Assembly (NCBI RefSeq): GCF_003991135.1
Contig: NZ_CP016379.1
Span: 868,001-932,000, forward strand
Length of the DNA: 64,000 nt
Reading direction: 5' to 3'
DNA from: Anoxybacter fermentans
Lineage (GTDB): Bacteria; Bacillota; Halanaerobiia; DY22613
Within the stretch, counting starts at the first letter, position 1; each line of letters begins with the position of its first letter. The notes beneath the pieces are model-generated. The model was not told the DNA's origin, did not search any database, and saw only the letters and a list, made by a program, of their open reading frames with translations. The translations under genes were made by a program, and so were the position numbers. Positions 1 through 64,000 of this stretch are shown here, in pieces.

Positions 1-38
1 AATACTATGAATATGGCACTTCACTTTCAATCTCACTA

Positions 39-76
39 AGAGACCGCCTGATTATTTTGGCAGTCTCTTATTTTTA
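39..76 (+). terminator. Rho-independent terminator of an upstream gene
   Basis: Inverted repeat AGAGAC...GTCTCT with inner GCC/GGC pairing, followed by TATTTTTAT. It probably ends a gene lying left of the window. Confidence 0.7.
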
Positions 77-92
77 TGATATAATATAATAT

Positions 93-203
93 GATTAAAC
101 TGAAAAAAGCTAATTTTGAGCGATATATAAAGTTTTTCGTTAAACCATCTAAGGTTCGAAAAATTTCTTTATGAAGTGAAAATTAGCTTTTTGCAGTAAA
201 ATT
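93..203 (+). repeat. Palindromic MITE-like repeat, copy 1 (short form)
   Basis: Starts GATTAAACTG and ends with AGCTTTTTGCAG plus an AT-rich tail, the inverted form of the start. At about 111 bp it lacks the central hairpins of the long copies. The 11-mer ATGATATAATA occurs at 76-86 and again at 204-214, a possible imperfect target duplication. It lies directly upstream of the uracil-DNA glycosylase gene. Confidence 0.8.
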
Positions 204-246
204 ATGATATAATAAATTCCAGTTTAAATTGTGGAGGAGAAGGCAA

Positions 247-873
247 ATGTTATTTTTGTCCAGAAATTTTTTGAACCGTTATCTGGAGGGTGAGATATTT
301 CCTGATAAAGAAGCAAAGTTAGAAGAATTTCGTAAGGAGTATCTTTCCTGTTCCAGATGTCATTTAAGGGCCGGGTGTACTCAGGTAGTCTTTGGTGAAG
401 GTAATCCACATACCAAACTGATGTTTGTTGGGGAAGGGCCAGGGGGAGATGAGGATATACAGGGTCGGCCTTTTGTGGGTAAAGCAGGCCAACTTTTGGA
501 TAAAATCCTTGAAGCAGCAGAGATTCCACGTAAGAAAGTTTATATCTCAAATGTTGTTAAGTGCCGCCCTCCCTATAACAGAAAACCAACTCCAGAAGAG
601 ATGAAAAAATGTTTAACTATACTTGCCGGTGAGATTCTCATTATTCGTCCAAAAATAATTGTTCTTTTGGGTTCTACTGCTTTACAGGGAACTATTGATC
701 CAAAAGGCAGTATAACCAGAATGAGGGGAAAGTGGTTTGAGAAAGCCGGAATTAAATTTCTTCCAACCTATCATCCTGGGGCATTGCTTAGGGACGAGAG
801 AAAAAAGCGGGATGTTTGGGAAGATTTTAAAAAAATCAGGGAAGTTTATAGAGCAATTGAAGGAAGCGAGTAG
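247..873 (+). CDS. Uracil-DNA glycosylase, family 4 (4Fe-4S type)
   Basis: Removes uracil from DNA at the start of base-excision repair. The 208-residue protein has the family 4/5 layout: an N-terminal CSRCHLRAGC cysteine set with later cysteines that would bind a 4Fe-4S cluster, motif GEGPGGDED followed by GRPFVGKAGQLLD, and the C-terminal HPGALLR motif. The ATG at 247 is chosen because GGAGGAG (233-239) sits at normal spacing; an in-frame TTG at 229 lies upstream of that site. Repeat copy 1 ends about 40 bases before the start and may carry part of the promoter region. The family assignment is firm; the exact subfamily is less so. Confidence 0.93.
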   Translation: MLFLSRNFLNRYLEGEIFPDKEAKLEEFRKEYLSCSRCHLRAGCTQVVFGEGNPHTKLMFVGEGPGGDEDIQGRPFVGKAGQLLDKILEAAEIPRKKVYISNVVKCRPPYNRKPTPEEMKKCLTILAGEILIIRPKIIVLLGSTALQGTIDPKGSITRMRGKWFEKAGIKFLPTYHPGALLRDERKKRDVWEDFKKIREVYRAIEGSE

Positions 874-943
874 TTATATTATGATCAGTTCTGCTTTGGG
901 AATGCAGTATTTTGGAGAAGAATAAAATCAGAAGGAAAAGAGA

Positions 944-1135
944 GTGGCAAAATATAATTTAGAGTTATTCTTTTATCCAGATAGAAAACAATTGACGGGT
1001 GTTTGTCAGATTATATTTTCCAATCAATCTTCCCGGACATTAGAGAAAATATATTTGCGTTTGGATTTGAATCGATCTCAGGATAATCAATTTTTAGAAA
1101 GGTTTGATCAGGATAGTAGATGGATGAGAAATTAA
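944..1135 (+). pseudogene. N-terminal remnant resembling an M1-family aminopeptidase
   Basis: A 63-codon frame (GTG start, weak AAGGA upstream) reads like the first beta-strands of M1 zinc aminopeptidases: a YNLELFFYPDRKQLTG-type strand, then IIFSNQSS and LEKIYLRLDLN. It stops after RWMRN. No HExxH zinc site or downstream domain follows, so a working peptidase is not possible. It is most likely a relic in a decaying region. The family guess rests only on this short pattern. Confidence 0.4.
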
Positions 1136-1400
1136 GGAATCAGTTGTTCATGGAGGCTTACGTACTTCTACTTTTGTAGCCAGGGATGTACCATCTTTTG
1201 GAGTTTTTTTTAGTGGAGAATTCTGGATAAAGGGCAAAAAGGGTGGAGTTGTAAGAATATGGCGATTATGCAGCCTATCGTAAAGCTTGAACTTAAGAAT
1301 AGGGACTGGAATGGGTCGCTGGCCCATACCCTATGCCGGGGAGCCTATTGAGAAAATTTGAGATGGAAGGAATAATTTATTAAAGGACCATTAACAAAAG
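1136..1400 (+). other. Gene-free decayed stretch
   Basis: No intact reading frame with a ribosome site is visible. Short open pieces remain (for example one reading VARDVPSFGVFFSGEFW near 1180-1230), broken by stops and frame changes. It looks like eroded coding sequence between two pseudogenes. Confidence 0.5.
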
Positions 1401-1919
1401 AAAGTTAAAGATTTTGTAGAGAGAAATAATCTGGACATTAAAGTAGAGTACCGTCTTTTAGATCTGATTTCGGAGTTAGGAGAGATGGCAAAAAGATTCT
1501 TAAAGTTACCGATTATAGAAAGACTAATTTTAATCCTTATGATAGAAGAACTGGGAGATCTTCTCTTTGCATTAATGATTAAATTGCAAAAAGCTAATTT
1601 TGAGCGACATTGAAATTTTTCGTTAAACCATCTTTAGTGATATTTCAATCGAAATAAGGCTTCATCACAGGATGTGATGAGCTAATCAAGGGTCAGGATG
1701 ATCCATTGATTAGTGTGCCTTATTTCGATTGAAATCGGATTTTAGATGGTTCGAAAAATTTCTCTTGAAGCGAAAAATTAGCTTTTTGCAGTAAAATCGT
1801 TAATCTGTATTGCTAATTCTTCTAATATTTATCTGGATAATATTTTGGAGGAGACTCTTAAAAAATATAAGAAAAGAATTAGTTATGGTGGGACGCCGGA
1901 TTCTAAACATGATTTATAA
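1401..1919 (+). pseudogene. MazG-like nucleotide pyrophosphohydrolase, disrupted by a MITE and frameshifts
   Basis: The 5' part reads VKDFVERNNLD, then EYRLLDLISELGEMAKRFLK, then after a frame change VTDYRKTNFNPY, and after a second change EELGDLLFALM. This is the all-alpha MazG pattern with ELGE and ELGD acidic motifs. At 1577 the repeat element interrupts the frame. Beyond it the gene resumes as IANSSNIYLDNILEETLKKY and ends KHDL at 1919. Removing the element and one target copy rejoins LFAL to ICIANSSN. Two frameshifts and the insertion make it non-functional. It would have hydrolysed a (d)NTP to the monophosphate. Confidence 0.75.
1577..1798 (+). repeat. Palindromic MITE-like repeat, copy 2 (long form, inside the MazG pseudogene)
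   Basis: Full 222-bp form with ends GATTAAATTGC and GCAGTAAAATC. Flanks are ATTAAT (1571-1576) and GTTAAT (1799-1804), a 6-bp target duplication with one mismatch. The core holds hairpins CATCAC-AGGAT-GTGATG and GGGTC-AGGAT-GATCC. Its position inside a recognisable gene shows that the repeat moves. Confidence 0.9.
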
Positions 1920-1965
1920 ATATAAAAAATAGTACTAAAAAATTATACAAAAAGGAGTTTTTACT

Positions 1966-3111
1966 ATGTCTCAAATCGAATTAATAGCTACTGCTGCTTT
2001 TGGATTAGAAGCTATTGTTGCAAGGGAAGTAAAAGATTTAGGCTATTCTGATGTGCAGGTTGAAAATGGTAGGGTTGTATTTTATGGGGATGAATTGGCG
2101 ATTTGCCGGTCTAATCTATGGCTTCGCTGTGCTGATCGGGTTCTTATTAAGATGGGAGAATTTGAAGCTACTGATTTTGACCAACTCTTTGACAAAACTA
2201 GAGCACTACCCTGGCATGAATGGTTACCTAAAAATGCTAAATTTCCTGTCAAAGGGAAATCGGTTAAATCTAAACTACACAGCGTTCCAGCATGTCAGTC
2301 AGTGGTTAAAAAGGCTATAGTCGAAGAGATGAGTAAGCACTATGGTATACAACATTTTGAGGAGAATGGCCCGTTATTTACTATTGAAGTAACTCTTTAT
2401 AAAGATGTGGCTACTCTGACAATTGATACATCGGGAGCAGGCCTACATAAACGAGGGTACCGAAATCTAAGTGCTAAAGCGCCTTTGAAGGAAACGCTGG
2501 CAGCAGCAATGATCTATATAAGCCGTTGGATGCCTGATTATCCGTTGGTTGATCCTATGTGCGGTTCGGGGACCATTCCCATAGAAGCTGCTATGATGGC
2601 AGCTAATATTGCACCTGGGCTTAAACGGGATTTTGCTGCTGAAAAATGGCCGCTGATTTCCAGTGGACTCTGGAAAAAGGCTAGAGAAGAAGCTAAGGAT
2701 CTTATCAAATGGGATGATAATTTCTATCGTATTCTAGGATATGATATTGATGGAGAAGTATTAAAACTGGCACGTTATCATGCTGCAAGGGCCGGAGTAG
2801 AAGAATATACCGATTTTCACCGGCGGCCTGTGGCTGAATTAAAGTCGAGCAAAAAATATGGATATATTATCTGTAATCCGCCTTATGGTGAGCGTCTAAG
2901 TAATAGACATAAGGTCAAAAAATTATATCAGGAGATGGGAAGAGTTTTTGCAGAGTTAGGAGACGGTACATGGTCATTTTATATTCTTACTTCATTTAGG
3001 GATTTTGAGAAGTATTTTGGAACATATGCAAATAAAAAGCGGAAACTCTACAATGGGCGAATACAGGTTGATTATTATCAATATTATGGTTTGCACCCAC
3101 TATTCAGGTAA
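1966..3111 (+). CDS. THUMP-domain 23S rRNA guanine-N2 methyltransferase (RlmL/YpsC type)
   Basis: A SAM-dependent methyltransferase that modifies guanine N2 in large-subunit rRNA. The 381 residues contain an N-terminal ferredoxin-like/THUMP RNA-binding part (about 1-160), then a Rossmann methyltransferase with the SAM motif DPMCGSGTIPIEAA near 195-210 and the catalytic ICNPPYGERL motif near 305. This is the length of the stand-alone firmicute YpsC proteins; E. coli RlmKL is longer because of a fused second enzyme. ATG is preceded by AAAGGAG. The gene stands alone after the pseudogene patch and is followed by a terminator. The target base is inferred from the family. Confidence 0.93.
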   Translation: MSQIELIATAAFGLEAIVAREVKDLGYSDVQVENGRVVFYGDELAICRSNLWLRCADRVLIKMGEFEATDFDQLFDKTRALPWHEWLPKNAKFPVKGKSVKSKLHSVPACQSVVKKAIVEEMSKHYGIQHFEENGPLFTIEVTLYKDVATLTIDTSGAGLHKRGYRNLSAKAPLKETLAAAMIYISRWMPDYPLVDPMCGSGTIPIEAAMMAANIAPGLKRDFAAEKWPLISSGLWKKAREEAKDLIKWDDNFYRILGYDIDGEVLKLARYHAARAGVEEYTDFHRRPVAELKSSKKYGYIICNPPYGERLSNRHKVKKLYQEMGRVFAELGDGTWSFYILTSFRDFEKYFGTYANKKRKLYNGRIQVDYYQYYGLHPLFR

Positions 3112-3132
3112 TAATAATTTATTAAATTATTT

Positions 3133-3157
3133 ATCCCGAAAATCGGGATTTTTTTTT
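3133..3157 (+). terminator. Rho-independent terminator after the rRNA methyltransferase
   Basis: Short stem ATCCCGA-AAA-TCGGGAT followed by a run of eight or more T. Confidence 0.75.
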
Positions 3158-3356
3158 AATGCAAAAAATATGTTTTTGAAGGTTATAAATAACTTTGTGG
3201 GTCATAGTAGGGTAATAGAAAAGTATTTTGTTCAAAATAATAGAATTAAAAACATTTATATGATAAAATAAAGGTAGAAAGATTTATTAGGCAAGGGTAG
3301 AGTAGAAAGGAGGGGAATCTAAAAGATTAATCTATGGTTTCTGGAGGTGTTAAAGA

Positions 3357-5735
3357 ATGAAAAAATTAAATTTTACTGAGTTAAAAGCTACATGTGACCC
3401 TTCAATATTTGATTTTAAAACAACTGAAGAATTAAAACCTTTTGAGGAAGGGATCATTGGTCAGAGACGAGCTGTTAAGGCAATGAATTTTGGCCTTAAA
3501 ATCAAGCAAAAAGGTTATCATATTTTTATGGCTGGAATAACCGGAACTGGAAAGACAACCTATGCTAAAACCCTTATTAAAAATGAAGCCAGAAAGTATC
3601 CAGTACCTGATGATTGGTGTTACATCTATAACTTTGATAATCCTGAAATTCCAAAGGCTCTTAATCTTCCTGCTGGTATTGGAATAAAATTGAAAGAAGA
3701 TATGGAAAAACTAATAGATGAGCTGAGAACAGATATCCCAAAAACATTTGAAAGTGAAGAGTATGAAAAACAGAGAAATCAAATAATGGATAAATATCAG
3801 GAACAATCAAACATGTTGATAATGGAATTTGAAGAAGAACTAAAAAAGGAAGGTTTTCTGCTTCAAAGAACAGGGAAGGGTATTTTTACCATACCTTTAA
3901 AAGATGGCCGACCTCTTAGTCAGGAAGATTTTGAACAAATGACAGAAGAAGAGAAAAACAATTTTAAAGAAAAAAGCAAACAGATTCAAATTCAAATGGA
4001 AGAGATCATGAGAAAGATTAGAAGGCTGGAGGTACAAGCAAGAGAAGAAATCGAACAGTTAGAGGAACGAGTATGTCTTTCTATTGTAAAACCCATAATA
4101 GACCATTTGAAAGATGACTATCAGAATTATCCCAGGATCTTAAAATATTTAAATGATGTACAGGAAGACATAATTAAAAACTTAGAAAAGTTTAAAGCTG
4201 AAGAAGAGATAGAAAATCCGTTGCTGTTAACTGTAAAAACCCGTCAAGATGAATCCTTTTTTACCCGTTATAAGGTTAACCTTTTGGTCAATAATAAAGA
4301 AACAAAAGGTGCTCCTGTTGTTATAGAAACGAACCCAACATATTATAATCTTTTTGGTAAAATTGAAGGTGAAAGTGAATTTGGTACTGTGGTAACTGAT
4401 TTTACTATGATTAAGGGAGGAGCAGTTCACAGAGCTAATGGTGGATATTTGATATTACAGGCAAAAGATGTTTTATCCAATCCATTTGCCTGGGAGGCAT
4501 TAAAAAGGACTCTAGCCAATCAGGAGATTCGTGTCGAAAATATTGGTGAACAGTTTAGAACGATTCCCACAACGACTTTAAAACCTGAACCGATACCATT
4601 GAATATAAAAGTAATATTAATCGGTAATCCTTTAATATATCAGCTCCTTTATGATTTTGACGAAGATTTCAAAAAGTTGTTTAAAATTAAAGCACATTTT
4701 GATGTTGAAATGGATAAAACCGAAGAAAATTTGAAAAAATTTGCTTGCTTTATTTCTTTCCAGTGTGAGAAAGAAGGATTAAGGCATTTTACTGCTGAAG
4801 CGGTTGCCAGGGTTGTGGAATACAGCAGTAGATTGGCAGAAAACCAGAAAAAACTGACAACAAGGTTTAACGAGATTGTAGAAATTCTCTATGAAGCCAG
4901 TGCATGGGCAGAAATTGATAACAGCAAATATGTAGAAGAAAGTCATGTAGAAGAAGCAATAAAAGAAAAGATCTATAGATCGAATCTTATGGAAGAAAAA
5001 ATTCAAGAAATGATTGAAAATGGACATATCCTTATTGATACAGAAGGTGAAGAAGTCGGTCAGATCAATGGGTTATCAGTATATCAAACCGGAGAATACT
5101 CCTTCGGTCGGCCTTCAAGGATTACTGCTAGAACTTTTCTTGGTGAAAAAGGTGTTATTAACATAGAAAGAGAAGCAAAAATGAGTGGGAAAATCCATGA
5201 TAAAGCAGTACTTATTTTATCCGGTTACCTTGGGGGTAAATATGCTAAAGATAAACCTCTAACCCTCTCGGCATCATTAGCTTTTGAACAGAGCTATGGA
5301 GGTATTGAAGGAGATAGTGCTTCCTGTGCAGAACTAATTGCTCTACTATCTGCTATATCTGGAATACCCGTCAGACAGGATTTTGCGATAACAGGTTCAA
5401 TGAATCAAAAAGGGAAAGTTCAGCCAATTGGAGGAGTTAATCAAAAAATTGAAGGGTTCTACAAAGTTTGCAAAGCAAAAGGTCTTACTGGAACCCAGGG
5501 TGTGGTCATTCCCGTCCAAAACATCGAAAACCTAATGTTGGATAAAGAAATTATAGAAGCAGTAAAGGATGGTAAATTCCACATATATTCTGTAAAAGAT
5601 ATTGATGAAGCGATTGAAATCATGATGAAAAAACCTGCAGAAGAAGTACATAAAGAAGTAAATAAGAAATTAAAGGAATTGGCAAAAAAGGCGGAAAAAT
5701 TCACTTCCAGAGCGGGTCAAACAGAAACAGAATAA
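3357..5735 (+). CDS. Lon-like ATP-dependent serine protease (AAA_32/LonB-type)
   Basis: A cytoplasmic AAA+ protease of the Lon-related family that carries an AAA_32 ATPase instead of the classical Lon substrate domain. Of 792 residues, the Walker A is GITGTGKT (60-67). A long coiled-coil insertion of about 120-280 is rich in E, K and Q. The C-terminal Lon protease domain has catalytic Ser654 in GDSAS and Lys697 in GGVNQK, 43 residues apart as in Lon. A good ribosome site (GGAGGTG) precedes the ATG at 3357. It is monocistronic with a strong terminator. The ATPase and protease residues look intact, so it should be active; substrates cannot be read from sequence. Confidence 0.92.
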   Translation: MKKLNFTELKATCDPSIFDFKTTEELKPFEEGIIGQRRAVKAMNFGLKIKQKGYHIFMAGITGTGKTTYAKTLIKNEARKYPVPDDWCYIYNFDNPEIPKALNLPAGIGIKLKEDMEKLIDELRTDIPKTFESEEYEKQRNQIMDKYQEQSNMLIMEFEEELKKEGFLLQRTGKGIFTIPLKDGRPLSQEDFEQMTEEEKNNFKEKSKQIQIQMEEIMRKIRRLEVQAREEIEQLEERVCLSIVKPIIDHLKDDYQNYPRILKYLNDVQEDIIKNLEKFKAEEEIENPLLLTVKTRQDESFFTRYKVNLLVNNKETKGAPVVIETNPTYYNLFGKIEGESEFGTVVTDFTMIKGGAVHRANGGYLILQAKDVLSNPFAWEALKRTLANQEIRVENIGEQFRTIPTTTLKPEPIPLNIKVILIGNPLIYQLLYDFDEDFKKLFKIKAHFDVEMDKTEENLKKFACFISFQCEKEGLRHFTAEAVARVVEYSSRLAENQKKLTTRFNEIVEILYEASAWAEIDNSKYVEESHVEEAIKEKIYRSNLMEEKIQEMIENGHILIDTEGEEVGQINGLSVYQTGEYSFGRPSRITARTFLGEKGVINIEREAKMSGKIHDKAVLILSGYLGGKYAKDKPLTLSASLAFEQSYGGIEGDSASCAELIALLSAISGIPVRQDFAITGSMNQKGKVQPIGGVNQKIEGFYKVCKAKGLTGTQGVVIPVQNIENLMLDKEIIEAVKDGKFHIYSVKDIDEAIEIMMKKPAEEVHKEVNKKLKELAKKAEKFTSRAGQTETE

Positions 5736-5742
5736 AAGTTAT

Positions 5743-5787
5743 GTTAAAAACCCTCTTATGTCTGATGAGAGGGTTTTTAACATGATT
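5743..5787 (+). terminator. Strong Rho-independent terminator after the Lon-like gene
   Basis: Perfect 14-bp stem: GTTAAAAACCCTCT (5743-5756) pairs with AGAGGGTTTTTAAC (5768-5781), and a T-rich run follows. Confidence 0.9.
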
Positions 5788-5867
5788 TTTTCGAACCTGT
5801 CTTTAATGTTTATTTACTTCAAGAAATTAAGTTGAAATTTGAACATAAATTTTTTAAAAATTATTTC

Positions 5868-7262
5868 GGCTCTCCGTCAAATGTTGTGAAAGATAAGTTG
5901 GCTCCGTTGAATTGATTGGTAAATTGATTTTGAAATAAACATTTAAATTTAATAACTTAACATTGCATTAAATACTCTTCTCCTTAGATTCATAACATTT
6001 GGAACACCATATCCAATCCTTTTGATCAATTTAATCTTGTTATTGATACCCTCAGCAAAGCCATTGGTTATCTTAGTCTTAAAATAATTTAGTATTTTTT
6101 CTTCCCATCTTTGTATTATCTTTTTTACCTGGTAAAAAGGCATCAGCTTGTTTTTTATTACTTCTTTATACCACCTTTTTAGAGCTCTGGTGGCTTCTTT
6201 CACATCATCTAGCTGCAATAGGTCTCTGAATTCCTCTTTTAATTCCCAGGCCTTTTCTAGAGCTGGACTGAGTTCAAATAATTTGATGAGCTTTTCATGT
6301 TCTTCATCTGTCAATTCTTCAGCTCGTTTTTGGAGTAATAAACGACTTTGAAAAAACTTTCTTCTCTGATGATTATTTACTGTTTGTTGAACTTGTTTTC
6401 TAACTTCATCAAGGGCTCTGTTCATTAAAGTTACAAGATGAAATTTATCTATAACAATTTTTGCATGAGTAAATGCTGCATTTGCTACTGCTTTGAACGG
6501 CCGCCACATATCCATAGAGATCGATTGAATCTGTCGTCTTTGTTCATCTTCCCAACAATTAAAGTAGTCAATTAAATCATCCTTTTTGCGAGTAGGTAAA
6601 ATGTCAATTAACTCCCGATTAATTGGATCTGTAATGCTAACTCCATATTTATGGCGTTTTAAAACTGCAAATTCATCGATACTGATGGCTTTTAATTGAC
6701 TAAGTTTTGAAACTTGTTGTTTAATGAGAGGGTCAACTACTTTTTTAACTGCATTATTAACAGCTGTATAACTTAACCCGTTTTCTCTAGCAACTTTAGA
6801 ATAATCCTTGCTGACAGTTTCTTTAGCAAGATATTTATCAAAGCGTTTGGTTTTACGGGCATATTTATCAATACTTTCATATTTTTCAGGGATACCCCTC
6901 TTATGACAATAAGGACAACGATATCTTTTCTTTAGAAGTCTAATGATTACTAGTTTACCTCTTATGGGGATGTCTCTAATATTTTGCCATTTTGTATCAT
7001 GGATTTTATTAGTGATATTACCACACTGAGGACACACAATGTGATTTTTCTTTGCTTCAGCGATAAAAATATATCTGTCCTCTGTTGAAATAATTTCAGT
7101 TGCAATAATGTCTGGCAAATCAAGAAATTTTATGATATTATTATATTGCATTTGCTGGACTCCTTTCTTTGGTTTTTAGTTCGCAACTAATTAATTCAAC
7201 GGAGCCAGCAAATGCCTTTTTATTTTTTATAATTTTTTCTTCACAACATTAATTATAGACCC
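5868..7262 (-). mobile_element. Complete ISL3-family insertion sequence (1395 bp)
   Basis: Bounded by an 8-bp direct repeat ATTATTTC at 5860-5867 and 7263-7270. The terminal inverted repeats share GG(C/G)TCT and AATGTTGTGAA. A second, inner inverted repeat (GGCTCCGTTGAATT at about 5900-5913 and its complement at about 7193-7206) lies just inside each end. One transposase gene fills the element. Intact ends, a perfect duplication and an intact frame suggest recent arrival. Its right end is 119 bp upstream of the nikR start. Confidence 0.95.
5949..7151 (-). CDS. ISL3-family transposase
   Basis: DDE-type transposase of 400 residues that moves the surrounding insertion sequence. The N-terminal zinc-binding region has CPQC (about 36-39) and CPYC near 79-82, followed by a helix-turn-helix region. 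The central catalytic domain includes SIDEFAVLKRH and the DKFHLVTLMNRALDE region. The C-terminus has the conserved NGFAEGINNKIKLIKRIGYG stretch typical of the family. A ribosome site is present on the minus strand (AAAGGAG before the ATG). No frameshift is visible. Confidence 0.95.
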   Translation of the reverse strand: MQYNNIIKFLDLPDIIATEIISTEDRYIFIAEAKKNHIVCPQCGNITNKIHDTKWQNIRDIPIRGKLVIIRLLKKRYRCPYCHKRGIPEKYESIDKYARKTKRFDKYLAKETVSKDYSKVARENGLSYTAVNNAVKKVVDPLIKQQVSKLSQLKAISIDEFAVLKRHKYGVSITDPINRELIDILPTRKKDDLIDYFNCWEDEQRRQIQSISMDMWRPFKAVANAAFTHAKIVIDKFHLVTLMNRALDEVRKQVQQTVNNHQRRKFFQSRLLLQKRAEELTDEEHEKLIKLFELSPALEKAWELKEEFRDLLQLDDVKEATRALKRWYKEVIKNKLMPFYQVKKIIQRWEEKILNYFKTKITNGFAEGINNKIKLIKRIGYGVPNVMNLRRRVFNAMLSY

Positions 7263-7324
7263 ATTATTTCTAACTTTTTTAAGTGATTACGCAGGATATG
7301 TTGTTCATATATCGAAGTATACTG

Positions 7325-7349
7325 TAGCACAAATATAAAAATCGTGCTA
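7325..7349 (+). promoter_or_regulatory. Candidate NikR operator upstream of nikR
   Basis: Inverted repeat TAGCAC (7325-7330), 13 bp, GTGCTA (7344-7349), immediately after a -10-like TATACT (7318-7323) and about 30 bp before the nikR ribosome site. NikR tetramers bind separated half-sites, so autoregulation is plausible. It does not match the E. coli GTATGA half-site, so the assignment rests on position and symmetry. Confidence 0.5.
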
Positions 7350-7381
7350 TTAAAACCAGTAGGAATGAAAGGAGGTAAGTT

Positions 7382-7795
7382 ATGTCCAATCTGGTACGCT
7401 TCGGAGTATCAATCGATGAGAATCTTTTGCACAAATTTGATAAAATGATCAATGGAGTATATGCCAATCGCTCTGAAGCTATTAGAGATTTAATAAGGGA
7501 GAAGATTGTTGAAGAAGAATGGCAGACTGATGACGGAGAGGTAGTTGGATCATTAACTTTAATTTATGATCATCATCAACGGGGATTGACGGAAAAAATG
7601 CTCAAACTTCAGCACAATTATCATTATCTCTTTAAATCCAATCTTCATTTACATTTGAACCATGACTGTTGCCTGGAGGTTATTGTGATTCAGGGTAGAG
7701 CCTGTGAGGTTAAAAAAGTAGCAAATATGCTCATTGGACTGAAGGGAGTTAAATATGGAAAATTGACTATCTCAACAAATGGTCAGGCATTTTAA
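7382..7795 (+). CDS. nikR: Nickel-responsive transcriptional regulator NikR
   Basis: Binds Ni(II) and represses nickel uptake genes. Of 137 residues, the N-terminal ribbon-helix-helix (about 3-45, NRSEAIRDLIRE) contacts DNA and the C-terminal ACT-like domain binds nickel. The high-affinity ligands align as His78 (LQH), His89 and His91 (LHLHL) and Cys97 (HDCC), matching H76, H87, H89 and C95 of E. coli. ATG follows AAAGGAGGT. It leads the nikMNQO genes 21 bp downstream, so it likely controls them and itself. An ISL3 element sits 119 bp upstream and may have removed or replaced promoter sequence. Confidence 0.95.
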   Translation: MSNLVRFGVSIDENLLHKFDKMINGVYANRSEAIRDLIREKIVEEEWQTDDGEVVGSLTLIYDHHQRGLTEKMLKLQHNYHYLFKSNLHLHLNHDCCLEVIVIQGRACEVKKVANMLIGLKGVKYGKLTISTNGQAF

Positions 7796-7816
7796 CAGAG
7801 AAGGAGGATTTTGAAA

Positions 7817-8464
7817 ATGCATATTCCTGATGGTTTTTTGGATGTTAAGACCTGTGTTAGTACATATCTTGCTGTTGGCGGTTCTTTTGGATTTGGATTA
7901 AAACGTATGAAGGCCAACTTTAAAGAAGAACAGATCCCTTTATTGGGACTATTGGGAGCATTTATATTTGCAGCGCAGATGATAAATTTACCTATTGCTG
8001 CAGGAACTTCGGGACACCTATTAGGAGGAGTTTTGGCTATGCTTGTGGTTGGACCCTGGGCTGCATCTTTGATTATAACTTCTATTCTCATTATTCAGGC
8101 CATTTTCTTTATGGATGGTGGTGTGGCGGTATTAGGTGCTAATATTCTCAATATGGCGGTTATTCAGGTATTTGCAGGTTATTGGATTTATTGGGGATTG
8201 AAAAAGTTAATCAAATCATATAAGATCCGGATCTTTATTTCTGCCTGGGCTGCTACGGTAATTTCAGCGGTAGCTGCAGCGTTGGAACTGGCTTTTTCAG
8301 GAACTATTGGTTTACATCTGGTCCTTCCAGCAATGGTAGGATGGCATATGCTGATAGGTTTAATTGAGGGTCTGATTACTCTGCTTGTGGTAGTTTATCT
8401 TAAAAAAGTAATACCTGAAAAATTAGATTTTTTGAAATGTGAGGGAGGGGAGTGCTGTGTTTAA
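7817..8464 (+). CDS. nikM: Nickel ECF transporter substrate-specific component NikM/CbiM
   Basis: Integral membrane S-component of an energy-coupling-factor transporter that captures Ni2+ (or Co2+) at its N-terminus. The ATG at 7817 is chosen over the upstream in-frame TTG because these proteins must begin MHIPDGF, where the amino group and His2 bind the metal; AAGGAGGA lies at normal spacing. 215 residues with about six to seven hydrophobic helices. Nickel rather than cobalt is inferred from the adjacent nikR. The stop overlaps the next start. Confidence 0.92.
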   Translation: MHIPDGFLDVKTCVSTYLAVGGSFGFGLKRMKANFKEEQIPLLGLLGAFIFAAQMINLPIAAGTSGHLLGGVLAMLVVGPWAASLIITSILIIQAIFFMDGGVAVLGANILNMAVIQVFAGYWIYWGLKKLIKSYKIRIFISAWAATVISAVAAALELAFSGTIGLHLVLPAMVGWHMLIGLIEGLITLLVVVYLKKVIPEKLDFLKCEGGECCV

Positions 8465-8747
8465 CAAAAAACATTTATATTTTGTAATTGGAATTATCTT
8501 TATCCTGGCTTTTTTTAATTCGATACTGGCCTCGTCTTATCCCGATGGTCTGGAGCGTGTGGCTGAAGACCTGGGTTTTATTGAACATACTAGAGATAGT
8601 TTTTCTATCTTTGCTGATTATGCCCTTCCCTTCGGTAGTGAATTGGTTAGTACTGGATTGGCTGGTTTATTGGGTGTGTTGGTAACATATCTGGTTTTGG
8701 TTGTTATTGGAAAAATCATTATAAAAAAAAGGGTTGCTTGTCGATGA
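8457..8747 (+). CDS. nikN: Nickel ECF transporter accessory subunit NikN (PDGLE domain)
   Basis: Small membrane protein of 96 residues with two hydrophobic segments (about 6-24 and 62-86) and the diagnostic extracytoplasmic motif SYPDGLERVAEDLGF. It supports metal loading by NikM/CbiM. The GTG at 8457 is preferred because GGGAGGGG precedes it; the frame is open a few codons further upstream. It overlaps nikM by 8 bp and ends in ATGA overlap with nikQ, which points to translational coupling. Confidence 0.88.
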   Translation: MFNKKHLYFVIGIIFILAFFNSILASSYPDGLERVAEDLGFIEHTRDSFSIFADYALPFGSELVSTGLAGLLGVLVTYLVLVVIGKIIIKKRVACR

Positions 8748-9427
8748 TGAAGGTTCAACCGGGAAGTAAATTGTTGATTTATTTAATTGGGATTTTGACA
8801 GTACTGGCAGTTAGACATTGGCAGGTTCTCATTATCATTGGGTTTGGTTTGCTGTTTTTAAATATCTTTTTAAAAAAATTTAGAGAGGTTTGGCAGCGTT
8901 TATGTGTTGCCAGCCCTTTTTTATTAACAGCAGTTATCCTTGGATTTTTCCATAAAAGAGGAGGTTGGGTTTTTGGTAGAATATTGGTGCTTAAATTGGT
9001 TAACATTGTTTTTTTGAATAATATAGTCTTTTCCAATTTTACTGAAAAAGATTTGATAGTTGGAATGGGCCAGTTTGGGATTCCACAGATTATTCGGGCA
9101 ATCATATTATTTATATTCAGGTATCGGGAACTTTTAAAAGAAGAGATTAACCAGCTTAAATTGGCCCGGAAGCTTAGGGGTGGTAGTATAGGACTTGGGT
9201 GGTTTAATTTGCAGGAATATCTTGATTTAGGCCAGGTGATTGGAGCCGGGCTGATCCGTGCACTTGATCGGGGTGATAGGATTTATCAGGCGATGTGTCT
9301 TAGAGGATTGAGGATTAGGACACTGGTTCAGAGTCATAAGAATCTGTACGATAACTGGTTATTATTAGTGTTAATGGGACTGATGTCGGGAGTGATAATA
9401 TTACTGGATAAGGGAGGAATTTTTTAA
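8744..9427 (+). CDS. nikQ: Nickel ECF transporter transmembrane component NikQ/CbiQ
   Basis: T-component that links the metal-binding subunit to the ATPase. 227 residues with N-terminal and C-terminal hydrophobic helices and a cytoplasmic region carrying the conserved coupling motifs ARKLRGG and RGDRIYQAMCLRG (the Ala-Arg-Gly signatures of EcfT/CbiQ). It starts in ATGA overlap with nikN and its TAA shares a base with the nikO ATG. The frame is intact. Confidence 0.9.
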   Translation: MMKVQPGSKLLIYLIGILTVLAVRHWQVLIIIGFGLLFLNIFLKKFREVWQRLCVASPFLLTAVILGFFHKRGGWVFGRILVLKLVNIVFLNNIVFSNFTEKDLIVGMGQFGIPQIIRAIILFIFRYRELLKEEINQLKLARKLRGGSIGLGWFNLQEYLDLGQVIGAGLIRALDRGDRIYQAMCLRGLRIRTLVQSHKNLYDNWLLLVLMGLMSGVIILLDKGGIF

Positions 9428-10245
9428 TGGCAAAGGATTCAGAAACGATTTTGATGGTTAAAGATCTTACCTTTCGTTATCCCGGTGGAGAGCCTGTATT
9501 GAAGACAATTTCTTTTGCACTTAAAGCTGGGGAAAAGACTGTATTGCTTGGCCCTAATGGTGCAGGTAAATCAACTTTGTTATTTAATCTATTGAGATTA
9601 TATTCGCCTGAAGAAGGGGAAATTTATCTCAAGGGAAAACGGTTAAAAGACGTTCCTGAAGAATTCTTACGCCAGAAATTGGCTTATATCTTCCAGAATC
9701 CTGACGATCAGGTTTTTGCTCCAACAGTGGAAGAAGATATTCTCTATGGCCCGGTTCAATTTGGCATAGATTCTAAAGAACAGAAAAATAGATTGAAACA
9801 GGTCGTAGAGCTTTTGCAAATAAAAGAGCTTTTAAAGCGTAATCCGCGTCATTTGAGTTATGGAGAGAAAAGACGGGTGGCTTTAGCTGGAGTATTGGTA
9901 ATGAATCCGGAGATAATTTTTTTTGATGAGCCCCTGGCTTTCTTAGATCCCCCGGGGCGCAAACTCTTTATTAAAATTATGGAAGAGCTTTTTTGTCAGG
10001 GTAAAACCCTTCTTGTGGCAACCCATGATTTAAATTTTGCTGCTGAATGGGGTCAGCGTTTTTTGGTGTTAAAAGATGGTCGAATTATTGCTGACGGTGA
10101 TCATAAAATCTTAAAAAAAGGGATTGCAACCTTTGATTACAGTCTACCTATTCCGACCCAGATCTTTCAGGGGTTTGTACATGAGTCACAGCTTCCATTA
10201 ACTATTAAAGAGAGCAGAGAATTATTGAAAAATCTTTTGTTATAA
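9427..10245 (+). CDS. nikO: Nickel ECF transporter ATP-binding protein NikO/CbiO
   Basis: ABC ATPase that powers nickel import. 272 residues with Walker A GPNGAGKST near 42-50, Q-loop FQNPDDQVFAPTVEEDI (the DDQ(V/I)F form typical of ECF ATPases), signature LSYGEKRRVALAG, Walker B IIFFDEP and the switch His in ATHD. The start overlaps the nikQ stop by one base. Only one ATPase gene is present, so it should act as a homodimer. It closes the nikRMNQO cluster; spmA follows after 39 bp. Confidence 0.93.
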   Translation: MAKDSETILMVKDLTFRYPGGEPVLKTISFALKAGEKTVLLGPNGAGKSTLLFNLLRLYSPEEGEIYLKGKRLKDVPEEFLRQKLAYIFQNPDDQVFAPTVEEDILYGPVQFGIDSKEQKNRLKQVVELLQIKELLKRNPRHLSYGEKRRVALAGVLVMNPEIIFFDEPLAFLDPPGRKLFIKIMEELFCQGKTLLVATHDLNFAAEWGQRFLVLKDGRIIADGDHKILKKGIATFDYSLPIPTQIFQGFVHESQLPLTIKESRELLKNLLL

Positions 10246-10284
10246 AGTACCCTTACCTATCATAAGATGGTAGGGGGGTTTAAA

Positions 10285-10866
10285 ATGATGAATAAAATCT
10301 GGCTGGGATTAACTGTACTTGGAATTATTGTTGGGGCTATCAATGGAAAGATGGAAGCTGTTTCGCAAAGTATTCTTCAAGCGGCTATAGATAGTGTGGA
10401 GATATTACTAAAATTGATTGGGCCAATGGCTTTCTGGTTAGGAATTATGAAAATTGCTGAAAAATCCGGATTTACCAATCTGGCCGCACAACTAGTGAGA
10501 CCTTTAATGAGATATCTTTTCCCTGAAGTACCGCCTGATCATCCAGCTATGGGAGCTATGGTAATGAACTTTAGTGCAAATATTTTGGGGCTGGGAAATT
10601 CTTCTACACCTCTGGGAATTCAGGCCATGAAAGAACTCCAGACTCTAAATCCTCACCCAACTCGGGCAACCAAAGCCATGCTGACTTTTTTGGTAATCAA
10701 TACATCGAGTATCACCCTTCTTCCGGGAACCATGATCGGATTGAGGATTGCTGCTGGTTCTAGAGAACCAGTGGTAATTGTCGGTACTACCCTTTTTGCT
10801 ACAACCATTTCAACTATTGCAGCCCTTCTGGTAGATAGGGTATGTCGGTTGACACTTAAAGATTAA
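10285..10866 (+). CDS. spmA: Spore maturation protein A-like membrane protein (nucleoside-recognition domain)
   Basis: Multi-pass membrane protein of 193 residues from the Gate/nucleoside-recognition family. In Bacillus and Clostridium, SpmA and SpmB help dehydrate the spore core. Visible signatures are the first half of the Gate domain (ILLKLIGPMAFWLGIMKIAE) and NILGLGNSSTPLGIQAM followed by LNP. ATG at 10285 follows TAGGGGGG. spmB follows after 13 bp. Role in sporulation is inferred from homology; the pair also occurs in bacteria not known to make spores. Confidence 0.88.
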   Translation: MMNKIWLGLTVLGIIVGAINGKMEAVSQSILQAAIDSVEILLKLIGPMAFWLGIMKIAEKSGFTNLAAQLVRPLMRYLFPEVPPDHPAMGAMVMNFSANILGLGNSSTPLGIQAMKELQTLNPHPTRATKAMLTFLVINTSSITLLPGTMIGLRIAAGSREPVVIVGTTLFATTISTIAALLVDRVCRLTLKD

Positions 10867-10879
10867 GGGGGTACGAGTT

Positions 10880-11419
10880 TTGATAAATTTAATCCAGACT
10901 ATTTCTGCCTGGGCAATTCCGGTGATAGTAGTTTTAATTCCGTGCTATGGGTTTATTAAAGGAGTAAAAGTATATGACACATTTGTAGAGGGAGCTAAAG
11001 ATGGTTTTAAAACGGTGGTAAATATTATTCCTTATCTTGTGGCGATGATGGTAACCATTAATATTTTGCGTGCTTCTGGTACGCTGGAGCTACTAATCTA
11101 TGGAGTGGAACCTATTCTTAAGTATTTTAATATTCCCAAAGAGATTTTTCCACTGGTGATCTTAAGGCCGTTATCTGGAAGTGGTTCTATGGCTTTTGTA
11201 AATTCTATATTCCAAACTCACGGACCTGATTCATTACTGGGTAAAATGGCTTCAACCATTATAGGTAGCTCAGAAACTACTTTTTATGTTGTTGCAGTTT
11301 ATTTTGGAGCAGTAGGAATTAAAGATAGTCGGTATGCTATTCCCATTGGATTGATTGCTGATGTGGCTGGTTTTCTTGCAGGTGTTTTTATTTGCAACCT
11401 GGTTTTTAAAAGCTATTGA
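10880..11419 (+). CDS. spmB: Spore maturation protein B-like membrane protein
   Basis: Partner of SpmA, 179 residues with four or five hydrophobic helices and the second Gate-domain half: GAKDGFKTVVNIIPYLVAM, then LRPLSGSGSMAFVNSIF and STIIGSSETTFYVVAVYFG, the conserved SpmB block. The TTG start at 10880 follows AAGGGGGT. It is co-directional and tightly spaced with spmA, so they should form one transcript, possibly an extension of the nik operon. Confidence 0.88.
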   Translation: MINLIQTISAWAIPVIVVLIPCYGFIKGVKVYDTFVEGAKDGFKTVVNIIPYLVAMMVTINILRASGTLELLIYGVEPILKYFNIPKEIFPLVILRPLSGSGSMAFVNSIFQTHGPDSLLGKMASTIIGSSETTFYVVAVYFGAVGIKDSRYAIPIGLIADVAGFLAGVFICNLVFKSY

Positions 11420-11477
11420 CTAAGTTTTCGCCTGGACATATAATGGTGATAGAATTTTTTTACCAGGAGGTATGCCA

Positions 11478-12320
11478 ATGGCTATTGATCTGCATTTACA
11501 TACGACAGCTTCAGATGGAACTTATACTCCAACAGAAATTGTAGATGAGGCGAAAAAATTAGGCTTAACCGCTATTGCCATTACGGATCATGATAATATG
11601 AATGGGGTGGAAGAGGCTCTTAAACGGGGAAAGGAGATTGGATTGGAAGTAGTTCCTGGTATTGAATTAAATACAGACTATGAGGAAAAAGAGATTCATA
11701 TTCTCGGGTATTATTTGAATTATTCTTCAAAGGAAGTGCATGATATTCTGGATGAACTTATAAATAGTAGAGTTAATCGGGCCCAAAAGATGGTGGAAAA
11801 ATTAAATCAGATGGGAATAAATATTTCTTATGAACGAGTTAAAGAGATTGCCGTCGGAGGTGCAATAGGTCGTCCCCATATTGCCAAGGCTCTTATTGAA
11901 GCAGGTTATGCTGAAGATTGGAGTGAAGCTTTTGACCGATTTATCGGACGCGATTGTCCAGCTTATGTACCTAGAACTAAACTGACTCCTTTTGCTGCTA
12001 TAAAGTTAATCTTAAATGCTGGAGGAGTCCCGGTTTTAGCACATCCGGGATTAAATAATTTAGATGAAATTATACCGGGATTAATAGAAGCAGGTCTTAT
12101 GGGGATTGAAGTTTATCATTTTGAACATACTGGAGAAGATAAAGTTCATTATCTAAAGATGGCTCAAAAGAATAATCTTATCATAACCGGGGGTTCTGAT
12201 TGTCATGGCCCAGGAAGCAAATCAGGAGCACGTTTAGGTCAGGTTAAGTTACCTGAACAGTTTTTAACAGAGTTAAAGAAGGGGCTGTCCCAAAAGTCCC
12301 TTTATAACCCCCAAAAGTAA
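11478..12320 (+). CDS. PHP-domain phosphoesterase, 3' end replaced by IS1182 sequence
   Basis: PHP (polymerase and histidinol phosphatase) metallohydrolase, of the YciV/RNase AM group that degrades short oligonucleotides or 3',5'-bisphosphonucleotides. Metal-binding motifs are visible: DLHLHTTASDG at the N-terminus, ITDHDNM, GIELNTDY, VLAHPG and GSDCHG near the end. ATG 11478 is preferred over 11472, which lies too close to AGGAGG. After ELKKG the frame enters the inserted element and ends SQKSLYNPQK. The displaced original tail is still readable beyond the element at 14061-14126. All metal motifs are upstream of the break, so activity may survive. Confidence 0.85.
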   Translation: MAIDLHLHTTASDGTYTPTEIVDEAKKLGLTAIAITDHDNMNGVEEALKRGKEIGLEVVPGIELNTDYEEKEIHILGYYLNYSSKEVHDILDELINSRVNRAQKMVEKLNQMGINISYERVKEIAVGGAIGRPHIAKALIEAGYAEDWSEAFDRFIGRDCPAYVPRTKLTPFAAIKLILNAGGVPVLAHPGLNNLDEIIPGLIEAGLMGIEVYHFEHTGEDKVHYLKMAQKNNLIITGGSDCHGPGSKSGARLGQVKLPEQFLTELKKGLSQKSLYNPQK

Positions 12321-12330
12321 ATATTAAAAG

Positions 12331-12373
12331 AAAGGTGTTGTCAGAAATTTTTATAAAGATAACACCTTTTTTT
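12331..12373 (+). terminator. Internal terminator at the 5' side of the IS1182 element
   Basis: AAAGGTGTT pairs with AACACCTTT across a loop of about 20 bases, followed by a T run. It sits between the left end and the transposase start and should block read-through from the PHP gene into the transposase. Confidence 0.75.
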
Positions 12374-12390
12374 TATGGTAAAATATAAAT

Positions 12391-14037
12391 ATGAAGAGGA
12401 AAAACCATAATAAAAAGACATTTATTGAATATAATATGAATCAGACAATGTTGCCTTTGAGTTTTGATGTGTTTATTCCTGAGAATCATTTAGTAAGGGT
12501 GGTAAATTCAGCTATAGAAAGGATGAATATTGAACCCCTGCTTGAAAAATATAAAGGTGGGGGTAGAAGCAGCTACCATCCGAAAATGATGCTTAAGGTT
12601 ATAGTATATGCCTATACTCAGAGAATATATTCATCAAGACGAATTGCCAAGGCACTTCGGGAAAATATTTATTTTATGTGGCTTAGTGGTAACAATAAAC
12701 CTGATTTTCGGACGATAAACCGATTCAGATCAGAGATCATGAAAGATGTTATTGATGAGGTATTTGCATCAGTATTGGAACTTCTTATAGAAGAAGGATA
12801 TGTAAAGTTAGAGAATTACTTTTTAGATGGTACAAAAATAGAAGCTAATGCAAACAAATATAGCTTTGTCTGGAGAAAAGCGACAAAGAAGTACAAAGCA
12901 AGGCTTAGGGCAAAAATTAATGAACTTTTAAAAGAGATTGAGAAAACCAACGAAGAAGAGAATAGATTGTATGGGGATAATGACCTGGAGGAGATGGGTG
13001 AAGGAAAAGAAATAGATTCAAAGAAACTCGAAGAAAAAATTAAGGAACTTGAAGAACGTCTAGAAAAGAACTCCAAAGATAAGAAGTTAAAAAAAACAGT
13101 TAAAGAGCTCAAAGATAAATGTCTTCCTCGAATGAAAAAATATGAGCAGCAGGAAGAGATTTTAAATGGACGAAACAGTTATTCTAAAACAGATACTGAT
13201 GCAACTTTTATGAGAATGAAAGAAGACCACATGAAAAATGGGCAATTGAAGCCCGCATATAATGTTCAGATAGGTACAGAGAATCAGTTTGTAGTTGGTT
13301 ATAGTATTCATCAAAGGCCGGCAGATTCAAGATGCTTAATACCTCATTTAGAAAAAGTAAAAGAAGTTACAGGTAAGATTCCGGAAAATGTGATAGCTGA
13401 TTCAGGTTATGGTAGTGAGGAAAATTATGATTACTTAGAGAAAGCCAATACTAATATTTATGTTAAGTATAATACTTTTCATAAAGAACAAAAGAAGAAG
13501 TTTAAAAATGATATATTTAAAGTAGAAAACTGGCCGTATGATAAAGAAAACGACGAGTTTATTTGTCCTGTTCAAAGAAGACTCATTTACTGTAAGACAA
13601 AAGAAATTAAGACTGAAAATGGATATACTAAACAAATTAGATATTACAAATGCGAAAATTGTGATGGGTGTGAGTTAAAAGAAAATTGTACCAAGGCCAA
13701 AGGTGATCGAGTAATAAGAATAAATTTTAAATTACGTGAATATAAGCAAAAGGTAAAGGAAAACCTTTGTTCCGATAAAGGTATGAAACTCCGTTCTCAA
13801 AGAGCAATTGAAGCGGAATCTGTCTTTGGAAGGATCAAAGGTAATTGGTCATTCCGGAGATTTCTGCTTCGTGGCCTTGAGAAAGTAAAAATTGAATGGG
13901 GTTTACTGTGTATAGCCCATAACCTGGCTAAACTGCAACAGTATAGAATGTCAGGTATGGGTTTTTATTTTCTTAACAGAAAAATTTTCAATGAATTTAA
14001 AATGAACAATGAAAAAAGGGGCCATGCCCAAAAGTAA
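12391..14037 (+). CDS. IS1182-family transposase
   Basis: DDE transposase of 548 residues. The N-terminal domain has the family pattern SFDVFIPENHLVRVV and YHPKMMLKVIVYAY, followed by RRIAKALRENIYFMWLSG. A charged coiled-coil insertion lies at about 170-250. The catalytic core includes FLDGTKIEANANKY, IADSGYGSEENYDYL, a cysteine-rich stretch (CENCDGCELKENC) and the C-terminal RSQRAIEAESVFGRIKGNW block with the catalytic Glu. The frame is intact. No clear ribosome site precedes the ATG. Confidence 0.95.
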   Translation: MKRKNHNKKTFIEYNMNQTMLPLSFDVFIPENHLVRVVNSAIERMNIEPLLEKYKGGGRSSYHPKMMLKVIVYAYTQRIYSSRRIAKALRENIYFMWLSGNNKPDFRTINRFRSEIMKDVIDEVFASVLELLIEEGYVKLENYFLDGTKIEANANKYSFVWRKATKKYKARLRAKINELLKEIEKTNEEENRLYGDNDLEEMGEGKEIDSKKLEEKIKELEERLEKNSKDKKLKKTVKELKDKCLPRMKKYEQQEEILNGRNSYSKTDTDATFMRMKEDHMKNGQLKPAYNVQIGTENQFVVGYSIHQRPADSRCLIPHLEKVKEVTGKIPENVIADSGYGSEENYDYLEKANTNIYVKYNTFHKEQKKKFKNDIFKVENWPYDKENDEFICPVQRRLIYCKTKEIKTENGYTKQIRYYKCENCDGCELKENCTKAKGDRVIRINFKLREYKQKVKENLCSDKGMKLRSQRAIEAESVFGRIKGNWSFRRFLLRGLEKVKIEWGLLCIAHNLAKLQQYRMSGMGFYFLNRKIFNEFKMNNEKRGHAQK

Positions 14038-14060
14038 TTAATTACTTTTGAGACAGCCCC

Positions 14061-14126
14061 TTTTTAACAGAGTTAAAGAAGGCAAAAGAGAGATTGGATG
14101 CAAAAGTTGAATCACAAATTTTTTGA
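14061..14126 (+). pseudogene. Displaced 3' end of the PHP phosphoesterase gene
   Basis: Beginning in the right-hand copy of the target repeat, the frame reads FLTELKKAKERLDAKVE then SQIF and stops at TGA 14124-14126. Joined at ELKK to the upstream gene it restores the original C-terminus, fourteen residues longer than ELKK. This proves the orientation and site of the insertion. Confidence 0.85.
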
Positions 14127-14204
14127 GGTAACAGCAGGATTTTTTTGTATTTCTATAGAATTATTGTATTAAATAAATTCATATAGTAAGGAGAGATGTA
14201 AAAA

Positions 14205-15203
14205 ATGTGTAGAAAAGGAATGTTAATTTTGGCTGTGGTGGCCATACTTATCTCAGTAATTGGGGTTTATGGTTACATTAAAGCAGAAGACAAAATACCG
14301 GATAATGCCTTGGCCAGGGTGAATGATTCCTATATATTGGAAGATGTTCATGCCCGATATGTTGAAAGACAGGTTAAGCGTTTGCAACAAACCTATAATC
14401 TGGATTTCACAGGAGAGGAGCATAAAGAACAGTTACTTAATCTTAAAAGACAAATTTTAGAACAGTTGATCAGAAATGAAATTCTCCTTCAAACTGCTTT
14501 TGAATATGGAATAGAAATAACAGATGAAGAGGTTCAGGCTGAGATTGATAAAATTAAGGCTTCTTATCCAGATGACGAGACCTTCAAAAAAGTGTTGGAA
14601 CAGGTAAAATATACTTTAGAAGATCTCAGGAATGATATTATTATACAGAAATCTTATGAAAAATTAGCAGAACGGCTTGGGCAAGATTTAACTGTTACAG
14701 AAGAAGAGATGATGGAATATTATGAGAAAAACATTCGTCGTTTTACTGAAGAAGAACAGGTCCGGGCATCCCATATTTTGGTTGAGACAAAAGAGGAGGC
14801 TTTAGAGATTTTAGATAAAATTAACAATGGTGAAGATTTTGCTGATCTAGCCAGGAAATATTCTAATTGTCCAAGCTCTGACCGGGGTGGAGATCTGGGG
14901 TTCTTTGGTCGCGGACGCATGGTATATGAATTCGAAAAGGCAGCTTTTTCAACAGAAGTTGGTGAAATTACCGGACCAGTTGAAACTGAATTTGGTTGGC
15001 ATATTATTAAAGTAACTGACAAAAAGGAAGCTATAGTTCATCCATATGAAGAAGTTAAAGAAGAAATTTATGAAACTTTGCTTATCAAAAAGAAAAACAA
15101 TGCTGCAGTTGCCCTTTTGAGACAAAAGTGGGAAGAGGCTGATATAGAATATTATGTTGATTATGCTAAACCACAGGAAATTACTGATTCTAATAATAAC
15201 TAA
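14205..15203 (+). CDS. PrsA/PpiD-like peptidyl-prolyl isomerase foldase
   Basis: Extracytoplasmic chaperone that helps secreted or outer-membrane proteins fold. Of 332 residues: a hydrophobic N-terminal segment (about 6-24), a SurA/PrsA N-domain helical region (about 40-170), and a parvulin PPIase domain (about 180-290) with RASHILVETKEEA, FADLARKYSNCPS, RGGDLGFFGRG and FGWHIIKV. The N-terminus has no lipobox cysteine, unlike PrsA lipoproteins of monoderms, so it is probably soluble in the periplasm or anchored by its signal. ATG follows AAGGAGAG. It lies upstream of the TonB operon, fitting an envelope role. Confidence 0.9.
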   Translation: MCRKGMLILAVVAILISVIGVYGYIKAEDKIPDNALARVNDSYILEDVHARYVERQVKRLQQTYNLDFTGEEHKEQLLNLKRQILEQLIRNEILLQTAFEYGIEITDEEVQAEIDKIKASYPDDETFKKVLEQVKYTLEDLRNDIIIQKSYEKLAERLGQDLTVTEEEMMEYYEKNIRRFTEEEQVRASHILVETKEEALEILDKINNGEDFADLARKYSNCPSSDRGGDLGFFGRGRMVYEFEKAAFSTEVGEITGPVETEFGWHIIKVTDKKEAIVHPYEEVKEEIYETLLIKKKNNAAVALLRQKWEEADIEYYVDYAKPQEITDSNNN

Positions 15204-15281
15204 AACTTAATTTAATGCATATCTCCCTTAAAGAACGTGGATACTAAATAAAGAAATCTACATAAAAGAGGGGGAAAGATT

Positions 15282-15440
15282 ATGGCTAATGAATTGTGGA
15301 AACGTTTAGAACAACAATTTTTTAGATATGCTGAAATGTATGATAATAATATTCTGGCTATCGCCAGAGAAAGAAATTTACAGGTAGCGGAAAGTACTTT
15401 AAAGGAAATTTTAGATGAAGCCAAGCACCGTACAGTTTAA
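15282..15440 (+). CDS. Small conserved-looking hypothetical protein (52 residues)
   Basis: A short frame with a convincing ribosome site (AGAGGGGGA) before its ATG. The product is charged and mostly helical, beginning MANELWKRLEQQFF and ending ILDEAKHRTV, with no signal or membrane segment. I do not recognise it. It sits between the foldase and a truncated repeat. Confidence 0.6.
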   Translation: MANELWKRLEQQFFRYAEMYDNNILAIARERNLQVAESTLKEILDEAKHRTV

Positions 15441-15458
15441 AAATCTTTTATAACGGAT

Positions 15459-15609
15459 GATTAAACTGTAAAAAGCTAATTTTGAGTGCCATAGAAATTT
15501 TTTGTTAAACCATCTTAGTGAGATGGAAGAAGAAATAAGGCCTCATCATAAGATGTGATGAGCTAATCAAGGGCCAAGATGATCCATTTTGATGGTTCGA
15601 AAAATTTCT
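15459..15609 (+). repeat. Palindromic MITE-like repeat, copy 3 (right end lost)
   Basis: Left end GATTAAACTGTAAAAAGC and core are present, but similarity stops after GAAAAATTTCT. The right terminus is replaced by TTGTTAACAAATCTTTC...TTAACAGCTTGAG, which resembles the end of the second palindromic repeat at 31400. Both core hairpin loops have lost GGA (AAGAT). This looks like a decayed, recombined copy. Confidence 0.8.
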
Positions 15610-15646
15610 GAATTTGTTAACAAATCTTTCTTTTTTAACAGCTTGA

Positions 15647-15686
15647 GAAATCTTACATTATAAAGATGTAAGATTTCTTTTCTTTT
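15647..15686 (+). terminator. Rho-independent terminator
   Basis: GAAATCTTACAT pairs with ATGTAAGATTTC, followed by TTTTCTTTTTT. It closes the foldase/small-ORF unit upstream of exbB. Confidence 0.8.
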
Positions 15687-15823
15687 TTGCTCAATAAAAT
15701 ATTAGGGCCAAAGTCCTGAACAAAATCCTTTATTATAATAAAGAAGGATATTATCATTTAAGTGTCGAAGTTATAATTCAATTCTTTATGAAAAACGAAA
15801 AAACATAGGGAGGTTTTTTAAAA

Positions 15824-16450
15824 ATGCTGGAATTTATAAAACAGGGAGGACCTACAATTTATCCACTTCTTGCGTGTTCAGTAATTGGTCTGGCAGTAGT
15901 TCTTGAGCGGTTGTTCTATTTTTTCAGGATTAAAAATGATAACTTTCGGATGTTTAGGAAAATAGAAATGATGATTGCAGAAGGGGAGATTACCCGGGCT
16001 GCCCATGAATTAAAAAGTGAGCGGGGTCCGGTAGCAAAGATTATAGCTGCGGGTTTGGCCCATTATGGACAGGATAGAAGGGTGATTGAAGAACATATTC
16101 GTGTTGCAGGTGAACATGAAGTTCATAAGTTAGAAAAAAACTTAGCCATATTGGATATAATTGCTTCCATATCTCCGCTTTTGGGTCTTTTGGGAACAGT
16201 TCTTGGAATTATCGATAGTTTTAATATTTTGAGTACGACGGCGGGTATTGCTGCTCCTGCACAATTAAGCAGCGGGATTGCTGCTGCACTGATTAGTACT
16301 GCTGTGGGGCTTATCATTGCTATACCAGCAATGTTGTTTTACTCATATTTTGTTAGTATTGTAGATAAAAATACCAAAGAGATGAATAAATGGAGTGTAG
16401 AACTTATAGATCTTTTAAGTTATCGGGGTGAAAAAGATGTTCAAATCTAA
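15824..16450 (+). CDS. exbB: ExbB/TolQ-family proton channel subunit
   Basis: Cytoplasmic-membrane proton channel that, with ExbD, energises TonB. 208 residues with three membrane helices: one near the N-terminus (about 10-30) and two in the C-terminal half (about 112-135 and 155-180), with the MotA/TolQ/ExbB signature LDIIASISPLLGLLGTVLGII and SSGIAAALISTAVGLIIAIPA. ATG at 15824 follows AGGGAGG. Its 3' end overlaps exbD. Followed by exbD and tonB it forms a complete energising operon, which implies an outer membrane with TonB-dependent receptors. Confidence 0.94.
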   Translation: MLEFIKQGGPTIYPLLACSVIGLAVVLERLFYFFRIKNDNFRMFRKIEMMIAEGEITRAAHELKSERGPVAKIIAAGLAHYGQDRRVIEEHIRVAGEHEVHKLEKNLAILDIIASISPLLGLLGTVLGIIDSFNILSTTAGIAAPAQLSSGIAAALISTAVGLIIAIPAMLFYSYFVSIVDKNTKEMNKWSVELIDLLSYRGEKDVQI

Positions 16451-16847
16451 ATTAAAAAAGCGACCGAGAATTGAAATTGTACCCATGATCGATGTAATCT
16501 TTTTTTTACTGGTCTTCTTTATGTTATTTACTACTTTTAAGACAACACCTTATGGTTTTGATTTAAAATTACCAAAAGCTACAGCTGTTGTTAAGACTGA
16601 ATCAGTTAATATTTTGATTCAAATTGCTAATGATGGTCAGCTTTTTTTGAAAGACAAACCTGTGACATTAAGTGAACTTAAAGAGCAGGTCAGGCAAAAA
16701 TTAGAAGATAAACCTGATACGGTTATTGTTATAAAAGCAGATGAAAATGCTAAGTATAAGTCGTTAATTCAGGTTATGGATGCTATAAGCCAGGTGGGAG
16801 GAACAAAGTTCTCCCTGGCTGCAGAAAAAGATGAAAGAAAGAAATAG
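16437..16847 (+). CDS. exbD: ExbD/TolR-family biopolymer transport protein
   Basis: Second subunit of the TonB motor. About 136 residues: short basic cytoplasmic N-terminus, one membrane helix (about 14-33) beginning with the conserved VPMIDVIFFLLVFFML in which the Asp is the proton-carrying residue, and a periplasmic domain ending in TKFSLAAEKDE. I prefer ATG 16437, with CGGGGTGA at good spacing; an in-frame GTG at 16428 is the alternative. It overlaps exbB by 14 bp and is followed by tonB after 11 bp. Confidence 0.92.
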   Translation: MFKSKLKKRPRIEIVPMIDVIFFLLVFFMLFTTFKTTPYGFDLKLPKATAVVKTESVNILIQIANDGQLFLKDKPVTLSELKEQVRQKLEDKPDTVIVIKADENAKYKSLIQVMDAISQVGGTKFSLAAEKDERKK

Positions 16848-16858
16848 GGGATGTAATT

Positions 16859-17974
16859 ATGAGAAGACGTAAAAAAGAATCATCTCATTTAAAATATTAT
16901 ATCGTCATCTCATTGATTATCCATCTGGGAATCCTTTATTTCCTACCCTATGGTCTTAATGTTATAGCAACCAAAGGGTTTATGGAGTCTGAAGGAAAAT
17001 TGTATTTTGTAGAATTTGTTCAGTTGGAAACTGAAGTATCTAAGGTACAGAAATCCAGCAAACAACCTGGAGATGATGAAAAAATACTGGTAAGCGAAGA
17101 AAAAAAAGATATAGAGGAAAAGAAAATAGAAGAAAAACCACCTGTTAAGGAGCCGGAACCTGAAGAGAAAGATCAAGGAATTTTAGAAACGGTGGAACCT
17201 GAGCCTAAACAGGAACCGGAATTGGCATCTAAACCAGCTTCTGAACGAAAATCAACACCTGAACCTGTTTCTGAACCGGAATCTACTTCTGAATTGGAAT
17301 CTATTCCTGAGTCAGTCTCAGAGCCGGAATTAACTGAACCTGAGATAGAACCTGAATCTGAACAAGTTTCTGAACCTCAATCAGAACCTGCTTCTGAAAC
17401 AGATACAAATGTTTATCAAACAAATTCTGGTTCTGATATTGCTGCTGAACAGGTAGTAACCAGTGAAAATAGTGATGAAATAATTGAAATTCCGGGAGCT
17501 AAACAATCAAAATCTGAAAATAAACCTGAAGAGAAGGTAGAAGAAAAGATTGAGCCTGAAGAGATGAAACCTGTACCTGAATCTGTTGAAAATAGTAAAC
17601 TTTCCACTTCTAATGATGCAGCTGGGGCGGAACCTGCTCAAGAGTCAGAGGAGGAGAAAAAACCCGCTCTACCTTCCCATCCAAATGCGACCATTGCCAG
17701 GTCTATTAAACCTGTATATCCAAAAAATGCAGCCAACGAAGGTGTAGAAGGAACAGTTGATCTTTTGGTTAGGATAAAAGCTGATGGTACAGTTCAAGAT
17801 GTGCAAATTACCAAATCTTCCAATGATGTTCGTTTGGATAATGTAGCTTTGAATACCATTAAGTCAGGCTGGCGTTTTAAACCTTATCCCTATTCTTATA
17901 CCATTGAGATAACAATCGAATATAAAGATGGCGATACCAGAGTAATTTTAGGAGAACTAAAATTTCTGGAGTAA
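16859..17974 (+). CDS. tonB: TonB energy-transducing protein
   Basis: Spans the periplasm and passes ExbBD force to outer-membrane receptors. 371 residues: N-terminal signal-anchor helix (about 13-33) containing a conserved-type His (SLIIHLGILYF), a long spacer (about 60-280) made almost only of Pro, Glu, Ser, Lys and Thr with repeating EPESxSEPE units, and a C-terminal TonB domain (about 290-371) starting IKPVYPKNAANEGVEGTV and containing LNTIKSGWRFKPYPY. The spacer is longer and more acidic than in E. coli TonB (239 residues), which may reflect a wide periplasm or a salty cell exterior. No receptor gene lies in the window. Confidence 0.93.
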   Translation: MRRRKKESSHLKYYIVISLIIHLGILYFLPYGLNVIATKGFMESEGKLYFVEFVQLETEVSKVQKSSKQPGDDEKILVSEEKKDIEEKKIEEKPPVKEPEPEEKDQGILETVEPEPKQEPELASKPASERKSTPEPVSEPESTSELESIPESVSEPELTEPEIEPESEQVSEPQSEPASETDTNVYQTNSGSDIAAEQVVTSENSDEIIEIPGAKQSKSENKPEEKVEEKIEPEEMKPVPESVENSKLSTSNDAAGAEPAQESEEEKKPALPSHPNATIARSIKPVYPKNAANEGVEGTVDLLVRIKADGTVQDVQITKSSNDVRLDNVALNTIKSGWRFKPYPYSYTIEITIEYKDGDTRVILGELKFLE

Positions 17975-18019
17975 TATTCTAATTATTTATAGGGAATCCT
18001 AATCCTAAGGAGTGGTTAT

Positions 18020-20038
18020 ATGGTAAAAAAAAGATTCGTTCTTTTGGGGATTATCATTTTGATTATGACCATTACCTATACTGTTTATGCCCAACTGGAT
18101 CAATTTGGTAATCTCCGGTTGGGCAATGAATATATAGAGATTGTGGTAAATGGAAATGAAGAAAATATGGGGCGTTTTGCTATAGATATCACCGGGGGAA
18201 ACCCTGTCTCCCCGGGTGATGATGGTGAACCGCTAATTTATGGACGACCCCGGCCCTGGACATCTTATTCCACCATTTTTATAGATGGAGAATATTATGT
18301 CTTTGGTGGTAAAACTGAACAACGGGCTGGAAGGGATGCCAAATATGGAGAGGTGACTGTTCCTCCAAAGATTATTAAGGAGGGAGGACAAAGCGCAATA
18401 CTGACTACTACTGTTTTTGACCAGATAGAGGTAGAACAGATTTTAACTTTTGCTAAAAGTAGTACCACAGGTCTTTATGATACAGTGCTGATTAAATATC
18501 GTTTTACCAATCATGACCAAATAAAACATAAAATTGGTTTAAGGATTATGTTGGATACGATGTTAGGTACCAATGATGGTGCCCCTTTCCGTGTTGGTGA
18601 AAAAGCAATTACCACTGATACTTATTTTATTAAAGGGAGTTTACCCGATTTCTGGCAGGCCTTTGATGCTTTAAGTGATCCGAAAGTAACTGCTCAGGGA
18701 ACGATTAAAGGACCAGATGTGACTACTCCTGATAAGGTTTATTTTGCTGATTGGGGTAGCATGGCTGATGGTCTCTGGAACTTCCAATTTGAGCCGGGAG
18801 AAGAGTTTTGGCGTAAGGGAGAATATGAACTGGATAGTGCTATTGCTCTTTATTGGGCACCTGAATATCTAGACCCGGGAGATTCGCGGACATATACGAC
18901 CAAATATGGTCTTGGAGGTATTACCATTGTACCCGGTCTTCTCTCTGTAGGGGTTACCTCTCCAGCAGAAGTTATTTTTGATACTAAAACTACCTCTTTT
19001 CCGGTGATAGCCTATATTGAAAATACATCTGAAATTGTAGCTAAAGACGTTACGGCTCAGATTCAATTACCTGCTGGTTTTGCAGTAGTTGGGAATGAGA
19101 CGGTTAAAAATCTGGGGAATTTAAAACCAGGTAGTACCGGTCAAGTAGCATGGGAAGTAGTCCCTGTTAAAGGTAGTAAGATTCCCGAACGAATTGTTTA
19201 TAAAGTAAAGGTAGATGCCAGCAATACAGATGATAATCAGGTTCAGCGTCAGGTTAATTTTACGCCACCACCTAGATTTAAAACCTGGTTAGAGTATCCG
19301 GAAAATCTTTCTGTTCGTTATGGGCGGATTGAACCTAATCCCTTTAATCTTTTACTCCATTTGAAAAATGAAGGAGGTTCTCCTGCTTATGAAGTAATGG
19401 GTCAGGTAATTTTACCACCTGGAATGGATTTTGCACAAAAGGAAAAGATGTCCAAATATATTGGAGTTTTGAAACCCGGTGAAGAGTATGTGATTCCCTG
19501 GATGATCAAAACTTCTGATTTAATCTCCGGCAAATTACCTTTTGGAGTTGAAGTTCGTTCATTAAATAGTCCAAAAATTTCTCTGATAGGAAATGTGACC
19601 ATTCCTGAATTGACTAGCCAGGTTTTTATGGTACCTTTGAAAGAAGAGATTAAAACGGGAGAATATTTTGGTATTCGTTTTATGGCAGCTAACATTGAGG
19701 ATATGCATGAGGTTTCTATTAGATTAGCTTATGATCCTGAAGTGGCTAAAGCTATGTATGTTTCCAGAGGAACCCTTTTTGTTCTTAAGAAAGAATCTCT
19801 AAAGACAAAACTTTTACCCTGGATAAACCCAAATATTAATCATAAACAGGGTCTAATTACCATTATGGGTAATTTAGCAGAACAAACCGAAAAAAGCGGA
19901 GTCCTTGCAGAAGTTTATTTTAAAGCATTACAACCTGGTTTATTGACAATTACTTTTGATGAAGTCAAAATTTCTAATGTCAATGGTGATATAATACCTC
20001 TTAAAGTAGAAAATTTAGAAATTGAAATTCAGGAATAA
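18020..20038 (+). CDS. Large exported protein with C-terminal cohesin-like domain
   Basis: 672 residues with an N-terminal signal sequence (about 1-25, ending VYAQ). The first half (about 26-310) is beta-rich with no family I can name; it includes GRPRPWTSYSTIFIDGEYYVF. The middle (about 315-520) looks like tandem Ig/CARDB-type domains (ENTSEIVAKDVTAQIQLPAG; LHLKNEGGSPAYEVMGQVILP). The last 140 residues resemble a cohesin/CBM fold: VRLAYDPEVA-like strand, RGTLFVLKK, SGVLAEVYFKALQPGLLTI. ATG follows AAGGAG. Placed 45 bp after tonB and 17 bp before the SLH protein, it is likely an envelope or surface component. The cohesin call is by pattern only. Confidence 0.7.
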   Translation: MVKKRFVLLGIIILIMTITYTVYAQLDQFGNLRLGNEYIEIVVNGNEENMGRFAIDITGGNPVSPGDDGEPLIYGRPRPWTSYSTIFIDGEYYVFGGKTEQRAGRDAKYGEVTVPPKIIKEGGQSAILTTTVFDQIEVEQILTFAKSSTTGLYDTVLIKYRFTNHDQIKHKIGLRIMLDTMLGTNDGAPFRVGEKAITTDTYFIKGSLPDFWQAFDALSDPKVTAQGTIKGPDVTTPDKVYFADWGSMADGLWNFQFEPGEEFWRKGEYELDSAIALYWAPEYLDPGDSRTYTTKYGLGGITIVPGLLSVGVTSPAEVIFDTKTTSFPVIAYIENTSEIVAKDVTAQIQLPAGFAVVGNETVKNLGNLKPGSTGQVAWEVVPVKGSKIPERIVYKVKVDASNTDDNQVQRQVNFTPPPRFKTWLEYPENLSVRYGRIEPNPFNLLLHLKNEGGSPAYEVMGQVILPPGMDFAQKEKMSKYIGVLKPGEEYVIPWMIKTSDLISGKLPFGVEVRSLNSPKISLIGNVTIPELTSQVFMVPLKEEIKTGEYFGIRFMAANIEDMHEVSIRLAYDPEVAKAMYVSRGTLFVLKKESLKTKLLPWINPNINHKQGLITIMGNLAEQTEKSGVLAEVYFKALQPGLLTITFDEVKISNVNGDIIPLKVENLEIEIQE

Positions 20039-20055
20039 AAAGGAGGTTATCTTGG

Positions 20056-20796
20056 ATGAAACGTTTATGGATAGCATTACTGATTTTAATATTGGTTTTA
20101 GGAGTAAATAATGCTCCTGGTTGGGCCAGTGAGATTAAAGATGTAGATCCTTCTCATTGGGCTTATAAAAGTATAAAGATGTTGATAGATAAAGGATATA
20201 TTTCATTGTACGAGGATAGTACGTTTCGCGGAGATAAAAGTGTTTCTAGATATGAATTGGCTGAAGTAGTTGCAAGACTTTTGGAAAGATTAGAAGAGGG
20301 TACGATTAGTGCTGACCAGATAGATGTAAATACTATTCGGGAGTTAACAGTAGAGTTTCGTAAAGAATTGGTAGATATCATTCAGAAACAAAATCTCTTT
20401 TCTAGTCGTTTATCCCAACTGGAGAAAAATCAGGTGGTAATTAAAGAGGATATTGCCCACAAACAACAGCAGATTGAAGAAATTATTGATCAATTAATTC
20501 TCTTAAAGGAATTAGAGCATAAGTTAGAAAAGGCTGAAGGAGAATTGACAGCATTAAAGAAGCAAATTACTCAGGTAGAAAATGATATGGCTCAAGGTCT
20601 TTCTTTTAGTATTTCTGATTTGAATACCCAGATAAAAAATTTACAGGCTGAGGATGAGGCTAATGCTAAAGCTATAAAAGCTTTACAGGAAGAGAATGCG
20701 CAGTTAAAAGAGGAGATTGCTAATTTAAAAGAGAAAAATACCGAAATGTTGTATTATATGATTGGTGGCCTACTTCTGTCTTTACTTATCCGCTAA
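20056..20796 (+). CDS. SLH-coiled-coil protein of Omp-alpha-like architecture
   Basis: 246 residues: signal peptide (about 1-25), one SLH domain (about 26-75, DVDPSHWAYKSIKMLIDKGYISLYED then FRGDKSVSRYELAEVVARL), a long heptad-rich coiled coil (about 85-228) and a hydrophobic C-terminal tail (MLYYMIGGLLLSLLIR). This order matches Omp-alpha of Thermotoga, a rod that binds the wall through SLH and is anchored by its C-terminal helix in the outer membrane. ATG follows AAAAGGAGGT. It ends the exbB-exbD-tonB group. Function as a wall-to-outer-membrane tether is inferred. Confidence 0.8.
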   Translation: MKRLWIALLILILVLGVNNAPGWASEIKDVDPSHWAYKSIKMLIDKGYISLYEDSTFRGDKSVSRYELAEVVARLLERLEEGTISADQIDVNTIRELTVEFRKELVDIIQKQNLFSSRLSQLEKNQVVIKEDIAHKQQQIEEIIDQLILLKELEHKLEKAEGELTALKKQITQVENDMAQGLSFSISDLNTQIKNLQAEDEANAKAIKALQEENAQLKEEIANLKEKNTEMLYYMIGGLLLSLLIR

Positions 20797-20855
20797 TCTG
20801 GGTATAATTTTCTGATTAATGTGTATAAATGTAAAAAAGAAAGGGGTGGGGTGGT

Positions 20856-21299
20856 TTGGAAAGAACCTTTGCGATGATTAAACCTGATGGTGTTCAGCGG
20901 GGGCTTATTAGTGATATTCTAAAACGCTATGAATCAAAAGGTTTAAAGATTGTGGCCATGAAGTTAATGCAGATTTCTGAAGAAATGGCTCGTAAACATT
21001 ATGCTAAGCATCTGAATAAAGATTTTTTTCCAGAATTAATACGTTTTATCACTTCCGGGCCAGTTGTAGCTCTTGTACTTGAGGGAGATAATGCCATTGA
21101 GGTTGTACGTAAACTAAATGGTGAAACAAATCCTCAAAAAGCTTCTTTAGGTACTATTCGTGGAGATTTTGGTATTAGTAAAACTAAAAACATTGTTCAC
21201 GGTTCTGACTCAAAAGAGAGTGCTGAACGGGAGATTCAACTCTTTTTTAGTGAAAGTGAGATTTTATCCTATGAAAGAGCAATCGATGAGTGGCTTTAG
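20856..21299 (+). CDS. ndk: Nucleoside diphosphate kinase
   Basis: Transfers the terminal phosphate between NTPs and NDPs through a phospho-histidine. 147 residues, the usual length. It begins [15 protein letters not shown], contains RPxVA-type [11 protein letters not shown] and [18 protein letters not shown], and the active-site His is in KNIVHGSDS. The TTG start at 20856 is set by AAAGGGGTGGGG upstream and by alignment to the family start. A relic of an IS1182 end follows 8 bp after the stop and may act as its terminator. Confidence 0.95.
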
Positions 21300-21307
21300 T
21301 CTGTAAC

Positions 21308-21377
21308 GGGGCTGTTTCAAAAGTAATTAATTACTTTTAGGCATGGCCCCCTTTTTTCATTGTTCATTTCAAATTCA
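21308..21377 (-). mobile_element. Relic terminal fragment of an IS1182-type element
   Basis: GGGGCTGTTTCAAAAGTAAT and the following hairpin and C-terminal coding end match, in reverse, the right end of the element at 12281-14060 (its last about 70 bp) with a few changes. The rest of the element is missing and no partner direct repeat is visible. The fragment runs straight into repeat copy 4. The hairpin followed by CCCCCTTTTTT may now terminate ndk. Confidence 0.8.
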
Positions 21378-21378
21378 T

Positions 21379-21598
21379 GATTATACTGCAAAAAGCTAAT
21401 TTTGAGCGACATAGAAATTTTTCGCCAAATCATCTTAGCGAGATTTCCGACGAAATAAGGCCTCATATGAGGATGTGATGAGCTAATCAAAGGCCAGGAG
21501 GGCCCATTGATTAGGAAGCCTTATTTCGATGGAAATCGAGCTTTAGATGATTTAAAAAATTTCTCAAGAAGCGAAAAATTAGCTTTTTGCAGTTTAAC
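21379..21598 (+). repeat. Palindromic MITE-like repeat, copy 4 (long form)
   Basis: 220 bp, starting GATTATACTGC and ending GCAGTTTAAC. The core has CATATGAGGATGTGATG and GGCC-AGGA-GGGCC hairpins. No clear target duplication is seen; the left side abuts the IS1182 relic. Confidence 0.85.
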
Positions 21599-21916
21599 TA
21601 TAATTTTGTTATATTTAAATTTCTTGTTGAAAGGTATGAATGCTTAGATATTATTTTGCGATTAAAGAAATTGATTAATCAAGAATTTATAAAAATTATG
21701 TGGAGATTTATCGCCTTTTAATATTTTAGAATTTGGCTAATTGAATAAGAAATTTCTTTTTTTAAAAAGATTTTAGTAAACAAGGTATAGGATCTCTGAA
21801 TTAATATTCAGAGGTTTTTTATTATGGACTATTTGCAAAAGGAAATCTCTATGTTGCTGTAGTATTACTAATATATTAATATAGTGATATAACTTTAAGT
21901 AGGGGTGAGAAAAATA
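21599..21916 (+). other. Intergenic stretch with one terminator
   Basis: AT-rich and without a supported gene. A clear terminator, CTCTGAAT-TAAT-ATTCAGAG followed by GTTTTTT, lies at 21794-21820 with no obvious gene before it, so a lost gene or short RNA may have ended here. Confidence 0.5.
21794..21820 (+). terminator. Orphan Rho-independent terminator
   Basis: Stem CTCTGAAT/ATTCAGAG, then GTTTTTT. No coding region ends nearby on the plus strand. Confidence 0.75.
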
Positions 21917-22522
21917 ATGAGATTCTTTTCAAGAAAAAGACGAAAAACAATTGCAAATTTATTAATAGTCAATTTAATTTTACCGATGGTTTTATTAATT
22001 ATCTTATCGGCTCCTGCTTTTGCAGATGATTTAACTGAAGAAGATGCGTATAAAGGTCTGGCTATAGCATTGGCTTTGATTCTTCTGGCCAAAATGATGA
22101 AAAAAATTTTGGGGAATGATCAAAAAGTTGATATAAAAATTGATATAAAAACGTCTACGGATTATACTAAGGAAGATTTAGAGTGGCTGGCCAGGGTTAT
22201 TTATGCCGAGGCCCGTGGTGAGCCATATGAGGGCCAGGTTGCTGTGGGAGCTGTTGTCTTAAATCGGGTGAAAAGCCATCAGTTTCCTAATACTATCCGG
22301 GAAGTTATTTTCCAGCCGGGCCAGTTTTCTTCTGTAGCAAATGGTCAGATTTATCTAACTCCCAATGCGACTGCATATAAAGCAGCCCGGGATGCTTTGA
22401 AAGGAAAAGATCCTACTTTTGGAGCATTATATTTCTATAATCCTAAAACAGCTAAAAATCTGGACTGGTTTAGAACACTAAAGATTACTGTCAAAATTGG
22501 GAACCATGTTTTTGCCCGTTAA
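21917..22522 (+). CDS. SleB-like cell wall hydrolase
   Basis: Peptidoglycan hydrolase of the Hydrolase_2 (SleB/CwlJ) family, which includes spore-cortex lytic transglycosylases. 201 residues: signal or anchor helix (about 18-38), linker, and the catalytic domain from about 88 on with LARVIYAEARGEPYEGQVAVGAVVLNRV, FSSVANGQI and FYNPKTAKN. The conserved Glu in YAEARGE is present. ATG 21917 is preferred because AGGGGTGAG precedes it; GTG 21905 lies upstream in frame. The family also acts in vegetative wall turnover, so a spore role is not certain. Confidence 0.88.
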   Translation: MRFFSRKRRKTIANLLIVNLILPMVLLIILSAPAFADDLTEEDAYKGLAIALALILLAKMMKKILGNDQKVDIKIDIKTSTDYTKEDLEWLARVIYAEARGEPYEGQVAVGAVVLNRVKSHQFPNTIREVIFQPGQFSSVANGQIYLTPNATAYKAARDALKGKDPTFGALYFYNPKTAKNLDWFRTLKITVKIGNHVFAR

Positions 22523-22535
22523 ATAAAAATTTTAT

Positions 22536-22564
22536 TTGACAATGTCGTCAATGTATGATATGAT
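22536..22564 (+). promoter_or_regulatory. Sigma-A promoter of the cold-shock gene
   Basis: TTGACA at 22536-22541, 17-bp spacer, TATGAT at 22559-22564. The about 55-base leader to the cold-shock gene ribosome site could form structure as in other csp leaders. Confidence 0.85.
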
Positions 22565-22625
22565 TTAATTAATTAGTAATCCGGGTTACTAAAATTTTTA
22601 AAATTTCTAGGAGGAATGTTTAACA

Positions 22626-22826
22626 ATGGAACGTGGAGTTGTAAAATGGTTTAACAGTCAGAAAGGCTATGGCTTTATCTCTAGAGAAAATGGAGATGAC
22701 GTCTTCGTACATTTTTCTGCAATCAAAGAAGACGGTTTTAAGTCTCTAGAGGAAGGTCAAAGAGTGAAATTTGACATCGTACAAGGTGAACGTGGCCCAC
22801 AGGCTGCTAATGTTGTAAAACTGTAG
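22626..22826 (+). CDS. Cold-shock protein (CspA family)
   Basis: 66-residue single OB-fold RNA/DNA chaperone that melts structure in mRNA. RNP1 KGYGFISRE and RNP2 DVFVHFSAI are intact, with VKWFNSQ at the start and [10 protein letters not shown] at the end. Strong ribosome site TAGGAGG before the ATG, a near-consensus promoter and a GC-rich terminator make it a compact, highly expressed single-gene unit. Confidence 0.96.
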
Positions 22827-22846
22827 TTTTACAGCGTGAAATTAAT

Positions 22847-22875
22847 CCCCGGGTAATTGGCCCGGGGTTTTTTTG
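22847..22875 (+). terminator. Rho-independent terminator of the cold-shock gene
   Basis: CCCCGGG-TAATTGG-CCCGGGG followed by seven T. Confidence 0.9.
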
Positions 22876-22892
22876 TTTTTTAAGAATGAAAG

Positions 22893-23059
22893 GTTAAACT
22901 GCAAAAAGCTAATTTTTCGCTTTTTGAGAAATTTTTCGAATCATCTAAAGCTCGATTTTTGTCGAAATAAGGCCTCATCACAGGAGGTGATGAGGCCTTA
23001 TTTCATTGGAAATCTCGCTAAGATGATTTGGCGAAAAATTTCTATGTTGCTTAAAATTA
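22893..23059 (-). repeat. Palindromic MITE-like repeat, copy 5 (inverted orientation, far end eroded)
   Basis: Starts GTTAAACTGCAAAAAGCTAA and includes a simplified core, CATCAC-AGGAG-GTGATG, flanked directly by AGGCC arms. Similarity ends at TTGCTTAAAATTA, and the final GCTTTTTGCAG is missing. The open frame that runs through this copy (22873-23160) is not a gene. Confidence 0.8.
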
Positions 23060-23394
23060 AAATATTCAGTGATATTTACCGGAAGTTATACTATCAACAG
23101 TTTACTGCTTTTGATTTTGAAGATTTATTAAAGTTACGACCAGAAACTAAATTTTCTTAAACACCTCTAACTTTTCTGGGTAAAATGTCTTGAGTTTGAT
23201 AAAGCAAAATCATACAGAGAGATTAAGTAATATGCAAAGAAATACTATTTTGCCTGAATTATTAAATACAACAATTTTTTAATATATTAAATTTGTCAAA
23301 CTATATAATAATATAGTATTAATTAACAAAAATTTGCATTAAAGCATAAAAGAATTTATAATATAGATAGGATGACCTGAAAGGAGATGGTAAT
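23060..23394 (+). other. Intergenic stretch with a possible operator
   Basis: No supported gene. A 30-codon open tail reads YYQQFTAFDFEDLLKLRPET near 23085-23155 but has no start. At 23301-23316 is the short palindrome CTATAT-AATA-ATATAG, close after TTGTCA (23293-23298), a candidate promoter/operator for the gene at 23395. Confidence 0.4.
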
Positions 23395-23748
23395 ATGGAG
23401 CAAAAGCAAAGAGAAGAAAGAATGATAAAGTTAACAATTCATGTTCCAGAGAAACTGGCGTCAGGTATTGAAACAATATCTAAGTTAAAAAATCTATCAC
23501 AGGAGAGTTTGCTCCGTATCTGGGTTGAAGAAGGTTTAGAGAGAGAGGAACTTAGATTTGAACGTTTATTGCTTTTTGCTGAAATGACAGGAGAATTAGA
23601 TGATAAAAGTATTGAACTTCTTTCCAGATTAAAAACCAGATATTTTGATGAAAAGAGTGATGGGGAAAGAGGACTTGACCCTTATATGCTTAAAAGCATA
23701 AGTTTAAACCATCTTTATAATGCTATCTCTCAAGAGAATTCATTATAA
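23395..23748 (+). CDS. Hypothetical protein with possible ribbon-helix-helix N-terminus
   Basis: 117 residues. Residues about 10-50 (MIKLTIHVPEKLASGIE, then LSQESLLRIWVEEGLEREE) have the strand-helix-helix pattern of small DNA-binding RHH proteins. The rest is helical and charged without a motif I recognise. ATG follows AAAGGAGATGG; an internal ATG at 23422 could also be used. A palindrome upstream (23301-23316) would suit autoregulation. It converges with parC, sharing a terminator. Function unknown. Confidence 0.65.
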   Translation: MEQKQREERMIKLTIHVPEKLASGIETISKLKNLSQESLLRIWVEEGLEREELRFERLLLFAEMTGELDDKSIELLSRLKTRYFDEKSDGERGLDPYMLKSISLNHLYNAISQENSL

Positions 23749-23754
23749 AGATAA

Positions 23755-23790
23755 GAGCTGAACAGATTGCTGTTCAGCTCATTTTTTATT
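23755..23790. terminator. Bidirectional terminator between the RHH-like gene and parC
   Basis: Perfect 10-bp stem GAGCTGAACA (23755-23764) with TGTTCAGCTC (23771-23780), followed by ATTTTTTATT on the plus strand; it lies at the 3' ends of both converging genes. Confidence 0.85.
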
Positions 23791-26185
23791 ATTTTTCTGT
23801 TTTCACCCATTCTGGAACTATAGGAACTGCTACGATTTCTATTAGTTGATCATGTCCTAATTCTTTTTGTGAATACATATTACCGGTACGTTGGGTTTCA
23901 GTAATATCTTTAATCTGCAATTCTTTTAAGTCACCATTTTCTTTGACAAAAACCAGATATTGATCTTTTTTGCCGGAAATTATATTTAAGAGTTGATAGT
24001 TATTACTCGATAAAGTTTTTAATCCCTTACCGTTTCGCTTTTGAATTTTATATTCAAAGATATGAGTTCTCTTGCCCCGGGAATCTTTTGTCAGGGCAAC
24101 TACATAATGATCTTCTGCTGTTAAATTAAAGCTAATTACTTGATCATTATCATCAAGTTTGATACCTATACAGCCTTTGGTATTTCGCCCTGTTGCAGAA
24201 ACTTCTTCTTCAGCAAAATGAATGGTCATTCCGTTACGGGTTCCAAGTAATATATTCTGTTTTCCATCGGTTACTTTAACCCCGATAACATAATCATCAT
24301 CATCTAGATTAATAGCTTTAATTTGGGTAATAGAGGATTCATATTCACTGGCAATGGTCTTTTTGATCATACCCTTTGCTGTAGCAATAGTAATAAACTT
24401 TTCTTTAGTTTCCTTATTAAGCATGATGACATTTACTATTTCATCATCCAGAGGAATTTTTATATAATTATTCAAAGGATCGCCTGTAGAAAGAGGATGA
24501 TGTTCGGAGATTTCATAGACATTTAACCCGTAGCAGTTACCCGAACGGGTAAAGAAGAGAAGCCGATCTAAGGTGGTTCCCTTAAGGATATGGGTTATAA
24601 AATCTTTTTTACCAGCCCTGATATTATCTGGATCATTAGTTCGTTTAATATACTGGCGGTAAGAAAGGGTTACTACAACATCTTCTTCTTTGATTAAATC
24701 TTCGGTATCAATTTCTGCTTTAGAAGCATCTTCTATGATGGTGGTTCGACGGGGGTCACCATATTTATCTTTAATCTCTAATAGCTCTTTTTTAATCAGG
24801 TTTTTAAGAGCTTCTTTATTGTTAAGAATCAATTTTAAGTTGGCGATTTTCTCATTTAATTCATTGATTTCTATCTCAATTTTTTCCTGTTCCATTCCCA
24901 CAAGACGCTGTAACTGCATCTTTAAAATGGCATCAGCCTGAATTTCGGTTATATTTAAGGTTTTAATTAATTTTTCTTTAGCTTTAGAGGTGGATTTGGA
25001 AGAACGGATAATTTGAATTATAAGATCTAATTTATCAATAGCTATTTTGAGTCCCTTAAGTACATGGAGTCTATCTTCTGCATGGCGTAATTCATAGCGG
25101 GTTCTCCGGATAACTACTTCTTTACGGAATTTCAAAAACTCTTCAAGAATTTCTTTTAAATTGAGAATTTTTGGCTGCTTACCTACTAATGCTAGCATAT
25201 TGATTCGATAGGTAGTTTGCATGGAAGTATATTTATAGAGTTGGTTTAAAATAATTTTAGAATTGGCATTTGGCTTTAGTTCTATTACAATCCGCATTCC
25301 ATCCCGATCAGATTCGTCCCGGATATCAGAAATGTTGGTAATCTTTTCTTTATTTACTGCATCGGCTATCTCTTCAATGAGTTTTGCTTTTTGCAGTTGA
25401 TAGGGAATCTCGGTGATGATGATCTGATCTTTAGTTTTGCTTTTGCTCTCAATTTTAGCCCTGGCCCGGATGGTTATCCGGCCCTGCCCGGTTTTGTATG
25501 CTGAATGAATCCCCTTAATTCCTACAATTTCACCTCCGGTGGGGAAATCAGGGCCTTTTATGGTCTTCATCAATTTATCGATGGAAATTTCTGGATTTTC
25601 CAGTAATTGAATCAATCCATCTATTACTTCCCGTAAATTATGTGGAGGAATGTCGGTACTCATTCCTACTGCGATACCACTTGAACCGTTAACCAAAAGA
25701 TTAGGAATCCGTGAAGGTAAGATTACCGGTTCTTTAAGGGTATTATCAAAATTGGGGACAAATTCTACGGTTTCTTTGTTAATATCGGCCAGTAAGTCCA
25801 TAGAAAAGGGAGCCAGTCTGACTTCAGTATAACGCATAGCTGCAGGATTGTCACCGTCGATGGAACCAAAGTTTCCATGCCCATCAATTAATGGATAGCG
25901 CTGGGCAAAATCCTGAGCCATCCGCACCATAGCATTATAAACAGCGGCATCACCGTGGGGGTGGTATTTACCTAATACTTCCCCAACGATTCGCGCAGAT
26001 TTTTTATATGGCTTGTCCGGGGTAAGTCCCATATCCCGGGCGGCATAAAGAATTCTTCTATGTACAGGTTTTAATCCATCCCGTACATCAGGTAATGCCC
26101 GCCCTACAATAACACTAAGGGAATAACTTAAATAGGCATCCTTCATTTTATCTTCGATAGCTATAGATGTGATAGTACTTTTCAT
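23789..26185 (-). CDS. parC: DNA topoisomerase IV subunit A (ParC-like; GyrA paralogue)
   Basis: Type IIA topoisomerase breakage subunit. 798 residues with catalytic Tyr119 in AAMRYTEV, the winged-helix motif [19 protein letters not shown], and a C-terminal beta-propeller with repeated GR/NTKG-type blades. The GyrA box QRRGGKG, needed for DNA wrapping and negative supercoiling, is replaced by RAGKKD after [11 protein letters not shown], so a decatenating ParC role is favoured. At the quinolone-contact positions (E. coli GyrA S83, D87) it has Ala80 and Asn84. It is divergent from parE across an intergenic region holding two repeat copies. Confidence 0.85.
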
Positions 26186-26282
26186 GTATCTTAACTCCTT
26201 TCTATGGCATAACGTTATTTTATTTTCGCGGAAACTAATAAATCTCCTCTAGTCTTTTGCGTAAAAGTGAAAGAATATTTAT

Positions 26283-26453
26283 GATTAAACTGCAAAAAGT
26301 TAATTTTGAGCGACATAGAACCATCTTAGTGAGATTTCAGTCGAAATAAGGCCTCATATGAGGATGTGATGAGCTGATCAAGGGCCAGGAGGGCCCACTT
26401 TGATGGTTCGAAAAATTTCTTTTGAAGCGAAAAATTAGCTTTTTGCAGTAAAC
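26283..26453 (+). repeat. Palindromic MITE-like repeat, copy 6 (171 bp)
   Basis: Flanked by perfect ATTTAT duplications at 26277-26282 and 26454-26459. Ends GATTAAACTGC and GCAGTAAAC. It carries the shortened right arm (core joins directly to TTTGATGGTTCG) also seen in copies 3 and 7, so these three share a deletion ancestor. Confidence 0.92.
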
Positions 26454-26547
26454 ATTTATGGTATAAGAGAGAAGTATCTGCTATAATAAAATTACTGCAC
26501 TATAAGCAGGAGATTTTAGAAATATCCAGAAAAAGAAAGAGAGTAAT

Positions 26548-26734
26548 GATTAAACTGCAAAAAGCTAATTTTGAGCGCTATTGAAATTTTTCGTTAAACC
26601 ATCTTAGTGAGATTTCAGTCGAAATAAGGCCTCATATGAGGATGTGATGAGTTAATCAAGGGTCAGGAGGGCCCATTTTGATGGTTCGAAAAATTTCATT
26701 ATAAAGCGAAAAATTAGCTTTTTGCAGTAAAATC
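26548..26734 (+). repeat. Palindromic MITE-like repeat, copy 7 (187 bp)
   Basis: Flanked by perfect AGTAAT duplications at 26542-26547 and 26735-26740. Ends GATTAAACTGC and GCAGTAAAATC. Same right-arm deletion as copies 3 and 6. It ends 54 bp before the parE start and may supply or displace promoter elements. Confidence 0.93.
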
Positions 26735-26788
26735 AGTAATATAAAAATTCGTCATATCAGAAAATTAAAATTTGGGAAGGTGTTAAAA

Positions 26789-28702
26789 ATGGCCTTATTC
26801 GAAGAAGTTAAATATGATGCGTCGCAGATTCAAATCTTAGAGGGCCTGGAAGCTGTTCGTAAACGTCCAGGGATGTACATTGGTAGTACCGGAACCAAAG
26901 GGCTACACCATCTGGTCTGGGAAGTAGTCGATAACAGTATTGATGAACACCTGGCCGGGTACGGAAATGAAATCCGTGTTATATTAAATCCCGATGGAAG
27001 TATAACTGTAGAAGACAATGGACGTGGTATTCCTGTAGATATTCATCCTGATAAGGGTATTCCTGCTGCTCAGGTAGTTTTAACAACACTACACGCAGGT
27101 GGTAAATTCAATAATAACAGTTATAAAGTCTCTGGGGGTCTTCACGGTGTCGGTATTTCTGTCGTAAATGCCTTGTCTGAGTGGCTTAAGCTGGAGATTC
27201 ATAGGGATGGAAAAATTTATCAACAGGAATACCGGAGGGGAGTTCCGCAAAATGAATTAACTGTAGTAGGCAAGACCAAAAGAAGTGGAACTACTATAAC
27301 TTTTTTACCTGATTCTACTATTTTTGAGATTACTGAGTTTAAATTTGAAACCCTGGCCCATCGTTTACAGGAATCTGCTTATCTTAATAATAATTTGAAA
27401 CTGATTTTGATAGATTTACGCGGCGAAGAACCTCAAAAAGTTGAATTTAAATATGAGGGTGGAATTGTAGCATTTGTTGAACATCTAAATCAGAGCCGCG
27501 ACCTGCTTCATAAAGATGTTATTTACGTTGAAAAACAGGTAGGGGACAAACATATTCAGGTGGCATTCCAATACAATGATGGATACAATGAACGAATCTA
27601 TTCTTTTGCAAATAATATTAATACAGTAGATGGGGGCTATCATGTAACTGGTTTTAAATCAGCACTAACAAAAGCCTTAAATACCTGGGGTAAGAATAAC
27701 AATATATTAAAAAGTAGTGATCCATCTTTAACGGGTAATGATGTCCGGGAAGGGTTGACTGCTGTAATTAATGTCAAACTTCCAAATCCGCAATTTGAAG
27801 GTCAGACCAAGGCCAAATTGGGTAATAGTGAGATGAGAAGCATAGTTGAGACGATTGTCTATGATTATCTGGGATATTATTTTGATACTAATCCTGAAGT
27901 AGCAAAAACCATTATTGAAAAGGCTCTTCAGGCAGTACGAAACCGGAAAGCTTTAAAAAAAGCTCGTGAATTGGCCAGACGTAAAAGTGCCCTAAATAGC
28001 CATTCATTACCTGGAAAATTGGCTGATTGCAGCAGCCGTAAGGCTGAGAAATCAGAAATTTTTTTAGTAGAGGGTGATTCTGCAGGTGGTTCTGCAAAAC
28101 AGGGCCGGGACCGGCAATTTCAAGCTGTTCTTCCGCTTAAAGGTAAGATTCTCAATGTAGAGAAGTCCAGATTGGATAAAATTTTGAGTAATAATGAGAT
28201 TGCCACCATCATTGCTGCATTAGGGTGTGGGATTGGTGAAGAATTTGATATAAGCAAACTCCGTTACCACAAGATAATCATCATGACTGATGCTGATGTG
28301 GATGGTGCTCATATCTGTACTTTACTTTTAACTTTATTTTACCGATATATGAAACCGCTTATTGATGGTGGATATGTATATATAGCTCAGCCACCCCTTT
28401 ATAAAGTGACTCATGGGAAGAAAGAGACTTACCTTTACAGTGATGAACAATTAAAAAAATATTTAAAAGAGATTGGTAATGTAAAGTATACTGTTCAGCG
28501 TTACAAGGGTCTTGGTGAAATGAACCCATCCCAGCTGTGGGAGACGACCATGAATCCTGAAACACGCAGACTTCAGGTTGTAGAGATAGAGGATGAACTT
28601 GAAGCTGACGAAATTTTTGCCAAACTTATGGGAAGTAATGCTGATCTTAGAAGAGAGTTTATTATGAAGAATGCAGAACAAGTTGAAGAATTGGATATCT
28701 AA
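26789..28702 (+). CDS. parE: DNA topoisomerase IV subunit B (ParE-like; GyrB paralogue)
   Basis: ATPase and TOPRIM subunit that partners the ParC-like protein. 637 residues: GHKL ATPase with [20 protein letters not shown] and [15 protein letters not shown] in the first 130 residues; transducer domain to about 400; TOPRIM with [15 protein letters not shown] near 427 and DADVDGAHI near 498; C-terminal [21 protein letters not shown] 26789 fits GGAAGGTG spacing; a GTG lies 9 bp upstream. GyrB and ParE are hard to separate by eye; the call follows the degenerate GyrA box in its partner. Confidence 0.85.
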
Positions 28703-28708
28703 TTTTTT

Positions 28709-28763
28709 TGAGGGTAGGGAGTTTCTCCTATAATGGAGGAACGCTCTGCCCTTGATTTTTATA
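28709..28763 (+). terminator. Terminator after parE
   Basis: An imperfect long stem: GAGGGTAGGGAGTTTCTCC pairs with GGAGGAACGCTCTGCCC around a TATAAT loop, then TTGATTTTT. Confidence 0.65.
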
Positions 28764-28774
28764 AACAGAATAAA

Positions 28775-28995
28775 GATTTTACTGCAAAAAGCTAATTTTT
28801 CGCTTTTTGAGAAATTTTTCGAATCATCTAAAGCTCGATTTCCGACGAAATAAGGCTTTCTAATCAAAGGGCCCTCCTGGCCCTTGATTAACTCATCACA
28901 TCCTCATATGAGGCCTTATTTCGTCGGAAATCTCACTAAGATGATTTGGCGAAAAATTTCTATGTCGCTCAAAATTAGCTTTTTGCAGTATAATC
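28775..28995 (-). repeat. Palindromic MITE-like repeat, copy 8 (long form, inverted)
   Basis: 221 bp, GATTTTACTGC to GCAGTATAATC, near-perfect arms. Read on the minus strand its core gives CATATGAGGATGTGATG and GGGCC-AGGA-GGGCCC. AATAAA occurs just left (28769-28774) and again 5 bp beyond the right end, so a target duplication is uncertain. Confidence 0.88.
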
Positions 28996-29140
28996 AGTTT
29001 AATAAATAGTCAAATGTTAATAGGTAATAGAGAGTGACTTGAGTCTTATAAAGTGGAAATAGATTTCAACCCTTTTACTGTTGTTCTTTATTAAGACGTA
29101 GGATATAATGAAGATAACTAAAGGCAGGGGGGGAGTAGTA

Positions 29141-31207
29141 GTGAATTACAGTAAGTATTATCGGACTTTTTTCGTAATAATAGGGATTATTCTATTTTTG
29201 GGTATAGTTTATCTATTTTTGCCAGAAGCAAAGGGAGAAGAGTATATAGAGAATCTTTATCAGGAGGCAAAGGAAGCTTATTATTCCGGTAATTTGGACA
29301 ATGCCATTAAGAAGTACAAAGAGATTCTCCGTTACCAACCAGGTTCAAGAGCAGCTTTGTATCTAGCAACCATATATGAAGAGTTGGGGAATTATGCCAT
29401 GGCAAAAGAGCAGTATAAGAGTTATCTGCATAATAATCCAATGGATTTAGAAGTCCAATTGGATCTGGCAATTGCCGATTTTAATCTGGGCAATTTAGAT
29501 ATATCAAAAAAAGGACTTACAAAAGTCCTTACTTCTCAAGATGTTAACCCTTATCTTAAACGGGAAGCGGCATATTATCTTAGCAAGATTAGTACAATGA
29601 TGGGGAATTATTCAGAGGCCCTCCAATATGTAAATCAGGCAATCAAAGCTGATTTAAGATATGTTCTAGCAGTGGTACAAAAAGGTTGGATTTATGAACT
29701 AATGGATCAACCTGAAGAAGCAATTAAATATTATCTGAATGCTTTACGGCTTGATGGTAGTTTAAAAGGGATTCAGCGTAGGTTAGGATTACTGTATTTG
29801 AAAATTAAAGATTATGATAATGCGTATTATCATTTTGATAGAGCTTTAAGTGAGAATAAAAAAGATCAGCTTTCTAAAGAGAAGCTTAACTGGCTTGAAC
29901 AAAAATTTCCGGGTCGGTTTAAACGTCTGTCTACTCCGCCCACTCCAGAGGATTTGCCGAAAAAGGTAACTTTTAGACAGGTTACTCCATTAACCGATGA
30001 TGAAAAGATCAAGCTAATCCGGGTTGGACTTTTTGGTGGAGAACCTCAAAAGGTGATTTTCTTCCGGGTAGGTGCTGATTTTCGGGTCGAAGATAGGAAT
30101 GGAACTCTTCTTACCACAGGTAGGACAGGAGAGATCTGGAAAGTTGAGCAGAAAAAAGGATACTATGAACTGGTAAAGTATCCAGAAGGTAAAATAGTAA
30201 AGTTCACTGGACCAATTAAAGTTAAAACCGAAAAGTATGCACCTATCTTAATCCATCAGGTCCAGTTTGGCAAGGGATATTTCTGGGCTGGTAAAGAGGA
30301 TCGTCAATATCGAGGCCAGGTTGAATTTCTACCCAAAACTAATGGTCTAACACTGGTCAACATTTTAAATGTAGAAGAATACCTCTACTCTGTTATAGCT
30401 TCTGAGATGCCTGCTTCCTGGCCCATAGAAGCATTAAAGGCTCAGACAGTAGCTGCCAGAACCTACACTTACTATAATCTGGGTAAGCACAGTTCTGAAG
30501 GTTTTGATCTCTGTGATACAGTCCACTGTGCTGCTTACAACGGTATTGGTTGGGAGAGTCATAAAACCCATAAGGCAGTTCAGGAGACTTTAGGTTTAAT
30601 TATGACCTTTAATGGTCGTCCTATTAATGCAGTCTATAGTGCCAATTCCGGAGGACATACAGAAGATGTGAAAGATGTCTGGGGTACGGATTTACCTTAT
30701 CTTAAAGGTGTTTCAACCCTTAAATCTGAGAATGAGACTATATTTCCTCTGGAACCTGCTGAGTTAAAAAGCTGGCTTAGAAAAGTGCCTGAATCCTATT
30801 CTCTGGAACCTCAGTTTTCAAATCCGGTTCATTATCGCTGGCAGAGGCGGGTAAGTCGGAGTTTTATTGAAGATAGACTGAATATAGGCCGTTTACAAGA
30901 ATTAAAGGTGACAGGTAGAGGAAGAGGAGGGAGTGTTACTTCTATTCTGGCAGTCGGAACTAAAGGTCAGGTGGAGTTAAAGCACTCTCTACGCTCTAAG
31001 CTTGGAGGTTTAAGAAGTAATAGGTTTTTTATACGTCCAGAGTATGAAAACGGTCAACTAACGGCATTTGTTTTCTATGGAGGTGGCTGGGGTCATAATG
31101 TTGGAATGGATCAGGTAGCTGCTGCAGGAATGGCGAAAGAAGGATTTACTTTTGATCAGATTTTGAAACATTTTTACACTGGAATTGAGTTAACAAAACT
31201 GTATTGA
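29141..31207 (+). CDS. TPR-SpoIID/LytB domain protein
   Basis: About 688 residues: N-terminal membrane helix (about 10-30), at least five TPR-like repeats (about 35-270; for example YYSGNLDNAIKKYKEILRYQPG and YSEALQYVNQAIKADLRY), a linker, then a SpoIID domain (about 390-670) with VIASEMPASWPIEALKAQTVAARTY, whose Glu is the catalytic residue in SpoIID lytic transglycosylases. SpoIID alone is about 340 residues, so the TPR half is an added interaction platform. GTG 29141 is preferred since GGGGGGAG precedes it; ATG 29108 is in frame. It would trim peptidoglycan, in sporulation or as an amidase enhancer. Confidence 0.88.
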   Translation: MNYSKYYRTFFVIIGIILFLGIVYLFLPEAKGEEYIENLYQEAKEAYYSGNLDNAIKKYKEILRYQPGSRAALYLATIYEELGNYAMAKEQYKSYLHNNPMDLEVQLDLAIADFNLGNLDISKKGLTKVLTSQDVNPYLKREAAYYLSKISTMMGNYSEALQYVNQAIKADLRYVLAVVQKGWIYELMDQPEEAIKYYLNALRLDGSLKGIQRRLGLLYLKIKDYDNAYYHFDRALSENKKDQLSKEKLNWLEQKFPGRFKRLSTPPTPEDLPKKVTFRQVTPLTDDEKIKLIRVGLFGGEPQKVIFFRVGADFRVEDRNGTLLTTGRTGEIWKVEQKKGYYELVKYPEGKIVKFTGPIKVKTEKYAPILIHQVQFGKGYFWAGKEDRQYRGQVEFLPKTNGLTLVNILNVEEYLYSVIASEMPASWPIEALKAQTVAARTYTYYNLGKHSSEGFDLCDTVHCAAYNGIGWESHKTHKAVQETLGLIMTFNGRPINAVYSANSGGHTEDVKDVWGTDLPYLKGVSTLKSENETIFPLEPAELKSWLRKVPESYSLEPQFSNPVHYRWQRRVSRSFIEDRLNIGRLQELKVTGRGRGGSVTSILAVGTKGQVELKHSLRSKLGGLRSNRFFIRPEYENGQLTAFVFYGGGWGHNVGMDQVAAAGMAKEGFTFDQILKHFYTGIELTKLY

Positions 31208-31255
31208 GATTTTATTAGAAATATATTGTGGATAACATTTGGTATAAAAATATCT

Positions 31256-31396
31256 AATAAACTACAAAGAGCTAATTTTAAGCGACATAGAAATTTTCAT
31301 TAAACCATCTTAGTGAGATGGATTACCCTGAAATCGAACTTTAGATGGTTTGAAAAATTTCTATCTAAGCAAAAAATTAGCTCTTTGTAGTTAATG
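31256..31396 (+). repeat. Palindromic MITE-like repeat, copy 9 (diverged, short)
   Basis: About 140 bp, ends TAATAAACTACAAAGAGC and GCTCTTTGTAGTTAATGA, with several changes from consensus and no central hairpins. The right end lies against the second palindromic repeat. Confidence 0.75.
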
Positions 31397-31399
31397 AGC

Positions 31400-31630
31400 T
31401 TGTTGACAAACCCTTCTTTTTTAAAAACTTGTCCGTGCACTACCAGAAAAACTAAATATAATTTCTGAAGCGTATAAATCAAGGCTTAAGCCAGAAGGGC
31501 GGAAGCCTTGATTTTTAAGGGCGTGCAGCCAGGATGGCGGAGCGTTCGATAGCGGAAGAAATTATATTTAGTTTTTCTGTTCCCCTGTGAGAGCAAGTTA
31601 TCTAAACCTTTCCTTTTTCAACAGCCTGAG
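31400..31630. repeat. Second palindromic repeat family, long copy
   Basis: A separate inverted-repeat element of about 230 bp. A 21-bp perfect inverted repeat lies at 31445-31465 and 31558-31578 (AGAAAAACTAAATATAATTT core). An inner hairpin ATCAAGGCTT/AAGCCTTGAT lies at 31478-31512, followed by GCAGCC-AGGAT-GGCGG. The outer ends read TTGTTGACAAAC and TTTTTCAACAGCCTGAG. Fragments of the same ends occur at about 15614-15645 and 52485-52546. Nature unknown; a MITE is most likely. Confidence 0.65.
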
Positions 31631-31700
31631 TTAATAAGATTAATCTCCGAAGGGTATTTTACTCTTCAGTAGCTATCTTTTTATAATCCAGATTTGGGCA

Positions 31701-31754
31701 TTGACATTAAGCAGAATAGTTAATATAATTAATATATGAATAATTGTTCATATA
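31701..31754 (+). promoter_or_regulatory. Sigma-A promoter with SmtB/CadC-type operator for the metal ATPase
   Basis: TTGACA (31701-31706), 17-bp spacer, TATAAT (31724-31729). Immediately after is the dyad TATATGAA-TAATTG-TTCATATA (31733-31754), the classic imperfect palindrome bound by ArsR/SmtB-family metal sensors. A repressor there would cover the transcription start. Confidence 0.88.
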
Positions 31755-31771
31755 TAAAAGGAGGCGAAATT

Positions 31772-33907
31772 ATGAATTTTCCAGAAATAGCAACAAAAAG
31801 AGAGGTTGTACAAAAGATCGTTTATTTAAAGGGATTAAATTGTGCCAATTGTGCAGCAAAAATTGAAAAGAAAGTACGTGATTTAGAAGAAGTAGATGAT
31901 GTAATTATTAACATAGCAGAACAGAAGATGTATTTAAGAATTTTTAAAACCGGTGTTTCTAAAATTATGGACCAGGTTCGGGATATTGTGACTAGTTTAG
32001 AACCTCATATCAAAGTTTATGAAAATAATGATCAAAGAGAAGAAGACAATGACGAAGATGAAATGAATTTTAGATATAAAATAATTCAGATTGGGATTGG
32101 AGCAAGTTTTTTTGTTATGGCTCTTTTTCTGAAGCTTCCTATTTATATTGAATTATCTCTGTTTCTTATAAGTTATTTGATCATTGGTGGTGAAGTGATT
32201 TTTCGAGCTGGACAGAACATCTTTAAAGGTCAGATTTTTGATGAGAATTTTTTAATATCTATTGCTACCATTGGTGCTTTTATCATTCGAGAATATCCTG
32301 AGGCAGTAGCAGTTATGTTATTTTATCAAATCGGTGAACTCTTTCAAGATATATCTGTTAACCGTTCCCGCCGTTCTATCCGGGCATTACTGGATATTAG
32401 ACCTGAATATGCCAATATTGAACGTAATGGTGAGTTGGTTAAAGTTAAACCAGAACAAATTAAAATTGGTGATGTAATCGTTGTTAAACCAGGTGAGCGG
32501 GTTCCATTGGACGGGATCGTTATTGAAGGTCAATCAATGGTTGATACCTCTGCTTTGACAGGAGAATCAGTACCCAGATCAGTCGAGGTTGATGATGAAC
32601 TATTGGCTGGCTATATCAATATCAGCGGTCTTTTAACTCTTAAAGTAACCCGAACCTTTGCCGAATCTACAGTGACAAAAATTTTGGATATGGTTCAAAA
32701 TGCCAGTTCACGAAAAGCTCCTACAGAAAAATTTATTACAAAATTTGCTCGCTATTATACTCCGGTTGTTGTTTTTGCAGCTCTGATAATTGCAGTTATT
32801 CCTCCACTTTTTATACCTGGGGCGTCCTTTTTTGATTGGCTTTATCGGGGATTGGTCTTTTTAGTTATTTCCTGTCCATGTGCACTGGTAATTTCTATTC
32901 CTCTTGGATATTTTGGTGGAATTGGGAGTGCATCCAGACAGGGGATTTTAATCAAAGGTAGTAATTATTTGGAAGCCTTAAATCAGGTCAAGACTATTGT
33001 CTTTGATAAGACTGGAACATTAACTCAAGGGGTATTTAAAGTATCTCAAATCGTACCTGAAGAAAATATTTCAGAAAAGGATTTACTTTATTATGCAGCA
33101 TTGGCTGAAACTCATTCCAATCATCCTATAGCTAAGTCTATATTGGAGTATTATGGTGAACCGATGCATATTGAAAAAAGTGGAGAATATAAAGAAATTC
33201 CCGGTCATGGTATAGAGGCCATAATTGATGGTAAACACATTCTTGCTGGTAATGAAAAATTAATGCAAAAACATGGGATTAACTATAACCCTCAAATTAC
33301 TGAGGGAACTGTTGTATATGTTGCAGTAGATGGTAAATATTTAGGTCATATTATAATTGCTGATAAAATCAAAAAGGATGCAAAAGAGGCAATTTATAGT
33401 TTACGTCGATTGGGTGTTCGTGAATTGATAATGTTAACAGGTGACCGACAGGAGATTGGTGAAAAAGTAGCAAAAGAATTAAAATTGGATAGGGTTTATG
33501 CAGAACTTTTGCCTGATGAAAAAGTAGAAAAAATAGAAGAGATGGTTCAGCGTAGAGATTTTTCTGGTAAGTTGGCCTTTGTTGGAGATGGAATCAATGA
33601 TGCCCCTGTTCTTGCCAGAGCGGATGTGGGTGTAGCCATGGGAGGTTTAGGTTCAGATGCAGCCATAGAAGCAGCAGATGTTGTATTAATGACCGATGAA
33701 CCTTCGAAATTGGTAAAGGCTATACAGATTGCTAGAAAAACCAGGGCCATTGTCTGGCAAAACATCATTTTTGCACTGGGTGTAAAAGGTTTTGTTCTCT
33801 TTTTAGGTGCTATGGGTCATGCTACTATGTGGGAAGCAGTATTTGCTGATGTAGGTGTGGCACTTATTGCTGTTTTCAATGCACTTCGTATAATTAGGGT
33901 AGATTAA
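31772..33907 (+). CDS. cadA: CadA/ZntA-type heavy-metal-exporting P1B ATPase
   Basis: Pumps Zn2+, Cd2+ or Pb2+ out of the cytoplasm. 711 residues: one HMA domain with GLNCANCAAKIEK (about 21-33), an acidic linker, membrane helices, metal-site SCPCALV near 367, phosphorylation motif DKTGTLT near 412, NHPIA His-Pro motif and hinge GDGINDAP near 604. CPC with HMA CxxC places it in the P1B-2 group rather than the copper group; selectivity is inferred. ATG 31772 follows AAAGGAGGCG. The operator upstream and the CadC-like gene downstream make a resistance module. Confidence 0.92.
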   Translation: MNFPEIATKREVVQKIVYLKGLNCANCAAKIEKKVRDLEEVDDVIINIAEQKMYLRIFKTGVSKIMDQVRDIVTSLEPHIKVYENNDQREEDNDEDEMNFRYKIIQIGIGASFFVMALFLKLPIYIELSLFLISYLIIGGEVIFRAGQNIFKGQIFDENFLISIATIGAFIIREYPEAVAVMLFYQIGELFQDISVNRSRRSIRALLDIRPEYANIERNGELVKVKPEQIKIGDVIVVKPGERVPLDGIVIEGQSMVDTSALTGESVPRSVEVDDELLAGYINISGLLTLKVTRTFAESTVTKILDMVQNASSRKAPTEKFITKFARYYTPVVVFAALIIAVIPPLFIPGASFFDWLYRGLVFLVISCPCALVISIPLGYFGGIGSASRQGILIKGSNYLEALNQVKTIVFDKTGTLTQGVFKVSQIVPEENISEKDLLYYAALAETHSNHPIAKSILEYYGEPMHIEKSGEYKEIPGHGIEAIIDGKHILAGNEKLMQKHGINYNPQITEGTVVYVAVDGKYLGHIIIADKIKKDAKEAIYSLRRLGVRELIMLTGDRQEIGEKVAKELKLDRVYAELLPDEKVEKIEEMVQRRDFSGKLAFVGDGINDAPVLARADVGVAMGGLGSDAAIEAADVVLMTDEPSKLVKAIQIARKTRAIVWQNIIFALGVKGFVLFLGAMGHATMWEAVFADVGVALIAVFNALRIIRVD

Positions 33908-33915
33908 AAAAATTT

Positions 33916-33968
33916 CCCCGCCAGGATTTCTCTCTTATTTATTGGAGAGATAAAAGGCGGGTTTTTTA
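33916..33968 (+). terminator. Rho-independent terminator of cadA
   Basis: CCCCGCC...GGCGGG outer stem with inner TCTCTC/GAGAGA stem, then TTTTTT. Confidence 0.85.
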
Positions 33969-34112
33969 TACCATATGTAGTACCAAAAAATATTGATATT
34001 ATTGAATTTAAAGATGGAATATGTTATATATATACTAAGAAATATTTCGAACTGAAAGAATAACTTTAGAATGGGCATCTATGATTGCCAGATAAAAGGA
34101 GGCATTTTTAAA

Positions 34113-34496
34113 ATGAAAGATCAAGAGAAACAAAGTCGAGATGATCACACTATGGATATTTGTACAGAGTGTAAAATTCACCATGATTTGCTTAAGAAAT
34201 TAGATCATAAGATTGATGAAGAAACCTATCAACATCTGGCAGAAATTTTTAAGACACTGAGTGATCCTACCCGGATAAAAATAATCCACGCTCTATCCCA
34301 GACGGAACTCTGTGTTTGTGATCTGGCAGAATTGTTGAATATGTCCCAATCGGCAGTTTCCCATCAGCTTAGAATTTTACGAAATCACCGATTAGTTAAA
34401 TACCGCAAAGAAGGCAGGACTGTCTTTTATTCTCTCGATGATGAGCATATATTACTCCTCTTTAATCAGGGGCTCTGCCATGTTATGCACGGTTAG
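34113..34496 (+). CDS. CadC/SmtB-family (ArsR) metal-sensing repressor
   Basis: Winged-helix repressor of 127 residues that leaves DNA on binding metal. N-terminal Cys17 and Cys20 with ELCVCDLA (Cys67, Cys69) reproduce the four-thiolate alpha3N site of CadC, which senses Cd, Pb or Zn. The recognition helix is MSQSAVSHQLRILRNH and the wing RKEGRTVFYSLDD. Histidines in the last helix (DEHILLLF, LCHVMHG) could form an alpha5 site. ATG 34113 follows AAAAGGAGGC; the frame is open 14 codons upstream. It likely acts at the dyad before cadA. Its stop overlaps the convergent radical SAM gene by a few bases. Confidence 0.9.
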   Translation: MKDQEKQSRDDHTMDICTECKIHHDLLKKLDHKIDEETYQHLAEIFKTLSDPTRIKIIHALSQTELCVCDLAELLNMSQSAVSHQLRILRNHRLVKYRKEGRTVFYSLDDEHILLLFNQGLCHVMHG

Positions 34497-35728
34497 GATG
34501 TGATAAATCCCTGCTCCCGCCAGTGTTTAATCTTTTCTCCCAGTTGCTGTTGTTTGGCCCAATAACCAAAGAGCTCTTTTTTTTGTGAAAGTTGACCGAG
34601 GATTTTCAGCATGCCTTTATCCAGCGGTTCGGGATCAAGGTTGGCCCAGGGTGATCCTACAAGAGGCATAAAAGTATGGGCATGAATAATAGCACCATAT
34701 TTGGTGCGGATTTTTTCCATCCAGGCGATGGTTGCTTTACGATCTTCTTCCAGTTCTCCAGGTAAACCAAAGATAAAATCTACCATTGGCGTCAATCCAA
34801 ATTCTCGGGTTAAGTTGATAGCCTGTTCTGCTGATTCAAGACTATGCCTACGACCCATTTTTTTTAACATTTTTTCAGATCCAGATTGGACTCCGATTAC
34901 TAAAGATTTATTGTCACAGTATTTCCGGACTAATTTTAATACTTCAGGGGTTACTGATTCTGGACGAACTTCTGAAGGAAATGTACCAAAATAGCATTCC
35001 TGTATCCCAATTTCTTTTAAACCCACTAACAACTTTTCAAGTGCTTCTATATTGGGTTTAATTCCATTGGGAGATTGAAATCCAAAAGCATTTGGACTAA
35101 TAAAGCGGGAGATAACCTTTCCATGCTTAACAGCCCAGCGGGAATACTCAAGAATCTGCTCAATTTCCCGGTAACGGGGTTTTCGGCCGAAAAGATATGA
35201 GACAGCACAGTAATAGCATCCAAAAGGACATCCCCGGGTAATTTCGATGGGAATCATAAGTTTTTTTCTTTTAGTGGCAAAAGGTGGATAGTCATTTAAA
35301 TCTACAGGATCTATGGTTCCATCATAGATCCTTTTTCTTTTTCCACTTAGGAGGTCATCGCAATATTGGCGAATGGTAGCTTCTCCATCTCCGATAAATA
35401 TGGAGTCAAAACCCAGAATTTTTCCACTCTCCGGATCACCAGAAACATGTGGACCACCAGCAATAATGCTATAGGGAGTTTTAAGCCCCAGTTCATCAAT
35501 AGCTTTAAGATCCTGTAATACCTTTTCTAAGTCAAAGGTCATAAAAGAAAAGGCTATAATCAGTTCCTGATATTTACCGTCAAATTTAAGCAGATCCTTG
35601 ATCTTGCGGATGGATAGAAGATCCACCTCTTCAATATATTTAGTTTCTTCTAGAGATGCAATTAATGGAACAAAACTATATTTAGTATTTTTCATCCATC
35701 GAAAAACAATTGCGTATTTCATATCCAC
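34493..35728 (-). CDS. B12-binding-domain radical SAM protein (MJ_1487-type family)
   Basis: 411 residues. The N-terminal part (about 1-140) resembles a cobalamin-binding Rossmann domain with IIAGGPHVSGDPE and FIGDGEATI. The radical SAM domain follows with GCPFGCYYCAV, the CxxxCxxC that holds the 4Fe-4S cluster, plus IGVQSGSEKMLKKMGR and FIFGLPGELEEDR. The reaction is unknown for this family. Start is GTG 35728 or ATG 35722; GGAAAGGA lies upstream of both. It stands alone on the minus strand between two plus-strand units. Confidence 0.85.
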   Translation of the reverse strand: MDMKYAIVFRWMKNTKYSFVPLIASLEETKYIEEVDLLSIRKIKDLLKFDGKYQELIIAFSFMTFDLEKVLQDLKAIDELGLKTPYSIIAGGPHVSGDPESGKILGFDSIFIGDGEATIRQYCDDLLSGKRKRIYDGTIDPVDLNDYPPFATKRKKLMIPIEITRGCPFGCYYCAVSYLFGRKPRYREIEQILEYSRWAVKHGKVISRFISPNAFGFQSPNGIKPNIEALEKLLVGLKEIGIQECYFGTFPSEVRPESVTPEVLKLVRKYCDNKSLVIGVQSGSEKMLKKMGRRHSLESAEQAINLTREFGLTPMVDFIFGLPGELEEDRKATIAWMEKIRTKYGAIIHAHTFMPLVGSPWANLDPEPLDKGMLKILGQLSQKKELFGYWAKQQQLGEKIKHWREQGFITS

Positions 35729-35890
35729 ATTATCCTTTCCTGGTCTTTAAGAATATTATACTCCTAAAAAAATAATTTCGCAAACCCTGTTAATTTGGAA
35801 AGATGAAAAAGTTATCATCTTACCGTAAGCATATTTTAATTCTCCTGAGGTTAAAATGTAAATAAACATGATTAGGGGGAGGTGGACTTG

Positions 35891-36076
35891 ATGCCTCAAT
35901 ATAAAGAAAAAGCCTCTGCAAATGGTGAATGTCCTGAGCGCGAAATGGGTGCTTCACCTCCTGTTTTTATGCCGGCAATTATGGGGTGGATTTCACAGGA
36001 AGAGCAGCGTCAGCGGGCTCAGGATCTAATTGAAGCTGCTGCTGAAATAGCTCCAACAGGAAAAGCAAAAAAATAG
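35891..36076 (+). CDS. Small hypothetical protein (61 residues)
   Basis: ATG 35891 follows AGGGGGAGGTGG. The sequence begins MPQYKEKASANGECPERE, has a short hydrophobic middle (PPVFMPAIMGW) and a helical, Ala-rich end (AQDLIEAAAEIAPTGKAKK). No motif is recognised and there is no signal peptide. A clear terminator follows, which supports a real transcript. Confidence 0.65.
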   Translation: MPQYKEKASANGECPEREMGASPPVFMPAIMGWISQEEQRQRAQDLIEAAAEIAPTGKAKK

Positions 36077-36112
36077 AACTTATTTTAAATCCTAAAATTT
36101 TATACTGAAGTT

Positions 36113-36142
36113 TAGGAGTCCATAAAAGTGGACTCCTATTCT
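36113..36142 (+). terminator. Terminator after the 61-residue ORF
   Basis: Perfect 10-bp stem TAGGAGTCCA/TGGACTCCTA, then TTCTT. Confidence 0.75.
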
Positions 36143-36222
36143 TAAAGGGGTAAGAAGTATTCAGATTTTAATTTCATCTAGGCTGGTACTTTTAAGCTAG
36201 TCTCTATAAGTATTGAATATAT

Positions 36223-36316
36223 GGTCAAACAAAAGCTAAGTTTGAGCGTTATTGAAATTTTTTTACTGAAATCGAATTTTAAATAGTTTGAAAAATTAGC
36301 TTTTTGTAGTAAAATC
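36223..36316 (+). repeat. Palindromic MITE-like repeat, copy 10 (minimal, diverged)
   Basis: About 94 bp: eroded left end GGTCAAACAAAAGCTAAG, TTGAGCGTTATTGAAATTTTT, AAATCGAATTTTAAATAGTTTG arm and right end AGCTTTTTGTAGTAAAATC. No central hairpins remain. Confidence 0.7.
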
Positions 36317-36386
36317 ATATATAATTTTTTCAAATGGCAGTTTCATAAAATGTTAAATGTGAGAAAGTAATGAAGGAGGGGCTTAT

Positions 36387-36866
36387 ATGGTTCAAATTAG
36401 GGAGGCCAATGAAGAGGATCTTGATGCCATTCTCACTCTGTGGGAAGAGTTTACACAATATTTACAGAAAGTTGAGCCGGATTTTTTTCAACTTAAGACT
36501 AATGCCAGAGAAATATACCAGAAACGGCTTAAAGAACAGATAAATTTATCTAATAATCTAGTAATAGTGGTAGAAGATGAAGGAAAATTAGTAGGATATC
36601 ATATTGCTTCTATCCGTTATCCGGGAGAGGTTTTTATACAAGAACCCTATGGGCATATAAGTGATTTATATTTAAAAGCAGATTATCGAGGAATAGAAAT
36701 TGGAAGACGCCTGGTTCAATACACGAAAAAATGGTTAAAGGAACGGGGAATATCACATTTGAATGTTAAAACTTTTACTGATAATCCGGGAGGAGTGGTC
36801 TTTTGGGAGAAAAACGGGTTTGAAAAATATGAAGTTACATTTAAGTGCAATTTAAAAAAATTTTGA
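36387..36866 (+). CDS. GNAT-family N-acetyltransferase
   Basis: 159-residue acetyl-CoA-dependent acyltransferase. The conserved pyrophosphate-binding loop is DYRGIEIGRRLVQYTKKWL (R/Q-x-x-G-x-G/A form), preceded by beta-strand ISDLYLKADYR and followed by VKTFTDNPGGVVFWEKNGF. ATG follows GGAGGGG. The substrate cannot be read from sequence. It stands between repeat copy 10 and the cobalamin riboswitch. Confidence 0.88.
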   Translation: MVQIREANEEDLDAILTLWEEFTQYLQKVEPDFFQLKTNAREIYQKRLKEQINLSNNLVIVVEDEGKLVGYHIASIRYPGEVFIQEPYGHISDLYLKADYRGIEIGRRLVQYTKKWLKERGISHLNVKTFTDNPGGVVFWEKNGFEKYEVTFKCNLKKF

Positions 36867-36931
36867 TAAAGAGAAGGAAGATTAAGTTACTACATAGAAT
36901 AATAATTTATATGAAAATTAAATAATATGCT

Positions 36932-37130
36932 AAATCTGGTGGTCTGAGTGAGCCTGGAGGTGACTTCAGGTTTACAAAGACCTTAAAAGGGAAGCTTGGA
37001 TGGGTAGGTTTCTACCCGTTGCAGCGCGGTCCCGCCACTGTGATCAGGGAGTAACCCTTCGAAATACCACTCGATTCCGGGGAAGGTGAAGGGAAGCGAT
37101 GATCTGACAGCCAGGAGACCTGCCAGATTT
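36932..37130 (+). ncRNA. Cobalamin (B12) riboswitch
   Basis: P1 pairs AAATCTGG (36932-36939) with CCAGATTT (37123-37130). The conserved core is present: GGGAAGCTTGGATG, the GCAGCGCGGTCCCGCCACTG box near 37021-37040 and AGCCAGGAGACCTGCC near 37109-37124. A terminator hairpin follows at 37185-37225, so binding of adenosylcobalamin should lower btuF transcription. Confidence 0.95.
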
Positions 37131-37184
37131 AGAAGCCTTAAACCTTCGGTAGAAAGGGGATGGTAGAAGAGATGATAAGTTTGT

Positions 37185-37225
37185 AATCTTGCCTTTTCAA
37201 AAGAAGGGGGCAGGATTTTTTATTT
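37185..37225 (+). terminator. Riboswitch expression-platform terminator
   Basis: AATCTTGCC pairs with GGCAGGATT, then TTTTATTT, between the cobalamin aptamer and the btuF ribosome site. Confidence 0.8.
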
Positions 37226-37252
37226 AATTAAAATTAGTGAGGAGGTTTTAAA

Positions 37253-38137
37253 ATGAAAAAAATACGAGTTAGTATTTTAATATTATTAATGGTTCTTTTC
37301 TATGCTTTGGTAGTAGAAGCCAGTTATCCAATTAAAGTAATTGATGATATGGGTGAATTAACTGTCATTCCTGAAAAACCCATGCGAATTGTTTCTCTAG
37401 CTCCCAGCCATACGGAAATTCTCTTTGCTCTGGGTGTGGGTGATAGAGTTGTTGGTCGGACTGATTTTTGCGATTATCCCGAAGAGGTGTCCGATATTCC
37501 AAGTGTTGGGGGATATAGTCAGCCAAGCCTGGAATCGATAATGGCTGTAGAACCGGATCTGGTATTGGCTAGTTTTGGAACTTCTAAAGAGTTAATCGAC
37601 CAATTGAGAAACCTGGGGATTTCTGTATTGGGTTACAATCCAGAGACTCTGGACGATGTCCTGAAGATGATTTGGGAAATTGGTAAAGTGACTGGTGTTG
37701 AGGAAAATGCTGCATTATTGATTGAGAATTTGAAAGAACGTATTGCAGCAGTAAAGAGACTGGTAAAAGATGCTGACCGTCCATTGGTTTTCTGGGAAGT
37801 GTGGCATGATCCATTATACACTGCTGGACCAAATACTTTTATTAATGATCTGATTACTCTGGCCGGTGGAAGAAATCTGGCTGCTGATGCAGATAGTCCA
37901 TGGCCTGTTTATAGTCTGGAAGTTCTACTGGCCAAAAATCCTGATATTTATATTGCTACTAAAGATCAGTGGTCAGATCCAGGCAATATTTCTGAACGTC
38001 CCGGGTATGACCAGTTAAAAGCCGTAAAAAATGGTCGGGTTTATGTGATAAATGCTAATAATGTTAACCGTCCCGGGCCAAGGTTGGTTGATGGCCTGGA
38101 AGAATTGGTGAAAATAATTCACCCTGAATTATTTTAA
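37253..38137 (+). CDS. btuF: Cobalamin-binding periplasmic protein BtuF-like
   Basis: Substrate-binding component of B12 import, 294 residues. Signal peptide about 1-24 with likely cleavage after VEA; no lipobox cysteine, so it should be free in a periplasm. The domain has the BtuF/TroA-like features RIVSLAPSHTEILFALGVGDRVVGRTDFCDYPEE, SLESIMAVEPDLVLA and FWEVWHDPLYTAGPNTFINDLI. The upstream cobalamin riboswitch fixes the ligand class. No btuC/btuD permease or ATPase is adjacent and a terminator follows, so partners must be encoded elsewhere. Confidence 0.92.
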   Translation: MKKIRVSILILLMVLFYALVVEASYPIKVIDDMGELTVIPEKPMRIVSLAPSHTEILFALGVGDRVVGRTDFCDYPEEVSDIPSVGGYSQPSLESIMAVEPDLVLASFGTSKELIDQLRNLGISVLGYNPETLDDVLKMIWEIGKVTGVEENAALLIENLKERIAAVKRLVKDADRPLVFWEVWHDPLYTAGPNTFINDLITLAGGRNLAADADSPWPVYSLEVLLAKNPDIYIATKDQWSDPGNISERPGYDQLKAVKNGRVYVINANNVNRPGPRLVDGLEELVKIIHPELF

Positions 38138-38149
38138 TTCCCTTAATTT

Positions 38150-38183
38150 CAAAAGACCACTCATGCTGAGTGGTCTTTTGATA
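38150..38183 (+). terminator. Terminator of btuF
   Basis: 14-bp stem CAAAAGACCACTCA/TGAGTGGTCTTTTG around a 3-base loop. Confidence 0.85.
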
Positions 38184-38384
38184 TTTATTAGAGTTCATAT
38201 TAAAATAACTTGGTTTCCGGTTTGTTAAATTATTGAGCATTTAATAAACTTATATGGGCATCAGAATGAATTAATGATAAAAAATAAGTTATTTGTATTA
38301 CGATTTAATATTGGAAAAAAGAATAAAATATGATAAAATAATAATAGGCGCCTAACAAAAAGAAAAAATGCTGGGGTGAGAATA

Positions 38385-39551
38385 GTGTTTCATCTCTGGG
38401 AAAAATTTATAAATAATGAGGAGTTGAATACTTCTATAGTTCGCGAACCCATTTACGAATCATGGGTTCGATGTAAAATATGCAGAATCGATCCTTTTTC
38501 GATAACAGGACCTAAACTGTCACCTGGAGATTTAAATCTACTTTTACGGGATAATGCAGGATTACTGCAGGTAGCTACACCAATGATGGAAGATTTATAT
38601 CAATTTATTAAAGGTTCACGCTTTGTGATTATTCTTGCAGACCGGGAAGGATATATACTTAAGACTTTAGCTAATTCTGCTATCAAAGGGTATCTGACTC
38701 GATGTAATGTTATTCCCGGTGCCTACTTTTCCGAACGATATATGGGAACAAATGCGATAGGAACAGCTCTGTACATAGATACTCCTATACAGGTTCGGGG
38801 AGAAGAACATTATCTAAAAATTTTCCATTCCTGGACAGGCTCTGCTGCTCCGATTCATTCACCAGAAGGTGATATTATAGGTTGTCTTTGTATTGCCGGT
38901 CCTGCTGATGAGACACATATTCATAATTTAGGGATGATTGTATCGACTGTAAATTCTATTGAAAAACAATTTCTTATAAAAAATACAATTAAAGAACTTC
39001 AGGAGTTGAATAGCGGCCTATTGGATACATTGGCTCTGGTCTTGGATTTAAAAGATAATTATACGGCTAATCATTCATTTAATGTAATGAATTATTCTAA
39101 TCAGTTGGCGGAGAAGCTGAACTTATCACCTGAGCAAAAGAAAGAATTACGTTATGCTGCTTTACTTCATGATATCGGAAAAATTGGGATTCCTGATAGT
39201 ATTTTAAATAAACCATCTCGTTTGACAGATTCCGAGTATGAATTTATTAAACAGCATCCGGTTACTGGTGCAAAGCTTCTTAAAAAAGCCCGGTTTTCAC
39301 CTGCTATTATCGCTGCAGTTCGTCATCATCATGAATATTTTGATGGCAGAGGATATCCAGATCAGATTACATATAAAGATATTCCATTATACGCGCGGAT
39401 TATCACTATTGCAGATTCTTTTGATGCTATGACGACTTATCGAGTTTATAGACCTCCAATGACCAAAGAAGAAGCAAAAGAGGAGATCTGGCTCTGTAGA
39501 CGGAAGCAGTTTGATCCCGAATTAGCAGAAATATTTTTAACATGTGTATAA
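38385..39551 (+). CDS. AcoR-type GAF sensor fused to HD-GYP phosphodiesterase
   Basis: About 388 residues. The N-terminal half (about 1-200) matches the sensor module of AcoR-like sigma-54 activators: ESWVRCKICRIDP, YMGTNAIGTALYIDTPIQVRGEEHY and WTGSAAPIHSPEGDIIGCLCIAG. Instead of an AAA+ and HTH it carries an HD-GYP domain (about 212-385) with HDIGKIGIPD and HHHEYFDGRGYP, the complete motifs for cyclic di-GMP hydrolysis. GTG 38385 is favoured by CTGGGGTGAG; GTG 38376 is possible. Alone in its unit. It likely links a small metabolite or redox signal to cyclic di-GMP. Confidence 0.88.
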   Translation: MFHLWEKFINNEELNTSIVREPIYESWVRCKICRIDPFSITGPKLSPGDLNLLLRDNAGLLQVATPMMEDLYQFIKGSRFVIILADREGYILKTLANSAIKGYLTRCNVIPGAYFSERYMGTNAIGTALYIDTPIQVRGEEHYLKIFHSWTGSAAPIHSPEGDIIGCLCIAGPADETHIHNLGMIVSTVNSIEKQFLIKNTIKELQELNSGLLDTLALVLDLKDNYTANHSFNVMNYSNQLAEKLNLSPEQKKELRYAALLHDIGKIGIPDSILNKPSRLTDSEYEFIKQHPVTGAKLLKKARFSPAIIAAVRHHHEYFDGRGYPDQITYKDIPLYARIITIADSFDAMTTYRVYRPPMTKEEAKEEIWLCRRKQFDPELAEIFLTCV

Positions 39552-39725
39552 TCCGGTTATATATAGGCTATTTTTTTTATATAATTTATATAAAACAGGA
39601 AAATATACTTTAAAAATAGATTTTGTCCAAGTAACTCATTTTTATAAAATTCTTATAAATAAATATTTTTTTAATATAGATATATTTTTGTTTTTTCGAT
39701 TATAGGTAAAATTTATTCTAATAAA

Positions 39726-39777
39726 TTTACAATTCGGACGAAATGTGTTATAATTAATCTGAAAGGTTATCTTTCAG
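39726..39777 (+). promoter_or_regulatory. Sigma-A promoter with adjacent inverted repeat
   Basis: TTTACA (39726-39731), 17-bp spacer, TATAAT (39749-39754), then the perfect inverted repeat CTGAAAG-GTTAT-CTTTCAG (39759-39777) at the transcript start. It is either an operator or a 5' mRNA stem for the small gene at 39840. Confidence 0.75.
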
Positions 39778-39839
39778 CCAAAAGCACTCTAATATTTAGT
39801 ATTATTTTTACAGTTTAAATGGAAAAGGAGTGATAAGAA

Positions 39840-40004
39840 TTGATTCAGGTTGATGACCGGGTACGTTACAAAAATGTTTTAGGTGATTGGGAAGAGGGTG
39901 TTGTTATTAAAATAAACAAAACCACTTACCGGATTGTCAACAACAAAAACTTTAAAGTTCTCAGCATTCGGAAAGAGAATGTAGAAAAAATAGAGGAAGA
40001 ATAA
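39840..40004 (+). CDS. Small hypothetical protein (54 residues), SH3-like
   Basis: TTG start with GAAAAGGAGTGA upstream and a good promoter. It begins IQVDDRVRYKNVLGDWEEGV, then VIKINKTTYRIV, and ends NVEKIEEE; the alternating strands resemble a small SH3/Tudor-like beta barrel. No family is named with confidence. It sits just ahead of the U32 gene and may be co-transcribed with it. Confidence 0.65.
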   Translation: MIQVDDRVRYKNVLGDWEEGVVIKINKTTYRIVNNKNFKVLSIRKENVEKIEEE

Positions 40005-40065
40005 CATACTAACATCAGGTGCTCGTATGGGCACCTACTTTTTTTAATATTGTAAAGAAGGAATA

Positions 40066-42600
40066 TTGCGGTTAGAGCAGGAAATATTATTTTTGAAGAA
40101 TATAAAAATAACAGAAATGGGGTTTGAGAATAGAAAAATGAGAGCTTCATTTTATTCTCAAAAGAAACCAGAACTTTTAGCTCCCGTTGGGAGTTTAGAA
40201 AGTTTATATGCAGCAGTACAAAACGGTTGTGATGCTGTTTATCTGGGAGGTAAAGCTTTTAGTGCTAGAGCTTATGCTGCGAATTTAACTATTGAAGAAA
40301 TTAAAACAGCTCTTGAATACGCACATCTATATGGAGTGCGGGTCTATATAACTATTAATACTCTTTACAAAGATGAGGAACTCACTTCTCTTTTGGATTT
40401 TGTTCAAGAGATTTATGAAGCGGGAGCGGATGCGGTTATTTTACAGGATTTAGGTGCTGCCCAACTTATTCGTCAAATTTTTCCCGATCTGGAACTTCAC
40501 GCAAGTACCCAGATGACTGTTCATAATTTAGAAGGGGCCAGATATCTTGCGAATTTGGGTTTTAAAAGAGTGGTGCTGGCCCGGGAGTTAACTTTAGAAG
40601 AGATCAGTAAAATTATTACTAACATATCGATAGAAGTGGAGACTTTTGTCCACGGTGCACTCTGTGTCTGTTATTCAGGTCAATGCCTGATGAGTAGTCT
40701 AATCGGTGGTAGAAGTGGTAATCGGGGTCGGTGTGCCCAACCATGTAGGCTTCCTTATCGTCTTGTAGATTTTAATACCGGTAAAGTAGTTGGCTCTGAT
40801 GAACCATATTATCTTTTAAGTCCTAAGGATATCTGCACTTTGGAAATTTTGCCCGCTTTAATTGAAAGGGGAATTCATTCTTTTAAAATAGAAGGACGGA
40901 TGAAACGACCAGAATATACAGCAGCTGTTACTGGAATTTATCGTAAATATATTGATCTGGCTTTTAATGATCCTGATAATTATATTGTTGATCCTAAAGA
41001 TCTAAAAAATCTTACCCAGATATTTAATCGCGGAGGTTTTAGTATTGGTTATTATAAAGGTAAATCTGGAAGCAAAATGATGAGTCTTTTAAGGCCTAAA
41101 AATTGGGGTGTAAAAGTAGGAGAAGTAATCTCCTATAATCCGCGCCGTAAGCTTTGTAAAATCCGGCTTTATGACCGACTTGAAGAAGGAGATGGAATTG
41201 AAATCTGGACAGAGAAGGGAAAAAATCCAGGAATGATTGTTCCTTCTTCTAACGATTCTGGTGATCTTATTACTCTATCAATCAAGGGGGAAATTAAGAA
41301 GGGTGATCCGGTATATCGTACTTCCCAAAAAGAACTACTAAAAAAAATCACCCAATCTTATGCTGATTATCGACGCAAAATTGATATTTTTGGTCAGATT
41401 AGTTTTAAAGTAGGAGAACCGATTGTATTAGATCTATGGGATCAGAAGGGGAACTATGTTCAACTTGAAAGTGAGGAACGGGTAGAAAAAGCTAAAAAAC
41501 AGCCTCTAACCGCAGATAAGGTAAGAGAACAGATTAATAAGCTTGGTAATACTCCATTTAAACTGATAGACCTGAAGGTAAAGATGGATGAAAGTATTTT
41601 TGTTCCCATTTCCAGATTAAATGCTTTGCGTCGGAAAGCTATTAAAAAATTAAGTGAGGAACGAATCCGTAATTTCCGCCCTCTGCGACCATTAACAACT
41701 ATTAATCAGGATGTTCTCACTTTTCCAAAGGCCCAATCTAATAGGTTGCGGGAATTAGCAGTATATCTTAAAGGTGATCACTTTAATCCAGATAGATTTA
41801 TTGAGGTGGGGATTGATAGGCTGTATCTTGATCTTAAAAAGTTAACTCCTGAAAAAGTTGAAAAGTTAAAAGGTCATAACCGTCAAGTAGAATTAAAAGT
41901 CTTTGCTGTTCTTCCCAGAATTGCGCGAAATCAAGAGATGTTACTTATAAAAGAAAGGATTAAAGCATTAGAGGATTCATCCCTTGATGGATTTATTATA
42001 GGAAATTTAGGTGAAGCAGAGTTAATAAAGGAGTTTAAAAAACCTTTTATCATTGATTTTTCATTAAATGTTTTTAATAAAGCTACTATAGCCTATTGGA
42101 CCAGAGCTGGTGCGAAGGGAGTTACAATTTCACCGGAGCTTAACTTAAAGGAAATGAGAGAGTTGAACCAGTGGATTGATATTGAAAAAGAAGTAATTGT
42201 TTATGGATATCTCCCAGTAATGATAAGCGAATATTGTCCCGTTGGAGCTTTTAAAGAAGGAAAATATTCATGCCGTGATAATATTCTTTATGGACTGCTA
42301 GATAGAAAGGGTATGATTTTTCCGGTATTGACATACTGTAGAAATTGCCGAAGTGAGATTTTAAACTCCATGCCGCTCTTTTTATTAGAGCATATGGAAC
42401 AGATCATAGCAAGTGATTTTTCAGTTTTTCGGATGAATTTAACGATTGAAGAGGAGGAGGAGGGACTTGAGGTTGTTAAAGCTTATTTAAGTAAACTAAA
42501 CCATCCAGAACTGCCTTTAAAAGAAGAAGAAAAAAGACTTATTAATAAATTGCAAAAGAAAGGTTTTACAAAAGGGCATTTTTATCGCGGTGTAGAATAG
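40066..42600 (+). CDS. U32 peptidase-family protein with DUF3656 (RlhA/YdcP-like)
   Basis: 844 residues. The N-terminal U32 TIM-barrel begins PELLAPVGSLESLYAAVQNGCDAVYLGG and contains the iron-sulfur cysteine set CVCYSGQC...GRCAQPCRLPYR (about 199-222), followed by FKIEGRMKRPEY. The C-terminal half carries the DUF3656 extension. E. coli RlhA of this family is required for hydroxylation of 23S rRNA C2501; older names call it collagenase. TTG 40066 has AAGAAGGA upstream; ATG 40117 or 40138 are alternatives because conservation begins near residue 35. Repeat copy 11 lies 40 bp downstream. Confidence 0.87.
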   Translation: MRLEQEILFLKNIKITEMGFENRKMRASFYSQKKPELLAPVGSLESLYAAVQNGCDAVYLGGKAFSARAYAANLTIEEIKTALEYAHLYGVRVYITINTLYKDEELTSLLDFVQEIYEAGADAVILQDLGAAQLIRQIFPDLELHASTQMTVHNLEGARYLANLGFKRVVLARELTLEEISKIITNISIEVETFVHGALCVCYSGQCLMSSLIGGRSGNRGRCAQPCRLPYRLVDFNTGKVVGSDEPYYLLSPKDICTLEILPALIERGIHSFKIEGRMKRPEYTAAVTGIYRKYIDLAFNDPDNYIVDPKDLKNLTQIFNRGGFSIGYYKGKSGSKMMSLLRPKNWGVKVGEVISYNPRRKLCKIRLYDRLEEGDGIEIWTEKGKNPGMIVPSSNDSGDLITLSIKGEIKKGDPVYRTSQKELLKKITQSYADYRRKIDIFGQISFKVGEPIVLDLWDQKGNYVQLESEERVEKAKKQPLTADKVREQINKLGNTPFKLIDLKVKMDESIFVPISRLNALRRKAIKKLSEERIRNFRPLRPLTTINQDVLTFPKAQSNRLRELAVYLKGDHFNPDRFIEVGIDRLYLDLKKLTPEKVEKLKGHNRQVELKVFAVLPRIARNQEMLLIKERIKALEDSSLDGFIIGNLGEAELIKEFKKPFIIDFSLNVFNKATIAYWTRAGAKGVTISPELNLKEMRELNQWIDIEKEVIVYGYLPVMISEYCPVGAFKEGKYSCRDNILYGLLDRKGMIFPVLTYCRNCRSEILNSMPLFLLEHMEQIIASDFSVFRMNLTIEEEEEGLEVVKAYLSKLNHPELPLKEEEKRLINKLQKKGFTKGHFYRGVE

Positions 42601-42640
42601 ATTTTAAAATAACCCGGTTGAATTAGATTTTTCATAGTAT

Positions 42641-42849
42641 GATTTTACTGCAAAAAGATAATTTTTCGCTTCAAAAGAAATTTTTCGAACCATCTAAAGT
42701 TCGATTTGGCACACTAATCAATGGGCCTTCCTGTCTCTTGATTAGCTCATCACATCCTGTGATGAGGCCTTATTTCGAGTGAAATCTCACTGAAATGGTT
42801 AAACGAAAAATTTCTATGGTGCTCAAAATTAGCTTTTTGCAGTTTAATT
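42641..42849 (-). repeat. Palindromic MITE-like repeat, copy 11 (long form, inverted)
   Basis: 209 bp, GATTTTACTGC to GCAGTTTAATT. Flanked by ATAGTAT at 42634-42640 and 42850-42856, a 7-bp target duplication. Minus-strand core: CATCAC-AGGAT-GTGATG, then a diverged second hairpin. Confidence 0.92.
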
Positions 42850-42907
42850 ATAGTATGGATTAATTAAGGTGCAATTAACGAGTTCAATTTAAAGGGGGAT
42901 TAAAGAG

Positions 42908-43927
42908 ATGTATCGAGTTCTTAGAAAATATCCAACAACATTTATTATTCTAGGGTTTATCATATTAGGCTTTTTCTTTGTTACCAAATTGGCCAGTGTA
43001 GCAACCTATATAATTATTGCAGGATTTCTGGCATATCTCTTTATCCCGGTTGTTTCTTTTTTTACAAGATATAAAGTTAATCGTCATCTGGTAATTTATA
43101 CTATATTTTTATTGGTATTGGCCATTTTTATCTTCATTTTCTCGACCTTGATCCCAAAATTGGTTACCCAAATTATTCAATTTGTTAAGGAAATTCCTAC
43201 AGTTTATGATACCATTTTGGGATTAGTTGAAGAGAATGATATAAAGCTTTTTGAAAAGCTGGAGTTAGAAAACTATTTGCTTCAGTATCGTCCAAATATT
43301 ATGAGTATAACTACAAAAATTTTGAATATGCTTTCTCAAAAAGCACAGGGGTTTGGAGTTAGTCTAGTTTTTATTCCTCTACTTTTTTTCTATTTTCTCC
43401 GTGACTTCGAACATTTTCCAGAACTGATTAATGTAATCTTTCCGAAATCCAGAATCCCTCAAATTCGTGAGTTTTTTTCCGAATATAATCGAATATTATC
43501 CTGCTATTTTAGGGGCCAGGTGATTATTGCGATTATTGTGGCTGTTGCAACCTGGATAACTTTATATTTATTTGATATAAATTTTGCTTTGATTATTGCT
43601 ATTTTAGGTGGCGTACTGAATTTTATACCAGTATTGGGTCCACTAATTGCAGCTATTCCAGCTATTTTACTTTCTTTAGTTAAGTCACCTTTAACGGCTT
43701 TATTGGTTGGAATTATTTTATTTTTCATAAATCAAATTACATCTGTGATTATCTTTCCTACTTTAATAAGTAAGCAGGTAAAATTGAGTCCTATTGTGAT
43801 TATTATCGGAATTTTGGTTGGGGGAGGTCTGGCAGGGATTTTGGGAATCTTGCTGGTTTTACCGTTGATTTTGCTTATTAAACTTTTCTGGTTAAAATTT
43901 ATTAGACCTGAGCTGGACCAACTTTAA
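42908..43927 (+). CDS. AI-2E-family transporter (PerM/YdiK-like permease)
   Basis: 339-residue multi-pass membrane protein of the UPF0118 family, with seven or eight hydrophobic helices, an extracytoplasmic helical region near 90-150 and the family C-terminal block FALIIAILGGVLNFIPVLGPLIAAIPAIL and LIKLFWLKFI. Members export varied solutes, among them autoinducer-2 and, in some, Na+ for H+. Substrate here is unknown. ATG follows AAAGGGGGA. Single-gene unit ending at a bidirectional terminator. Confidence 0.87.
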   Translation: MYRVLRKYPTTFIILGFIILGFFFVTKLASVATYIIIAGFLAYLFIPVVSFFTRYKVNRHLVIYTIFLLVLAIFIFIFSTLIPKLVTQIIQFVKEIPTVYDTILGLVEENDIKLFEKLELENYLLQYRPNIMSITTKILNMLSQKAQGFGVSLVFIPLLFFYFLRDFEHFPELINVIFPKSRIPQIREFFSEYNRILSCYFRGQVIIAIIVAVATWITLYLFDINFALIIAILGGVLNFIPVLGPLIAAIPAILLSLVKSPLTALLVGIILFFINQITSVIIFPTLISKQVKLSPIVIIIGILVGGGLAGILGILLVLPLILLIKLFWLKFIRPELDQL

Positions 43928-44062
43928 TATTAGTCTGAAATTAACCATCTGCATTAGCTAAAGCGTGGAGATTTTTTATAGAAGGGTAGTTTTGATTTAA
44001 ATTGTAGGCCAGTTTGATTTATAATCCAGATGAATTGGAAAATTTTTTGGTCAAATAAAATT

Positions 44063-44094
44063 AAAAAAGCACTGAAATTTTTCAGCGCTTTTTT
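44063..44094. terminator. Bidirectional terminator
   Basis: AAAAAAGCACTGAAA pairs with TTTCAGCGCTTTTTT (one mismatch). It serves the permease on the plus strand and the small zinc-ribbon-like gene on the minus strand. Confidence 0.75.
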
Positions 44095-44251
44095 ATGAAC
44101 TTTTTAAATTTAAGTTTTCAAAATATTCTATTTGTGATTTGTATAATCTCTCTCTTTTTTTTGCACAGAGGTCGCATTTACGTTGAGAGCGTTGGGGACA
44201 GGTCCTGCATAAACCTTTGGGGTTTTTATGAGTTTTAACCTGGAACTTCAT
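44093..44251 (-). CDS. Small cysteine-rich (zinc-ribbon-like) protein, 52 residues
   Basis: Starts MKFQVKTHKNPKGLCRTCPQ, then RSQRKCDLCAKKRERLYKS. The pair CRTC...CDLC is a four-cysteine knuckle suited to zinc; the protein is strongly basic, so a ribosome- or nucleic-acid-binding role is possible. ATG 44251 is preferred over the one 6 bp upstream because of spacing to AAGGAG. Not recognised as a known family. Confidence 0.65.
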   Translation of the reverse strand: MKFQVKTHKNPKGLCRTCPQRSQRKCDLCAKKRERLYKSQIEYFENLNLKSS

Positions 44252-44339
44252 CGGCATTTCTCCTTTCATGATTTAAAATATTCAAAAAATATTATATAAT
44301 TTTCTAATTGCTTTGTCTATGATAAATATCACATTAAAA

Positions 44340-44370
44340 AGAAAAAAGCTAAGTCTTATCGACTTAGCTT
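44340..44370 (-). terminator. Terminator of the M29 aminopeptidase unit
   Basis: Perfect 10-bp stem AAGCTAAGTC/GACTTAGCTT; on the minus strand the stem runs into TTTTTTC just after the aminopeptidase stop. Confidence 0.85.
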
Positions 44371-44375
44371 AATTT

Positions 44376-45326
44376 TTAAAGTAATTTTCCTTTCTCCATA
44401 ATCTTTTCACCATCAATGTATAAATCAGGTTTATTGATAATCCCATCCAGGTGACTATCCACTTCAATCTTACCGCCAAAACTTTTATTATCACCAATGG
44501 CAATATGAACAGTACCCATTACCTTTTCATCTTCTAATACATTTCCGGTGATGATAGCCTGGTCATTGGTACCTATACCAAGTTCGGCGATGTTTCGTGC
44601 ATCTTTGCCGTATTTAGCCAGAAGTTCCTCTAACTTTTTGGCGCCTTTGCCTCCGGTAATTTCAGTAACATATCCTTTTTCAACTTTCATTTTGATAGGC
44701 TCGTCTAATACACCGATACCAGCCATAGCTCCGTCGACTACAATAACACCTTCTGCTGTACCTTCTACTGGGGCAATATATGCCTCACCAGCTGGAAGAT
44801 TGCCAAACACTCCGGCTTCAGTATAAATACCGGTATCAGGATGGGCTTCTCTACCATCAATTGACATTGTAATATCTGTTCCTGCTTCAGTTACTATGCG
44901 GACTTCTTTTCCACGGGTTAGTTTTTCGGCATATTCAATACTACGTTTTTTTATTTTCTGATAATCAGCTGTGAGTGTACGTTTCATAATCTCTTCTGTA
45001 ATGCCGGGAAGAGTAGCTCCACGGGTTCCGGCCTGATTAGCTTCTCTTCTGGCCCTGGTGTGGGAAAGAGATTTGGAAGTAGGTGCGATAAAGACGTCAG
45101 CAGCTTTCATTAATTCAGCTACTGCCTTAGGTGGTTCTTCTCCGTGGTTACTTCGTTGGATTATTTCAACATAAATTGCTTCTGCGCCCAGGTTTTTGGC
45201 CTCTTCCCAGAGAACTTTAGCAATTTTTCGTGATGGTTCATCAGCAATTATTACTACCTGTTCTCCTGTCTTAATTCCTAAACAATCCTTAACAGCTATT
45301 TGAGCAGCCTTTTGTAATTCACTCAC
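44376..45326 (-). CDS. M29-type metallo-aminopeptidase
   Basis: 316 residues of the leucyl aminopeptidase/thermophilic peptidase family, which releases N-terminal residues from short peptides. Likely metal ligands lie in NLPAGEAYIAPVEGTAEG, ELGIGTN, TVHIAIGDN and KIEVDSHLDG. It is shorter than classic M29 enzymes (about 410), matching the compact subgroup. It begins 2 bp after the stop of the 123-residue protein. It is the last gene of the OPT/PqqD group, which suggests it trims the peptides imported by the OPT transporter. Confidence 0.87.
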   Translation of the reverse strand: MSELQKAAQIAVKDCLGIKTGEQVVIIADEPSRKIAKVLWEEAKNLGAEAIYVEIIQRSNHGEEPPKAVAELMKAADVFIAPTSKSLSHTRARREANQAGTRGATLPGITEEIMKRTLTADYQKIKKRSIEYAEKLTRGKEVRIVTEAGTDITMSIDGREAHPDTGIYTEAGVFGNLPAGEAYIAPVEGTAEGVIVVDGAMAGIGVLDEPIKMKVEKGYVTEITGGKGAKKLEELLAKYGKDARNIAELGIGTNDQAIITGNVLEDEKVMGTVHIAIGDNKSFGGKIEVDSHLDGIINKPDLYIDGEKIMEKGKLL

Positions 45327-45328
45327 TA

Positions 45329-45700
45329 TTACTGTACCTCCTTAAGATTATGGTCTTTTAGTTCATATTTGAGGATTTCTCCCCAGGAATGAATCTTTAA
45401 AATACCCTTTTGTTCCATTTCCATAAGTAAGGTTTTAGCCAATTCACCGGGTTGTTGAACTTTAACTTTTATTCCTGAAAGAAAACTTCCTTTAACTTCA
45501 ATATGACGTAATCCTTCTTTCAATACTTTGAATTCGATTTCATCCTTTTCCATCAACATATTTAATAATGCATTCCAGGCTTTCTTTTTAAATTTAATTT
45601 GAATCTGTTGGGAGTGGCGTTGAGATTTTACATAACCCCAGGCGTAAAGAACTGAAGTAGCTATGGCAAATAGAAGTATTCCAAGTAAAAAGTTACCCAT
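45329..45700 (-). CDS. Hypothetical membrane-anchored protein (123 residues)
   Basis: One N-terminal membrane helix (about 4-22) followed by a cytoplasmic helical and beta part with WNALLNMLMEKDEIEFKVL and LAKTLLMEMEQKGILKI, which could be a small winged helix. No family is recognised. It lies between the PqqD-like gene (21 bp) and the aminopeptidase (2 bp), so it is almost surely co-translated with the peptidase. Confidence 0.65.
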   Translation of the reverse strand: MGNFLLGILLFAIATSVLYAWGYVKSQRHSQQIQIKFKKKAWNALLNMLMEKDEIEFKVLKEGLRHIEVKGSFLSGIKVKVQQPGELAKTLLMEMEQKGILKIHSWGEILKYELKDHNLKEVQ

Positions 45701-45721
45701 TTCAGACCAACTCCAATTAAA

Positions 45722-46081
45722 TTATTTTGTTTTTGTATGAATAGATATTAAGCCATTTTTTTTGAGTAAACGAATAAAAGTAATAAGTCTTTCGTATATT
45801 GGTGCAGCTTCCTTTGGAAACTTTCTTTCTAATTTTTTGGCAATTTGCCTTATATTCTGCTTACCGTCACACTGTAACCAGACAAAACTACCTATTTTGT
45901 CAAGATCTAAAGTAGTCTGCTTGGGTGTTTTAAAAAGTTTTTGAAATAAGCGATCAATCCATGACTGACGATTGATGATTAGAGTTAAATTTCCTTCTTT
46001 AGATTTTGTCCATTTTACTTTTTCATTTCTTTTTGGTATCATTTCAAGTAAGTTTCCTTTTAGTTTATTAAAGATTGTCAT
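45722..46081 (-). CDS. PqqD-like peptide-binding protein
   Basis: 119 residues. The segment LDKIGSFVWLQCDGKQNIRQIAKKLERKF followed by FIRLLKKNGLI matches the PqqD/RRE winged-helix fold, which binds leader peptides of ribosomal peptides for modifying enzymes. No radical SAM partner, precursor gene or cyclase is adjacent; instead it lies between an OPT oligopeptide transporter and an aminopeptidase. It may therefore present or sense peptides in uptake rather than in biosynthesis. That role is inferred. Confidence 0.75.
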   Translation of the reverse strand: MTIFNKLKGNLLEMIPKRNEKVKWTKSKEGNLTLIINRQSWIDRLFQKLFKTPKQTTLDLDKIGSFVWLQCDGKQNIRQIAKKLERKFPKEAAPIYERLITFIRLLKKNGLISIHTKTK

Positions 46082-46115
46082 TTTCCAAAACCCCTTGTTT
46101 AAAAAATTTAAGAAA

Positions 46116-46140
46116 CGGGGGATAATATGATTATCCCCCG
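46116..46140 (-). other. Intercistronic hairpin between the OPT and PqqD-like genes
   Basis: Perfect stem CGGGGGATAAT-ATG-ATTATCCCCCG in the gap between the two genes. On the minus strand no immediate T run follows, so it is likely an mRNA-stabilising or partial attenuating stem that lowers downstream expression. Confidence 0.6.
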
Positions 46141-46180
46141 AAATAAATTCAATTCAATTATAATTTGTTTTTAATGCTTC

Positions 46181-48115
46181 TTATGCACTGATGTTAGTAT
46201 TTTGATCAATATCTTCCTCCTTAGCCCACCAGGAGTACATCATCATACTGATTACAAGCAGGGCGAAGAAGATAATTCCACCTAACTTACCAAAAATATT
46301 ATTTCCGAATCCGAGATTTACGTTAAAGTATGCAAAGATAGCCAGAATAACACCTAGAAGAGCATCTCCAGCAATTAAACCTGAAGCATAGAGAATTCCA
46401 GTTTCGCGTTTTGATTTAAAGATGCTATCATTGGCACTGAATTTATTTAATAGACCTCTGATAATACCACCGATAATGATAGGTGTACTGAGATGGATTG
46501 GCAGATAGAGACCAACTGCAAATGGCAGAGAACCGATACCGAAGAGTTCAACAATCAATGCAGTAAATACACCGGTTAATACGAGGGCCCAGGGTAGTGT
46601 ACCTTTCATAACACCTTCAACAACTAAAGACATCAATGTAGCCTGTGGTGCTGCCAGTTCTTTTGAACCAATGGTATAAGCTTCATGTAAGAGAATCAGG
46701 GTGAAACCGATTACCAGAGCTGAAACTAATACACCGATAATTTCACCATACTGCTGCTTTCTCGGAGTAGCACCAACTAAGAAACCGGTCTTCAAGTCCT
46801 GAGAAGTATCACCAGCAATAGCGATAGCGATACAAACCAGTGCGCCTACACTGAGGGCAGCAATCATTCCAGATTCTCCTGTCCAACCGAAAGCTTTAAA
46901 GAGGATTGTAGTAAAGAGCAGAGTAGCAATGGTCATACCTGAAGCTGGATTGGAGGAACTACCTACAATACCAACAATTCTGGAAGAAACAGTAACAAAG
47001 AAGAAACCAAAGACCAGTACAAAGAAAGCTCCCAGCGGACCAACAGGAAGTTGAGGTATAAATGCGATTAGTAAGAAGACAATAATAAGCAGACCGATAA
47101 CCCATTTAATAGGCATATCATCAAAGGTTCTTAAGTTTTTGCCACCAGTACTTTCAGTAAAACCAACAACGGCTCCTTTGAATGAACTCCAGATGGTTGG
47201 GATTGATTTTAGTAAGCTTACTACACCACCTAAAGCAACAGCACCAGCACCGATGTATCTAATATAATAATTCCAGATTCCCCAATAACCTAATTCAGAG
47301 ATGGGTTGAGATGCAGGATAGAAAGGAACAGTTAAGTGCTCACCTAAAGCAGCAATCAGAGGAATGAATACTAACCAACCCATTATACCTCCGGCTAACA
47401 TCAGAGCAGAAATTCGTGGACCAATGATAAAACCAACACCTAAGAGAGCTGGTAGAACATCCATACCCACTGCAGCACCCTTAAGTCCGGGGATGGACCA
47501 TTCAATTTCAGTTGGCCATAACTTAAATCCGTCAGCTAATAGTTTATATAAAGCACCAATAAACAGACCGGTAAATACTGTTTTTGCACCGGTTCCGCCT
47601 ACTTCACCGGCAACCAGTACTTCTGCACAGGCAGTACCTTCTGGATATGGAAGTTTACCATGTTCACCAACAATTAAGTGGCGACGGAGTGGAATCATGA
47701 AAAGAACACCAATTAAACCACCTAACAGAGCGATTAAAAACATTTTGAAAATACTAGGTTGAATACCCCAGATGATAAGAGCAGGAATAGTAAAGATAAC
47801 ACCTGCAGCCAGAGATTCACCAGCAGAACAGATAGTTTGTACCATGTTGTTTTCAAGAATAGAATTTCTTTTAAGAATACCTCTGATGATTCCCATAGAG
47901 ATTACTGCAGCCGGTACCGAAGCACTTACGGTCATACCAACTTTGAGTCCCAGATAAGCATTTGCAGCACCAAAAACAATAGCCATGAGAATACCTAAAA
48001 TGATAGAAGTGAGAGTAAACTCGGGTAATACCTTTTCGGCTGCAACGTATGGTTGGTACTCTTCACCCGGTATAGCCTCATAAGCAGTAGGATGAAGACC
48101 TTTTTTCTTTGTCAT
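46181..48115 (-). CDS. OPT-family oligopeptide transporter
   Basis: 644-residue transporter with about 15-16 membrane helices, bacterial OPT type. Motifs include GLKVGMTVSASVPAAVISMGI near the start, NNMVQTICSAGESLAAGVIFTIPALIIWG, LPYPEGTACAEVLVAGE, GSSSNPASGMTIATLL and DTSQDLKTGFLVGATPRKQQ. It imports short peptides with protons or possibly metal-peptide complexes, as YSL relatives do. ATG follows AAAAAGGGGG. It is first in the minus-strand group with the PqqD-like, 123-residue and aminopeptidase genes. Confidence 0.93.
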   Translation of the reverse strand: MTKKKGLHPTAYEAIPGEEYQPYVAAEKVLPEFTLTSIILGILMAIVFGAANAYLGLKVGMTVSASVPAAVISMGIIRGILKRNSILENNMVQTICSAGESLAAGVIFTIPALIIWGIQPSIFKMFLIALLGGLIGVLFMIPLRRHLIVGEHGKLPYPEGTACAEVLVAGEVGGTGAKTVFTGLFIGALYKLLADGFKLWPTEIEWSIPGLKGAAVGMDVLPALLGVGFIIGPRISALMLAGGIMGWLVFIPLIAALGEHLTVPFYPASQPISELGYWGIWNYYIRYIGAGAVALGGVVSLLKSIPTIWSSFKGAVVGFTESTGGKNLRTFDDMPIKWVIGLLIIVFLLIAFIPQLPVGPLGAFFVLVFGFFFVTVSSRIVGIVGSSSNPASGMTIATLLFTTILFKAFGWTGESGMIAALSVGALVCIAIAIAGDTSQDLKTGFLVGATPRKQQYGEIIGVLVSALVIGFTLILLHEAYTIGSKELAAPQATLMSLVVEGVMKGTLPWALVLTGVFTALIVELFGIGSLPFAVGLYLPIHLSTPIIIGGIIRGLLNKFSANDSIFKSKRETGILYASGLIAGDALLGVILAIFAYFNVNLGFGNNIFGKLGGIIFFALLVISMMMYSWWAKEEDIDQNTNISA

Positions 48116-48116
48116 T

Positions 48117-48191
48117 CTAAAAATGCCCCCTTTTTAAAATCTTTTGATAATTCCGAAAATTCTGCCTAAAAATTTGCGGCTCCTGACTTAT
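48117..48191 (-). CDS. Possible 24-codon leader ORF with AUA start upstream of the OPT gene
   Basis: A full consensus ribosome site AAGGAGGTGA (complement of 48196-48205) has no ATG, GTG or TTG frame of useful length after it. Nine bases later an ATA opens a frame reading SQEPQIFRQNFRNYQKIL and ending KRGHF; its TAG lies one base before the OPT ATG. AUA starts are very rare, so this is tentative. The other reading is a GTG-initiated three-codon peptide, or an obsolete site. Confidence 0.25.
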   Translation of the reverse strand: MSQEPQIFRQNFRNYQKILKRGHF

Positions 48192-48340
48192 GTCGTCACC
48201 TCCTTATATAAAATCTCACCATAAATATTTTATTATATTTATCAGTTTTTTGCAAGTCCGTTGAGCGGAAAAAATTAATTTTTAACTTAAATTACCAAAA
48301 AAATTATTAAATTTCATACCCGGTGGGGAATAATAAATCA

Positions 48341-48373
48341 AAAAACCACTGACTTTAAAGTTAGTGGTTTTTG
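48341..48373. terminator. Bidirectional terminator downstream of pssA
   Basis: AAAAACCACTGACTTTAAAGTTAGTGGTTTTTG hairpin reduced to its arms: AAAAACCACT/AGTGGTTTTT around GACTTTAAAGTT. On the minus strand it should end the psd-pssA transcript, but repeat copy 12 now lies between it and pssA. Confidence 0.8.
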
Positions 48374-48394
48374 TAAATTGAAAAGTATATTTAT

Positions 48395-48522
48395 GATTTT
48401 ACTCAAAAAGCTAATTTTTCGCTTCAAAAGAAATTTTTCGAACCATCTAAAGTTTAATTTCACTAAGATGGTTAAACGAAAAATTTCTATGGCGCTCAAA
48501 ATTAGCTTTTAGCAGTTTAATC
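48395..48522 (-). repeat. Palindromic MITE-like repeat, copy 12 (short form, at the pssA stop codon)
   Basis: 128 bp, GATTTTACTC to GCAGTTTAATC. Perfect 6-bp duplication ATTTAT at 48389-48394 and 48523-48528. The right-hand copy contains the pssA stop (complement of TTA, 48525-48527), so the gene is intact only because the target was duplicated. No central hairpins. Confidence 0.93.
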
Positions 48523-48524
48523 AT

Positions 48525-49049
48525 TTATATTTTTTGAAAAGGAATTTTAGAGACCATCAAATAAGAAAGAATTAAAATGATGGCTGGATAAAATAAAAAA
48601 TGATAATCATATCGATTAGTGACTAAAGTAACTAAAGAGAGTAAACCACCTGCTACAGTGATGGGAATTCCCTGAAAAACTCCTGCAAATTCAGTTACAT
48701 TATATCGGGCCAGACGATATGCACCAGAGATAGGAAAGCATGCAGTCAAAAGATAGCCGATATTACCCAGCTCATTTAAACTTAATCCCCAGGCTATTAC
48801 TGCCGGAGCTACGCCGAAAGAGATTAAATCAGATAAAGAATCCAGTTCTTTACCAAAATCACTGGTTAAGTTAAATCGACGGGCTACTTTGCCATCTGCG
48901 CGGTCTACACATGCCGCGATGATAATTAGAAATGCTGCAATATTAAATTTACCTTGAAAAGCATGTAGCAGGGCCAATATTCCCAAAAAGAGGTTAGTCA
49001 TAGTCAAAGTACAGGGAATCCAGTGCTTGTTTATGTTAATATGGATCAT
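48525..49049 (-). CDS. pssA: CDP-diacylglycerol-serine O-phosphatidyltransferase
   Basis: Makes phosphatidylserine from CDP-diacylglycerol and serine. 174-residue integral membrane enzyme with the CDP-alcohol phosphotransferase motif in VDRADGKVARRFNLTSDFGKELDSLSD (D-x2-D-G-x2-A-R ... D-x3-D pattern) and about five to six helices. Start ATG overlaps the psd stop in an ATGA arrangement, so the two enzymes of phosphatidylethanolamine synthesis are translationally coupled. A repeat element abuts its stop codon. Confidence 0.92.
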   Translation of the reverse strand: MIHININKHWIPCTLTMTNLFLGILALLHAFQGKFNIAAFLIIIAACVDRADGKVARRFNLTSDFGKELDSLSDLISFGVAPAVIAWGLSLNELGNIGYLLTACFPISGAYRLARYNVTEFAGVFQGIPITVAGGLLSLVTLVTNRYDYHFLFYPAIILILSYLMVSKIPFQKI

Positions 49050-49684
49050 TTAGAGATCACCCTTCCAATAACAGTTTTACCACCAATAACTTTATCGCCC
49101 TGCTGTACCAGAATTTCAACCTTATCCTTGGGTACAATAATCTCAGTACAGGAACCAAACTTAATAAGGCCAAAACGGTCACCTTGTTTTACTATATCTC
49201 CCGGTTTTACCCACCAGACAATTCGGCGGGCGATGAATCCGGTAATCTGATGAATCAGAATTTTAATTGTTCCTGTGTTAATTCCTATGGAGTTGCGTTC
49301 ATTTAATTCAGAAGCATGACTTTTAAAAGCTGGTAACATTTTACCAGGTCGATATTTATGAAAGTCAATTTTACCTCCGATAGGAATACGATTTATGTGT
49401 ACATTGAAGATGGAAAGGAAAATACTAACTTTAATAGCTTTATCCTTAATATAATCATTTTCATCAATTTCAACAATAGACATTATTTTTCCATCTGCTG
49501 GTGAGACTAAAAGATTTTCATCAAAAGGAATTTCCCTATACGGGTCTCTGAAAAAAAAGGTTGTAAATAGTGTTAAAATAAATGGGATTATTGCAATATA
49601 AGGATGAAGTAAGTAAGTTATAAGAGTTAAAATTGTAAAAATCAAAATATATGGAATCCCTTCTTTTGCTATTGGTAATTTCAT
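49046..49684 (-). CDS. psd: Phosphatidylserine decarboxylase (short proenzyme)
   Basis: Converts phosphatidylserine to phosphatidylethanolamine. 212 residues, the short archaeal/firmicute type. Two N-terminal membrane helices (about 10-45), LVSPADGKIMSI, FLSIFNVHINRIPIGG with the conserved His, and the autocleavage motif FGSC near 178, where the Ser would become the pyruvoyl group. It is first in the psd-pssA operon. PE synthesis fits a cell with two membranes, though many firmicutes also have it. Confidence 0.92.
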   Translation of the reverse strand: MKLPIAKEGIPYILIFTILTLITYLLHPYIAIIPFILTLFTTFFFRDPYREIPFDENLLVSPADGKIMSIVEIDENDYIKDKAIKVSIFLSIFNVHINRIPIGGKIDFHKYRPGKMLPAFKSHASELNERNSIGINTGTIKILIHQITGFIARRIVWWVKPGDIVKQGDRFGLIKFGSCTEIIVPKDKVEILVQQGDKVIGGKTVIGRVISK

Positions 49685-49913
49685 TTTAATTCCAACTCCT
49701 TTGCTAATATATAACTGTTCATTTGTATAATATCACAGAAAAGCGGTATAATCAATTCTTTTTAACTAAGTAAATTACGTTTGAGAGAAAGATTTTTTAA
49801 GGCATAAATCTGTCTGGTTATTCAATTTCGGTTGTTTTTATAATTATTTTATTATAAAATTAAGATTGATGATCAAAACTAAGGTAAAGAAATATATGGT
49901 AGGGAGGTTTACA

Positions 49914-51257
49914 ATGAAGGGATTTTACCATATCATTACATACGGTTGTCAAATGAATGAACATGATTCTGAGAGGTTAGCAGGTCAATTACGGGAATTA
50001 GGTTATTCTTCTATTGACGATTATACTAAAGCCGATATTATCATTCTTAATACCTGCTGTGTGCGGGAAAATGCTGAACTTAAGGTTTTTGGAAAGATTG
50101 GAGAGTTAAAGGCTCTGAAAAGAAAAAAACCTGATTTGATTATCGGCATTGCTGGCTGTATGATGCAGCAGGAAAATGTGGTTGAAGAATTACTTAAAAA
50201 ATATCCTCATGTAGATTTGATTTTTGGAACTCATAATATTCATCAATTGGGTGATTTGGTTCGTAAGGTAATTGAGAAAAGAAAGCGGATAGTAGAAGTC
50301 TGGGATGAAGGTCGGGAGTTAATACCTGAACTTCCATCTGAACGAAAATCACCTTTCCAGGCCTGGGTGTCTATAATTCTCGGCTGTAATAATTTCTGTA
50401 CTTATTGCATTGTCCCCTATGTGCGCGGCCGTGAAAGGAGCCGTCCTATGGAAGACATTATCAGGGAAGTTAAAAGATTAGTAGCTGACGGGGTGATTGA
50501 AATTACCCTTTTAGGGCAAAATGTCAACTCCTATGGGAAGGATTTTAAAAATTGCAAGGTAGGTTTTGCGGATCTACTTAAAGAATTGGACAAGATTGAA
50601 GGTCTTAAAAGGATTCGTTATATGACATCTCATCCGCGTGATTTTTCCGATAAGTTAATTGAAACTATTCGTGATAGTAAAAAAGTATGTGAGCATTTTC
50701 ATCTACCAATGCAGTCAGGTTCAAGTAGGATTTTAAAGAAAATGAACCGGGGTTATACCCAGGAGAGTTATTTAGAATTGATCAGAAAGATTAGAGAAGC
50801 CGTACCTGAGGCCAGTATTACTACTGATTTTATTGTTGGTTTTCCTGGCGAGACAGAAGAAGATTTTGCTGAGACATTGAAGGTTGTTGAGATGGTCGAG
50901 TTTGATGCAGCCTATACTTTTATGTATTCACCACGGTCCGGAACCCCTGCCGCAAAATTTGAAGATCAGATATCGGAAGAAGTTAAAAAAGAACGTCTTC
51001 AGCGGTTGATGGAACTTCAAGCTGAAAAGAGTTTAAAGAAAAATAAAAAACTTGAGGGACAGATTGTAGAAGTTTTAGTTGAAGGTGAGAGTAAAAGTAA
51101 TCCCGAACGCTTCCAGGGCCGGACCAGAACCAATAAATTAGTACTTTTTGATAAAAAAGACGAGGATTTGACTGGGAAGTTGGTCAATATCAGGATTAAT
51201 CGGGCACAAAGTTGGAATCTCTATGGTGAGATTGTCAAAGGTTTTAGAGTTTTGTGA
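49914..51257 (+). CDS. miaB: tRNA-2-methylthio-N6-dimethylallyladenosine synthase MiaB
   Basis: Radical SAM enzyme that adds the 2-methylthio group to i6A37 of tRNA. 447 residues: UPF0004 domain with cysteines in YGCQMNEHDSE, NTCCVRENAE and AGCMMQ for the auxiliary cluster; radical SAM CxxxCxxC at Cys158, Cys162 and Cys165 (GCNNFCTYC); FHLPMQSGSSRILKKMNRGYT; and a C-terminal TRAM domain. ATG 49914 follows AGGGAGG. It needs the product of MiaA, encoded 8.7 kb downstream, past mutS and mutL. Confidence 0.95.
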   Translation: MKGFYHIITYGCQMNEHDSERLAGQLRELGYSSIDDYTKADIIILNTCCVRENAELKVFGKIGELKALKRKKPDLIIGIAGCMMQQENVVEELLKKYPHVDLIFGTHNIHQLGDLVRKVIEKRKRIVEVWDEGRELIPELPSERKSPFQAWVSIILGCNNFCTYCIVPYVRGRERSRPMEDIIREVKRLVADGVIEITLLGQNVNSYGKDFKNCKVGFADLLKELDKIEGLKRIRYMTSHPRDFSDKLIETIRDSKKVCEHFHLPMQSGSSRILKKMNRGYTQESYLELIRKIREAVPEASITTDFIVGFPGETEEDFAETLKVVEMVEFDAAYTFMYSPRSGTPAAKFEDQISEEVKKERLQRLMELQAEKSLKKNKKLEGQIVEVLVEGESKSNPERFQGRTRTNKLVLFDKKDEDLTGKLVNIRINRAQSWNLYGEIVKGFRVL

Positions 51258-51322
51258 TTATCGATGAAGAACAATTGTAAATAGTCACGATGGGGAGTTG
51301 TAATTGTAAGGAGGTTTTTAGA

Positions 51323-52387
51323 GTGGTAAAAAAGTATTTGTTTTTTATTAGTATAATTTTATCTATTATATTTATTTTTGGAATAACTGTAAAGGCTGAG
51401 TTACCGGAGATTGAGCTTGAGATTCCAAAATCAATACATTTGAAAGCAGAAAAGATGATCTTTTCTGAGAATGGTGCTAAATTTGCCATTTTATTTCAGG
51501 AAACCAGGCCCACAAAAAGGAGGAGACAAGTAATTTATATTTATGATTTTGTTCAGAAAAAATGGTCTAAAGGAGTAGACCTTTCTGAAGGTTTTCCCGA
51601 AGAGTTGGAGCCTTTAGCTTTTAATTATGATGGAAGTAGATTGGCTTTTCGTTTAAGAGAAGACTTACTTATCTTAGATACTGTAAATAATAAACTGACC
51701 CACCATATTAAAGGTGTAGGCTCTATGACAAAAGCATCATTTTCTTATGATGATCGCTTTTTAGCTTTTTTGATGAATGCAGAATGGGAAGTTCCCACCA
51801 GCCTGGTTCTGCTTGATCTGAAAGCATCAGATCAAGAATCTGCTTTGATTCCGTGTGTTGAGTATTCTGGTGAATTGAAGGCTGCTGGCCCAATTACCTG
51901 GTCAAAAGATAATAAGCAAATTTACTATGTAGAAGAATACACCTGGGGTACTGTAAATTCTCTGGGGGTGTTAAAAAGATATAGTGTTAACGAAAAAAAG
52001 GTGGAAGAGGTCTATGCTTTAAAAGCTTCTTCTTCCAGGGTAACTAAATATTTTTTTAGTCCAAATGGTCAATATCTGGCCATGATTATACGGGAACTGG
52101 ATGAATCATTACGAAAGAGTCGTTATGGTCTTTTGATTCAAAGGCAGGGTGAATTTGTATACGGGACGATGTTAGAGAATTGGCAGGATGAAGTAGAGTT
52201 AGATATAACTGATAACTTTTCGACGGCAGGTTGGATAAAAAATGAGAAATTTTATTGGATAAACCGGGATAAGATGGGATCTAAGTTGTATATTTATAAT
52301 CTTTTGGAAAAGCAGTTGATAAAGTATAATTTTAAGGAACATATTTATATTGCTCCTGCAGGTATGATAATTAAGCTTGTAAGATGA
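51323..52387 (+). CDS. Exported beta-propeller-like protein (WD40/TolB-like)
   Basis: 354 residues with an N-terminal signal sequence (about 1-25, ending TVKAE). The rest has repeated four-strand patterns with the SPNGQYLAMII / SYDDRFLAFLM / NYDGSRLAFRL signature of WD40-like/TolB N-terminal propeller blades. No catalytic motif is visible. GTG 51323 with AAGGAGG at 7-bp spacing is better than the ATG at 51290. Being between miaB and mutS on the same strand, it may share the miaB transcript. Likely a periplasmic binding scaffold; function unknown. Confidence 0.7.
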   Translation: MVKKYLFFISIILSIIFIFGITVKAELPEIELEIPKSIHLKAEKMIFSENGAKFAILFQETRPTKRRRQVIYIYDFVQKKWSKGVDLSEGFPEELEPLAFNYDGSRLAFRLREDLLILDTVNNKLTHHIKGVGSMTKASFSYDDRFLAFLMNAEWEVPTSLVLLDLKASDQESALIPCVEYSGELKAAGPITWSKDNKQIYYVEEYTWGTVNSLGVLKRYSVNEKKVEEVYALKASSSRVTKYFFSPNGQYLAMIIRELDESLRKSRYGLLIQRQGEFVYGTMLENWQDEVELDITDNFSTAGWIKNEKFYWINRDKMGSKLYIYNLLEKQLIKYNFKEHIYIAPAGMIIKLVR

Positions 52388-52455
52388 TAATTTATTATAT
52401 GTTGGTATGGATCTGAAAAGTTCTGGCTTATTTACGACGGGGAATAAATTTAAAA

Positions 52456-52560
52456 GGAGCATGTTTTTGGATACATGCTCCTGAGATTGTTGATAAACTG
52501 TGGGAGCAAGTTATGTGCGCCTCCACTTTTTCAACAACCTGAGGAGCATGTTTTTGAACG
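52456..52560. repeat. Short nested repeats, relative of the second palindromic family
   Basis: GGAGCATGT...ACATGCTCC hairpin (52456-52481), then ATTGTTGATAAACTG ... GAGCAAGTTAT ... CTTTTTCAACAACCTGAG, which matches the right end of the element at 31400-31630. GGAGCATGTTTTTG recurs directly at both sides, and CCTGAG flanks both ends. It may be a heavily deleted copy. Confidence 0.55.
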
Positions 52561-52578
52561 CCTGCTACTTTGCCTGTA

Positions 52579-53355
52579 TTATTTCTTTTTATTTTTAATA
52601 ATTTCTTCCCATTCATTGATAGCTTCTTGAATGGTAGATATTTTTGCCCCATATTTTTTAAGTAAGTCCAGGACTTGTTTTAATTTAACCGGTGAAAAGT
52701 AATATTTGTTACCGTCTTCAGCTATTTCGTGGAAAATCATAATCAACCATGCATTCTCATTTTTTGCTCTTTTGATCCAATATTCAATGATATTTAATGA
52801 AGTGTTCTTTAACATTACGAGAGTATATTGGTGTGGTTGTTCTTTGACTCCAAAAATAATCAGTTCTTCAGTTCTTGCAGCTCTATAATTATTTTTAACC
52901 AGAGCTTCTATGTATGAATTCCAAACAGTCATTGGACTACAAAAGTAGGCGTTATCGAGGGTTATCAGTTTAGCTGCAACAAGAACATTGCGTGAACCAA
53001 CAATTTCGTCATATAAGGCATTTAAATCTAATTCTTTTAAATCCTGGTGGCTTCGGGAGTGAGAGCCAATCTCCCAACCGGCTTCTTTTAATTCTATAAG
53101 TTGTTCTAAACTCATATGATTAGGCCGGTCGATAAAATTGGTAGGCACAAAGATTGTACCTTTATAACCATATGATTCCAGTAAAGGAAACGCATTTTTA
53201 TAAACTCCTGTATAACTATCATCAAAATGTAACAGTACCCGAAATTGTTGTTCAGTTATTTTTGATTCTTCTTCTGCAATGGCAGATATGTTAAGACTTC
53301 CAATTGCAATAATTAGAATGAACATGGTTTTAGCTAAAAATAACCACTTTTTCAT
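52579..53355 (-). CDS. Exported polysaccharide deacetylase (NodB family)
   Basis: 258 residues with a signal peptide (about 1-28, ending ISAIAEE, no lipobox). NodB motifs: LLHFDDSYTG with the catalytic and metal Asp pair, SHSRSHQDL with the metal His pair, and a late IFHEIAED segment. It would remove acetyl groups from a wall or exported glycan. The protein is compact for the family with a reduced middle part. Convergent with the propeller gene and divergent from mutS. Confidence 0.85.
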   Translation of the reverse strand: MKKWLFLAKTMFILIIAIGSLNISAIAEEESKITEQQFRVLLHFDDSYTGVYKNAFPLLESYGYKGTIFVPTNFIDRPNHMSLEQLIELKEAGWEIGSHSRSHQDLKELDLNALYDEIVGSRNVLVAAKLITLDNAYFCSPMTVWNSYIEALVKNNYRAARTEELIIFGVKEQPHQYTLVMLKNTSLNIIEYWIKRAKNENAWLIMIFHEIAEDGNKYYFSPVKLKQVLDLLKKYGAKISTIQEAINEWEEIIKNKKK

Positions 53356-53541
53356 AATCGACCTCCATAGATTACTAAGTGTTTTCTTTTTATATAGACT
53401 AATCTTACTATCACTTCTCTTTTGGATAGTGCTTTTCCTGCTTTTTTCTCAAATTCTTCCCACTTTTCTTTTACTTTATTTCTCCGAATCTCTGTGATAT
53501 AATTATTTCTTAGAAACGAAAGACCAAAGGGGTGTATTAAC

Positions 53542-56235
53542 TTGGGAGAAATGACACCAATGATGCAGCAGTATACTGCAATTAAAAGGAAATATATGGA
53601 TTGTTTGTTATTCTTTCGGATGGGTGATTTTTATGAAATGTTTGGTAAGGATGCTGAGATAGCTTCCCGGGAACTTGAAATCGCCTTAACTTCCCGTAAC
53701 AAAGGGGGCGGAAAAAAGATTCCAATGGCTGGGGTTCCCTGTCATTCTGCTGATACATATATAGCTCAGCTAGTTAAAAAGGGCTATCGGGTAGCGATTT
53801 GTGAACAGTTGGAAGATCCCAGTGAAGCAAAAGGTCTGGTACGCCGCGATGTAGTTCGGGTAATTACACCAGGGACTGTTCTGGATAATATGACTTTAGA
53901 AGATGATAAGAATAATTATCTTGGAGCTGCTGTCTTATATCAGGAAAGGGTAGGTTTTGCTTATGTGGATATCTCAACGGGAGAATTTGCTGTAACTGAA
54001 CTTGAATGGGAAGAAGGTAAAGTAATCGATGAATTATCCAGAGTGCAGCCAGCCGAAGTGATCCTCTCGTCCGAACTTAAAAATAATCCGCGAATTTATA
54101 CTTTTTTAGTTGATCAATTGGGGGTAGTTGTCAATTCTTTAAAAGAAAATTTTCACTTTAAACAGGCATATCAGCTGTTGATTGATCATTTTCGAACTAA
54201 CTCCCTGCATGGATTTGGGTGTGAAAAACAGAAGGCTGGGATTATGGCTGCCGGAGCTATTATGGAATTTTTGAATGAAACTCAGAAACGGAATTTAACC
54301 CATATCAATTATTTAAAGACTTATTCAACCCAGGAATATATGGTTTTGGATGCAGCAACCCGTCGAAATTTAGAATTGACGGCTACCATTCGTGATGGAA
54401 AGCGACGGGGAAGTCTTTTGGGAGTATTGGATAGAACGGTTACGGCGATGGGGGGTCGGAAGTTAAAGCAGTGGATCCATCAACCTTTATTAGATCTGAA
54501 GATGATTGAAGAACGACTTGATGCTGTGGATGAATTTATTAATCATCTTTATGAACTTGAAAATTTACGGGAGATTCTTAAAAATGTTTATGATATTGAA
54601 CGGTTGTTAGGAAAAATCGTTTATGGTTCTGCTAATGCAAGGGATCTTGCAGCATTGAAAAGCTCACTTATTCATTTACCTCAGATTAAAGAATTGCTAA
54701 AAAACTTTACCTCATCCCGTTTAAAGAGTTTAGAATCCCAGTTAGATTTATTGTCTGATATAACAGAGTTGATTGAGACTGCCATTGTTGATGATCCACC
54801 GACCGGGCTTAAGGATGGTGGATTGATTAAGAAGGGATTTAATGAAGAACTGGATCAATTACGGGAAGCGGCTGCAAATGGTAAAGATTGGATTGCTCTG
54901 CTTGAACACAAGGAGAGGGAACGAACAGGGATTAAATCTCTTAAAGTTGGATTTAACAAAGTCTTTGGATATTATCTGGAAGTAACCAAAGCTAATCTGG
55001 ATATGGTTCCAGATGATTATATTCGTAAGCAGACTCTGGCCAATAGTGAAAGATTTATAACACCAGAGTTAAAAGAAAAGGAGTCTCAGATTCTGGGTGC
55101 AGAAGAGAAAAGTGTGGCATTAGAATATGAGTTATTTGTTGAGGTACGAAATCAGGTAGCAAAAGAGGTTAAACGGATTCAGCAAAGCGCAGATGTTCTT
55201 GCAGAACTGGATGTTCTTGCTTCTTTGGCCAAAGTGGCCATTGAGAATAATTATTGTCGTCCGACGGTGGATTTGGAGGATGAAATTTTGATTATTAAAG
55301 GGCGGCATCCAGTAGTTGAGGAGATGCTGGATGAGCCATTTGTTCCTAATGATACTTATCTTAATGGTGATACTGCTCGTTTTTCCATTATTACCGGGCC
55401 AAATATGTCGGGTAAATCCACCTATATGCGACAGGTGGCACTGATTGTTTTGATGGCCCAGATCGGTTCTTTTGTTCCGGCAGAAAAAGCAAAGATTGGA
55501 CTGGTAGATAGGATCTTTACCCGTGTCGGAGCCAGTGATGATTTAACTACTGGCCAGAGTACTTTTATGGTGGAGATGAATGAGGTAGCCAATATTATTC
55601 ACCATGCTACTCGAAAAAGTTTGATCATATTAGATGAAGTAGGTAGGGGAACCAGTACCTATGATGGTTTGAGTATTGCCTGGGCTGTGATTGAATATAT
55701 TCATAATCGGGAGCGGATAGGAGCTAGAACTCTTTTTGCTACCCATTATCATGAGCTAACAGTTCTAGAGGATTATTTAGAGGGAGTTAGAAATTATAAT
55801 GTCGCTGTTGAGGAAAATGATGAAGAGGGAGTAGTCTTTCGCCATGAGATTGTTCCCGGTGCTGCAGACCAGAGCTACGGGATTGAGGTTGCTCGATTAG
55901 CGGGTTTACCTCAGGAGATTTTGAAAAGGGCAAAAGAGATTCTCAACCATCTTGAGACAGAGAATGATCATTCTCTGGTGGAGAGCAAAAAAGAAGTTGC
56001 AGCTTCAAAGGAAGTTGTTTTAGAAGAACATTCAGACAAAGCTATTACTGAAGAGCGAAAAGAGGAGAGGAATGTTATAAAGCCGGAACTTAGACAACCT
56101 GAGCAAATATCTCTTTTTGCCATGGAGGAACATCCTGTGATCAAAAAACTTAAGGATCTGGATATTATGAATGTAACCCCGCTTGATGCGATTAATATTC
56201 TCTATCAATTGAAGAAAGAGGCAGAAGGGAAGTGA
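53542..56235 (+). CDS. mutS: DNA mismatch repair protein MutS
   Basis: Recognises mismatches and small loops. 897 residues: mismatch-binding domain with FRMGDFYEMFGKDA (the Phe-x-Glu wedge), connector, lever and clamp, then ATPase with Walker A GPNMSGKSTYMRQ near 620, LIILDEVGRGTSTYDG and FATHYHEL. The C-terminus has an acidic/basic linker before the terminal KKLKDLDIMNVTPLDAINILYQL helix pair. TTG 53542 is set by AAAGGGGTG and family alignment. mutL starts 5 bp after the stop. Confidence 0.96.
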   Translation: MGEMTPMMQQYTAIKRKYMDCLLFFRMGDFYEMFGKDAEIASRELEIALTSRNKGGGKKIPMAGVPCHSADTYIAQLVKKGYRVAICEQLEDPSEAKGLVRRDVVRVITPGTVLDNMTLEDDKNNYLGAAVLYQERVGFAYVDISTGEFAVTELEWEEGKVIDELSRVQPAEVILSSELKNNPRIYTFLVDQLGVVVNSLKENFHFKQAYQLLIDHFRTNSLHGFGCEKQKAGIMAAGAIMEFLNETQKRNLTHINYLKTYSTQEYMVLDAATRRNLELTATIRDGKRRGSLLGVLDRTVTAMGGRKLKQWIHQPLLDLKMIEERLDAVDEFINHLYELENLREILKNVYDIERLLGKIVYGSANARDLAALKSSLIHLPQIKELLKNFTSSRLKSLESQLDLLSDITELIETAIVDDPPTGLKDGGLIKKGFNEELDQLREAAANGKDWIALLEHKERERTGIKSLKVGFNKVFGYYLEVTKANLDMVPDDYIRKQTLANSERFITPELKEKESQILGAEEKSVALEYELFVEVRNQVAKEVKRIQQSADVLAELDVLASLAKVAIENNYCRPTVDLEDEILIIKGRHPVVEEMLDEPFVPNDTYLNGDTARFSIITGPNMSGKSTYMRQVALIVLMAQIGSFVPAEKAKIGLVDRIFTRVGASDDLTTGQSTFMVEMNEVANIIHHATRKSLIILDEVGRGTSTYDGLSIAWAVIEYIHNRERIGARTLFATHYHELTVLEDYLEGVRNYNVAVEENDEEGVVFRHEIVPGAADQSYGIEVARLAGLPQEILKRAKEILNHLETENDHSLVESKKEVAASKEVVLEEHSDKAITEERKEERNVIKPELRQPEQISLFAMEEHPVIKKLKDLDIMNVTPLDAINILYQLKKEAEGK

Positions 56236-56239
56236 TTTT

Positions 56240-58249
56240 GTGGCCTCTAAAAAAATTATAATTCTGGATGAGAGTGTAGCCAACCAGATTGCCGCTGGTG
56301 AAGTAATAGAGCGACCGGCTTCGGTGGTAAAGGAGTTGGTGGAAAATTCAATAGATGCAGGTAGTACCCGAATTCAAGTTGAAGTGGTGAATGGTGGCCG
56401 TACTTCCATCCGGGTTATTGATAATGGAGAAGGAATAAACCGGGAAGATGTGGTGATTGCTTTTGAACGTCATGCCACAAGTAAGATCAGGGAAGCCACT
56501 GATCTTTTTTCTATCCGTACTTTGGGTTTTAGGGGAGAGGCTTTGCCGAGTATTGCAGCTGTTAGCAAAGTCACCCTTAAAACCCGAACTGCTAATGAGA
56601 AAGTTGGGACTTTATTGAAGCTAGAGGGTGGAGAGATAAAAGACTTGCGGGATATTGGTATGGCAGTGGGAACTGATTTCTTAGTGGAGGATTTATTTTA
56701 CAACACTCCTGCTAGATATAAGTATTTAAAGACTACGACCACAGAACTAAGTCAAATTAGTGATATATTCAATCGGATAGCAGTAGCTGAACCACAGATT
56801 GCTATGACGTTAATCCATAATGGGCGATTGGTAAGCCGTACTCCTGGTACAGGTCGCATGTTAGATGCGATTTTAAGTATTTTTGGACGGGAATTGGTGG
56901 ATAATCTGGTGGAAGTTGATTATGAGGAGAATTATGTCAAGGTCTGGGGTTATGTAACAATACCGACAGTTTACCGTTCTTCTAGAAAACACCAGTCCTT
57001 TTATGTAAATGGCCGGTTTGTCCGGAGTACACTTTTGAGCCGCGGTGTAAGTGAGGCATATTATAATTTGTTACCTCCTAATCGTCATCCCATTGTTTTT
57101 CTATTTGTTAAGATAAATCCTGTTCATGTGGACGTGAATGTGCACCCAGCCAAATTTGAGATCAGGTTTAGTAGACCTGAGATTGTAATGGATGTAGTAA
57201 CAAAAGGGATACGCAAAGCTTTGCAAACAAAAAACTATCTTCCTACCTTTAAACCAATGGAGAAAGTTCAAAATCGACAAAAGAAAAAGGACGAGCTTGA
57301 GTTAAGTTCTCTTTTTGAAGATGATCCAGGTAGGGGAGATAGTGTAGAAAATATCTGTGGAAATGATATTGATTCTGGTTTTGATGAGTGCAGAGAAAAA
57401 AATATTAAAACAGGTGGAGATGAAAAGAAAGAAAATGGAGATGTGATATATACTCAAGATAGTAAAATATCAGCAGGAAGAGTTGCAGAACGTTTAGCAA
57501 AACTGGGTTATCAAAAAAAGAATTGGGATCCTATGTACCGTAGTCCTGAATCTGAATATAGGACCAAAGACAATCAAAGCCAAACAGGAGAAGCAAATTT
57601 TAGTGAAAATAGTGAAGCTGAAATTGCAATAAACAGGGTTTCGGATTCTTCTAAGAAAGCAGGAACTTTTATTGCTAATCTTCGGCCAATTGGTCAGATT
57701 CACAATACTTATATAATTGCAGAGGGAAAAGATGGGTTTTATGTTATAGATCAGCATGTTGCTCATGAACGGGTGCTTTATGAAAAGTTGATGGAGAGTT
57801 TTCGAAATAAAGGTCTTCCATCTCAGAGATTATTGATCCCTCTTACTCTGGAATTAACTTTACAGGAAGTTCAGGTTATTCAGAAAAATAAAGAGCTTTT
57901 TGTGCAGTTGGGTTATGAGGTTGAGAATTTTGGCGGTAAGACAGTGATTGTCCGTTCTGTTCCTCGCCGGGTTGATGCACGTTCTGATAAAGATCTATTT
58001 TTAGAGATTGTTGATTTGCTTTTGGAGGAGAAGAAAGTTAAAGATCGAGCCAGGCTGTATGACAAACTGATCACCGAAATGGCCTGTAAAGGAGCTATAA
58101 AAGCAGGTGAGTATCTGGAACAGGGTGAGATGGTTAAGTTGCTACAGGATTTAAGTCGCACTGAAAATCCAAGGTTCTGTCCCCATGGAAGACCGATACT
58201 ATTTCATATTTCGGAACAGGATCTGTTAAAGGCTTTTCAAAGAATATAA
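56240..58249 (+). CDS. mutL: DNA mismatch repair endonuclease MutL
   Basis: Couples MutS to strand removal. 669 residues: GHKL ATPase with GEVIERPASVVKELVENSIDAG, DNGEGI and TLGFRGEALPSIAAVSKV; a variable linker (about 345-480); and a C-terminal domain with DQHVAHERVLYE, the DQHA(x)2E(x)4E nicking motif with Val for Ala, plus ACKGAIKAGEYL and FCPHGRPILFHI. These show an endonuclease-type MutL, expected where no MutH exists. GTG 56240 has AAGGGAAG upstream. Tightly coupled to mutS. Confidence 0.95.
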   Translation: MASKKIIILDESVANQIAAGEVIERPASVVKELVENSIDAGSTRIQVEVVNGGRTSIRVIDNGEGINREDVVIAFERHATSKIREATDLFSIRTLGFRGEALPSIAAVSKVTLKTRTANEKVGTLLKLEGGEIKDLRDIGMAVGTDFLVEDLFYNTPARYKYLKTTTTELSQISDIFNRIAVAEPQIAMTLIHNGRLVSRTPGTGRMLDAILSIFGRELVDNLVEVDYEENYVKVWGYVTIPTVYRSSRKHQSFYVNGRFVRSTLLSRGVSEAYYNLLPPNRHPIVFLFVKINPVHVDVNVHPAKFEIRFSRPEIVMDVVTKGIRKALQTKNYLPTFKPMEKVQNRQKKKDELELSSLFEDDPGRGDSVENICGNDIDSGFDECREKNIKTGGDEKKENGDVIYTQDSKISAGRVAERLAKLGYQKKNWDPMYRSPESEYRTKDNQSQTGEANFSENSEAEIAINRVSDSSKKAGTFIANLRPIGQIHNTYIIAEGKDGFYVIDQHVAHERVLYEKLMESFRNKGLPSQRLLIPLTLELTLQEVQVIQKNKELFVQLGYEVENFGGKTVIVRSVPRRVDARSDKDLFLEIVDLLLEEKKVKDRARLYDKLITEMACKGAIKAGEYLEQGEMVKLLQDLSRTENPRFCPHGRPILFHISEQDLLKAFQRI

Positions 58250-58384
58250 GGAAAACTGTATGTGCAATTAAAGAGGCTGAAGAAGAAACTGGTGTAAATT
58301 CTTTAATACCGGAAACCACTAATGTTGATGGAATTTTTATTTTTGAAGATGGATATGATTATATTGTTAATTCAATAATTAAAG
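58250..58384 (+). pseudogene. Short coding remnant, possibly Nudix-like
   Basis: Without a start or ribosome site, the frame from about 58254 reads TVCAIKEAEEETGVNSL then VDGIFIFEDGYDYIVNSI, up to repeat copy 13. AxxxExxEExG recalls the second half of a Nudix box, but the conserved GG part is absent. It is probably the residue of a lost gene. Confidence 0.3.
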
Positions 58385-58606
58385 GTTATACTGCAAAAAG
58401 CTAATTTTTCGCTTCTTGAAAAATTTTTAGAATCATCTAAAGCTCGATTTCTGCCGAAATAAGGCTTCCTAATCAAAGGGCCCTCCTGGCCCTTAGAACT
58501 AGCTCATCACCTTCTGTGATGAGGCCTTATTTTGTTGGAAATCTCGCTAAGATGATTTGGCGAAAAATTTCTATGTCGCTCAAAATTAGCTTTTTGCAGT
58601 TTAATC
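58385..58606 (-). repeat. Palindromic MITE-like repeat, copy 13 (long form, inverted)
   Basis: 222 bp, GTTATACTGC to GCAGTTTAATC, between mutL and miaA. Minus-strand core has GGGCC-AGGA-GGGCCC; the other hairpin loop has become AGAAG. No clear target duplication. A frame through this element extends miaA artificially upstream. Confidence 0.9.
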
Positions 58607-58638
58607 ATAATTTGAATAAAATAAAAGGAGTGAAAATA

Positions 58639-59571
58639 TTGTATCCTCTACTAGTTATTGTAGGACCTACGGCGGTTGGGAAAACGGATTTTTCCCTGAC
58701 GCTGGCCCTGGAGATTAACGGTGAAATTATTTCAGCAGATTCAATGCAGATTTATAAAAAAATGAATATTGGTACAGCTAAACCGTCTCCTGAGGAACTG
58801 GCTATGGTTCCGCATCATCTGGTTGATTGCATTCCACCTGATCAGGAATTTACTGTGGCAGATTTTAAGCAACGTGTAGAAATAATTATCCCTCAAATTT
58901 ATTATAAAGGTGCTATTCCCATGCTGGTTGGAGGAACAGGTCTTTACATACAGGCGGTAATAGAAGGATTTATCTTTCCTGAAATGGAAATTGATTGGGA
59001 TTTTCGAGAAAAAATGCATCAGCTAGCAAAGAAAAGGGGAAATGAAATAGTTCATGCTATGTTGAAAGAAGTTGATCCGGAATTGGCAGAAAAGCTTCAT
59101 CCCAATGATTTAAGAAGAATCATTCGTGGGCTTGAAATCTTTCGCCAGACCGGTAGAACGGCCACCTATTGGCATAAAAGAGCCAAAGAGCAGCCTAAAA
59201 GATACGATACTATCAAAATTGGTCTTATTCGTGAGCGGGAAGAACTTTACCAACGAATCAACGAACGGGTTGATTTGATGATCGAAGCCGGATTAGTTGA
59301 AGAGGTTAAAGGACTTTTAGATGAGGGTTATTCTCCGGATTTGGTTTCTATGCAGGGATTGGGTTATAAAGAGATAATTGGTTATCTTAAAGGTGAGTAT
59401 GATCTTGAGGAAGCCATCTATCGATTGAAACGGAATACACGGCATTTTGCTAAACGACAGTTAACCTGGTTTAAACGGGATAAAGAGATCATTTGGATGA
59501 ATCCTGGGGAGATGAGTACACAGGAAATGGTAGAAAAAGTAAAAAGGATGATAGATTATAAGTGGAAATAA
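58639..59571 (+). CDS. miaA: tRNA dimethylallyltransferase MiaA
   Basis: Transfers a dimethylallyl group to A37 of tRNAs reading U-starting codons, giving i6A, the MiaB substrate. 310 residues with P-loop GPTAVGKTDFS at the N-terminus, ISADSMQIYKKMNIGTAKP, HHLVDCIPPDQEFTVADF, LVGGTGLYIQAV and the tRNA-contact end KRNTRHFAKRQLTWFKRD. TTG 58639 is chosen: it has AAAAGGAG 8 bp upstream and gives the usual short lead before the P-loop; GTG 58630 is too close to that site. No hfq follows, unlike many relatives. Confidence 0.95.
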   Translation: MYPLLVIVGPTAVGKTDFSLTLALEINGEIISADSMQIYKKMNIGTAKPSPEELAMVPHHLVDCIPPDQEFTVADFKQRVEIIIPQIYYKGAIPMLVGGTGLYIQAVIEGFIFPEMEIDWDFREKMHQLAKKRGNEIVHAMLKEVDPELAEKLHPNDLRRIIRGLEIFRQTGRTATYWHKRAKEQPKRYDTIKIGLIREREELYQRINERVDLMIEAGLVEEVKGLLDEGYSPDLVSMQGLGYKEIIGYLKGEYDLEEAIYRLKRNTRHFAKRQLTWFKRDKEIIWMNPGEMSTQEMVEKVKRMIDYKWK

Positions 59572-59595
59572 TCATATAAAAAGGAGAGGAAGGTT

Positions 59596-60900
59596 ATGCA
59601 ACAGGTATTAGAAGAACGAATGTCACGATTTAATGCTGAAGTGGAAAGGTATTACCGTTGGAATTACTGGTTTAGTATTATAGATGGGGCAAATTTTGCA
59701 CTGGGAATGGGATTTGTATCACTATATACCATCTTACCTCTCTTTGTGTTAAACTTAACTAATTCTAAAGTTTTAATCAGTTTGGTTACTGCTCTTTCCA
59801 TGTTTGGAATCTATCTTCCCCAGATATTTATTGCCAATTATGTGGAACGGGTCAAAAGTAAAAAACAGTTAACTGCTTTTTTTGGAGTTTTTCAACGGCT
59901 TCCCTGGTTAGCTTTAGCAGTTTTTGTCTATATTTTTGCTAATGGTCCTGGTGTCTGGCTCCTTACAGGTTTTTTCTTCTTTTATGGTATCTATTCCTTT
60001 GCCTGTGGTTTTTGCATTCCGCCCTGGTTTGATCTGACCGTAAAGATGATTCCTGAAGATCGGCGTGGTAGATATTTTGGCTATCGGAGTTTTGCCTGTG
60101 GAGTTAGTGAACTGATTGGTGCAGGGATTGCCAGTTGGGTTTTGAAGGTTTTTGATTTTCCCTATAATTTTGCCTTGCTTTTTGCACTAACATTTGTTGC
60201 TGTAATGATTTCATTTCTTTTTTTTATACAATTAAAAGAACCCGATTATCCTAATGCAAAAAAGAGAGTAAATTTTAGGGAATATTTTCAATCATTGCCC
60301 CACATTTTGCATCAGCATAAAAATTTTCGATTTTATATTATGGCACTGATCTTTATTCAATTTTATGTTATGGCAAATGCCTTATATACAGCATCTGTTA
60401 TTGAAAGGTTGGGATTGACTCAGATACAAGCAGGGGTACAAGTGGGAATTTTTACAGCTTTACTGTTGGGTTTTCAAACTGTCAGTTTCCCATTTTGGGG
60501 CCATTTGAGTGACCGTTTTGGACATCGGCAGATTATCGTTATTTCTGCAGGATTGAATATTGCCGCTGTATTGATAGCAGCCATCGGAATTCATCTTTAT
60601 TTTTACTATCTGGTCTTTATCTTTGCTGGTGTAGCTCAGGGGGCCAATAGAATCTCATTGATGGCCATTATTCCCGAATTTTGTGCTCCAGAAGATTGCC
60701 CAACATTTCTTGGTTTATTTAATTCCATATCTGGACTATCAATAACTCTGGCATCCTTTGCTGGCGGAATTATTACAGATATTTTTAATTACGAGGTTAC
60801 ATTTATATTAACCGGATTATTGGTTATGATTGGACTATGGATTTTGCTAAAACAGGTTGAAGATCCACAGAAAAGTAATAAATTCTTATGTAGGGTTTAA
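59596..60900 (+). CDS. Major facilitator superfamily transporter
   Basis: 434 residues with 12 predicted membrane helices in two halves. The loop motif after helix 2 is degenerate (NYVERVKSKKQ), while the second half retains GHLSDRFGHRQIIVIS, the MFS D-R-x-G-R-R type signature. C-terminal tail is short and basic. Substrate unknown; the two-half layout with an N-terminal amphipathic helix resembles the DUF-type MFS proteins of clostridia. ATG follows AAGGAGAGG, 24 bp after miaA. Confidence 0.85.
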   Translation: MQQVLEERMSRFNAEVERYYRWNYWFSIIDGANFALGMGFVSLYTILPLFVLNLTNSKVLISLVTALSMFGIYLPQIFIANYVERVKSKKQLTAFFGVFQRLPWLALAVFVYIFANGPGVWLLTGFFFFYGIYSFACGFCIPPWFDLTVKMIPEDRRGRYFGYRSFACGVSELIGAGIASWVLKVFDFPYNFALLFALTFVAVMISFLFFIQLKEPDYPNAKKRVNFREYFQSLPHILHQHKNFRFYIMALIFIQFYVMANALYTASVIERLGLTQIQAGVQVGIFTALLLGFQTVSFPFWGHLSDRFGHRQIIVISAGLNIAAVLIAAIGIHLYFYYLVFIFAGVAQGANRISLMAIIPEFCAPEDCPTFLGLFNSISGLSITLASFAGGIITDIFNYEVTFILTGLLVMIGLWILLKQVEDPQKSNKFLCRV

Positions 60901-60967
60901 TTTTGAGTGGGCAAAGAATTTATTTTGAAAAAAGGTTAATGGGATAGAATAAGATGGGGTGATTTAT

Positions 60968-61924
60968 ATGCAAAATAAGCCAAGATATAGAATCTATTCA
61001 GAGTATTTAAAGGAAAAATATGGAGTAAAAGTCTATAAACTTCCCATCAATCTGCCTTTAACATGTCCAAACCGGGATGGAACTCTGGGAAATACAGGCT
61101 GTATTTTTTGCGGAGATGAAGCAGCTGGCTTTGAAAGCCTTTCAAATCAGATGACAGTTAAAGAACAATTGATTAAAAATATGGAATATATTCAAGAGAA
61201 TTACCAGGCTCAAAAATTTATTGCTTATTTCCAAAATTTTACCAATACATATTTACCCCTTGAAGAATTTCGCCACTATCTTATTGATGCTTGTATTCCG
61301 GATATTGTGGAGATAGATATTTCTACCCGACCTGATTGTGTCCATGATGCATATCTTGAGATAATGGCAGATATAAAAGAAGCGAAAGGTATAGAGATTG
61401 GAGTTGAGTTAGGCTTACAGACTGTAAATTATCACACACTCCGTTATATACGTCGTGGCCATACTCTGGCAGAATTTATTGATGCAGTACGACGGATTCA
61501 GAATTATGGCTTTGAAATCTGTGTACATATTATACTCAATTTACCTGGGGATACTATCGAAGATGCTATTGAAAGTGCCAAAATTATTTCTGCTTTAGGG
61601 ATTGAACAGGTTAAACTTCATTCCCTTTATATTGTTAAAGGTACGTTAATGGCAGAAGAGTATGAGAGAGGAGAGCTGAAAATAATTTCGATGGAGGAAT
61701 ATATTGAACGGGTTATTGCATTTCTTGAATACCTTGATCCAAATATTGCTATTCAACGATTTTTTGGGCGCGCGCCAAAAGACCGTACTCTTTTTTGTAA
61801 TTGGGGCCATCATTGGGCACAGGTTAAAGCAAAACTGGATAAAACAATGGAGAAACGGGATACTTATCAGGGAAAGAATTTTAATTATCTGGGCGGCCGG
61901 GGCGTCCGCAAATTTATCAAATAG
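60968..61924 (+). CDS. YhcC-type radical SAM protein (TIGR01212 family)
   Basis: 318 residues. The cluster motif is CPNRDGTLGNTGCIFC, the CX12CX2C spacing that marks this family instead of CX3CX2C. Further conserved parts are IAYFQNFTNTYLPLEEF, IEIGVELGLQTVNYHTLRYI, HIILNLPGDTIEDA and the C-terminal YLGGRGVRK. The reaction is uncertain; E. coli YhcC is poorly characterised. ATG 60968 is favoured by GGGGTGAT; GTG 60959 is in frame. Terminator follows at once. Confidence 0.88.
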   Translation: MQNKPRYRIYSEYLKEKYGVKVYKLPINLPLTCPNRDGTLGNTGCIFCGDEAAGFESLSNQMTVKEQLIKNMEYIQENYQAQKFIAYFQNFTNTYLPLEEFRHYLIDACIPDIVEIDISTRPDCVHDAYLEIMADIKEAKGIEIGVELGLQTVNYHTLRYIRRGHTLAEFIDAVRRIQNYGFEICVHIILNLPGDTIEDAIESAKIISALGIEQVKLHSLYIVKGTLMAEEYERGELKIISMEEYIERVIAFLEYLDPNIAIQRFFGRAPKDRTLFCNWGHHWAQVKAKLDKTMEKRDTYQGKNFNYLGGRGVRKFIK

Positions 61925-61929
61925 TAAGG

Positions 61930-61962
61930 ACCCCCTATCAGGAAAGATGATAGGGGGTTATT
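61930..61962 (+). terminator. Terminator after the YhcC-type gene
   Basis: ACCCCCTATCA pairs with TGATAGGGGGT, then TATTAGG; the T run is short. Confidence 0.7.
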
Positions 61963-62079
61963 AGGTTTAATATTCTGAAAATTAATATTACACGAAAAAC
62001 TTTCTGAAATTTAAGAATGTTAAAATTAATTATATTTATTCGGATATTAATTTTTTTAATATTTTCTTTTAAAAAAGGG

Positions 62080-62108
62080 TTGACATTTTATACAGTTATG
62101 TATATAAT
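62080..62108 (+). promoter_or_regulatory. Consensus sigma-A promoter for the small-ORF pair
   Basis: TTGACA (62080-62085), 17-bp spacer, TATAAT (62103-62108). The leader contains the hairpin GCCA-TA-TTAAC/GTTAA-TT-GGC at 62147-62172. Both boxes match consensus perfectly, so strong expression is likely. Confidence 0.9.
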
Positions 62109-62214
62109 GAAAGTGACAAGAAAAAAGAAATATAAGGAAAAACAACGCCATATTAACATTTTGTTAATTGGCGATTAAATAAGAGTTAACATTTCCTCGG
62201 GAGGTGAATGGTGA

Positions 62215-62310
62215 ATGATGTTTTTTGAACATGATCTGGTAGTAGAGATTTTGAGAGAGAGGAGAAAAGAAGCCGAGGAAATTAGAAGAATGCTTAGTGC
62301 TCGCCTTTAA
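62215..62310 (+). CDS. Very small protein 1 (31 residues)
   Basis: ATG at 62215 follows CGGGAGGTG. Product begins MMFFEHDLVVEILRERRK and ends EEIRRMLSARL: a hydrophobic start, then an Arg/Glu-rich amphipathic helix. A consensus promoter lies 107 bp upstream and a terminator after the second small ORF. Not recognised. Start-codon choice is slightly ambiguous because ATG repeats. Confidence 0.6.
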   Translation: MMFFEHDLVVEILRERRKEAEEIRRMLSARL

Positions 62311-62378
62311 CACCCAAAGTATCACGTAATTTAAGAAGAGGGTTAATATTAAATGATAAAAGGAAAGAAGGGATTACT

Positions 62379-62471
62379 ATGATGATGTTAGAACCCTATA
62401 TGATTATGCTGGCGAAGTCTTATATGAAAGAATTGAGAGGAGAGAATAAAACTAAACGTTGGATGAAATAA
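62379..62471 (+). CDS. Very small protein 2 (30 residues)
   Basis: Three ATG in tandem at 62379 follow AGGAAAGAAGGG. Product begins MMMLEPYMIMLAKSYMKEL and ends basic (NKTKRWMK): a Met-rich hydrophobic helix with a cationic tail, as in small membrane-binding peptides. It follows the first small ORF by 68 bp and precedes a GC-rich terminator, so both are on one transcript. Not recognised. Confidence 0.6.
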   Translation: MMMLEPYMIMLAKSYMKELRGENKTKRWMK

Positions 62472-62514
62472 GAAGTATATATATAATGATGATTTCCCCC
62501 ACTTTTGAAATAAA

Positions 62515-62545
62515 TCCCGGATCATCCGATCCGGGACTTTTTATA
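62515..62545 (+). terminator. Terminator of the small-ORF unit
   Basis: TCCCGGATC pairs with GATCCGGGA around ATCC, then CTTTTTATAT. Confidence 0.88.
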
Positions 62546-62546
62546 T

Positions 62547-62580
62547 AAAAGCCCAACTCCAGAAAGGAGATGGGTTTTTA
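62547..62580 (-). terminator. Terminator of the MATE gene
   Basis: On the minus strand AAAAACCCATCTCC pairs with GGAGTTGGGCTTTT (a few wobbles), just after the MATE stop codon. Confidence 0.75.
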
Positions 62581-62588
62581 GGTATTTA

Positions 62589-63986
62589 TCAGATTTCAGT
62601 AAATTTCCATTCACCTTTTTTCCACAGATAAACTACATAGGCGCTTCTTAAAAACCAGTCAATGCACATTGCTATCCAGGCCCCTACAAGTCCCCAGCCA
62701 AAGTGGAAGATAAAGACATAGGCTGAAAGAAGTCGCCCGGCCCAGACGCCAATCATGGTACTGTAAAGTACGGGTTTGGTATAACCAGCTCCCCTTAAAC
62801 CACCAGCCAGAATAAATTGTGTAGCCATAGGAATTTGAGCCAGAGCAACAATTCTTAAATTTCGGGCACCCAGGTAAATTAATTCTCTGGCATTAGGATC
62901 GGACATATCTATATAAAGTCGCATTAAAAATTCAGGAAAAATTAGAAAGATAATTCCCATGAAGGCCATAACTCCACATCCAAACTTTAAGGACTCGATT
63001 CCGCTGGCTTCAGCTTCATCAGGTTTACCTTCACCCAATTTTTGGCCCACCATGGTGGTTGCAGCTACTGAGAATCCCCACCCCGGCATATAAGAGATAG
63101 ATTCTGCATTAATAGCTGTGGTATGGGCGGCAAAAGCTACAGATCCCAGAGTGCTGACTACCCGTGTATAAAGGGTTTGACCAATTCTTAGAATGGCTTG
63201 TTCAAGGGTGGCTGGAATACCAATCCGGATGATTCGTTTCATTATAAACCAGTCTATCTTAAAAAATTCTTTCCAATTAGGTTTTAAAATGGTTTCAGGG
63301 TGGTGTAGGAGTATAACTAAGAGTATAAATCCAGTTATTCTGGCAATGGAAGTAGCAAGTCCGGCACCATAAACTTCCATTCGTGGAAAAATCCAAACCC
63401 CGAAGATTAATAGATAATTTCCCAGAATATTTATAATATTAATCACAATATTGACGTACATGGGGGTTTTAGTATCTCCGGCTCCACGCAAAGCTGCTGA
63501 GATTACAATAAAGATCCATTGCAGAAAAAGCCCAGGTATCAACCACCGAATATAGCCTGCTCCCAATTTAACCACTCTTGCAGTTTCTGCTCCCATTATT
63601 ACTAAAATATGGGGAGCGATGAAATACAGAACGATACTCATTAAAGAAGCAAGGAAAGTTGAACCCAAAAGGGACTGTTGAAAAGTACGACTTGCTTGTT
63701 CTCGATTTCTTTCGCCAATAAAACGGGCGATTAAAGCAGTAGTTCCCACACTCAGACCATTAAAGATAATCATTCCCAACATCAGTGGTTGAAGGGTCAA
63801 TCCAATGGCGTTTAAGGCATCAACTCCCAGGTGACCAACCATCATCATATCAAAAATCTGGACCAGTGTGATTAATCCCATCTCTACAATTACGGGCCAG
63901 GCTAACCGGAGGATATTATATCGAATTTGACTGCGGGAAATATCCTGAGTTTTTGCGTGGCTTATTTTCAAATTTAGATTATTCAT
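62589..63986 (-). CDS. MATE-family multidrug/cation antiporter
   Basis: 465 residues with 12 membrane helices in two MatE halves. Conserved pieces include VEMGLITLVQIFDMMMVGHLGVDALNAIGL, ALIARFIGERNREQA, SAALRGAGDTKTPMYVNI and ILAGGLRGAGYTKPVLYS. It exports cationic compounds in exchange for Na+ or H+. ATG 63986 follows GGAAGG; GTG 63995 is in frame but overlaps that site. The gene is complete and ends the window. Confidence 0.92.
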   Translation of the reverse strand: MNNLNLKISHAKTQDISRSQIRYNILRLAWPVIVEMGLITLVQIFDMMMVGHLGVDALNAIGLTLQPLMLGMIIFNGLSVGTTALIARFIGERNREQASRTFQQSLLGSTFLASLMSIVLYFIAPHILVIMGAETARVVKLGAGYIRWLIPGLFLQWIFIVISAALRGAGDTKTPMYVNIVINIINILGNYLLIFGVWIFPRMEVYGAGLATSIARITGFILLVILLHHPETILKPNWKEFFKIDWFIMKRIIRIGIPATLEQAILRIGQTLYTRVVSTLGSVAFAAHTTAINAESISYMPGWGFSVAATTMVGQKLGEGKPDEAEASGIESLKFGCGVMAFMGIIFLIFPEFLMRLYIDMSDPNARELIYLGARNLRIVALAQIPMATQFILAGGLRGAGYTKPVLYSTMIGVWAGRLLSAYVFIFHFGWGLVGAWIAMCIDWFLRSAYVVYLWKKGEWKFTEI

Positions 63987-64000
63987 GTCTGTCACCTTCC

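Follow-up and report, generated by a model that had tools for sequence, protein, structure and literature searches.

A conserved operon of motor, transducer, exported protein and SLH tether that looks like the Tol-Pal version of diderm Firmicutes

Five adjacent genes of Anoxybacter fermentans, encoding the two subunits of an ExbB/ExbD-type motor, a TonB-type transducer, a 672-aa exported protein and a 246-aa SLH protein, look like the diderm Firmicutes' own, previously undescribed version of Tol-Pal. We read the five as one core envelope machine, similar to Tol-Pal in its working and non-homologous to it in its outer half, with a probability of roughly 0.6. Outside one group, almost all Firmicutes that bear an outer membrane have them as a fixed unit, and no description of a five-gene Tol-Pal-like operon was found in the literature. 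The wider proposal, that Halanaerobiia, together with other Bacillota that are diderm (probably Limnochordia), have a proton-driven trans-envelope counterpart of Tol-Pal for Terrabacteria, in which a TonB-type transducer actively handles an SLH tether of peptidoglycan via a new protein family, stands in our estimate at even odds.

Locus layout

In the window (the whole stretch of 64,000 nucleotides that was analysed), open reading frames place exbB, exbD, tonB, the gene for the 672-aa exported protein and the gene for the SLH protein in a tight series at positions 15824-20796. The first two overlap by 23 bp, and exbD and tonB are 11 bp apart. The gaps of 45 bp (tonB to the 672-aa gene) and 17 bp (672-aa gene to SLH gene) given in a preliminary description of the locus were borne out. 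A terminator scan of the operon revealed no strong terminator between any of the five genes, while the following element sits between the upstream PPIase gene and the operon:

15645..15679, plus strand, terminator-like hairpin (15-bp stem, T-run; consensus match only)

Conservation and distribution of the five-gene unit

Conservation of the gene order, put forward in the preliminary description as a check within Halanaerobiales, held and extended far beyond. The complete ordered set was present in 53 of 57 Halanaerobiia loci, the remaining four being interrupted by contig ends, and the same order was found in 35 of 38 inspected loci from Bacillota families outside Halanaerobiia. Such recurrence indicates that the arrangement is more than chance. 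Gene order by itself is no proof of interaction, and a housekeeping operon that merely co-transcribes unrelated envelope genes could also keep its order; we regard this as very improbable, as exactly these five genes stay joined in many families despite reshuffled flanks (the flanking genes were unrelated among loci of other families, the unit itself constant). No connection to cell division was seen in the inspected flanking genes.

Orthologues of the 672-aa protein were detected in 57/59 class genomes. The protein tracks the outer membrane, its carriers being almost only genomes with the outer-membrane marker Omp85 (87/88 genomes with the protein, vs 15/310 without). Negativicutes-like families have an outer membrane and lack the five-gene operon. 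Plasmids and viral contigs searched for homologues gave no match.

Motor and transducer

The first three genes, together with two features of the transducer, are as follows:

15824..16450, plus strand, exbB/tolQ-type proton-channel subunit, 208 aa (Pfam MotA_ExbB, 2.6e-33)
16428..16847, plus strand, exbD/tolR-type stator subunit, 139 aa (Pfam ExbD, 5.4e-34)
16859..17974, plus strand, TonB/TolA-type force transducer, 371 aa (TonB_C, 3e-18)
16889..16951, plus strand, transmembrane helix of TonB with SxxxH (Ser18, His22; from sequence)
17708..17926, plus strand, C-terminal domain of TonB, residues 284-356 (Pfam TonB_C)

These Pfam matches confirm the ExbB, ExbD and TonB assignments made at the outset. 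An ExbB search of this genome with a threshold of E<=1e-3 matched the exbB of the operon and nothing else. ExbD carries a PMIDV motif with the proton-carrying Asp (PxxDV-type motif in 84/90 orthologues), and the transducer consists of an N-terminal helix, an E/P-rich linker and the TonB_C domain, with SxxxH found in the helix of 81/85 TonB orthologues.

Motor and transducer are thus clear homologues of ExbB-ExbD-TonB, TonB_C included, and an uptake motor of the Ton type had been the first reading of them. That reading fared poorly. This genome has no TonB-dependent receptor (Plug domain), and across 47 good class genomes ExbB was universal (47/47) while the Plug domain was present in 25 and absent from 22. 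In 13 of the 14 paralogous loci, the second exbBD-tonB has a Plug-bearing gene as its neighbour; the operon copies of ExbB form their own clade, separate from the receptor-linked copies of relatives (SH-aLRT 96). Because there is no receptor in the genome and a separate paralogue serves receptors elsewhere, the operon motor is probably not used for TonB-dependent uptake here. The authors of the H. orenii study had already seen that ExbBD-TonB occurs there with no receptors, and proposed that it does something else (PMC2626281); the machine proposed here would explain that observation.

An uptake system could still operate with a receptor too divergent for detection, or energise some other transporter, perhaps OmpM, with the 672-aa protein as substrate binder and the SLH protein as scaffold. 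The transducer does possess a true TonB_C domain, Ton systems often occur without linked receptors (PMC12204202), and the 672-aa protein might bind a carbohydrate-like ligand through its conserved N-terminal domain. We nevertheless consider this unlikely, given the missing Plug domain, the existence of separate receptor-linked exbBD-tonB loci within the same class, and the strict linkage, in all inspected loci, to a peptidoglycan-binding tether rather than to any barrel.

Family scores of TolQ versus ExbB were dropped as evidence for a Tol-type motor; receptor-linked ExbB paralogues also favour tolQ over exbB, so such scores are not diagnostic.

The 672-aa exported protein

The fourth gene, in the position of tolB, encodes a protein of three parts:

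18020..20038, plus strand, 672-aa exported protein, TolB slot (signal peptide, no lipobox)
18092..18979, plus strand, beta-rich domain at the N-terminus, residues 25-320 (unmatched in Pfam and NCBIfam)
18980..19609, plus strand, two Ig-like domains (NEW3/CARDB/DUF11-like), residues 321-530 (profiles, model)
19610..20035, plus strand, cohesin-like domain, residues 531-672 (profiles, structure model)

The N-terminal domain is a new, highly conserved protein domain and the most conserved part of the protein, 110 of its 296 columns being at least 90% identical; its structural model is of low confidence (many residues with pLDDT <50, alignment of four sequences). The NPCBM_assoc profile matched 37/38 orthologues (best 3.3e-10), and residues 321-530 formed beta sandwiches in the predicted structure. 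The window copy scored 20.0 bits against the Pfam cohesin profile, under the 24.1-bit cut-off. However, this profile matched 29/38 orthologues (best 5.7e-13) and the family profile retrieved solved cohesins at 1.5e-09, which argues that the cohesin fold is real. A fold search with the whole 672-aa model put integrins and other multi-Ig chains on top, with TM near 0.2 and rmsd >20, and the only usable match was type II cohesin 3f2l (TM 0.60 by target length). Structure prediction, proposed in the preliminary description, supported the beta sandwiches and the cohesin match, but modelled the N-terminal domain poorly. The Ig/cohesin-like character ascribed to the protein stood at the level of the family; the cohesin part is its least conserved domain (mean 41% vs 71% for the N-terminal domain).

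A cohesin role is not supported in this genome, which lacks dockerin (PF00404). The protein shares a cohesin domain with cellulosomal scaffoldins at family level, and SLH anchors are found in cellulosomes; a surface-display module, with the cohesin docking dockerin enzymes and the SLH protein holding the wall, is nonetheless largely refuted for this genome and scarcely credible, since it has no dockerin to dock, would rest on the most weakly conserved domain and leaves the strict motor linkage unexplained.

The SLH tether

The last gene, in the position of pal, was resolved into the following features:

20056..20796, plus strand, 246-aa SLH tether, Pal slot (signal peptide, one SLH domain, coiled coil, C-terminal tail)
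20134..20262, plus strand, SLH domain of OmpM type (Tyr37 = Y36 and Tyr66 = Y65 of Veillonella OmpM1)
20317..20745, plus strand, predicted continuous helical stalk or coiled coil (AlphaFold2 helix 88-245)
20746..20793, plus strand, C-terminal hydrophobic tail, last 16 residues (orthologue tails)

The protein has no lipobox and no C-terminal outer-membrane beta barrel, ending instead in a hydrophobic helix. Its SLH domain (Pfam SLH, 2.4e-09) aligns to 8bys and 7zgx (OmpM1 and SlpA tethers), and the homology to these tethers takes in the start of the stalk; unlike OmpM, it lacks the barrel. The OmpM-type Tyr was kept in 54/57 class tether sequences, a claim limited to the class, the Tyr/RYE regular expression having worked on class sequences and mostly missed RYE in other families.

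The Omp-alpha layout recognised in the preliminary description recurred in nearly all intact orthologues, and the AlphaFold2 model agreed with it. Thermotoga Omp-alpha, an outer-membrane spacer, likewise combines an N-terminal SLH domain, a long coiled coil and a C-terminal hydrophobic helix (PMC9388160). The two differ in that the stalk here is shorter (about 140-160 residues) and its gene belongs to a motor operon, whereas the neighbour of the Omp-alpha gene is presumed to code for the porin Omp-beta (PMC9388160). From sequence, we infer that the tail of the SLH protein lies in the outer membrane.

Alternatively, the tail could be embedded in the inner membrane, which would make the SLH protein an anchor beside ExbBD that fixes the motor to peptidoglycan, in the way MotB uses its OmpA-like domain, and would leave the 672-aa protein as the sole moved part. 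Motors of the ExbB/MotA superfamily do use peptidoglycan anchors, and a hydrophobic C-terminal helix following a Sec signal is a default candidate for lateral release into the inner membrane. Against this, the tails are short (a median of 16 uncharged residues, then a median of one residue, in 93 orthologues, vs 19 for the TonB helix), 73/93 orthologues have zero net charge beyond the tail, and the same layout serves as an outer-membrane spacer in Thermotoga; we judge an inner-membrane anchor improbable. Lengths of TonB and tether were compared for a correlation that might point to a shared span; its sign was opposite in the two groups, and the idea was dropped.

Comparison with Tol-Pal and proposed mechanism

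Tol-Pal genes are ordered tolQ-tolR-tolA-tolB-pal, and the operon shares with them the succession of two motor genes, a transducer, an exported periplasmic protein and a peptidoglycan-binding tether in a conserved operon, as well as the proton-driven ExbB/ExbD-type motor, the transducer helix with SxxxH, and core conservation throughout a diderm lineage. It differs in the TonB-type C-terminal domain of the transducer and in a tether built of SLH domain, coiled coil and C-terminal helix rather than an OmpA-domain Pal lipoprotein; the last two genes are analogous, not homologous, to tolB and pal. TolB_N was found in 0/59 class genomes (control genomes were positive), and this genome holds no Pal candidate, its sole OmpA-domain protein being MotB, beside MotA. 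The earlier view, that parts for energisation and for anchoring share one locus, was sound, but it had missed this closest functional parallel.

With the mechanism of Tol-Pal as a parallel (PMC8928145), ExbB and ExbD would form a proton-driven inner-membrane motor moving the TonB-like transducer, which would span the periplasm by its linker and engage the 672-aa protein, in the place of TolB, instead of uptake receptors. The 672-aa protein would in turn work on the SLH tether, the stand-in for Pal, which would be held in the outer membrane by its C-terminal helix and would bind the cell wall through its SLH domain. Energy supplied by the inner membrane may thus load, release or gather tethers, e.g. 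at the division site, and the outer membrane would thereby stay attached. Order, distribution, domain make-up and the missing components are observed; that the transducer, the 672-aa protein and the tether touch one another, and that they serve attachment or division, is what we infer.

A partial precedent is PorE of Bacteroidetes, a putative tether between outer membrane and peptidoglycan (PMC12204202), also proposed as a substitute for the outer components of Tol-Pal in a lineage without tol-pal. In PorE, however, TPR, propeller, Ig-like and OmpA-like domains are fused in one lipoprotein with no SLH domain, and it is not described in a motor operon.

The operon, combining a proton motor with an SLH tether, offers a named, testable candidate for constriction and retention of the outer membrane in division. 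A 2025 survey confined Tol-Pal to Gracilicutes and had it arise with Pal (PMC12204202); if our reading is true, energised control of outer-membrane attachment arose at least twice, or predates Pal. The operon also bears on the loss of outer-membrane attachment en route to monoderm cells. Terrabacterial diderms are thought to depend on OmpM tethers (PMC10628300), and a separate OmpM of 843 aa, which has a barrel-type strand at its C-terminus, is encoded elsewhere in this genome, so the 246-aa SLH protein is not its sole tether.

Gene content and conservation of the operon

The preliminary description had placed five genes in one operon, and an ORF check confirmed all of them at the same positions and with the same intergenic gaps; its assignments to the ExbB, ExbD and TonB families were found to be firm in a Pfam domain search.

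15824-20796 (+): five-gene operon, exbB-exbD-tonB followed by genes for a 672-aa exported protein and a 246-aa SLH protein
18020-20038 (+): 672-aa exported protein
20056-20796 (+): SLH protein

A strong terminator-like hairpin was located upstream of exbB, and no strong one was found between the five genes. A search of 59 genomes from 30 genera of the class Halanaerobiia (including 47 good genomes) detected the 672-aa protein in 57 (47/47 among the good ones), the SLH protein in 58 and ExbB in 54. The complete gene order was present in 53 of 57 class loci, the remaining four being cut by contig ends. When a profile of the 672-aa protein was run against sampled Bacillota genomes, full-length relatives were identified in 73 genomes beyond Halanaerobiia, the whole sample containing 88 carriers, and the five genes were complete and ordered in 35/38 inspected non-class loci; two of the other three had a third ORF too divergent for the TonB profile and one was cut by a contig end. 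Gene order, which the preliminary description had suggested examining in Halanaerobiales, is thus kept in the class and in other Bacillota families. Named relatives were Halanaerobacter jeridensis, Halanaerobium sp. and a Halothermothrix MAG.

Upstream neighbours varied between families (glutamate dehydrogenase, radical SAM, purD, ubiE and GNAT genes), while in part of the class the operon was flanked by a SurA-like PPIase upstream and ndk downstream. Conservation of the order while upstream neighbours differ by family indicates that exactly these five genes are kept together. The window's own SurA-like parvulin-type PPIase lies at 14205-15203 (+), with counterparts upstream of the operon in some, though not all, of the other class families (loci L096, L098 and L140-L142); just upstream of it, a 548-aa ORF (12391-14037, +) encodes, judging by its sequence, a putative intact insertion-element transposase.

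The motor and its separateness from receptor-linked copies

ExbD carried a PMIDV-type motif with Asp in 84/90 orthologues, and TonB an SxxxH motif in its N-terminal helix in 81/85. The strand following this helix (TonB residues 48-55, LYFVEFVQ) appears D-box-like and may be comparable to the D-box of E. coli TonB, which binds ExbD (PMC10907165).

The operon's ExbB-ExbD-TonB is probably not an uptake motor. No Plug domain of TonB-dependent receptors was found in the window genome, nor in 22/47 good class genomes, all 47 of which have ExbB. Of 14 inspected loci with a second exbB, 13 had this copy and its own tonB next to a Plug-bearing gene of ~ 600 codons. A phylogeny of 99 ExbB proteins placed operon copies from the class and from other families in one group (SH-aLRT 96), which excluded the receptor-linked and the Negativicutes-like copies. 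Authors of the Halothermothrix orenii genome paper had noted ExbB-ExbD-TonB without receptors before and considered another function possible (PMC2626281).

Three second-copy class ExbBs (L200, L203, L209) grouped on their own in a long-branched clade; their genes are arranged exbB-exbD-tonB, and two of the three adjoin a receptor. They may represent a second kind of Ton system within Halanaerobiia. A cobalamin riboswitch (Rfam RF00174, 99.2 bits; 36920-37141, +) was also detected, preceding the gene for a Peripla_BP_2 binding protein (37253-38137); as the genome has no TonB-dependent receptor, vitamin B12 must pass the outer membrane without a recognisable BtuB.

The exported protein and the SLH tether

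The 672-aa protein comprises a signal peptide, a beta-rich N-terminal domain of ~ 300 residues, two Ig-like domains and a cohesin-like domain; the window genome contained no dockerins. The N-terminal domain, for which the structure model was poor and no Pfam or NCBIfam match was found, is conserved. Because conservation declines along the chain from 71% to 41%, it is probably this domain, and not the cohesin-like one, that does the protein's work.

The SLH protein has a signal peptide, no lipobox, one SLH domain and a hydrophobic C-terminus, with residues 88-245 predicted as one continuous helix (mean pLDDT 71.5, model built from four sequences). Across 93 orthologues, the C-terminal tail had a median of 16 uncharged residues followed by a median of one residue, and net charge behind it was absent in 73. 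The SLH domain could be aligned to Veillonella OmpM1 and Deinococcus SlpA, and 54/57 class sequences had the equivalent of OmpM1 tyrosine Y36, typical of OmpM from diderm Firmicutes (PMC10628300). As originally proposed, the layout matches Omp-alpha, the outer-membrane spacer of Thermotoga (PMC9388160), and the tail would accordingly sit in the outer membrane. Another site in this genome encodes a true OmpM, whose C-terminal strand ends in Phe, so two SLH tethers coexist. Elsewhere in the window, a 699-aa protein (29108-31207, +) joins a SpoIID domain to a series of TPR repeats; for a diderm's sporulation-type peptidoglycan enzyme, this fusion is unusual.

Comparison with Tol-Pal

Operon order and part types fit tolQ-tolR-tolA-tolB-pal slot for slot: a pair of motor subunits comes first, followed by a transducer, a periplasmic protein that is exported, and a peptidoglycan-binding tether with a presumptive outer-membrane location. 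TolB_N was absent from all 59 class genomes, and the only OmpA-domain protein of the window genome was MotB, directly adjoining MotA. As TolB and Pal were both looked for and neither was found, this is by membership not a Tol-Pal system; by mechanism, the analogy suggests that it most likely works like one. In Tol-Pal, motor energy separates TolB from Pal, freeing Pal for wall binding (PMC8928145). The operon's motor would do the same kind of work on the SLH tether via the 672-aa protein; we infer the protein contacts within such a machine, as well as a role of the operon in attachment or division. A 2025 survey found Tol-Pal restricted to Gracilicutes and, among diderm Firmicutes, detected the Ton system in Negativicutes only, and therefore missed the five-gene operon (PMC12204202).

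Link to the outer membrane

Among 398 phylum genomes, drawn evenly and counted irrespective of kinship, Omp85 was present in 87/88 full-length carriers of the 672-aa protein versus 15/310 non-carriers. Thirteen of these 15 fell in two families (f40 and f70), which we take to be Negativicutes, since only Negativicutes, Halanaerobiia and Limnochordia are known as diderm Bacillota classes (PMC11448272). Parts of the 672-aa protein, chiefly the N-terminal domain, were also seen inside far larger proteins (> 1200 aa; L194, L195) in Bacillota genomes without Omp85 and with no exbB match nearby; the N-terminal domain is therefore also found outside the five-gene operon.
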